38,328 nucleotides of DNA. It comes from an uncultured Clostridia bacterium. Its GTDB lineage: Bacteria; Bacillota; Clostridia; TANB77; CAG-508. The number at the start of each line of letters is the position of its first letter. Position 1 is the stretch's first letter. The position numbers were made by a program, and so were the translations under genes. Positions 1-38,328 of the stretch are shown in pieces. The notes below the pieces were generated by a model, which saw only the letters and a program-made list of their open reading frames with translations, searched no databases and had not been told where the DNA came from. Where the stretch lies: assembly GCA_947625545.1 (NCBI GenBank), contig CANQOW010000004.1:1-38328 (forward strand), given 5' to 3'.

Positions 1-298
1 TTTTATCCATGGTAATGTTGTTTTCAAATAAGTATAAGTCATCATATACCATTTCGTCTTCAGGTTCAACTTCTTCATTTGGTTCTTCAGTTGTTTCATT
101 ATTTGTTTCAGGCTCAGTTGTCTCATCTCCTTCTAGAACTTCTTCATTTGTAGAGTCATCAACTTCATTTTCTACATTAGTTTCTTCTAATATTTGTGTA
201 GATGTATCATCAGTTGCTTTAACTGTAATACAAAAGGCTGATATAAGTGCAATAATTGTAATTATAGTTACAATTATTTTAAATTTGCTTTTTAACAT
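1..298 (-). CDS. partial secreted or membrane-anchored acidic Glu/Thr-rich protein (3' end outside window)
   Basis: Reverse-strand ATG at 298 gives MLKSKFKIIVTIITIIALISAFCITVKATDDTSTQILEETNVENEVDDSTNEEVLEGDETTEPETNNETTEEPNEEVEPEDEMVYDD...; signal-peptide-like N-terminus; AGGAGG-type RBS just upstream (cctcc ~307-311). Open to window edge, absent from ORF track. Confidence 0.75.
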   Translation of the reverse strand, partial: MLKSKFKIIVTIITIIALISAFCITVKATDDTSTQILEETNVENEVDDSTNEEVLEGDETTEPETNNETTEEPNEEVEPEDEMVYDDLYLFENNITMDK

Positions 299-402
299 AT
301 TTTTTCCTCCTTATAAAAATTTTTCTATCCATAAATATATAATAGAATTTGGAAAAAGTCAATTAATTACAGTAAATTTTATTTGTATTTATAAATCTTT
401 TA

Positions 403-918
403 TAAAATTTCCGCTCCGCTTTCTTCGGCTTAAAATTATTTTTTTTCTAATTCCGTTCTTCAAACATTTCAAAACAGAAATATGTATTGGTATATCTTAT
501 GAATCGTACTATATTGCTTGGGCAAAACAGAAGGTCGAACTCATTAGAAAAAAATATAATTTTTGCCTCACGCTCGCTACTTTTGCATTAAAGATAAATT
601 TACTTAAAACAACTTAAATCATAGTGCTAAACTTTCGTACGTTTAGTAATTTCAATATCAAAAAAGTAAATTGAGCGTTGGAGACATCACAAGTTAGAAT
701 TTGTTATTGAATTTAATGAGGGATGTTCGAAGGCTTGGAAATTTTTGAAAAAAATTTTCAAGAGCAGCGAAAGAGGCTCATTAAATTTAATTACAAATTA
801 TTACGCAGTTATGTTGAGAAGCGAAATGCACTTTTTTTATATTGAAATTAAACTAAACGTAAAATACATTTAAATTTTTAAATAATTTTAAGCCGAAGAA
901 AGCGAAGCGGAAATTTTA
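403..918. repeat. long nested imperfect palindrome (about 0.5 kb)
   Basis: Arms taaaatttccgctccgctttcttcggcttaaaattatt (403-~441) and aataattttaagccgaagaaagcgaagcggaaatttta (~881-918); nested arms acgtttagtaatttcaatatc (~637-657) / atattgaaattaaactaaacgt and aatttaatgag (~712-722) / ctcattaaatt (~777-787). Confidence 0.7.
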
Positions 919-1016
919 GCAAAACAACTAAATTTAAAAAAATCATAAAAAATACTTGAAAAAAATTTTTTTTATGATAAAATTATAGAAAATTTGTTTG
1001 ATAAAGGAGCAAAAAA

Positions 1017-1622
1017 ATGTATCAATATATAAAAGGAAGTATAGAAGGAAAAGCAAATAACTATGTTGTAATTGAAACTTATGGAATAGGGTACAAAATA
1101 TTTATGTCTGAAACCGCAATAGAAAAAATAGGAGAAATAGGAGAACAAGTCAAAGTATATACACATTATCATGTAAGAGAAGATGATATAAGTCTATATG
1201 GATTTTTAACAAATGAAGAATTAAGAATGTTTGAATTATTAATATCTGTAAGTGGAGTAGGAGCAAAATCTGCGTTAGTAATGTTGTCAAACATAGCCCC
1301 ATCAAGTTTTGCACTTGCAATATTAGCAAATGATACATCAAAACTTGTTAAAATACAAGGAATAGGAGCAAAAACTGCTGCAAGAATAATACTAGAATTA
1401 AAAGATAAATTAAAAACAGAACAAGCAGTAACAACAAATGCAAAATCAAATGAAGAAATAAAAGAAGCAATAGATTATGATGATAAAGTAACAGAAGCAA
1501 TATCTGCATTACAAGTTTTAGGTTATAATAGAAAAGAAATAGAAAAAGCATTTGAAAAAGTAGATAAAGAAAAACTTTCAGTAGAAGATTTAATTAGAAA
1601 AGGATTAACATTATTATCTTAA
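1017..1622 (+). CDS. ruvA: Holliday junction branch migration protein RuvA
   Basis: MYQYIKGSIEGKANNYVVIETYGIGYKIF... with helix-hairpin-helix region SVSGVGAKSALVML and IQGIGAKTAARIILELKDKL; full length 201 aa. Confidence 0.95.
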   Translation: MYQYIKGSIEGKANNYVVIETYGIGYKIFMSETAIEKIGEIGEQVKVYTHYHVREDDISLYGFLTNEELRMFELLISVSGVGAKSALVMLSNIAPSSFALAILANDTSKLVKIQGIGAKTAARIILELKDKLKTEQAVTTNAKSNEEIKEAIDYDDKVTEAISALQVLGYNRKEIEKAFEKVDKEKLSVEDLIRKGLTLLS

Positions 1623-1679
1623 AAAATTATTTTAGTATAAAACTTAAATCTTAATTTATAATTATGAAAGGATAAAAAA

Positions 1680-2909
1680 ATGAATGTAAATGAACCATTA
1701 GCATATAGAATGTGCCCAAAAACATTAGAAGAATATGTTGGACAAGAACACGTTTTAGGTAAAGATAAATTATTATATAGAACAATTAAAGCAGATAGAT
1801 TATCAAGTTTAATATTATGGGGACCACCCGGCTGTGGTAAAACTTCACTTGCTAAAATAATAAGTAATACGACAAAATATAAATTTACAAGATTAAATGC
1901 AGTAACATCAGGAGTACAAGAAATAAAAAAAGCCATAGAAGAAGCACAAAATTCACTTTTAAATCCAAGTGGAAAATGTATATTATTTATTGATGAGATA
2001 CATAGATTTAATAAATTACAACAAGATGCTTTATTACCATTTGTAGAAGATGGAACAGTAATACTAATAGGAGCAACAACAGAAAACCCATATTTTGAAG
2101 TAAATAAGGCTTTAATATCAAGGTCAATGGTAGTAAAATTAGAACCATTAACAACAAAAGATATTTATAAAATATTAAAAAATTCATTAGAAAGTGAAAA
2201 TGGTTTAAAAAATTACAATATAAAAATAGAAGATTCAACATTAGAAAAAATAGCAGTAGTATCAAATGGAGATGTAAGAACAGCATTAAATGGGTTAGAA
2301 GTAGCAGTTTTAACAACAAAAATGAGTGAAGATGGGTACATACATATAACAGATGAAATTATTGCAGAAAGTATAAATAAAAGAAAAGCAGTATTTGATA
2401 AAAATGGAGATAGCCATTATGATAATATAAGTGCATTTATAAAATCTATGAGAGGTAGCGACCCTGATGCAACAATATTTTATCTAGCAAGAGCATTACA
2501 GGGTGGAGAAGACCCTGTATTTTTAGCAAGAAGAATAGTAATTGCATCAACAGAAGATGTTGGAATGGCAAATCCAAATGCATTAGTTGTAGCAACATCA
2601 GCAATGCAAGCAGTAAATATGATTGGAATGCCAGAGGCCAGAATAATATTATCACAAGCAGCAACCTATGTTGCAACATCACCAAAATCTAATGCAACAT
2701 ATTTAGGAATAAATAAAGCATTAGAAGATGTAAACACAAAAGATACAGGAGAAATACCAATGCATATTAGAAATGCACCAGCAGATGGAATGGAAGATTT
2801 AGGATATGGAGTAGGTTACAAATATCCACATGATTTTCCTGGACATTTCGTTGAACAACAATATTTGCCAGATAAAATGCTTGGTACAAAATATTATGAT
2901 TTTAAATAG
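1680..2909 (+). CDS. rarA: replication-associated recombination protein A (RarA/MgsA, AAA+ ATPase)
   Basis: PLAYRMCPKTLEEYVGQEHVLG, Walker A GPPGCGKTSLA, Walker B LFIDEIHRFNKLQQDALLPFVEDG, C-terminal GEIPMHIRNAP and YPHDFPGHFVEQQYLPD. Confidence 0.95.
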   Translation: MNVNEPLAYRMCPKTLEEYVGQEHVLGKDKLLYRTIKADRLSSLILWGPPGCGKTSLAKIISNTTKYKFTRLNAVTSGVQEIKKAIEEAQNSLLNPSGKCILFIDEIHRFNKLQQDALLPFVEDGTVILIGATTENPYFEVNKALISRSMVVKLEPLTTKDIYKILKNSLESENGLKNYNIKIEDSTLEKIAVVSNGDVRTALNGLEVAVLTTKMSEDGYIHITDEIIAESINKRKAVFDKNGDSHYDNISAFIKSMRGSDPDATIFYLARALQGGEDPVFLARRIVIASTEDVGMANPNALVVATSAMQAVNMIGMPEARIILSQAATYVATSPKSNATYLGINKALEDVNTKDTGEIPMHIRNAPADGMEDLGYGVGYKYPHDFPGHFVEQQYLPDKMLGTKYYDFK

Positions 2910-3018
2910 TATAAAAAAATAATTTTGCAACAAACTATATAAAATGTATTTTTAATAAATATTTCATTACTTAAAAATATTAACTAATAAATAAAGATAC
3001 AAAAAGTGAGTTTGTTTT

Positions 3019-3369
3019 ATGAATATGTTTAAAAAAATTATTATAGGAATAATTGCTGGACTAATAAACGGTTTTTTCGCCTCAGGGGGAGGAATGATTT
3101 TAGTACCAGCATTTTATTATATTTTAAAATTAAATGAAGTTGAATCAAGGGCAACATCTGTACTATGTATTTTGCCAATGGTAATAGTAAGTTCATTTTT
3201 CTATTATAAAGGAAATTATATGGATTGGAAATTAGGAATAATGTGTGCTATTGGTGGAATAATAGGAGGAGTTATTGGATCTAAATTACTAAAAAAAATT
3301 GATGAAAAATATCTTAAAATATCATTTATAATTTTCTTAATATATGTAGCATATAAAATGATAGTTTAA
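3019..3369 (+). CDS. TSUP (TauE/SafE) family permease, half-size, first partner
   Basis: 116 aa hydrophobic protein with GLINGFFASGGGMILVPAFYYIL motif typical of TSUP halves. Confidence 0.8.
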   Translation: MNMFKKIIIGIIAGLINGFFASGGGMILVPAFYYILKLNEVESRATSVLCILPMVIVSSFFYYKGNYMDWKLGIMCAIGGIIGGVIGSKLLKKIDEKYLKISFIIFLIYVAYKMIV

Positions 3370-3386
3370 AAAATTGGAGTTTAGAT

Positions 3387-3779
3387 ATGGAAGTTTTAAT
3401 TGGTGTAATATCTGGAATTGTATCAGGCTCAGGGCAAGGTGGAGGTACAATTTTAATATTATGTTTAACATTATTTTATGGAATAGACCAACATAAAGCA
3501 CAAGCAACAAATTTAATTTTTTTTGTACCAACCGCAATTTCTGCAATAATAGTAAGTATAAAAGAAAAAAATATTAAATGGAAAGTAGTTTTACCTGTAA
3601 TTATTTCTGGTATGATTGGTGCATTAATTGGAGCATATTTTTCTACAAAAACAGATGTAAAAAGTTTAAAAAAATATTTTGGATATTTTTTAGCGTTAAT
3701 TGCTATATATGAAATTTATTGTTACTTAAAAAAGTATATATTTAATAAAAAAACACATAATAAAGACAGAGTACATTAG
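3387..3779 (+). CDS. TSUP (TauE/SafE) family permease, half-size, second partner
   Basis: 130 aa; GVISGIVSGSGQGGGTILILCLTLFYGIDQHKAQATNLIFFVPTA motif; own RBS (ggag) and ATG. Confidence 0.8.
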   Translation: MEVLIGVISGIVSGSGQGGGTILILCLTLFYGIDQHKAQATNLIFFVPTAISAIIVSIKEKNIKWKVVLPVIISGMIGALIGAYFSTKTDVKSLKKYFGYFLALIAIYEIYCYLKKYIFNKKTHNKDRVH

Positions 3780-3830
3780 TGTAAAAAAATTATTTATAAT
3801 ACACTTATATAATAGAAAGGATGATATTTT

Positions 3831-3971
3831 ATGAAATTTTTTAAAGGTATGTTAGTTGGTACTTTAATATCAACAGGTGTTATGATGATGTATTCAGATA
3901 ATATGAATACAAGTAAGAAAAAAATAATGAAAAAAGGAAAACAAATGGCTAAAAAAATGGGAATATTGTAA
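3831..3971 (+). CDS. small single-TM basic protein (46 aa), function unknown
   Basis: gaaagg RBS upstream; MKFFKGMLVGTLISTGVMMMYSDNMNTSKKKIMKKGKQMAKKMGIL. Below ORF-track length cutoff. Confidence 0.65.
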   Translation: MKFFKGMLVGTLISTGVMMMYSDNMNTSKKKIMKKGKQMAKKMGIL

Positions 3972-4054
3972 GTAAATTAACTTTTTTATATAAAGAAAAG
4001 ATTTTTACTTTGTGTTGCGAAACAAAAAAAGTTTTATGGAGTTTCCTATACAAT

Positions 4055-4092
4055 AAAAAGGAGTACATTTTGAAGTGTACCCCTTTTATTTT
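4055..4092. terminator. intrinsic terminator, probably bidirectional
   Basis: aaaaaggagtaca...tgtaccccttttatttttt hairpin with T tract. Confidence 0.7.
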
Positions 4093-4106
4093 TTGTAAAA
4101 GAAAAA

Positions 4107-4541
4107 TTATTTACAACATTCATCTGTACATTTGCAATCATCTTTATCATCAACTACAAAATCGCATTTATCCATTTTTACGCCTTTTAAACAATCGCCT
4201 TCATGTTGAATTTTTGTGCAAACTTTTACGTGTTTTACAGCATCTACCCAAATTTGTAAAGCATATACTTTATCTGGGCAAAGAGGACCAAATACAAATT
4301 CTCCTTCTTTATCTGTAAAAGTATGAGAAACTGGTCTTCTTTCTTCTTTACCACAATCATAAACTACTTCAATTAGTTTTACAACAGCGTTTTCAACGGG
4401 TTCTTTATAGCAATTTCTTACTATACCATAAATAACATCTCTATCATCTTCTGGTAAAAGTATATCTAAATCAAATTGCTTTCCAGATGCTATAACACCA
4501 TCTATATCAGTTATAGGGTTTGGTCTTTTTTCACAATTCAT
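4107..4541 (-). CDS. carboxypeptidase-regulatory-like (beta-sandwich) domain protein with Cys-rich C-terminus
   Basis: VIYGIVRNCYKEPVENAVVKLIEVVY...HTFTDKEGEFVFGPLCPDKVYALQIWVD is typical of a CarboxypepD_reg-like fold; tail CDFVVDDKDDCKCTDECCK. Confidence 0.6.
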   Translation of the reverse strand: MNCEKRPNPITDIDGVIASGKQFDLDILLPEDDRDVIYGIVRNCYKEPVENAVVKLIEVVYDCGKEERRPVSHTFTDKEGEFVFGPLCPDKVYALQIWVDAVKHVKVCTKIQHEGDCLKGVKMDKCDFVVDDKDDCKCTDECCK

Positions 4542-4565
4542 TATTTAATCATTCCTTTCAAATTA

Positions 4566-4584
4566 ATTAAGCAGTTTGCTTAAT
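4566..4584. promoter_or_regulatory. perfect short inverted repeat, possible operator or hairpin
   Basis: attaagca-gtt-tgcttaat, 25 bp upstream of the minus-strand gene ending at 4541. Confidence 0.35.
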
Positions 4585-4632
4585 ATTATATTATGTAAAA
4601 TACATTATTTTGTTACTATTTATATTAAACTT

Positions 4633-4747
4633 TAAAAGAGTATAATATAATATTTGTTCTCAAGAAAATTTGTTAGGTTATAGGGTAATCCGTGAGCAGC
4701 AGGCTTAACAAACTTTTCTTTCGAAAAATATATATTATACTCTTTTA
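4633..4747 (+). repeat. structured hairpin repeat, family A copy 1
   Basis: taaaagagtataatataatatttgttctcaagaaaatttgttaggttatagggtaatccgtgagcagcaggcttaacaaacttttctttcgaaaaatatatattatactctttta; ends self-complementary; shared core with 23985-24099 and 34411-34549. Confidence 0.85.
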
Positions 4748-4828
4748 GTTATAATTAAAAAATATAGGTAACAAAATAGAACAATATTAATATAATGTAA
4801 TATAAGGAGAAAATGGAGGCACATAAGA

Positions 4829-5065
4829 ATGAATAAGATACAGCTGAATAAACTACCAATTAATAGTACAGGTAAAGTAGAAGAATTAAATTGTGATGGA
4901 AACCTAAGAAGAAGGATGCTAGATTTAGGAATTGTTAAAGGAACAAATATAATTCCTGTTTTAAAAAGCCCTTTTGGAGACCCAATAGCATTTGAAATTA
5001 GAGGGAGTATTGTTGCACTTAGGAAAGAAGTTTCAGAAAAAATTAGTGTAAATTTTGATAATTAA
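4829..5065 (+). CDS. feoA: ferrous iron transport protein A (FeoA, SH3-like)
   Basis: 78 aa; LRRRMLDLGIVKGTNIIPVLKSPFGDPIAFEIRGSIVALRKE. Confidence 0.9.
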   Translation: MNKIQLNKLPINSTGKVEELNCDGNLRRRMLDLGIVKGTNIIPVLKSPFGDPIAFEIRGSIVALRKEVSEKISVNFDN

Positions 5066-5120
5066 TGTTTGGGTCAGCATATTCTGGCCCTAAAGTTTTA
5101 AAGAATTAATAGGAGGTTTT

Positions 5121-7280
5121 TATGGGACTTACAAATACTTCTACTGGAAACAATATATTAAATAGCGATTTATTAGAATTAAAAAATAAATGTGATTATG
5201 TGGTTGGCTTATCACGGAAATCCAAATGTACGGAAAGAGTAGTATATTTAACGCCCTAACTGGTATGCATCAACATACAGGAAATTGGCCCGGAAAAACG
5301 GTTGCAAATGCAAGTGGAACTTATACATATCAAAATAAAGAAGTATTGCTAATTGATATTCCGGGAACTTATTCATTAATGTCGAATTCACAAGAAGAAG
5401 AAATTGCAAGAGACTATATTTGCTTTGAAAAACCAGATGTTATGGTTGTAGTTGTAGATGCTACTTGCCTAGAAAGAAACTTGAATTTGGTTTATCAAAC
5501 AATGGAAATAACAAATAATGTTGTGGTCTGTGTAAATTTATTAGATGAAGCAGAAAAAAAAGGAATAAAAATAGATATACAGAAATTATCTAATTTGCTT
5601 GGCGTTCCAGTTGTAGGTACAATAGCAAGAAAAAAGAAAACCTTAAAAAAATTAACAGAAGTAATTGATAATGTAGCAACTAATGAAATAGTTCCAAAAC
5701 CCATAAAAATTAAATATGTTCCAGTTATAGAAGATTCTATAAATATGGTAGAAGAATTAATAAAAGAAAAATTAGAAAATAAAGATGAAAATCTAATAAG
5801 ATGGATTAGTTTAAAGTTAATTGATGGTGATGAAAAAATTTTAAATTCAATTCAAGAAAACTTACATATACAAATAAAAGGTGATAAAGAACTAGCTCTA
5901 AAGTTAAATGAAGTAAAAATACTTTTATTAAAAAATAATATTAATGAAAATAACTTTAGAGATAACATTGTTTCAAGTATTATAGGAAAAGCAGAGAAAA
6001 TAAATAAAAAAGTATGTGAATATAGAAATTCTAATTATAATGAAAGAGATAGAAAAATAGATAAAATTTTAACATCAAAAAAATTTGGAATACCAATAAT
6101 GCTGTTATTTCTAGGAGTAATATTCTGGATAACTATTACAGGTGCAAATTACCCTTCTCAGTTATTATCTAATTTTTTTAGTTTTTTGCAAGATAAATTA
6201 TATATTTTATTTGATAATATAAATGCACCAGACTGGCTTACTGGAGTTTTAATCACTGGTATGTTTCAAACAACAGGCTGGGTAATTTCTGTTATGCTTC
6301 CACCAATGATGATTTTTTTCCCTTTATTTACATTATTAGAAGATTTAGGTTATTTACCTAGAATTGCATTTAATTTAGACGGTTGTTTTAAAAAATGTTG
6401 TGGAACAGGAAAACAGGCATTAACAATGTGTATGGGATTTGGTTGTAATGCAGCAGGAGTAGTAGGATGTAGAATTATAGATTCACCAAGAGAAAGATTA
6501 ATAGCAATATTAACAAATGCATTTGTACCATGTAATGGAAGATTTCCATTTTTAATAACAATAGCAATGATATTTATAGGTGGATTTTTTACAGGAGTAT
6601 ATAAATCAATAATATCTACATTAGTTGTGCTATTAGTAATATTATTAGGAATAATACTAACACTTGTAATATCAAAAATATTATCAAAAACAGTATTAAA
6701 AGGAATTCCATCATCATTTATACTAGAATTACCACCATATAGAAAACCACAAATAGGAAAAATATTAGTAAGGTCAATATTTGATAGAACAATATTTGTA
6801 TTAGGAAGAGCAATAAGTGTAGCAGCACCTGTTGGAATAGTAATATGGTTATTTGCAAATTTAACAATAGGAGATTTAAGCATACTTACATACATTGCGA
6901 ACTTTTTAGACCCATTTGCGAAACTAATGGGATTAGATGGTTATATTTTAACAGCATTTATTTTAGGAATACCAGCAAATGAAATAGTATTACCAATAAT
7001 ATTAATGAGTTATATGTCAACAGGTTCATTAGTAAATTTAGAAGATACCTATAGTATAGGTCAAATTTTAGTACAAAATGGCTGGACTATATTAACAGCA
7101 ATAAATGTTATGATATTTACATTATTACATTTTCCTTGTGGAACTACATTACTAACTATAAAAAAGGAAACTAAAAGCGTAAAATGGACTATATTAGCAT
7201 TTTTACTACCAACACTTTGTGGAATAATAATGTGTTTTTTAACAACATTTATATACAACTTGATAAATGTTCTTATATAA
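5121..7280 (+). CDS. feoB: ferrous iron transporter B (FeoB), with two apparent +1 frameshifts in the Walker A (G1) region
   Basis: aggagg RBS and ATG at 5121 give MGLTNTSTGNNILNSDLLELKNKCDYVVGLS. Removing c5215 and c5231 joins this to [29 protein letters not shown]... and the Gate/TM region LEDLGYLPRIAFNLD...CMGFGCNAAGVVGCRI. As read, the ORF track only finds 5226-7280. Confidence 0.9.
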
Positions 7281-7295
7281 GAATAGGAGGTACTT

Positions 7296-7649
7296 ATGAG
7301 CAATTTTATATTTCAAGTATTATTATGGACCTTTGCATTATATGGGTTAGTTGAAATTATAAAATATATTATATACGTTATTGCATATAGTAATTTAAAA
7401 TCTGATGGAATTTATTTAATAATAGCAGTAAAAAATAAAGAAGATAAAATAGAAGGATATTTACGTTCAATTTTATATAGAACTTTAAATGGAAAACAAA
7501 AAAATATAAAAGATATAATAGTTACAGATTTAGGTTCAGAAGATAAAACATTACAAATTGTAAATAATTTGAAAAAAGATTTTGGATGTATAAAAGTTTC
7601 AAATTGGAATGAATGCAAAGAAACATTAGATAATATAAGTAATATTTAA
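7296..7649 (+). CDS. small membrane protein with one TM helix and a truncated glycosyltransferase-2-like segment
   Basis: LIIAVKNKEDKIEGYLRSIL...IIVTDLGSEDKTLQIVNNL resembles the N-terminal GT-A half; 117 aa; 15 bp after feoB with its own aggagg RBS. Confidence 0.55.
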   Translation: MSNFIFQVLLWTFALYGLVEIIKYIIYVIAYSNLKSDGIYLIIAVKNKEDKIEGYLRSILYRTLNGKQKNIKDIIVTDLGSEDKTLQIVNNLKKDFGCIKVSNWNECKETLDNISNI

Positions 7650-7666
7650 TTTAAAATATTATAAAA

Positions 7667-7693
7667 TTAGCACTCTCTACTTGACACTGCTAA
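7667..7693. promoter_or_regulatory. CIRCE-like HrcA operator upstream of clpB
   Basis: TTAGCACTC-tctacttga-CACTGCTAA versus CIRCE consensus TTAGCACTC-N9-GAGTGCTAA: perfect left arm, 7/9 right arm, N9 spacer. Confidence 0.7.
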
Positions 7694-7709
7694 AAAATAG
7701 ATATATAAT
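7681..7709 (+). promoter_or_regulatory. sigma-70/sigmaA promoter of clpB overlapping the CIRCE-like site
   Basis: TTGACA (7681-7686) N17 TATAAT (7704-7709). Confidence 0.85.
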
Positions 7710-7768
7710 TAAGAATGCAGATATATTATATATAAATTAGGTAAATAATATAATAGGAGGTAAAAAAA

Positions 7769-10354
7769 ATGAATACACAAAAATTAACACAAAAATCAGT
7801 TGAAGTAATTCAAAATGCTCAAAGTATAGCGAGCGAAAATAATAATCAACAAATAGAACAACTCCACATTTTATATGCTTTACTTACTATACAAGATAGT
7901 TTAATAAAACAAATATTTAATAAAATGCACATATCAGACCAATTTGAAAATCAAGTATTAAAAGAAATAGAAAAATTACCTAAAGTTACAGGTTCAAGAG
8001 AAATAGATAAAATGTATGTAACTCAAGATGTGGAAGATATGTTAGTAGAGAGTGAAAAAATTGCTAAAAATATGAAAGACGATTATGTATCTGTTGAGCA
8101 TTTAATGTTATCTTTATTTGATAAAGCAAATTCTAAAATTAAAGAATTATTTAGAGTTTTCAATATTAATAAAGATGAATTTATTAAAATTTTAGCAGAC
8201 ATTAGGGGAGGTGTAAATGTTAAAACAGATAATCCAGAAGAAACATATAATGTTTTAGAAAAATATGGCTTAGATTTAGTAGAATTAGCAAAGAAACAAA
8301 AATTAGACCCAGTAATAGGTAGAGATGATGAAATTAGAAATGTTATACGAATTTTATCTAGAAAAACCAAAAATAATCCTTGTTTAATAGGTGAACCGGG
8401 AGTAGGTAAAACCGCGATTGCTGAAGGTCTTGCTTTAAGAATTGTAAGGGGAGATGTCCCAGATGCTCTTAAAAATTGTACAATTTTTTCATTAGATATG
8501 GGTGCATTAGTTGCTGGTGCTAAATATAGAGGTGAATTTGAAGAAAGATTAAAAGCAGTTTTACAAGAAATTAAAAAAAGTGAAGGCAGAATAATATTAT
8601 TTATAGATGAACTTCATACAATCGTAGGTGCTGGTAAAACAGAGGGTGCTATGGATGCAGGAAATTTATTAAAGCCAATGCTTGCAAGAGGAGAATTACA
8701 CTGCATAGGTGCAACTACATTAAATGAATATAGAAAATATATTGAAAAAGATCCAGCATTAGAAAGACGTTTTCAACATGTAATGGTAGATGAACCTAGT
8801 GTTGAAGATACAATATCAATATTAAGAGGTTTAAAAGAAAAATATGAAGTTTATCATGGAGTACAAATTAGTGATAATGCAATAATTGCTGCAGCAACAC
8901 TTTCACATAGATATATTTCAGATAGATTTTTACCAGATAAAGCAATAGATTTAATTGATGAGGCTTGTTCTATGATTAAAACGGAGATGGAATCTATGCC
9001 TATTGAATTAGATGAAATTGCACATAAAATTACCCAACTTCAAATAGAAGAAACTGCTTTAAAAAAAGAAAAAGATGAATTATCTATAAAAAAATTAGAA
9101 GAAATAAAAAAAGAAATTGCAGAAATGCAAACAAAATTTAATGAAATGAAAGCAAAATGGGATAATGAAAAAGATGCTATTTCTAAAGTTCAAAAATTAC
9201 GTGAAGAATTAGAAAAAGTAAATGCTGAAATAGAAATGGCAGAAAGAAATTATGACTTAAATAAGGCAGCAGAATTAAAATATGGTAAATTACCACAACT
9301 TCAAAGCGAATTACAAAAAGAAGAAGAAATTGCAAATAAATCTAAGGAAAATAGTTTATTAAGAACTAAAGTTACTGATGAAGAAATTACAAAAATTATT
9401 GCAAAATGGACAGGCATTCCAGTTTCAAAACTTATGGAAAGTGAAAGAGAAAAAATTTTAAATTTAGGTAGTATTTTGCATAAAAGAGTTATAGGACAAG
9501 ATGATGCAGTTACTAAAGTTACAGAAGCAATAATTCGTTCAAGAGCGGGAATACAAGACCCAAATCGCCCAATAGGTTCTTTTATGTTTTTAGGACCAAC
9601 AGGCGTTGGAAAAACAGAACTTGCTAAAGCATTAGCAGAAGCATTATTTGATGATGAGAATAATATGATTAGAATAGATATGTCTGAATATATGGAGAAA
9701 TATTCTGTTTCTAGATTAATTGGAGCTCCTCCGGGCTATGTTGGATATGAAGAAGGTGGACAATTAACAGAAGCGGTTAGAAGAAAACCATATTCTGTTA
9801 TATTATTTGATGAAATAGAAAAAGCACATCCAGATGTTTTTAATGTATTGTTACAAGTCTTAGATGATGGAAGAATTACAGATTCACAAGGAAGAACAGT
9901 AGATTTTAAAAACACTATTATTATACTTACTTCTAATTTAGGTTCTGATATTATTTTAGAAGGTATAGATAAAGATGGAAATATTTCTGTTGAAGCGGAA
10001 GAAGAAGTTAATAATTTATTAAAACGAAATTTTAGACCAGAGTTTTTAAATCGTTTAAGTGAAATTATTTTGTATAAACCTCTAAAAAAAGATGAAATAA
10101 AAAATATACTTGATTTATTAATTTTGGATTTAAACAAAAGACTTTCAGATAAGCAAATTACAATTGAGTTAACTCCAAAAGCAAAAGAATATTTAATTGA
10201 TAATGGATATGATGCTGTATATGGTGCAAGACCATTAAAAAGATTTGTTCAAAAGAAGTTGGAAACTTTAGTTGCTATAAAAATTCTTGATCAAACTATA
10301 CTTCCAAAATCAAAAATTAAAGTTGATTTTGATGGTAGTAATTTAGTTATTTAA
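7769..10354 (+). CDS. clpB: ATP-dependent chaperone ClpB
   Basis: 861 aa; two AAA+ modules (GEPGVGKTAIAEGLA, GPTGVGKTELAKALAEALF), middle domain, GAPPGYVGYEEGGQLTEAVRRKPYSVILFDEIEKAHPDVFN. Confidence 0.97.
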   Translation: MNTQKLTQKSVEVIQNAQSIASENNNQQIEQLHILYALLTIQDSLIKQIFNKMHISDQFENQVLKEIEKLPKVTGSREIDKMYVTQDVEDMLVESEKIAKNMKDDYVSVEHLMLSLFDKANSKIKELFRVFNINKDEFIKILADIRGGVNVKTDNPEETYNVLEKYGLDLVELAKKQKLDPVIGRDDEIRNVIRILSRKTKNNPCLIGEPGVGKTAIAEGLALRIVRGDVPDALKNCTIFSLDMGALVAGAKYRGEFEERLKAVLQEIKKSEGRIILFIDELHTIVGAGKTEGAMDAGNLLKPMLARGELHCIGATTLNEYRKYIEKDPALERRFQHVMVDEPSVEDTISILRGLKEKYEVYHGVQISDNAIIAAATLSHRYISDRFLPDKAIDLIDEACSMIKTEMESMPIELDEIAHKITQLQIEETALKKEKDELSIKKLEEIKKEIAEMQTKFNEMKAKWDNEKDAISKVQKLREELEKVNAEIEMAERNYDLNKAAELKYGKLPQLQSELQKEEEIANKSKENSLLRTKVTDEEITKIIAKWTGIPVSKLMESEREKILNLGSILHKRVIGQDDAVTKVTEAIIRSRAGIQDPNRPIGSFMFLGPTGVGKTELAKALAEALFDDENNMIRIDMSEYMEKYSVSRLIGAPPGYVGYEEGGQLTEAVRRKPYSVILFDEIEKAHPDVFNVLLQVLDDGRITDSQGRTVDFKNTIIILTSNLGSDIILEGIDKDGNISVEAEEEVNNLLKRNFRPEFLNRLSEIILYKPLKKDEIKNILDLLILDLNKRLSDKQITIELTPKAKEYLIDNGYDAVYGARPLKRFVQKKLETLVAIKILDQTILPKSKIKVDFDGSNLVI

Positions 10355-10474
10355 TAAATTTTATATAATGTATTAAAAATTTGCTCTTGACAAACAAGGT
10401 ATATAATTATAATATATAAATGTAAATTGTATGAAAAAATACAACTAAAATAAAATTTGAAAGGGAAGAAAAAA

Positions 10475-10936
10475 ATGGAAAAATTAAGAGGATTTGAAAT
10501 AGCAAAAGGATTTGAAGATAAAGGAATAACAATGCCAGTTAGAAAAACAAAATTTTCAGCAGGATATGATATTACTTCAGCAGAAGATTGTATAATACCA
10601 GGTTTTAAAAAAGGAATGAAACCAACATTAGTAAAAACAGGTATAAAAGCATATATGCAAGATGACGAAGTATTAATATTGGCTAACAGAAGTTCTAATC
10701 CAGGAAAAAAAGGATTAATATTAGCAAATAGTATAGGAGTAATAGATAAAGATTATTATGGAAATCCAGATAATGATGGACATATAATGTTTGCATTTTA
10801 TAACATAAAAGAAGAAGACATAGAAATAAAAAAAGGAGATGCAATAGGTCAAGGAATATTCCAAAAATACTACGTAACAGATGATGATAATGCACAAGAT
10901 GAAAGAATAGGGGGCTTTGGCTCAACAAATAAATAA
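10475..10936 (+). CDS. dUTPase-family protein
   Basis: FSAGYDITSAEDCIIPG, LANRSSNPGKKGLILANSIGVIDKDYYG, ERIGGFGSTNK resemble dUTPase motifs; RBS aagggaag favours ATG at 10475 over the upstream start at 10457. Confidence 0.85.
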   Translation: MEKLRGFEIAKGFEDKGITMPVRKTKFSAGYDITSAEDCIIPGFKKGMKPTLVKTGIKAYMQDDEVLILANRSSNPGKKGLILANSIGVIDKDYYGNPDNDGHIMFAFYNIKEEDIEIKKGDAIGQGIFQKYYVTDDDNAQDERIGGFGSTNK

Positions 10937-10951
10937 TAAAAAGGTGAACAA

Positions 10952-12316
10952 ATGTCAGAAAAAAGAAAAGGTATAAGAGTAATAGATGTTATAGTTACGG
11001 CTATATTAGTTGTAATTCTTGTATATGTATATAATTTATATAAAGATACAACATTTAATGATTTTATTAGAACAGAATATAAAATGGGAAAATCTGATTT
11101 TATTAGAGATAAAGAAATAAAATATTCAGATGTATATAGTTATAAAATAAGATCTAATGAGTTTAATGATGCAGCATTTTATAAATCCATTGATGTAACT
11201 CCAAATACAGTATATAAAGTTTCTTGTATGGTAAAAACAGAAAATGTTAAAACAGAACAAGAATTTTCAGAAGCAGGAGCACATATAAGTATTTTAGATA
11301 CTGTAGAAAAATCTAAAAGTATAGTAGGAACTCAAGATTGGCAAGAAATAGAATTATTATTTAATTCAAAAAACAGAACAAGTGTAGATGTTGGTTTTAG
11401 ACTTGGTGGATATGAAGATGATTGTTCTGGAACGGTATGGTTTTCAGATTTTAAGATTGAATCTGGTGTAGAAGATACTTCAAATGAATGGAATTTTGTT
11501 TGTTTTATTTTTAAGAATGTAGATATTGAAAATAATTCAGAAGGCTATAATGTAACTTTAAATATGAGTCAAGAAGATATTAACGAAATGAAAAATAATA
11601 TGAACAGATTTAAAAATTCATGTGAAGAACTATCAGGATACAATATGAGAGTAAATTATGATATTATAGAAATTAATGAGCCATTAACATCACTTTCATA
11701 TAACGAAGATAGTGGATATTATGTTGCTCCAGAAAATGTTATGAATATAATTGACCCATATTTAGAAGAAAAATCTTACGACCATATATTTTTATGCGTA
11801 AGATTAGGAGATATGATAACACAAACTCAATACGATTGGTTAGGTTTAGGTGGAATTTCATATAAAGGAATGGGATTTTCAAATATAAGATTACCAAATG
11901 ATACAAATAGTTATACATACCAATATATTACACGAAGAAATACATTTCCAGAAGAAGTATTTATTCATGAATTTTTACACTCATTAGAAAGAAACCAAGC
12001 ATCTTATGGATATAATGTACCTGCGTTACATGATTATGGATTATATGGTTATAAAAATGAAGCAGTAATTGGTCAAAGAGAATGGTATAGGGATTATATG
12101 CAAAAAAATATAGATAGCAATGGAGAAAAAATAGGATTAGAAAGTTTTATATATACAGCAAAACCTGTACATGAAGAAGATTTTGAATTTTCGTATGATT
12201 TTTCAGAAAAAATATATAGTGAACCTAAAAATGTAATTGAAGATTTTATGATGATATTAAAAAGAATAAAAAATATTTTTGAAAATAAAGCAAATTTAAA
12301 TGAAAATGTAATATAA
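10952..12316 (+). CDS. membrane-anchored putative zinc metallopeptidase with a jelly-roll (CBM-like) N-terminal region
   Basis: N-terminal TM (VIDVIVTAILVVILVYVYNLY); sandwich-like segment YKVSCMVKTENVK...GTVWFSDFKIESG; HExxH-type motif EEVFIHEFLHSLERN. Confidence 0.6.
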   Translation: MSEKRKGIRVIDVIVTAILVVILVYVYNLYKDTTFNDFIRTEYKMGKSDFIRDKEIKYSDVYSYKIRSNEFNDAAFYKSIDVTPNTVYKVSCMVKTENVKTEQEFSEAGAHISILDTVEKSKSIVGTQDWQEIELLFNSKNRTSVDVGFRLGGYEDDCSGTVWFSDFKIESGVEDTSNEWNFVCFIFKNVDIENNSEGYNVTLNMSQEDINEMKNNMNRFKNSCEELSGYNMRVNYDIIEINEPLTSLSYNEDSGYYVAPENVMNIIDPYLEEKSYDHIFLCVRLGDMITQTQYDWLGLGGISYKGMGFSNIRLPNDTNSYTYQYITRRNTFPEEVFIHEFLHSLERNQASYGYNVPALHDYGLYGYKNEAVIGQREWYRDYMQKNIDSNGEKIGLESFIYTAKPVHEEDFEFSYDFSEKIYSEPKNVIEDFMMILKRIKNIFENKANLNENVI

Positions 12317-12332
12317 AATAAATTATAATTAA

Positions 12333-12403
12333 AAAAATAAGAGGGTATAAAATGAACTATTTTACAAAAATGTATAGTTCAAAATGTACCCTCTTAATTT
12401 TTT
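12333..12403. terminator. bidirectional terminator hairpin between convergent genes
   Basis: aagagggta...tgaactatt / aatgtatagttca...taccctctt followed by T-rich tract. Confidence 0.7.
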
Positions 12404-12405
12404 AA

Positions 12406-14814
12406 TTATTTCACAACTATATTATAGATTTTATTTTTAACATAAATTTCTTTTACAATAGTTTTACCTTCTATTAAAGAAGAAGCCTCATTATGTACTG
12501 CATTTTTAATAGTTTCTTCATCAGCATTTGCACTAATCATAATAGTTTTTCTTAATTTACCATTAATTTGAATAGGTAATTCAATTTCAGAATCAATGGT
12601 TTTAGATTCATCATAAATTGGCCAACTAGATTCACATAGTGGTTTAAATCCTATTTGCTCATTAAGTTCTTCAGTAATATGAGGAGCAATAGGGTTTAAT
12701 AAAGTTAAAAGTACATGGTAATCATCTTTAGTAATACTCTCTTGTTCGTCAAAAGCATTTACTAAAATCATTAATGCAGAAACTGCAGTATTATATGCCA
12801 TAGTTGTTAAATCATTTTGTACTTTTTTAATTGTTTTATGAATTAATGATTCTAAATTCTTAGAATATCCTTCACCATCAGAAATTTTATCTTTTAAACG
12901 AATTATTTTATCAATAAATCTACTGCAACCCTTTAAAGAATCTGTACTCCATGGAGCGTCTTGTTGATAATCACCCATAAACATTTCATAAATTCTTAAA
13001 GCATCTGCTCCAAACTCATTAACAACGTCATCAGGATTTATAACATTTCCCTTAGATTTACTCATTTTTTCATTATTACTTCCTAAAACCATACCATGAC
13101 TTACACGAGTCCAAATCATTTCTTTATTAGGAACTAAACCAATATTATACAAGAATTGAACCCAAAATCTTGCATATAGAAGGTGTCTTGCAGTATGCTC
13201 CATACCACCATTATACCAGTCAACTTTATTCCAATATTTCATAGCATCCATAGAAGCAAACTCTTTATCATTATGAGCATCCATAAAACGTAAGAAATAC
13301 CAACTAGAACCAGCCCAGTTAGGCATAGTGTCTGTTTCTCTTTTTGCAGGACCATGACAACATGGACAAGTAGTATTAACCCAATCTGTAATATTAGCAA
13401 GAGGACTTTCACCATTTTCAGTAGGTTCATATTCTGCAACATCTGGTAATAATAAAGGTAAATCTTCTTCCTTCATAGGTTGCCAACCACATTTTTCACA
13501 GTAAATCATAGGAATTGGCTCTCCCCAAAATCTTTGACGTGAGAAAATCCAATCTCTCATTTTATAATTATTAACTTCTCTTGCAATTCCTTTATCTACT
13601 AATTTTTTAGTTATAGCCTTTTTAGCCTCTTCAACAGTTAAGCCTGTAAATTCTTCTGAATTAATTAATTTACAACCTTTACCTAAATAATCTGTTTTTT
13701 CAAATGCACAATTAGTTGTATCTGCACCATCTATAACTTGAAGCATTTCTAGATTATGTGCTTTTGCATATTCAAAGTCTCTTTGGTCATGACTAGGAAC
13801 AGCCATAACAGCACCTGTACCATAATCACCTAATACGAAATCACCTAAAAATATTGGAACTTCTTTTCCATTTACAGGGTTAATGGCTTTAATACCTTTA
13901 ACTTCGCACCCTGTTTTACCTTTGTTTAAATCAGTTCTATCCATATTAGTTTTTTGAGCAGTTTCTTCTATGTATTTATTAACTTCATCTTTATTTTGTA
14001 TTCTTGGCATTAATTCTTTTATTAATTTACCATCAGGAGCAATTACAAAGAATGTAATACCATAAACAGTTTCTATACAAGTTGTAAAAATAGAGAAACT
14101 ACCTCCACCAACTATTTGAACATCTAATTCAACACCAGTAGATTTACCAATCCAATTAATTTGACCTAATTTTACTTTATCAGCAAAATTAGTATCATCA
14201 AGACCTTTTAATAAATCTTCTGCATAGTTACTCATTCTAAGCATCCATTGAGATTTTTCTTTTTGAACAACCTTTGTTCCACATCTTTCACAAACACCGC
14301 CAGCGGCATCTTCATTAGAAAGAACAGATTTACAAGTTGGACACCAGTTTACAGGAATTGTATCTTTGTAAGCCATACCATGTTTATAGAATTGTAAAAA
14401 CTGCCATTGAGTCCATTTATAATATTCTGGGTCAGTTGTTGAAAATTCACGAGACCAATCAAAAGAAAAACCTAAATTTTTCATTTGACCTTTAAATGTT
14501 TTTATATTCTCTTTTACGGCGTCTTTTGGGTGAATATGATTTTTTATTGCATATTGCTCAGCAGGAGAGCCAAAAGCATCCCATCCCATTGGATATAACA
14601 CATTATAACCTTGCATTCTTTTCATTCTAGCAATAGCATCTTGTGCTGTATAACTTCTAACATGACCAACATGAAGTCCACTACCAGAAGGATAAGGAAA
14701 TTCAACCAATACATAATATGGCTCTTTTTTATCTCCTGTAATAGCTTTAAAAGATTCTTTATTATCCCAATATTTTTGCCATTTTTTTTCTACTTCTTTA
14801 AAATTGTATGCCAT
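12406..14814 (-). CDS. leuS: leucyl-tRNA synthetase
   Basis: FPYPSGSGLHVGHVRSYTAQDAIARMKRMQGYNVLYPMGWDAFGSPAEQYAI; KMSKSKGNVINPDDVV; 802 aa. Confidence 0.97.
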   Translation of the reverse strand: MAYNFKEVEKKWQKYWDNKESFKAITGDKKEPYYVLVEFPYPSGSGLHVGHVRSYTAQDAIARMKRMQGYNVLYPMGWDAFGSPAEQYAIKNHIHPKDAVKENIKTFKGQMKNLGFSFDWSREFSTTDPEYYKWTQWQFLQFYKHGMAYKDTIPVNWCPTCKSVLSNEDAAGGVCERCGTKVVQKEKSQWMLRMSNYAEDLLKGLDDTNFADKVKLGQINWIGKSTGVELDVQIVGGGSFSIFTTCIETVYGITFFVIAPDGKLIKELMPRIQNKDEVNKYIEETAQKTNMDRTDLNKGKTGCEVKGIKAINPVNGKEVPIFLGDFVLGDYGTGAVMAVPSHDQRDFEYAKAHNLEMLQVIDGADTTNCAFEKTDYLGKGCKLINSEEFTGLTVEEAKKAITKKLVDKGIAREVNNYKMRDWIFSRQRFWGEPIPMIYCEKCGWQPMKEEDLPLLLPDVAEYEPTENGESPLANITDWVNTTCPCCHGPAKRETDTMPNWAGSSWYFLRFMDAHNDKEFASMDAMKYWNKVDWYNGGMEHTARHLLYARFWVQFLYNIGLVPNKEMIWTRVSHGMVLGSNNEKMSKSKGNVINPDDVVNEFGADALRIYEMFMGDYQQDAPWSTDSLKGCSRFIDKIIRLKDKISDGEGYSKNLESLIHKTIKKVQNDLTTMAYNTAVSALMILVNAFDEQESITKDDYHVLLTLLNPIAPHITEELNEQIGFKPLCESSWPIYDESKTIDSEIELPIQINGKLRKTIMISANADEETIKNAVHNEASSLIEGKTIVKEIYVKNKIYNIVVK

Positions 14815-14942
14815 AATATTCCTCCTTGTTTTTAATTAGTACTATTCATAAAATAGTAGGTATATTATATAACATTTTTTTTATAAAATAAAGACTTTTG
14901 TAAGATTTTGTGATATAATTTTACTATTATAAAGGAGTCGTA

Positions 14943-15794
14943 ATGGAAAATTTATTTAATGAAACAAAAAGTATAATGAAAAAATATGGCATTTATGCAA
15001 ATAAATCTTTAGGACAGAATTTTTTAATAGATGAAAATGTAGTAGAAAATATAGTAAATTCAGCAAATATAACAAGTGAAGATTTAATAATTGAAATAGG
15101 ACCAGGTTTAGGAACATTAACAAAAGAACTATTAAAAAAAGCAGGTAAAGTTATTTGTGTAGAATTAGATACTAAAATGATAAAAATTTTAAAAGATAGA
15201 TTTGAAAATCTAGAAATTATAAACAATGATATTTTAAAAGTTGATTTAAATAGTATAATAAATGAAAATTTAAAAAACTTATCTTTAAAACACGCAAAAA
15301 TTGTAGCAAATTTACCATACTATATTACAACTCCAATAATAATGAAATTATTAGAAGATAAACTAAATATAGAAAGCATCACAGTTATGATACAAAAAGA
15401 AGTAGCAGATAGATTAATAGCAATTCCGGGAGACAAATTATCTGGTGCAATAACATATTCAATATATTATTATGCAGTAGCAGAAAGCATTATGGAAGTA
15501 CCAAATAATTCATTTTTACCAGAGCCAGAGGTTACATCAAAAGTAATAAAATTAAATTTGAGAAAAGAACCACCAATAAAAGTTAAAGATGAAGAATTAA
15601 TGTTTAAAATTATAAAATTAGCATTTATGCAAAGAAGAAAAACCTTATTAAATTCTTTATCTAATGGAAATATATTTGAAAGTAAAGAGCAAATTAGTAA
15701 TATGTTAAACGAATTAAATATAGACAAAAATATAAGGGGAGAAGCATTAACAATAGAACAGTTTGCAGAAATTTCGAATTATATAAAGCATTAA
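14943..15794 (+). CDS. rsmA: 16S rRNA dimethyladenosine transferase (KsgA/RsmA)
   Basis: KSLGQNFLIDENVVENIV, IEIGPGLGTLTKELL, VANLPYYITTPIIMKLL. Confidence 0.95.
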   Translation: MENLFNETKSIMKKYGIYANKSLGQNFLIDENVVENIVNSANITSEDLIIEIGPGLGTLTKELLKKAGKVICVELDTKMIKILKDRFENLEIINNDILKVDLNSIINENLKNLSLKHAKIVANLPYYITTPIIMKLLEDKLNIESITVMIQKEVADRLIAIPGDKLSGAITYSIYYYAVAESIMEVPNNSFLPEPEVTSKVIKLNLRKEPPIKVKDEELMFKIIKLAFMQRRKTLLNSLSNGNIFESKEQISNMLNELNIDKNIRGEALTIEQFAEISNYIKH

Positions 15795-15844
15795 CATTTG
15801 TTGTATAAAAATAAACTGTTTTTCATAAAATATAAATATAATTA

Positions 15845-15873
15845 TTGACATTTATTTGTATAAATGTTATAAT
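15845..15873 (+). promoter_or_regulatory. perfect-consensus sigmaA promoter driving an intergenic ncRNA
   Basis: TTGACA (15845-15850), 17-nt spacer, TATAAT (15868-15873). Confidence 0.85.
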
Positions 15874-15879
15874 TATTTT

Positions 15880-15997
15880 ACCAAAAGAATTAAATTCTTT
15901 GTTCGGTCGATAGCTAGAAACTGATTTTTAAAAATTAAGCGTATGTTAAGTACGTCAGTCTAGTTGGGAAAAGGTTACTTAAAAGTAGCCTTTTTTC
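15880..15997 (+). ncRNA. structured small RNA convergent with a DUF3800 gene (candidate DUF3800-associated RNA)
   Basis: Starts ~7 nt after TATAAT; AAAGAAUU/AAUUCUUU hairpin (15884-15900); AGCUAG (15912-15917)/CUAGUU (15960-15965) helix; CUG/CAG helix (15921-15923/15956-15958); GCGUA-N7-UACGU hairpin (15939-15955); ends in intrinsic terminator; no sizeable ORF. Confidence 0.7.
15969..15997 (+). terminator. intrinsic terminator of the ncRNA
   Basis: aaaaggttacttaaaagtagcctttttt: GGTTACTT/AAGTAGCC-type stem followed by T6. Confidence 0.85.
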
Positions 15998-16003
15998 TTT
16001 TTG

Positions 16004-16762
16004 TTATGGCAAAAATATTTTATAATTTACGAATTCAATTTTTTTAGAAAAACTTGTTATATCATTTATATTATTCAAATAAAATTTTCTAACAGTTCCT
16101 GCTACTAAATCAGAAGCTTGAATTAAATAACTTTTTTCAGATTTTTGATAACAAACATTAACTTCTAAATCAGAGTTTACTATAGGAGATTTTATAGAAC
16201 TATAATTATAATTAAAAATACCATATTTTAATTCTTCAATTATACCATCTTTTAAATTATAATATCCATTGGTTTTTGTTGTTTGTTCATCAATATTTAA
16301 AACCAATTTTATAGGTAAATCGGGATTTATACGATTTTCTTTAATTAAACACTTTATTGTGTGTTTAATTAATAATTTTAAAGAATAATCTAAAAATCTA
16401 CCTCTTGATGCTGTATCATTTTTTATATTAGGATAAACTTTATCATTATTAATTATGCAACAAAGAATAGAATATTTTTTTATATAATTCATTAATTGTC
16501 TATTATGTTTAGGTTTTAACATATTATGTTTTAATTCTGGACAACATTTATTATTAGAACATATAGAAATATCTTTATTGCAATATTTACACTTTATACT
16601 TTCAGTAATACTTCTATATTGTGTTATAAATTTATCTTTTTCTTTTTTTGAAGTAAATACCAGACCAGCATAAACAGAAACTTTTTCACTATTTACTAAT
16701 TTACCTGAATCATCAATATTTATATATATTGTTTGTTCTGTATTATTTTTATCAAATTCCAT
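16004..16762 (-). CDS. DUF3800 family protein
   Basis: N-terminal TIYINIDDSGKLVNSEKVSVYAGLVF and C-terminal SEKSYLIQASDLVAGTVRKFY match DUF3800 (RNase H-like) motifs; start at 16762 (MEFDKNNTEQ) has an agaaagga RBS. Confidence 0.8.
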   Translation of the reverse strand: MEFDKNNTEQTIYINIDDSGKLVNSEKVSVYAGLVFTSKKEKDKFITQYRSITESIKCKYCNKDISICSNNKCCPELKHNMLKPKHNRQLMNYIKKYSILCCIINNDKVYPNIKNDTASRGRFLDYSLKLLIKHTIKCLIKENRINPDLPIKLVLNIDEQTTKTNGYYNLKDGIIEELKYGIFNYNYSSIKSPIVNSDLEVNVCYQKSEKSYLIQASDLVAGTVRKFYLNNINDITSFSKKIEFVNYKIFLP

Positions 16763-16943
16763 AGGCAATTTCCTTTCTAAAAAATTAATGAAATTATTAT
16801 AACATAATAAAAAGAAAATTGTAAACATAAAAAGAGAGAAATTTTAAAACGCATACTTGAAAATAAAAAGTAATATGATATAATAATGAAAATAGAATAT
16901 AACTATAATCTATTTTTATATATAAGAAAATAAGGTGATAAAT

Positions 16944-17783
16944 ATGATTAAATTTACAAAAATGCATGGGCTAGGTAATGATTATGTATATATTGATTGT
17001 ACCAATGGTAACAATCAAATAAATAATGAATCAAACCTAGCTCAATTTGTTAGTAACAGACATTTTGGAATAGGCTCAGATGGTTTAATTTTAATATGCA
17101 ATAGTGATAAGGCAGATTTTAGAATGAAAATGTATAATGCAGATGGTAGTGAAGCAGAAATGTGTGGAAATGGAATAAGATGTGTTGGAAAATTTGTATA
17201 TGATAAAGGATTAACAACAAAAACTACAATAACTGTTGAAACATTAGCAGGAATCAAAATTTTAAGACTAAATGTAAAAAACGGAAAAGTAGAAACTGTT
17301 GAAGTAGATATGGGAGAACCAATATTAACTCAAAAATTAATTCCAGTTATATCAGATGAAGAAATAGTAAAAAATTTAAAAATAAAAGCAGAAGATAAAG
17401 AATTTATTTTTACATGCGTATCTATGGGTAATCCACATGCAATTACAGTAGTAGATAATGTAAAAAATTTTGAAGTAGAAAAATATGGAAAAGTATTAGA
17501 AGTAGATAAGCATTTTCCAAAAAGAAGTAATATAGAATTTATTGAAATAAAAGATAGAGAAAATATAAAAATGAGAGTATGGGAAAGAGGAGCAGGAGAA
17601 ACATTTGCCTGTGGAACTGGAGCATGTGCAACTGCTATTGCTTCATATTTAAATGGATTAACAAATAAAAAAGTAAATATAGAGTTATTAGGTGGAATAT
17701 TAAATATAGAATGGAAAGAAGATAATCATATATATATGACAGGACCTGCAACAACGGTTTTTGAAGGAGAATTTGAATATTAA
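16944..17783 (+). CDS. dapF: diaminopimelate epimerase
   Basis: [49 protein letters not shown]. Confidence 0.95.
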
Positions 17784-17801
17784 ATAAAGGGAGGTAAATT
17801 T

Positions 17802-19028
17802 ATGATAAAAATTAATGAAAATTTTTTAGAATTACAAGAAAGTTATTTGTTTTCAACAATAGCAAAAAAAGTAAATGAATTTCAAAGAAATAATCCAGAC
17901 AAAAGAATAATAAAATTAGGGATAGGAGATGTTACATTACCAATTTCAAAAAGTGTTGCAAATGCAATGCATAATGCAGTTGATGAAATGCTAATTAAAG
18001 AAAAATTTAAAGGCTATGGACCAGAGCAAGGTTATGATTTTTTAAGAGAAAAAATAGTAGAATTTGAATATAAAAAAAGAGGAATAGATATAGAAAAAGA
18101 TGAAATATTTATATCAGATGGTGCAAAATGTGATACAGGAAATATAGGAGATATATTATCAAAAAATAATAAAGTAGCAATAACAGACCCAGTTTATCCA
18201 GTATATATAGATACAAATGTGATGGCAGGTAGAGCAGGAAAGTATAACAATGGAAAATATGAAAATATTGTATATATACCAACTACATCAGAAAATAATT
18301 TTGTACCAGACTTGCCAAAAGAAAAGGTAGATATGATTTATTTGTGCTTACCAAATAATCCAACAGGAACAGTATTAAATAAAGAACAGTTGAAAAAATG
18401 GGTAGATTATGCAATAGAAAATAAGTCTATAATATTATTCGACTCAGCCTATGAGGCATTTATAACAGAAGAAAATATTCCACATAGCATATATGAAATA
18501 GAAGGAGCAAAAAAAGTTGCAATAGAATTTAGAAGTTTTTCAAAAACTGCTGGATTTACAGGAATAAGATGTGCATATACAGTAGTTCCAAAAGAATTAA
18601 TGGGTTATACTGAAAGTGGAAAAGAAATAAGTTTAAATAAATTATGGAATAGAAGACATTGTACTAAATTTAATGGAGTTTCATATATTACACAAAAAGG
18701 TGCAGAAGCGGTTTATACAGAAGAAGGGCAGAAAGAAATAAAAGAAAATATAAAATACTATTTAGAAAATGCAAAAATAATTAGAGAAGGTTTAATAGAA
18801 GCAGGTTTTACAGTTTATGGTGGAAAAAATGCACCATATATTTGGTTAAAAGTGCCAAGTAATTATACATCATGGGAATTCTTTGATAAATTACTAAATG
18901 ATGTTTATGTAGTAGGAACACCGGGTTCAGGCTTTGGACCTAGCGGAGAAGGTTATTTTAGATTAACAGCTTTTGGTAGTAAAGAAAATACAATAGAGGC
19001 AATAGAAAGAATTAAAAAGATGAAATAA
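17802..19028 (+). CDS. dapL: LL-diaminopimelate aminotransferase
   Basis: [61 protein letters not shown]. Confidence 0.93.
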
Positions 19029-19040
19029 AAATAATTAATA

Positions 19041-19068
19041 AAAGTTGGCATTTATGCCAACTTTTTAT
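19041..19068 (+). terminator. intrinsic terminator after dapL
   Basis: aaagttggcatttatgccaacttttta. Confidence 0.85.
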
Positions 19069-19096
19069 TGACTAAATCCTTGAATTATATTATAAT
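19068..19096 (+). promoter_or_regulatory. sigmaA promoter for hisS
   Basis: TTGACT (19068-19073) N17 TATAAT (19091-19096). Confidence 0.75.
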
Positions 19097-19140
19097 ATAC
19101 GAGTATAAAAAGGTAAAAAAAGAAAGGAGTGTAATAAAAA

Positions 19141-20448
19141 ATGAAAATAACACCAAAAACATTACCAGGCTTTATGGAATTATTACCACAAGACCAAATA
19201 CTATTTAATGAAATGAAAGAAAAAATACAAAAAAACTATGAAAAATATGGATTTATACCATTAGACACTCCAATAATAGAATCAGCAGAAATATTACTTG
19301 CAAAAGCAGGAGGAGAAACAGAAAAACAAATATATAGATTTAATAAAGGAGAAAACGACTTAGCACTAAGATTTGATTTAACTGTACCACTTGCAAAATA
19401 TGTTGCAAAAAACTATAATGAACTAACATTTCCATTTAGAAGATACCAAATAGGAAAAGTATATAGAGGAGAAAAAGCACAAAGAGGTAGATTTAGAGAA
19501 TTTTATCAATGCGATATAGATATTATTGGAGATGGAGAATTAGGAATAATTAATGATGCAGAATTACCAAGCATAATATATACAACATTTAAAGAATTAG
19601 GATTTGAAAAATTTAAAATAAGAATAAACAATAGAAAAATTTTAAACGGAATTTTTGAAGAACTTAACCTAAAAGAAAAATCAGTAGAAGTAATGAGAAT
19701 AATAGATAAAATTGCAAAAATAGGTAATGAAGCAGTAAAAGAAGAACTAAGAAAACTAGAAATAGAAGAAAAATCAATTGAAAAAATAATGCAATTTATA
19801 TTAATAGAAGGCACAACAGACGAAAAACTAAAAGCAATAGAAAAACTAGAAATAAAAAACGAACTATTTAATTTAGGTGTAGCAGAATTAAAAGAAGTTA
19901 TAAAAAACATAAGATATTTTGGAATACCAGAAAACAACTTCAAAATAGATTACTCAATAGCAAGAGGCTTAGATTATTACACAGGAACAGTTTATGAAAC
20001 ATTTTTTGATGATTATGAAGAATTAGGAAGCGTATGTTCAGGTGGAAGATATGAAAACTTAGCAGAAAATTATACAGACAAAAAACTTCCGGGAGTTGGA
20101 ATATCAATAGGCTTAACACGATTATTTGACCAATTAAATAACTTAAAACTAATAACAAGTGAAGAAAAATCAATTTCAAAAGTTTTAGTAATATCAATGT
20201 GTGAAAATGATGATGGAATAACTCTAAAAACAGCAACAGAATTAAGAAAAGCAAATATAAATACACAAATATATTTTGAAGATAAAAAAATAAAAGCAAA
20301 ATTCAAATATGCAGATAAATTACAAATCCCTTATGTAGTAATAATAGGAGAAGATGAAATAAAAACAAATACAGTTACATTAAAAAATATGAAAACAGGA
20401 GAACAAGAAACATTAAAAATTGAAGATGTAATTAAAAAAATAAGTTAA
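19141..20448 (+). CDS. hisS: histidyl-tRNA synthetase
   Basis: TPIIESAEILLAKAGGE, LALRFDLTVPLAKYVA, ARGLDYYTGTVYE; 435 aa. Confidence 0.95.
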   Translation: MKITPKTLPGFMELLPQDQILFNEMKEKIQKNYEKYGFIPLDTPIIESAEILLAKAGGETEKQIYRFNKGENDLALRFDLTVPLAKYVAKNYNELTFPFRRYQIGKVYRGEKAQRGRFREFYQCDIDIIGDGELGIINDAELPSIIYTTFKELGFEKFKIRINNRKILNGIFEELNLKEKSVEVMRIIDKIAKIGNEAVKEELRKLEIEEKSIEKIMQFILIEGTTDEKLKAIEKLEIKNELFNLGVAELKEVIKNIRYFGIPENNFKIDYSIARGLDYYTGTVYETFFDDYEELGSVCSGGRYENLAENYTDKKLPGVGISIGLTRLFDQLNNLKLITSEEKSISKVLVISMCENDDGITLKTATELRKANINTQIYFEDKKIKAKFKYADKLQIPYVVIIGEDEIKTNTVTLKNMKTGEQETLKIEDVIKKIS

Positions 20449-20495
20449 AATTTTAATATTAAAAAATAACTTTTAAAGAGAAAGGAAAATAGAAA

Positions 20496-21545
20496 ATGCA
20501 AGAAAAATTAGCAGAAATAAGAAAAAATGCAAAAGAAAAAATAGGCTCAGTAATAGATTTACAAGGTTTAAATGAATTAAAAGTAAAGTTCCTAGGAAAA
20601 AAAGGAGAACTTACAGAAATATTAAGAAGTATGGGAACAATAAGTGCAGAAGAAAGACCAAAATTTGGTAGTTTAGTAAATGAAGTAAGAAATGAAATAG
20701 AAGAAGCAATAAAAACTGCAGAAGAAAATTTAAAAGAGAAAGAATTAGAGCAAAAATTAGAAAAAGAAAAAATAGACATTACATTACCAAGCACAAAAAT
20801 AAAAAGAGGAAGTAAACACCCATTAAATAGAGTAATAGAAGAAATAGAAGACCTATTTGTGTCAATGGGATATGATGTAGTTGCTGGACCAGAACTAGAA
20901 ACAGACGAATTTTGTTTTGAAAGATTAAACTTACCTTATGGACACCCTGCAAGAGATATGCAAGACAGTTTCTATATTACAGATACATTGCTATTAAGAA
21001 CACAAACATCAGCAGTTCAAGCAAGAGTAATGTTAGCAAACGAAGAAAAAACACCAATAAGAATGATATGCACAGGAAAAACATATAGAAGAGAAGATGA
21101 TGCAACACACTCACATCAATTTAACCAAGTAGAAGGTTTAGTAATAGATAAGAAAGAAAAAAATGTATCATTAGCAGACTTAAAAGGAACATTAGAAGTA
21201 TTAGTAAAAAAATTATTAGGAGAAAACTTACAACTACGTTTTAGGCCTAGTTATTTCCCATTTACAGAACCATCTTATGAAGTAGATGTAACATGCTTTA
21301 AATGTGGAGGAAAAGGTTGCCCTTTATGTAAAAAAACAGGTTGGATAGAAGTATTAGGAGCAGGAATAGTACATCCTAATGTGTTAAAATTAAATGGATA
21401 TGACCCAGAAAAATATTCAGGCTTTGCATTTGGAACAGGATTAGACAGATTAGCAATGTTTAAATATGCAATACCAGATATGAGATTATTATACACAAAC
21501 GATATAAGATTTTTAAGTCAATTTGATAGAAAGGATGAAGCATAA
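20496..21545 (+). CDS. pheS: phenylalanyl-tRNA synthetase alpha subunit
   Basis: LLRTQTSAVQARVM, FRPSYFPFTEPSYEVDV, GTGLDRLAMFKYAIPDMRLLY. Confidence 0.96.
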   Translation: MQEKLAEIRKNAKEKIGSVIDLQGLNELKVKFLGKKGELTEILRSMGTISAEERPKFGSLVNEVRNEIEEAIKTAEENLKEKELEQKLEKEKIDITLPSTKIKRGSKHPLNRVIEEIEDLFVSMGYDVVAGPELETDEFCFERLNLPYGHPARDMQDSFYITDTLLLRTQTSAVQARVMLANEEKTPIRMICTGKTYRREDDATHSHQFNQVEGLVIDKKEKNVSLADLKGTLEVLVKKLLGENLQLRFRPSYFPFTEPSYEVDVTCFKCGGKGCPLCKKTGWIEVLGAGIVHPNVLKLNGYDPEKYSGFAFGTGLDRLAMFKYAIPDMRLLYTNDIRFLSQFDRKDEA

Positions 21546-23914
21546 TGAAATTAAGTTTAAACTTTGTAAAAGATTATATAGATATAGACACAGATATAAA
21601 AACATTAGCAGAAGATATGACAAGAGTAGGAAATGAATATGACTCAGCAGAAAAATTTATAAATGCAACAGAATTAGTAATAGGAGAAGTAAAAACATGT
21701 GAAATGCACCCAGATTCAGACCATTTACATGTATGTACAGTAGATATAGGTGATGAAATCTTAAATATAGTATGTGGTGCACCAAATGTTAGAAAAGGTT
21801 TAAAAGTTATAGTAGCAAAAGCAGGAGCAACATTACCGGGAGATGTAAAAATAAAAAAAGGAATGATACGTGGAGTTGAATCTAATGGAATGCTTTGTTC
21901 AATACAAGAATTAGGAATAGAGCATAAATTCTTAACAGAAGCAGATAAAAATGGAATATGTGAATTAGGAGAAGATGCGGTAGTAGGAGAAGATCCAATA
22001 AAATATCTAGGCTTTGATGATAGTGTTATAGACTTTGAATTAACAGCAAATAGAGGAGATTTATTAAGTATTTTAGGAATGGCTTATGAAATAGGAGCAA
22101 TTTATGATAAAACACCAAAACCAATAGATACTACATACTCTGAAAGTGGAGAAGATATAAATAATAATTTTAAAATAGAAATAAAAACAGAAAACTGCAA
22201 AGCATTCTTAGCAAAAAAAGTATTAAATGTTACAATAAAAGAAAGTCCAAAATTCATTAAAAATAGACTAATGGCATCAGGAATAAGACCAATAAACAAT
22301 GTAGTAGATATAAGTAACTATGTAATGTTAGAAACAGGTCAACCATTACATTTTTATGATGCAGATAAATTAGGAAACAAAATAATAGTAAGAATGGCAG
22401 AAGAAAATGAAAAACTTACAACATTAGATGGAATAGAAAGAACATTAGATAAAAATGATATAGTAATAGCAAACGAAAAAGAAGCAATAGGTCTAGCCGG
22501 AGTAATGGGAGGATTAGATACAGAAGTAGAAAACGATACAAAAAATATTTTAATAGAATCAGCAATATTTGATTCTATAAAAGTAAGATTAACATCTAAG
22601 AAAATTCTAAGAAGTGAAGCAAGTAACAGATTTGAAAAAGGATTAGATTCAAATAGAACATATATGGCAATAGATAGAGCATGTAATTTACTAGAAAAAT
22701 ATGCAGATGCAAAAGTAGTTACAGGAATGGCAGTATATGATAAAACAGAAAAAGAAGATAAAATAATAGATATAACATATAATCAAATAAATTCAGTATT
22801 AGGCTTTAATGTACCTAATGAAGAAATACTAAATGTATTTAGAAAATTAGGATTTACATATACATTAAATGGAGAAACAATTTCTGTTAAAGTGCCTAGA
22901 AGAAGAATAGATATATCAATAAAAGAAGACTTAATAGAGGAAGTAGGCCGTATATATGGACTAGATAATATAGAAGGCAAACTTCCAGTAGTAGATATGA
23001 AACAAGGAAGTTTTGATAAAACTACAAGAGAAATAAGAAATAAAATGGTAACATTAGGTCTAAACGAAACTTTATCTTACATATTAATAAATGATAAAGA
23101 AGTAAAAAAATACACAACAGATGAATTTGAAGAATTAAGATTATTAGACCCAATTACAGAAGATAGAAATACATTAAGATATAGCATAATACCTTCATTA
23201 ATGAAAATATATGAATACAATAAATCACATAACCAAAAAGATATTTCAATATTTGAAATAGGAAAAGGTTTCTTTAAGAAAAATGGAGAATATGGAGAAA
23301 ACTTAAAGCTATGTTGTCTAATGACAGGAAATTATTATTTAGGAGTTGATAATAAAAAGAAAGTAGATTTCTATATAATAAAAGGTATTGCAGAAGAAAT
23401 TTTAAATTATTTAGGTTATGAAAATAGATATAGTTTTGTAGTAAAAAATAAATTACCAAAAGAATTTCACCCATATCAAACAGCAGAAATATCTGTTAAT
23501 AATGATATTGTAGGTATTATAGGAAAATTACACCCTAACATTTCAAAAGAAGATGTATATGTATTTGAAATTAATTTAGATAAATTATTAGATAAAAAAG
23601 TTAGTAAAATGAAATATAAAGAAATATCAAAATATCCAACAATAAGTAAAGATATTGCAATGGTAATAGATAAAGATATTTCTTCACAAGAAATTTCTAT
23701 GGCAATAAAAAAATCAGCAGGTTCATTATTATTATCAACAGAAGTATTTGATGTATATAATGGTAAAGGAATAGATTTTAATAAAAAGAGTATAGCATTT
23801 TCTTTATTATTTGGTGCACAAGATAGAACTTTAACTGATGAAGAAATTAATAATATTATGAATAAAATTATAGAGAGTTTAGAGAAAAAATTTAATGCAG
23901 AATTAAGAAAATAA
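21545..23914 (+). CDS. pheT: phenylalanyl-tRNA synthetase beta subunit
   Basis: EMHPDSDHLHVCTVDIG, IVCGAPNVRKGLKV, C-terminal anticodon-binding-like domain; start overlaps the pheS stop. Confidence 0.96.
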   Translation: MKLSLNFVKDYIDIDTDIKTLAEDMTRVGNEYDSAEKFINATELVIGEVKTCEMHPDSDHLHVCTVDIGDEILNIVCGAPNVRKGLKVIVAKAGATLPGDVKIKKGMIRGVESNGMLCSIQELGIEHKFLTEADKNGICELGEDAVVGEDPIKYLGFDDSVIDFELTANRGDLLSILGMAYEIGAIYDKTPKPIDTTYSESGEDINNNFKIEIKTENCKAFLAKKVLNVTIKESPKFIKNRLMASGIRPINNVVDISNYVMLETGQPLHFYDADKLGNKIIVRMAEENEKLTTLDGIERTLDKNDIVIANEKEAIGLAGVMGGLDTEVENDTKNILIESAIFDSIKVRLTSKKILRSEASNRFEKGLDSNRTYMAIDRACNLLEKYADAKVVTGMAVYDKTEKEDKIIDITYNQINSVLGFNVPNEEILNVFRKLGFTYTLNGETISVKVPRRRIDISIKEDLIEEVGRIYGLDNIEGKLPVVDMKQGSFDKTTREIRNKMVTLGLNETLSYILINDKEVKKYTTDEFEELRLLDPITEDRNTLRYSIIPSLMKIYEYNKSHNQKDISIFEIGKGFFKKNGEYGENLKLCCLMTGNYYLGVDNKKKVDFYIIKGIAEEILNYLGYENRYSFVVKNKLPKEFHPYQTAEISVNNDIVGIIGKLHPNISKEDVYVFEINLDKLLDKKVSKMKYKEISKYPTISKDIAMVIDKDISSQEISMAIKKSAGSLLLSTEVFDVYNGKGIDFNKKSIAFSLLFGAQDRTLTDEEINNIMNKIIESLEKKFNAELRK

Positions 23915-23984
23915 ACGTGTAACATTAAAAAAGCCTATTTTTTATTGTATAGGAAAAATCGAAGAATTTTCTTATAGTAGTTAG

Positions 23985-24099
23985 ATTTAGAGTTCTAATA
24001 TATATTTGTTCTCAAGAAAATTCGTCAGGTTATAGGGTAATCCGTAAGCAGCAGGCTTAACGAACTTTTCTTTCGAAAAATATATATTAAACTCTAAAT
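23985..24099 (+). repeat. structured hairpin repeat, family A copy 2
   Basis: atttagagttctaatatatatttgttctcaagaaaattcgtcaggttatagggtaatccgtaagcagcaggcttaacgaacttttctttcgaaaaatatatattaaactctaaat. Confidence 0.85.
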
Positions 24100-24124
24100 A
24101 ATTAAAAAAATTGGAGGAATTATT

Positions 24125-24916
24125 TTGAATAAACAGCAAATTGGAATGTTTGATTCAGGAGTGGGAGGTTTAACTGTATTTTCTGAGGTTATAAAGTGTT
24201 TGCCAAATGAAGATATTATATATTTAGGAGATACAAAAAACTTTCCTTATGGTTCTAAATCAAAAGAAGCAATTATAGAATTATCTAAAAAATGTGTAGA
24301 TTTTTTAATATCAAAAAATGTTAAATTAATAATAATTGCTTGTGGTACTGCTACAAGCCAGAGTTTAGAAGAATTACGTAAAATTTATAATATTCCAATA
24401 ATAGGTATAATTGAGCCAACTATTGATTATTTAAAAGAAAAAAAGGTAAAAAATGTTGGGATAATTGCAACACAAGGTACAATAAAAAGTAATGCTTGGG
24501 AAAATTATATTAAAAAAAGTATAAAAGATGTAAATGTATATAATAAAGCATGTTCGCTATTAGCACCAATGGCAGAAGAAGGTTGGGTTAATAATGATGT
24601 TGCATATTATACAATTAAAGAATATATGAAAGATTTTAAAAATATAGATACACTTATATTAGGTTGTACACATTACCCTTTATTTAAAGATTTAATAAAA
24701 GAAGAATTAGGGGAAAATGTTGATATTGTAAATACAGGTGAAAAATTAGCAAAGTATTTAAAAAGGTATTTAATACAAAACAATATAGAAAATGTTAATA
24801 AAGAGCCAAAATATAATTTATATTTAACAGATACAGAATGTAATTTTATAAATGTTGCAAACAAGTTATTACAAAATAATAAAATAGAAAAAATAAATAA
24901 AGTAAATTTAAATTAA
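24125..24916 (+). CDS. murI: glutamate racemase
   Basis: IGMFDSGVGGLTVFSEV, IIACGTATSQSL, LGCTHYPLFKDLI; TTG start with ggagg RBS. Confidence 0.95.
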   Translation: MNKQQIGMFDSGVGGLTVFSEVIKCLPNEDIIYLGDTKNFPYGSKSKEAIIELSKKCVDFLISKNVKLIIIACGTATSQSLEELRKIYNIPIIGIIEPTIDYLKEKKVKNVGIIATQGTIKSNAWENYIKKSIKDVNVYNKACSLLAPMAEEGWVNNDVAYYTIKEYMKDFKNIDTLILGCTHYPLFKDLIKEELGENVDIVNTGEKLAKYLKRYLIQNNIENVNKEPKYNLYLTDTECNFINVANKLLQNNKIEKINKVNLN

Positions 24917-24993
24917 AAATTGCATATCGTAAAGTTATAAAAATATCATTAAAATTGTAATAATTAAAAAAATAATTTTTAGGAGGAAATATA

Positions 24994-26199
24994 ATGGATA
25001 TAGAAAATACATTAAAAATAATGTTAAAAGGAACAGCAGCACACACAGAAAAAGAAGAAATAATAGAAAAGTTAAAATCAGTTGAAAAAGAAAATAGACC
25101 ACTTAGAATAAAGTTAGGTTTAGATCCATCAGCACCAGATATACATATAGGACATGCAGTTGTTTTAAGAAAAATAAAACAATTACAAGATTTAGGGCAT
25201 GAAGCAATAATAATTATTGGAGATTTTACAGGAATGATAGGAGACCCAACAGGAAAATCTAAAACTAGAAAACAATTAACAAAAGAACAAGTTGAAGAAA
25301 ATGCTAAAACATATATGGAACAAATATTTAAAGTTTTAGATCCTAAAAAAACAACTGTAAAATTTAATAGTGAATGGTTAGGAAAAATGACATTTAGAGA
25401 TGTAATAGACTTATCTTGTAAATGTACAGTTGCAAGAATGTTAGAAAGAGATGATTTTAAAAATAGATATGAAAGTAATCAACCAATAGCAGTACATGAA
25501 TTTTTTTATCCATTAATGCAAGCCTATGATTCTGTTGCAGTAAAAGCAGATTTAGAATTAGGTGGTACAGATCAAACATTTAATATTTTAATGGGAAGAA
25601 ATATTCAAAAAGATTTTGGACAAGAACCTCAAATAACTTTATTTATGCCTATAATTGAAGGCCTAGATGGTGTAAATAAAATGAGTAAAAGCTTAGGTAA
25701 TTACATTGGTGTTAATGAAGATGCAAATACAATGTTTGAAAAAGTGATGAAGGTTCCAGATAATTTAATTATTAGATATTTTGAATTATGTACAGATGTT
25801 CACCCAAATGATATAGAAAAAATAAAAGAAAGATTAGAAGCGGGAGAAAACCCAAGAAATATTAAAATGGAATTAGCATATACAATTACTGAATTATATC
25901 ATACAAAACAAGAGGCAGAAAATGCAAAAGAACATTTTATAACAGCATATACAGAACAAAAAGCACCAGAAGATATACCTGTTTTAACAATAAATAAAGA
26001 TAATGATATTGGAAATGCAGTATTAGATGCAATTTTGACAACAGGAAAATATCAATCAAAAGGAGAAATAAAAAGATTATTTGCACAAGGTGCAGTAAAA
26101 TATAACGGAGAAAAAGTTACAGATTTTAAATTAATTACAGAACTTACAGGAGATAGTATTTTGCAAATAGGTAAAGGAAATTTCTATAAATTAATTTAA
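24994..26199 (+). CDS. tyrS: tyrosyl-tRNA synthetase
   Basis: IKLGLDPSAPDIHIGHAVVLRKIKQLQDLGH, GGTDQTFNILMGRNIQ, KMSKSLGNYIGV, C-terminal S4-like region. Confidence 0.95.
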   Translation: MDIENTLKIMLKGTAAHTEKEEIIEKLKSVEKENRPLRIKLGLDPSAPDIHIGHAVVLRKIKQLQDLGHEAIIIIGDFTGMIGDPTGKSKTRKQLTKEQVEENAKTYMEQIFKVLDPKKTTVKFNSEWLGKMTFRDVIDLSCKCTVARMLERDDFKNRYESNQPIAVHEFFYPLMQAYDSVAVKADLELGGTDQTFNILMGRNIQKDFGQEPQITLFMPIIEGLDGVNKMSKSLGNYIGVNEDANTMFEKVMKVPDNLIIRYFELCTDVHPNDIEKIKERLEAGENPRNIKMELAYTITELYHTKQEAENAKEHFITAYTEQKAPEDIPVLTINKDNDIGNAVLDAILTTGKYQSKGEIKRLFAQGAVKYNGEKVTDFKLITELTGDSILQIGKGNFYKLI

Positions 26200-26206
26200 A
26201 TAAATA

Positions 26207-26388
26207 AAAAAGTTTTAAATTATTATTTTAAATTGTACACTTAAACCTATTTTTTGTAGTATTTTTTTCAAAATAATTCTGACACGCTCACGGGTATTCC
26301 CCGCCTCAAAGGGCTGTCAGACATTATTTTTCAAAAAATATACAAAAAGGTTTAAGAAATTAATTTATCTTAATAATTTAAAACTTTT
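26207..26388 (-). repeat. long hairpin element between convergent genes, possibly related to repeat family A (minus orientation)
   Basis: Outer arms aaaagttttaaattatt / aataatttaaaactttt; middle arms cttaaacctattttttgtagtatttttt / aaaaaatatacaaaaaggtttaag; core (minus strand) CTGACAGCCCTTTGAGGCGGGGAATACCCGTGAGCGTGTCAG. Confidence 0.65.
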
Positions 26389-26394
26389 ATCATT

Positions 26395-26718
26395 TTATCC
26401 ATTTACAATTATTTTTGCAATTTCAAAGATTTGCTTTCTTTTTTCTGGTGGACAATCTTTTAACAAAGAATTAAATTCTTCAGTTAAATAACTAGCAGAA
26501 TTTTCAGAAGTACCACCTAAAACATATGCTTCAGAAACACCTGTTATATCGCATATTTCATTCAATCTAACTAAATTGATACGAGTTTTACCACTTTCAA
26601 TTCTACTTAAAAATGCTATAGAAACATTAATTTTTTCAGCAAGTTGGTCTTGTGTTAAACCTTTTGCTAATCTAGCATTTCTTAATCTTTCTCCCATTAT
26701 CTTATAATCTAAAGCCAT
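26395..26718 (-). CDS. XRE-family HTH transcriptional regulator
   Basis: MGERLRNARLAKGLTQDQLAEKINVSIAFLSRIESGKTRINLVRLNEICDITGV; 107 aa; AGGTTG RBS supports start at 26718. Confidence 0.9.
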   Translation of the reverse strand: MALDYKIMGERLRNARLAKGLTQDQLAEKINVSIAFLSRIESGKTRINLVRLNEICDITGVSEAYVLGGTSENSASYLTEEFNSLLKDCPPEKRKQIFEIAKIIVNG

Positions 26719-26906
26719 TTTTATCAACCTCTTTCTAAAAATATTTACTATACGATTAAATATAGCATTTCTCTTAGCAAGATAGAAGAAACACCATTGT
26801 TAATGTTTACTGGTAGTATAAAAATTATGCATAAAAATAGAAATGTTAATTATAAATTTATGCCAAATACATATAATATAATAAAAAGTTTTGAAGGTGA
26901 GATAAT

Positions 26907-28055
26907 ATGCAAAAAATAAGATATTTTGACCACGCTGCTACAACTGCAGTTAAAGAAGATGTTTTAAAAGAAATGTTACCATATTTTAGTTTAAACTATG
27001 GTAATGCGTCATCAATATATAGTTTAGGAAGACATAATAAAAAATCCATAGAAGAAGCAAGACAAAGAGTAGCAAAAGCAATAAATGCAAATACAAAAGA
27101 AATTTATTTTACAGGGTGTGGAAGTGAAAGCGATAATCTTGCTATAAAAGGTACAGTTTATGCAAATAAAGAAAAAGGAAATCATATTATAACTACAAAA
27201 ATAGAGCACCCAGCAATATTAAATACTTGTAAAACATTAGAAAGACAAGGTTATAAAATTACTTATTTGAATGTTAACGAAAAAGGCTTTATAAATTTAA
27301 AAGAATTAGAACAATCTATTACAAAAGAAACAATATTAATTAGTGTAATGTTTGCAAATAATGAAATTGGAACAATACAACCTATAAAAGAAATAGGATT
27401 AATTGCTAAAAATCATAATATATACTTTCATACAGATGCAGTTCAAGCAGTGGGAAATGTAAAAATAGATGTAAAAGAAATGAATATAGATTTATTATCT
27501 ATGTCTGCACATAAATTTTATGGACCAAAAGGTGTAGGTGCTCTATATGTAAGAGAAGGAATAGAGTTTGAAAGAATTCAAGATGGAGGTCATCAAGAGA
27601 AAAATAAAAGAGCTGGAACAGAAAATGTACCAGGAATAGTTGGCTTAGGAAAAGCAATAGAATTAATTTATAAAAACTTTGATGAGTATAACAATAAATT
27701 AATAACTTTAAGAGATTACTATTTTTCACAAATTGAAAATAGGATTAAAGATGTAAAAATAAATGGTGATAAAGAAAATAGACTACCAGGAAATGCAAAT
27801 GTATCATTTAAGGGAGTTGACGCTCAAGAATTATTATTATATTTAGATGCAAAAGGAATATGTGCTTCAGCAGGTTCTGCTTGTACAAGTGGTTCATCAA
27901 GTCCATCACATGTATTAGTTGCAATAGGTTTAGACGAAGATTTAGCAGGAAGTTCATTAAGAGTAACTTTTGGTATAGATAATACAAAAGATGACGTTGA
28001 TTTTTTAGTGGAGTCATTAGTAGAAATTGTAGAAAAATTAAGAAAATCAAACTAA
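26907..28055 (+). CDS. cysteine desulfurase (NifS/IscS family)
   Basis: YFDHAATTAVKEDVLKEMLPYFS, HTDAVQAVGNVKIDV, SMSAHKFYGPKGVGALYVREG, CASAGSACTSGSSSPSHVL. Confidence 0.95.
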   Translation: MQKIRYFDHAATTAVKEDVLKEMLPYFSLNYGNASSIYSLGRHNKKSIEEARQRVAKAINANTKEIYFTGCGSESDNLAIKGTVYANKEKGNHIITTKIEHPAILNTCKTLERQGYKITYLNVNEKGFINLKELEQSITKETILISVMFANNEIGTIQPIKEIGLIAKNHNIYFHTDAVQAVGNVKIDVKEMNIDLLSMSAHKFYGPKGVGALYVREGIEFERIQDGGHQEKNKRAGTENVPGIVGLGKAIELIYKNFDEYNNKLITLRDYYFSQIENRIKDVKINGDKENRLPGNANVSFKGVDAQELLLYLDAKGICASAGSACTSGSSSPSHVLVAIGLDEDLAGSSLRVTFGIDNTKDDVDFLVESLVEIVEKLRKSN

Positions 28056-28170
28056 ATATTAAATTATAATAATATTTTCTAGTTTTAAATTTATAAAAAT
28101 TTTAACAAAGTATTTATTTTTATTAAAATTTCTTATATAATATTAAAAATGATTATAAGGAATAAAATTT

Positions 28171-28677
28171 ATGATAAAAGAAAATTTATTAGAAGTTCTT
28201 CATGAAATGGAAGAAGTAACAAAATTATTTAAAATGGAGCCATTCGATATATATTTATTAGGTGGTGGAGCATGTATTTTAGGAGAATACACTACAAGAG
28301 CAACATTAGATATAGATTTTGTAGATTTAGGGTATCCTGCAAAATATGGTAAAGTTTTTTCATTACTTAGAGATTATGATATGTTAGAATATGAAAGTAC
28401 ATTATTATCACCTAATTACAAAGAAAGGGCAATAAAATTAGACAAGTTTAAATATATTAATGTCTATGTTTTATCAAAAGAAGATATTGCAATAAGTAAA
28501 GTAATTAGATTAGCAGAAAAAGATATTGAAGATTTGAATGAAATAATTCCAAATTGTAATAAAGAAATATTAAATAGAATTATAGAAGAAATTTTAAATA
28601 GAGATGATTTATTTGAAAGTAAAAGAAATGAATTCATTAAAAAATTAAAAATTTTTAAGGAGAAATATAATGTATAG
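28171..28677 (+). CDS. nucleotidyltransferase-like protein (DUF6036/AbiEii-type), candidate toxin
   Basis: IYLLGGGACILGEYTTRATLDIDFVDLG resembles the G-G-x(n)-T.DID core of minimal nucleotidyltransferases; VLSKEDIAISKVIRLAEKDIEDL resembles the downstream K..R..KD.ED region. Confidence 0.65.
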   Translation: MIKENLLEVLHEMEEVTKLFKMEPFDIYLLGGGACILGEYTTRATLDIDFVDLGYPAKYGKVFSLLRDYDMLEYESTLLSPNYKERAIKLDKFKYINVYVLSKEDIAISKVIRLAEKDIEDLNEIIPNCNKEILNRIIEEILNRDDLFESKRNEFIKKLKIFKEKYNV

Positions 28678-29005
28678 AATTTTTTGTGAAAGTTATCAAA
28701 ACTTCTTAAATTCAATAAATAATGATAGTTATAGGGTAAAGAATTCAGAGCCATTATCATTAATTGTAGATATAAAAAAATATGAAAAAGAAGAACAAAA
28801 ACAAAGTGAACTATATAAAAAATTATGTGATTTATTATCATATATGAAGGAAAATTTAAAAAGGTATCCAAAATTAAAAGCATTTTTATGGACATTAGAT
28901 TCAAGAAATTTTAAAGAAAAAAAATATAACATATCAAAAGAAGAAGATTTAGAAGAACAAACAAAACTAGTAAATTCAATATTAAAACTAGCATATTGGT
29001 ATTAA
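28670..29005 (+). CDS. small protein translationally coupled to the nucleotidyltransferase gene
   Basis: 111 aa; ATG overlaps upstream stop by 8 nt (aATGtaTAG); RBS-like aagg upstream. Confidence 0.65.
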   Translation: MYRIFCESYQNFLNSINNDSYRVKNSEPLSLIVDIKKYEKEEQKQSELYKKLCDLLSYMKENLKRYPKLKAFLWTLDSRNFKEKKYNISKEEDLEEQTKLVNSILKLAYWY

Positions 29006-29052
29006 AAAAATAGTTTCAGTTTTTACTTTTTTGTAAAATTGAAACTATTTTT
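29006..29052. terminator. bidirectional terminator hairpin
   Basis: aaaatagtttcagtttttac / gtaaaattgaaactattttt. Confidence 0.7.
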
Positions 29053-29074
29053 CTGTATATAAAAATGCATATGT

Positions 29075-29106
29075 GTGCGTCGAAAGCTTTGCTTTCGTTA
29101 ACGCAC
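29075..29106. repeat. short strong GC-rich hairpin
   Basis: gtgcgtcgaaagc ttt gctttcgttaacgcac. Confidence 0.55.
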
Positions 29107-29122
29107 AATTTCCTTATATATT

Positions 29123-30109
29123 TTAAAGTAATTTTTCTAAAATTTGAACAGCATTAGCAGCAGCACCTTTTCTAATATTATCTGCAACTACCCAAATATT
29201 AATACCATTTTCAACACTGAAATCACGTCTTATTCTACCAACAAAAACTTCATTATGACCTGTTGCATTAGTTGCTAGAGGATAAATATTATTCATAACA
29301 TCATCTTGAACAATAATTCCGGGAGATTTTTTTAAAGTTTCAATTACTTCATCTAATTCAAAACTATTTTCAAATTCAATATTAATAGATTCACTGTGAG
29401 AATTTTCAACTGGAACTCTAACAGTAGTTGCAGTAACTTTTAAATTAGGTTTTCCTAATATTTTTCTGGTTTCATTAATCATTTTTTCTTCTTCTTTTGT
29501 ATACCCATTATCTAAAAATACATCAATATGTGGTAAGCAATTATTAATAATTGGATATGGAAATTTTGTAGGTGAAAGACCTTTTAAACCATTATTTAAA
29601 TCATCTATTCCTTTTTTACCTGCACCAGAAACTGCTTGATATGTAGAATATACTATTCTTTTTATTTTATATTTATCATCTAAAGGTTTTAGAGCAACAA
29701 CTGCTTGAATAGTTGAACAATTAGGGTTTGATATTATTCCTTTATTTTCTTTAATTTTTTCTGAATTAACTTCAGGAACTACAAGTGGAACACTAGGGTC
29801 CATTCTAAAAGCACTACTATTATCAATTACTATACAGCTTTTACTTGATGCAATAGGAGAAAATTTTTTTGAAGTATCTCCACCAGCAGAAAATATTGCA
29901 AAATCAAAATGTTCATCAAAAGAATTTTCAGTTAATTCATTTACAATATAATCTGTACCCATAAATTTTATTTTAGTACCAGCAGATTTTGAAGATGCAA
30001 ATAATTTATATGTACTAATTGGAAGTTTTTCTTCTTCTAAAACTTTTAAAACTGTTCTTCCAACAAGACCAGTAGCACCAACAATGGCTAATTTGTATTC
30101 TTTATTCAT
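29123..30109 (-). CDS. asd: aspartate-semialdehyde dehydrogenase
   Basis: YKLAIVGATGLVGRTVLKVLEE, ISNPNCSTIQAVVALKPL, VYSTYQAVSGAGKKGIDDL; RBS aggtg supports ATG at 30109. Confidence 0.95.
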   Translation of the reverse strand: MNKEYKLAIVGATGLVGRTVLKVLEEEKLPISTYKLFASSKSAGTKIKFMGTDYIVNELTENSFDEHFDFAIFSAGGDTSKKFSPIASSKSCIVIDNSSAFRMDPSVPLVVPEVNSEKIKENKGIISNPNCSTIQAVVALKPLDDKYKIKRIVYSTYQAVSGAGKKGIDDLNNGLKGLSPTKFPYPIINNCLPHIDVFLDNGYTKEEEKMINETRKILGKPNLKVTATTVRVPVENSHSESINIEFENSFELDEVIETLKKSPGIIVQDDVMNNIYPLATNATGHNEVFVGRIRRDFSVENGINIWVVADNIRKGAAANAVQILEKLL

Positions 30110-30275
30110 AAACAACACCTCAATATTTTTAATATATTAATATTATATAATATATTACTAAAAATTGAAACTTGTTACAAAAAATTATTGAAACATATAT
30201 AATTTTAATATATAATAAGAATATATAAACAATATTTTTAAGGACAAAAGAAAAAGTATATATGGGAGGATAAGA

Positions 30276-31614
30276 ATGAAAATTTTGAAAGAAAATGGTA
30301 TAACTTTAATTGCATTGGTTATAACTGTAATTTTATTGTTAATATTAGCGGGAGTAACATTAAATATATTATTTAATTTAAGAATTATAGAAAATTCACA
30401 AAAATCAGTAGATAAATATAAAGAACAACAAGCAAAAGAAAAATTAGAAATAGCTATATCAGACTATAAAGCATCTCAATATACAGATTATAGAAAAACT
30501 TTTGAAAATGCAGTAAAAGATGTTGGAGGAACATTATTATATCACGATAATGAATATAATGTACAAATTGATGGATTTAATTTTAAAGTTAATAATTCAA
30601 TTATAAATGATTTTAATAAACCATTTTTACAAAATAAGGAAGCATCATTCCAAAATCCAGTCATTCCAGTAGGATTTAAGCCTGAAGACACTAAGGATGC
30701 TCATTGGAATTCTACAGATGGAAATATAGTAGATGACTGGAATAAAGGATTAGTAATACAAGATTATGATGGAAATGAATTTGTATGGATTCCAGTACAT
30801 AGTAATGATATAATAGAAAATGAAAATACAATTGAAAAAGTTTTATACAAAAAAATTGATGCGGATAGTACATATTATAGTGTTAGTCAAGTATCAGATG
30901 ATGATTTGCCAGATAAAGTGCAGTTATGGTATGAAAAGACTATAGATAAAGAACTTGGACAAATAGAAAAATATGGTGGATTTTATATTGCAAGATATGA
31001 GGCAGGAATACCAGTAAATGAATTAAGTAAAGATGCAATAAACAATGCGAGTAGTACATATAGAAATACTTCAAATATTGGAAAACCGTTAAGTATGCAG
31101 AACCAAATTCCATGGAATTATATAGATTATAAAAATGCACAAATAAATGCAGAAAGTATGTATAGTACAGAATATGTACAAAGTGGTTTACTAACAGGAA
31201 GAATGTGGGATACAACATTAACATGGTTGAAAAATAATGGAGTAGATATTGAAAAGGATTGTAAGGACTGGGGGAATTATAGTAATGTTAAAATAGAAGG
31301 AATAACTCAATATTCTATAACTAAAGGAGAAAAATGGATATCAGATCAGCCTACTAAGGATATAGGTAAACAATGGCTATTAAAAACTGGTAATGTGGAA
31401 TTTACAAGGAAAAATAATATATATGATTTAGCAGGAAACTTATGGGAATGGATAAATGAATATAAAACTACTAATGAAAATGATTGTATTGCAAGAGGAG
31501 GTTGTTTTATAAATGATAGTAATTATTGTATAGCATCATTTCGTAATAATGGAAATGACAATGTTAGTGAATATTATGGTAGACGGATTTAGATGTGCAT
31601 TGTATATAATGTAA
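30276..31614 (+). CDS. pilin-like N-terminus plus formylglycine-generating-enzyme (SUMF1)-like protein with apparent 3' frameshift
   Basis: NGITLIALVITVILLLILAGVTLNILFN (type IV pilin-like N-terminus); GGFYIARYEAG, IYDLAGNLWEWINEY, CIARGGCF. Reading frame ends GRRI* at 31592; dropping c31584 gives YGRGFRCALYIM*, matching the usual GFR ending. Confidence 0.75.
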
Positions 31615-31633
31615 AAATATGTATGTTAAATTA

Positions 31634-31660
31634 AAAGTAAGCAATTATGCTTACTTTATT
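31634..31660. terminator. terminator-like hairpin
   Basis: aaagtaagcaattatgcttacttta. Confidence 0.65.
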
Positions 31661-31785
31661 ATATTAATCTTTACAAAATATGCACAATTAGAATCTGGAG
31701 TTAAAATTTTAGAAGAAACATTTTCAAAAGAGCATTTTCCGTCTATTTGATAAATACAATTAGCAGAACAATTAATATTTGTCAA
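31651..31785 (-). CDS. small Cys-rich protein (44 aa; DUF1540-like)
   Basis: TTG start with GAAGGTG RBS; (M)TNINCSANCIYQIDGKCSFENVSSKILTPDSNCAYFVKINIIK; four Cys in the NIxCxxxCxYQ..GxC...CxYF pattern of short clostridial proteins. Confidence 0.7.
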   Translation of the reverse strand: MTNINCSANCIYQIDGKCSFENVSSKILTPDSNCAYFVKINIIK

Positions 31786-31841
31786 AACAATCACCTTCAA
31801 AAATAGTATCTGTAAAAAATAAAAAAATTATACCAAAAAAA

Positions 31842-32471
31842 TTATTTGGTATAATTTTTGCAATATTTTTTTATAGTACATTCATCACATTTAGGATTTC
31901 TGGCTATACAGGTATTTCTTCCGTGCCAAACAAATAAATGATTAATATCTTTTAAATATTCTTTTGGAAATATCTTTAATAAATCTTTTTCAATTTTATC
32001 TGGAGTTTTTTCATTAGAAAGACCAAGCCTATTGGAAATTCTTTTAGCATGTGTATCAACTGCTATTCCATTTGCAATTCCAAATACTTCTAATGAAATA
32101 ACATTTGCACTTTTTCTACCAACACCAGGTAAAGATTGAAGTTCTTCCATAGTTTTTGGGACAATTCCATTATATTTATTTACAATTTCTTGAGCGCAAA
32201 GTTTAATATTTTTTGCTTTGTTTCTAAAAAATCCACAAGAATGAATATATTTTTCAATTTCTTCTATTTCTAAATTTATAAAATCCTTAGGTTTGTTATA
32301 TTTTTTAAATAATGCTGGTGTTACTTTATTTACTCTTTCATCTGTGCATTGAGCAGATAACATTACTGCAACAACTAATTCAAAAGGAGTGGTAAAATCT
32401 AAACTACAAGTTGCATCTGGATATGTTTCTTTTAATATATTAATCATTTCTATTACTTCATTTTTTTTCAT
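31842..32471 (-). CDS. nth: endonuclease III
   Basis: LPGVGRKSANVISLEVF, VDTHAKRISNRLGL, 4Fe-4S cluster CIARNPKCDECTIKKYC. Confidence 0.95.
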   Translation of the reverse strand: MKKNEVIEMINILKETYPDATCSLDFTTPFELVVAVMLSAQCTDERVNKVTPALFKKYNKPKDFINLEIEEIEKYIHSCGFFRNKAKNIKLCAQEIVNKYNGIVPKTMEELQSLPGVGRKSANVISLEVFGIANGIAVDTHAKRISNRLGLSNEKTPDKIEKDLLKIFPKEYLKDINHLFVWHGRNTCIARNPKCDECTIKKYCKNYTK

Positions 32472-32585
32472 ATAAGCCTCCTGTTTAATTATTTATATGG
32501 TTTAAATAAATTTTTTCTTTGGAATCTATGTAACCTTTTTAACATAATTTAATATAATATAGTAAATCAAAGGAGGTAATATATT

Positions 32586-32735
32586 ATGTTAAAGGTTTTA
32601 AAGAAAACACTTGGTGTATGTTTAATTGGTTTAGGTATAGGAATTTTATTAGTATTATTACTTCCCGTAGCTGGTTGGTTATTCGTAATTGGTGTCATTG
32701 TGGTTTTAGTAGGTTTGATGTGGCTAGCATGTTAA
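32586..32735 (+). CDS. small membrane protein (49 aa)
   Basis: ggaggtaatatattATG; MLKVLKKTLGVCLIGLGIGILLVLLLPVAGWLFVIGVIVVLVGLMWLAC. Confidence 0.7.
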   Translation: MLKVLKKTLGVCLIGLGIGILLVLLLPVAGWLFVIGVIVVLVGLMWLAC

Positions 32736-32757
32736 ATTATAAGAAGGAGGAGATATT

Positions 32758-32832
32758 ATGCAGGTGGTTGTAAAAAAAGTTCCAAAATTTTTAAGAGGAT
32801 TTGTAAAGTTAATATTTGGTATTAAAGATTAA
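32758..32832 (+). CDS. spoVM: stage V sporulation protein M (SpoVM), 24 aa
   Basis: Strong RBS aaggaggagatattATG; MQVVVKKVPKFLRGFVKLIFGIKD matches remembered B. subtilis SpoVM MKFYTIKLPKFLGGIVRAMLGSFRKD (KxPKFLxGxVxxxxG..KD). Adjacent to rpmB as in B. subtilis. Confidence 0.85.
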   Translation: MQVVVKKVPKFLRGFVKLIFGIKD

Positions 32833-32887
32833 TACATAGGTATTAATAAATTTGTAAAGAAAGAATTTAAGATTGTTTCTTTACAAT

Positions 32888-32917
32888 AAAGAAAATAGCC
32901 TCTTTAAATAGAGGCTA
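32888..32917. terminator. bidirectional terminator hairpin
   Basis: tagcctctttaaatagaggcta. Confidence 0.75.
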
Positions 32918-32930
32918 AATCTATATATAA

Positions 32931-33131
32931 TTATTGAGCTCTTTGTACTTTTCCTGAACGTAAACATTTTGCACATACATGAATTCTTTTTGTTTCACCA
33001 TTTACTATTGCTTTAACACTTCTTAAATTTGGTTTCCATGTTCTAGATGTTCTTTTACTGATGTGTGAACGAGTTATACTAAGTTTATTTCCGTAATTTA
33101 TTGATTTTTCACAAATATCACATTTTGCCAT
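32931..33131 (-). CDS. rpmB: 50S ribosomal protein L28
   Basis: MAKCDICEKSINYGNKLSITRSHISKRTSRTWKPNLRSVKAIVNGETKRIHVCAKCLRSGKV. Confidence 0.97.
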   Translation of the reverse strand: MAKCDICEKSINYGNKLSITRSHISKRTSRTWKPNLRSVKAIVNGETKRIHVCAKCLRSGKVQRAQ

Positions 33132-33254
33132 TTAAATGCACCTCCTAATATTGTTAATAAACTGACTAATAATTAGTTTACCATATATTTGGAAAAAATT
33201 CAATACTTTTATACGAAATTTTTTAAAAAATATGTTAATATATAATATAAAAAA

Positions 33255-33414
33255 ATTCCGCCTACCTTTGAACATAATAAATTTAATTTAACTCGTTCCT
33301 TGTTGGTCGACTCGTAAGAGAACTGTAAAGAGCAATGCTCTTTACAGTCTCTAACTCGCTTCCATACTACGCGTCACTTCTTAAATTAAATTTATTATAT
33401 TCAAACGGCGGAAT
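33255..33414. repeat. 160-bp palindromic (MITE-like) intergenic element
   Basis: Arms attccgcctacctttgaacataataaatttaatttaa / ttaaattaaatttattatattcaaacggcggaat; central palindrome ctgtaaagagca-a-tgctctttacag (33324-33348). Confidence 0.75.
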
Positions 33415-33453
33415 GATGATAAAAAAATTATTATTAAAAATAGGGAGGTTTAA

Positions 33454-34380
33454 ATGTTTGATTTACATTGTGATTTACTAACATACATATATATTAATAG
33501 AAACAATAAAGAAAAAATACAAGAAATTTGCAATTCAATATACAACGAAAAAAATATTAATGGAGCCATATTTAATTTATTTTTCATGAGTAAAAAAGAA
33601 ATGCAGGAAGAATTAGATATAGAGGAAAAAGAAATAAATGTAATAGAAATGTTAAATTTAGTAAATTATATAATAAAAAATAATAATATAATTTCAAATA
33701 AAGTAAAATACATATATGGAATAGAAGGTTTAGATTATTTAAAAAATATTAGTGATATAGACCTATTATATAATTTAGGTGTGCGTTCTGTAAATATAGT
33801 ATGGAACAATGAAAATAAATTTGGAGGAGGTACAAGATCAGAAAATAATGTTGGACTAACAAATTTAGGAGAAGAACTGGTTGAAAAATTAGTCAAGAAA
33901 GATATATTAATAGATTTATCTCATGCAAATGAAAAAACTTTTTTTGATATAATAAATAAAGCAAAAGAATTAAAGAAACTTGGGTATAATCCTAAAATAT
34001 TTGCATCACATTCAAATTCTAAGTCAATATGTAATGTAAAAAGAAACTTAACAGATAAACAAATTTTAAGTATAAAAGAAATGAATGGAATTATTGGAAT
34101 AGTAGAATATAAAGATTTTATTTGTAATAATATAAATAATTATGAGCAATACTTTTTAAAACATATATATCATATAAAAAATTTATTAGGTAGTATAGAA
34201 AATATTGCAGTATCAACTGATGATGAAATTTATTATAATAAAAAATTAGAAAATGCAAATTTGTATTCTTCAAGTAATGTTGGAATAAAATTAAGAGAAT
34301 TATTGTTAAATAATAATTTTACTATTGAAGATACAAATAAAATTTTAAAAGAAAATGCAATTAATTTTTTTAAATTATAA
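33454..34380 (+). CDS. membrane dipeptidase (peptidase M19 family)
   Basis: MFDLHCDLLTYI, GIEGLDYL, NLGVRSVNIVWNNENKFGGGTRSE, LIDLSHANEKTFFDI, FASHSNSKSICNVKRNLTDKQI. Confidence 0.9.
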   Translation: MFDLHCDLLTYIYINRNNKEKIQEICNSIYNEKNINGAIFNLFFMSKKEMQEELDIEEKEINVIEMLNLVNYIIKNNNIISNKVKYIYGIEGLDYLKNISDIDLLYNLGVRSVNIVWNNENKFGGGTRSENNVGLTNLGEELVEKLVKKDILIDLSHANEKTFFDIINKAKELKKLGYNPKIFASHSNSKSICNVKRNLTDKQILSIKEMNGIIGIVEYKDFICNNINNYEQYFLKHIYHIKNLLGSIENIAVSTDDEIYYNKKLENANLYSSSNVGIKLRELLLNNNFTIEDTNKILKENAINFFKL

Positions 34381-34410
34381 TATAATAAGAAAATTAATTT
34401 TTGTATATAG

Positions 34411-34549
34411 AAAAAGCCAAATTCTGCATGAGTTTAATATATATTTGTTCTCAAGAAAATTTGTCAGGTTTTAGGGTAATCCGTGAGCAGCAGGCTTAAC
34501 AAACTTTTCTTTCGAAAAATATATATTAAACTCATGTATTTGGCTTTTT
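34411..34549 (+). repeat. structured hairpin repeat, family A copy 3, nested within a terminator-like hairpin
   Basis: aaaaagccaaattctgcatgagtttaatatatatttgttctcaagaaaatttgtcaggttttagggtaatccgtgagcagcaggcttaacaaacttttctttcgaaaaatatatattaaactcatgtatttggcttttt. Confidence 0.85.
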
Positions 34550-34613
34550 GAAATTAATAATTAAATTGAAAAAAAAAAAGCGACTTTTAATCAAGTCACT
34601 TTTTACATGTAAA

Positions 34614-34883
34614 TTATTTTAAAATTTGAATATTTCCTATTAATGGAACTCTTGTTTCTTCTTGTTTACAAGCAGCAATTAATCCCATTACCCAGCATAC
34701 TATCATAAATATTCCCCAAATCCATCCAATTAAAGGAACTGCGCTTAATAATGAGAATAAAAATATAACTAATGCTTGATTAATGTGGAATTTTGCTCCT
34801 TCTTTATCTCCACCAAAATATGCAATTATTAATCCAATAATTCCAAAGAAATATGCTATAATACCTGTTACTTTTGCATCCAT
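34614..34883 (-). CDS. DUF4870-like small membrane protein
   Basis: MDAKVTGIIAYFFGIIGLIIAYFGGDKEGAKFHINQALVIFLFSLLSAVPLIGWIWGIFMIVCWVMGLIAACKQEE; RBS aaggggt supports start at 34883. Confidence 0.7.
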   Translation of the reverse strand: MDAKVTGIIAYFFGIIGLIIAYFGGDKEGAKFHINQALVIFLFSLLSAVPLIGWIWGIFMIVCWVMGLIAACKQEETRVPLIGNIQILK

Positions 34884-35072
34884 ATTAAAAACCCCTTTCA
34901 TAATAAAATAAACGATATTTTTTCCCTTTATCTAACAAAATTATACCATTTTTTACAAAATATTTCAATTATTTTTGTAAAAAAAGTTAAAAATATGTAA
35001 ATTTTAATTGAAATAATAAGTTTTATATATTATAATAATTTAGAAGTATAAAAGATTGAAAGGGTATTACGA

Positions 35073-36365
35073 ATGAAAGAAAAATTAATAAGTATAACAA
35101 TAATTTTACTATCTATATTAGCTCCATTAGTAATATTTCCAAGAATTATAAGTGATGATTCATATATTCCTAAAATTGCCGTATTATTATTTTGTGGATT
35201 TTTTTTATTAATTTTTGTATTAATGAATTATAAAAAATTGTATATAGATAAATTAGATATTTTATTATTAATATTTGCATTCTTAATATTTTTTAGTACT
35301 TGTTTTTCTTCAAAAATAAAGATATCAATTATTGGTACTAAAACAAGATATGAGGGTATGTTAACTTTTTATACATATATATTATTATTTTTTTCAGCAA
35401 AAAAATTTTTCAAAAAAGAATATATAAGTATATATTGTAAAATAATGTATGTAGTTATAATGCTAATATGTGTACTATCATTATGTCAGTATTATATAAC
35501 TTCAATAGAATTTCCAACAATATTTGTAAAAGATATTTATTCAGGTTCTTCTGGAACATTTGGAAATAGCAATTTTTTAGGCAATTTTGTAAGTATATTT
35601 TTACCAATACTAATATCAATGTATATAATAAATGGAAAAAAACAAAATTTATTATTAGCAGTTTTATTATTTATGTCTTTATTAGTTTGTTTAGCAAGAA
35701 GCGCTTGGCTATCTGCAGTTACATGTTTAATGATTTTAGTAATATTCTTGTTATATAAAAGAAAAAAAGAATACTTTATTAGATTTTTAACTATAATAAT
35801 TACTTTTTCGTTAGCATTTACTATAATAAATTTTACTGGAAAAGAAAATACAAAATCAAAAGGTACAAAAATGGTAAATGAAATAAAACAAATTACAACA
35901 ACTGGAATAACGGAAAGAAATGGTTCAGGAAGAATTGCAATATGGAATATGGTTATTAAATTAACTTTAAAAAATCCAATTTTAGGAGTTGGAACAGATA
36001 ACTTAGAATATGGTTTATATGAAGATGAAGAAATAAAATATAATGAATTATATGAATTTGTTGTAAGAGCACAGGCATCAGTTGATAAAGCACATAATGA
36101 ATATTTGCAAATAGCAGCAACTTTAGGAATACCAGCATTATTAATTTATTTAACATTTTTAGGGATTATAATATTTAAAAATGTAAAGAGATCTTTTAAA
36201 AATAATGCAGTGTTTGTACTTTTATTATCAATAGCATCATATTTAATACAAGCATTTTTTAATATAAGTACAATAGGAATAGCACCATTTTTTTGGTTAA
36301 TTTTAGGATTTATAAATAATGAAGAAATAATAAAACAAATAAATGAAAAAATTTTAGATAATTAG
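35073..36365 (+). CDS. O-antigen ligase/polymerase-like multi-pass membrane protein
   Basis: 430 aa polytopic; GTFGNSNFLGNFVSIFLPI, LVCLARSAWLSAV, RNGSGRIAIWNMVIKLTLKNPILGVGTDNLEY, DKAHNEYLQIAATLGIPALLIYL. Confidence 0.85.
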   Translation: MKEKLISITIILLSILAPLVIFPRIISDDSYIPKIAVLLFCGFFLLIFVLMNYKKLYIDKLDILLLIFAFLIFFSTCFSSKIKISIIGTKTRYEGMLTFYTYILLFFSAKKFFKKEYISIYCKIMYVVIMLICVLSLCQYYITSIEFPTIFVKDIYSGSSGTFGNSNFLGNFVSIFLPILISMYIINGKKQNLLLAVLLFMSLLVCLARSAWLSAVTCLMILVIFLLYKRKKEYFIRFLTIIITFSLAFTIINFTGKENTKSKGTKMVNEIKQITTTGITERNGSGRIAIWNMVIKLTLKNPILGVGTDNLEYGLYEDEEIKYNELYEFVVRAQASVDKAHNEYLQIAATLGIPALLIYLTFLGIIIFKNVKRSFKNNAVFVLLLSIASYLIQAFFNISTIGIAPFFWLILGFINNEEIIKQINEKILDN

Positions 36366-36373
36366 GAGGCAGT

Positions 36374-36931
36374 ATGTATTTAATAGTAGGTTTAGGAAAC
36401 CCAGAACCAGAATATTCATATACTAGGCATAATATGGGATTTTCAACAATAAATGAATTAGCAAAAAGAAATAATATAGATGTTAATAAATCTAAATTTA
36501 ATGCATTATATGGTTTAGGAACAATAAATAATGAAAAAGTTATATTATTAAAACCTCAAACTTATATGAATTTAAGCGGAAAAGCAATAAGAGAAGCAAT
36601 GGATTTTTATAAAATTGAATTAGATAAATTAATAGTAATTTATGACGATTTAGATATAGAAGAAGGAATAATTAAATTAAGAAAAAAAGGTGGAGCAGGA
36701 ACACATAATGGTATGAAATCTGTAATTTCAGAATTACATTCTCAAGATTTTGTAAGAATAAGAATAGGAATTGGAGTGCCAAAAAAACAGATAGATTTAG
36801 CAGATTATGTATTAGAAAAAGTTCAAAAAAAGGATTATGAAATATTAGAAAGTGGTATTATTAGTGCTTCAAAAGCGGTTGAAGAAATAATAAAAGTAGG
36901 AATAGATAATGCTATGAATAAATTTAATTAA
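36374..36931 (+). CDS. pth: peptidyl-tRNA hydrolase
   Basis: MYLIVGLGNPEPEYSYTRHNMGF, LLKPQTYMNLSGKAI, VIYDDLDIEEGIIKLRKKGGAGTHNGMKSVI. Confidence 0.97.
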   Translation: MYLIVGLGNPEPEYSYTRHNMGFSTINELAKRNNIDVNKSKFNALYGLGTINNEKVILLKPQTYMNLSGKAIREAMDFYKIELDKLIVIYDDLDIEEGIIKLRKKGGAGTHNGMKSVISELHSQDFVRIRIGIGVPKKQIDLADYVLEKVQKKDYEILESGIISASKAVEEIIKVGIDNAMNKFN

Positions 36932-36959
36932 AAAATGCTAGAGAGGTATATGTATTTAT

Positions 36960-38105
36960 ATGAATGAAATTATAATTAACAAAGAAAAAGATAAAAAAAG
37001 TGTTCTATTGTTAACTAATGGAATATTAGTAGAAAAATATCAATATGATAACGAAAAAAAAGATTTAGAGGGTAATATTTATGTAGCAATTATAAAAGAT
37101 ATTTTAGTTGGCATGCAGGCTGCATTTGTTGATATTGGAGAAGATAAAAATGCTTTTGTACATTTAGAAGAAATTTTAGGAAAAAATTATTCTAAAGAAG
37201 ATTTAAAAAAATTGAAAATAGGAGATAAAATTATTGTTCAAGTAAAAAAAGATGCAATTGATTCTAAAGGTGCAAGAGTTGTAACAAGTGTTCAATTAAC
37301 GGGAAGATTTTGTGTATTTATGCCAAAAGAAGATTTTATAACTATATCTCAAAAAATAGAAGATAGTAATGAAAAATCTAGATTAATTAATATGGTAAAA
37401 AAATATTTACCTGAAAAGACTGGGGCTATAATTCGTACTTCTGCATTAAATAAAAGTGAAGAAGATATAAAAGAAGATATAGAAGATTTAATAAATAAGT
37501 GGAATGAAATTAAAAAGTATTATGATAACAAAGTAAATAAACCAACTTTAATTTATAAAAGTTTAGATGTTAGTAAAAGAATGATTTTGGATATGGTGGA
37601 TAAAGATGTAAATAGAATTATAGTTAATTCTAAAGATATTTATGATGAAATAAAAGAAGTTTTAGATAATATGAAAAATGTAAATACAAAATTAGAACTT
37701 AAAGAAGAAAATTTACTTAATATGTATGATATTAATAAAACATTAGAGGAGACTAAAAAAAGAAAAATTTGGTTAAAGTGTGGTGGTTTTATTACTATAG
37801 ATAAAACAGAGGCTTTAACTGCTATTGATGTTAATTCAGGTAAATTTGTTGGTAAAGAAAGTTTAGAAAATACTGTTTTTAAAGTTAATAAAGATGCAAG
37901 TATTGAAATTGCAAAACAAATTAGATTAAGAGATATAGGTGGAATTATTATTATTGATTATATAGATATGAGTGATGAAAAAAATAAGGAAGAAATTATT
38001 AAAATATTGCAAGAAAATTTGAAAAATGATAGGGCTAAAACTCAGATAGTTGGTTTTTCTAAGTTAAATTTATTAGAAATGACAAGAAAACACATTCATA
38101 GTTAG
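36960..38105 (+). CDS. ribonuclease E/G family protein, short C-terminus
   Basis: IVGMQAAFVDIGEDKNAFVHLEEIL-type S1 region (sequence DILVGMQAAFVDIGEDKNAF), catalytic GGFITIDKTEALTAIDVNSGKF and GGIIIIDYIDMSDEKNKEEI; ends ...LLEMTRKHIHS*. Confidence 0.9.
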   Translation: MNEIIINKEKDKKSVLLLTNGILVEKYQYDNEKKDLEGNIYVAIIKDILVGMQAAFVDIGEDKNAFVHLEEILGKNYSKEDLKKLKIGDKIIVQVKKDAIDSKGARVVTSVQLTGRFCVFMPKEDFITISQKIEDSNEKSRLINMVKKYLPEKTGAIIRTSALNKSEEDIKEDIEDLINKWNEIKKYYDNKVNKPTLIYKSLDVSKRMILDMVDKDVNRIIVNSKDIYDEIKEVLDNMKNVNTKLELKEENLLNMYDINKTLEETKKRKIWLKCGGFITIDKTEALTAIDVNSGKFVGKESLENTVFKVNKDASIEIAKQIRLRDIGGIIIIDYIDMSDEKNKEEIIKILQENLKNDRAKTQIVGFSKLNLLEMTRKHIHS

Positions 38106-38139
38106 ATTTTACAATTATATTATTTTTTTAAAATTAGTA

Positions 38140-38168
38140 TTGACAATCTATTAAAGTTTGTATAAAAT
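38140..38168 (+). promoter_or_regulatory. sigmaA promoter at 3' edge
   Basis: TTGACA (38140-38145) N17 TAAAAT (38163-38168), followed by aaggagg RBS and ATG at 38215. Confidence 0.6.
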
Positions 38169-38244
38169 AAGAATGTAATTAAATAAAAAATACAAAAGAA
38201 GGAGGAAAATAAAAATGATAGCAAGTCTTGAAACCGTTGGTACT

Positions 38245-38328
<84 letters not shown>

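Follow-up and report, generated by a model that had tools for sequence, protein, structure and literature searches.

The window, a stretch of 38,328 nucleotides from an uncultured Clostridia bacterium, harbors between its rsmA and dapF genes a two-gene cassette in which a structured RNA of the Rfam family DUF3800-I is paired with the gene for a DUF3800 protein with a predicted RNase-HII-like nuclease fold. We consider it somewhat more probable than otherwise that the cassette is a type III-like toxin-antitoxin or abortive-infection module with an RNA-inhibited nuclease, a proposal that draws on sequence comparison, structure modelling and analogy. The sequence-only reading of this DNA had described a DUF3800-linked structured RNA that might act as a ribonucleoprotein or as a toxin-antitoxin or defence-like unit. 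The linkage was borne out, with the pair behaving as one unit, and the suggested function is the reading to which the comparisons given here lend the best support. No function for DUF3800-linked RNAs was found in the open-access papers searched.

Structure of the inserted cassette

The cassette occupies positions 15795..16851, with ends that are approximate to a few nt, and was delimited by an empty site in a congener. In that genome (locus L032) rsmA and dapF are 104 bp apart and the flanking DNA is 77-82% identical to that of the window, which has ~1.05 kb extra between the two genes; the intact empty site agrees with the insertion that had been proposed from the sequence. On the forward strand a perfect TTGACA-N17-TATAAT promoter is present as claimed earlier (15845..15873); the A/T-rich, UP-like sequence ahead of it (about 15822-15844) is kept in relatives. 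Perfect promoters of this type occur twice in the 38-kb window as compared to 0.03 expected in shuffled sequences. The other copy (7681-7709, within 7672-7769) lies 5' of a ClpB-type gene at 7769 and overlaps a CIRCE-like repeat (TTAGCACTC-N9-CACTGCTAA), which looks like ordinary HrcA-type heat-shock control.

The RNA (15873..16003, forward strand; predicted transcript about 15880-16001) matches the Rfam model RF02969 over its full length (model positions 1-115 of 115) with 62.2 bits and E 2.3e-7. The possibility of a new RNA class was rejected because this match is well over the gathering score of 44.2; the RNA is DUF3800-I, a member of a catalogued family, with which it shares the full-length match, the consensus structure and an adjoining DUF3800 gene. 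Its score is lower than that of the tandem-type members (74-107 bits), in which the RNA lies upstream of the gene and is co-directional with it, whereas in the clade of the window the RNA is convergent with, and 3' of, a DUF3800 gene with a Cys4 insert. According to the Rfam alignment, the 5' hairpin P1 (15880..15907) is followed by helices P2 (15911-15917/15960-15966) and P3 (15920-15923/15956-15959), which close a three-way junction (span 15911..15966) holding P4 (15924-15926/15933-15935) and P5 (15939-15944/15950-15955). The CUAG, CAG and GCGUA helices recognised in the sequence-only reading correspond to P2, P3 and P5, and the region folds more stably than shuffled versions (z = -3.0, 1/200).

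The structure was compared across 25 relatives from the same order. In four helices 96.5% of the cells are paired (97.8% in P1, with both-side changes in 3 pairs), the covariation score is 0.41 as compared to 0.22 in shuffled alignments, and compensatory changes were found in 9 pairs over P2, P3 and P5. Structures with slid partners reduce pairing to 34-45% (maximum 44.7%), a margin that is partly expected since the structure was taken from the Rfam match, the alignment itself being made with MAFFT without structure. The stronger measure is the number of both-side changes, 83 as compared to 28.8 in shuffles, although relatedness of the sequences inflates it.

An intrinsic terminator (15966..16003, forward strand) consists of a stem at 15966-15997, the sole one detected in 2.5 kb, and a T tract reaching the stop codon of the DUF3800 gene. 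This stop codon (16004-16006) starts 7 nt past the stem, in agreement with the spacing reported earlier. The gene itself (16004..16762, minus strand) encodes a polypeptide of 252 amino acids, for which the ATG at 16762 is a likelier start than the longest-ORF start at 16828; its likely promoter, assigned by consensus match only, is a TTTACA-18-TATAAT sequence (16796..16825, minus strand, 11/12). That it is a DUF3800 gene, as first read, is supported by a match to PF12686 (E = 1.7e-10), the sole family over the cut-off. A comparison with PADLOC-DB gave no match for the window protein and scattered weak matches only among 96 relatives.

An AlphaFold2 model built with 96 sequences has a pLDDT of 87.7 and a pTM of 0.85, as compared to a pLDDT of 34 from the single sequence. 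The leading PDB matches in Foldseek are all RNase HII (best 1eke, E 5e-6), with modest TM-scores of 0.4-0.5, and from this model an RNase-HII-like nuclease fold is predicted. The protein shares with RNase HII, besides the predicted fold, two features of its acidic residues: strand 1 carries an Asp-[Asp/Glu]-x-Gly motif, and strand 4 is followed by an Asp. It differs in that sequence similarity is not significant: profile-profile comparison with RNase HII gave a probability of 2%, and a PDB sequence search with the DUF3800 profile returned chance matches only. Candidate catalytic residues, chosen by conservation, are D17-D18 in the Asp-[Asp/Glu]-Ser-Gly motif of strand 1 (codons 16709..16714), E76 (16535-16537), D158 (16289-16291) and D218 (16109-16111), all on the minus strand. 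In alignment A5, D17 is present in 94/94 sequences and position 18 is always D or E, and E76, K78, D158 and D218 are conserved in 96/96. Unlike RNase HII, the protein has the invariant E76-x-K78 and an extra Cys4 zinc-ribbon-like insert (residues 52-75, 16538..16609, minus strand), and its final Asp seems to sit at a displaced position on its helix. Most proteins of the convergent type have the insert, and none of the sampled tandem-type proteins does. For another DUF3800 protein, a published study describes an AlphaFold2 model with an RNase H fold and catalytic rearrangement (PMC10910872).

Linkage, layout and mobility of the RNA-gene pair

A protein scan yielded 112 DUF3800 loci (80 genome-wide and 32 viral), which were searched for the RNA with our own covariance model R1 and with Rfam. 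The RNA was detected at 103 of them. The other nine comprise two loci split by insertions (L132, L196), three at contig ends (L165, L212, L237), three near-copies of L223 that fell outside the Rfam scan (L224-L226) and a nonsense-bearing gene (L207); among those of the 112 loci with adequate, fully scanned flanks, no intact DUF3800 gene lacks the RNA. A survey of the order found the RNA at 24/24 evaluable DUF3800 genes. The RNA is present beside every evaluable homologue, so the outcome that the sequence-only reading had named as refuting it, close DUF3800 homologues with no conserved RNA at their side, was not observed. An independent sRNA that adjoins DUF3800 by chance could have its own promoter and terminator, as observed, but it is a highly improbable explanation of 103 linked loci that span Bacillota, Mycoplasmatota and one Pseudomonadota genome and in which the subtypes are matched: neither RNA subtype, A or B, was found with the protein subtype of the other.

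The layout varies, with 69 convergent loci of the window type and 34 in which the RNA is upstream and co-directional. Streptococcus phage Javan110 has a third arrangement, DUF3800 followed by a co-directional downstream RNA, and a DUF3800-like gene at L030 (810-1617) with a weak, co-directional DUF3800-I match of 37 bits downstream is probably a further example; the genome of L030, G235, also carries a B-type RNA. The position of the RNA promoter is conserved, the -10 element starting at offset -5 in 64/67 convergent and 31/34 tandem loci, and the promoter matches at least 11 of 12 consensus positions in 48/67 convergent loci as compared to 9/3000 random positions. Among convergent relatives the 3' end of the RNA usually runs into the final codon of the gene or its stop (offset -3 in most of the 69). 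Tandem loci have the order promoter-RNA-terminator-ORF, and where the start codon could be placed it lies 2-21 nt from the RNA end, which leaves no room for a second promoter. At two loci the partners are separated by inserted genes and both are intact: L169 (3776-5192) has a pair that reads as HigB/HigA-like, and L148 an uncharacterised ORF between convergent DUF3800 and RNA.

These layouts bear on the idea that the RNA regulates DUF3800 in cis, as an attenuator, an antisense RNA or by transcriptional interference, without binding the protein. The terminator between promoter and ORF in tandem loci would suit such control, as would the collision of convergent transcripts at their 3' ends, but the same RNA fold occurs in three relative orientations, which disfavours a cis-regulatory role, the convergent overlap is just a few nt, and orphan RNAs persist (see below). 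In the protein tree, for which the bootstrap is not fully settled, convergent and tandem types are split by one 100/100 branch, which also argues that the linkage is not cis-regulatory. We regard regulation in cis as improbable; the sequence evidence points to a protein-linked RNA with orientation-independent linkage rather than a cis-regulator.

The distances between RNAs and between proteins are correlated, with a Mantel r of 0.87 overall, 0.84 within the convergent and 0.53 within the tandem type (0/999 permutations each). In these sequence comparisons the correlation is as co-inheritance predicts and does not by itself show binding. A diverged convergent module in G031 (L198/L126) has a DUF3800 protein without the Cys4 insert. 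Its RNA was missed by Rfam at E<0.01 and detected by model R1 at 60.7 bits, so RF02969 under-detects part of the DUF3800-I family.

In elements from differing contexts the common DNA is confined to roughly -75 to +1000 as counted from the RNA, and cassettes in unrelated surroundings are alike only from the RNA promoter region through that of the DUF3800 gene. The cassettes of G024 and G304 are 93.6% identical over 1084 bp in unrelated contexts, the RNA occurs sporadically in the order (27/388 genomes), and one rho-linked site has the A type in G190 and the B type in G161 and G235. Modules are also carried by prophages, a satellite phage and plasmids. On these comparisons the promoter-RNA-terminator-DUF3800 unit is a small mobile two-gene cassette. 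The clean empty site in the congener, the near-identical ~1.08-kb cassettes in unrelated contexts and the sporadic distribution would also suit self-mobilisation, with the RNA and the RNase-H-fold protein together moving the ~1-kb cassette as a minimal selfish element or homing element. Inspection by eye, however, found no convincing terminal repeats or target duplications and no consistent target, there is as a rule one copy per genome, and carriage as cargo by phages, the satellite and plasmids explains the movement without self-mobility; we find self-mobilisation quite improbable.

The satellite phage is Streptococcus Javan632 (MK448589; L253, 9299-10123), where a tandem module lies close to the right end, as accessory cargo typically does. 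At L094 (G235; RNA 8878-9003) a sequence resembling the 5' end of a group II intron (GTGCGACAGGC...) directly follows the T-run of the RNA terminator. This suggests a group II intron-like insertion at the terminator, which would explain the contig break. In L095/L105 (G292) and L096 (G017) the RNA and DUF3800 are separated by a hairpin-ended insert (ATATAGtAAAAATCG...ACAAGGTTAAGTTACC) that adjoins the RNA terminator.

Orphan RNAs and the proposed mechanism

RNAs without a DUF3800 gene were found in three genomes of the order, G377, G095 and G219, of which G095 has kept a C-terminal DUF3800 remnant. A further orphan RNA lies at a prophage edge near lysis genes (G605), and viral examples are L243, L252 and the single element represented by L242 and L248. 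In L252 the reading frame ends a few codons past the point from which the DUF3800 sequence runs on in the related L247. The orphan RNAs are well folded, and those of the order score 98-119 bits with R1, overlapping the paired RNAs. At L062, L145, L189 and L238 the DUF3800 gene is broken next to an intact RNA. The RNA in G403 has a contig end near its 5' side and was for that reason left out as ambiguous. The reverse case, an intact DUF3800 gene without RNA, was not encountered in adequately, fully scanned flanks. In the order survey 3/28 RNAs and 0/24 DUF3800 genes are orphans, numbers that are too few for significance; the samples are modest and overlapping and come mostly from MAGs, in which frameshifts may be assembly errors. 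Orphan RNAs and broken DUF3800 genes without the reverse case fit an antidote better than a cofactor.

In IMG/VR, the A-type RNA pattern gave no match and the B-type pattern three matches, none with a DUF3800-I match. In the prophage element L242/L248 the orphan tandem-type RNA is directly 5' of SocA/Panacea-like and MazF/PemK-like genes, names that come from reading the sequence, as if another toxin-antitoxin system had replaced DUF3800.

Taken together, the obligate pairing, co-divergence, nuclease-like fold, orphan asymmetry and carriage by phages and plasmids make an antitoxin module the most likely reading of the sequences and the model. The RNA would be transcribed constitutively and would bind the DUF3800 protein directly, holding the nuclease inactive. 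If transcription stopped, for example upon phage takeover, or if the cassette was lost, the RNA would decay sooner than the protein, and the freed nuclease could then cut RNA, or the RNA in RNA-DNA hybrids, and cause cell arrest. In the tandem clade, read-through of the RNA terminator seems to be the only route of transcription into the putative toxin gene, as in ToxIN. The convergent clade has separate promoters, and the near-consensus promoter would set the dose of RNA.

The lack of RNA-less DUF3800 genes would be predicted equally if the RNA were a required cofactor. RNAs of the OMEGA and CRISPR systems act as cofactors for their own nucleases, and the DUF3800-I RNA might likewise activate or guide its partner to cut invading nucleic acid. 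Obligate pairing, co-divergence and the RNase-H-like fold are compatible with this, and two published reports place DUF3800 proteins with Cas12a2 and in some type VI-F loci (PMC10910872, PMC12669027). A non-exhaustive test, however, found no guide-like hypervariable single-stranded stretch, which disfavours a guide role: the variable unpaired columns lie mainly in the P1 apical loop and at scattered junction or loop positions, and other bases in the loops do not vary. Nor would an activator be expected to leave structured orphan RNAs whose promoters are intact. We consider an RNA-activated or RNA-guided nuclease unlikely and retain the RNA-inhibited nuclease as the favoured reading.

More tentatively, DUF3800-I modules may represent a new abortive-infection family in which an RNA antitoxin is joined to an RNase-HII-like toxin that has no relation to ToxN, and the prophage orphan RNAs may serve as antidotes that weaken these modules, much like the pseudo-ToxI of phage PhiTE (PMC3475682). 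With more than 100 relatives compared, the DUF3800-I RNA looks like an antidote against a possibly toxic nuclease, a reading that makes the role of DUF3800-linked RNAs directly testable. Should the RNA prove to be an antitoxin, DUF3800-I would be the second motif family, after abiF, to be explained as RNA-inhibited abortive infection; the toxin fold would be a different one, and there would be a candidate activity for the DUF3800 accessory proteins of Cas12a2 and VI-F loci.

Relation to known systems

Operons of type III toxin-antitoxin systems have the order RNA, terminator, toxin ORF (PMC5086642). The tandem clade of DUF3800-I has the same layout as ToxIN, CptIN and TenpIN, and both groups combine a structured RNA with a nuclease, a predicted one in the case of DUF3800. 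Unlike in those systems, the DUF3800-I RNA is a single unit without repeats, the window protein has no match to the ToxN, CptN or TenpN families, with only PF12686 over the cut-off, and the one-promoter operon is found only in the tandem clade, the window having convergent genes with two promoters. For these reasons we do not file the unit as a member of the type III systems.

The accessory proteins of Cas12a2 (V-A2) and VI-F loci belong to the same Pfam family and have an RNase H fold according to the sections of the two reports considered here (PMC10910872, PMC12669027). As described there, the Cas12a2 accessory protein is TPR-fused and the Cas12a2 and VI-F proteins are CRISPR-linked, and those sections make no mention of a DUF3800-I RNA.

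The closest tested precedent for the DUF3800-I module is AbiF/RCd22 of C. difficile. RCd22, a non-coding RNA of the abiF motif (RF03085) in a prophage lysis module, binds and neutralises its toxic neighbour AbiF (PMC12373285). Both systems have a motif-class RNA with its own terminator beside a single protein gene, and both are carried by prophages, often at the lysis module in the case of AbiF/RCd22 (PMC12373285). The protein (Abi_2) and the RNA are unrelated to those of the DUF3800-I module, and RCd22 differs from the window RNA in having two motif copies and in lying upstream of AbiF. The RCd22 RNA is a protein-binding antitoxin (PMC12373285), and the DUF3800-I RNA may have the same role. 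This precedent, the type III-like layout of the tandem clade and the lack of a guide-like segment lead us to favour an RNA-inhibited over an RNA-dependent nuclease.
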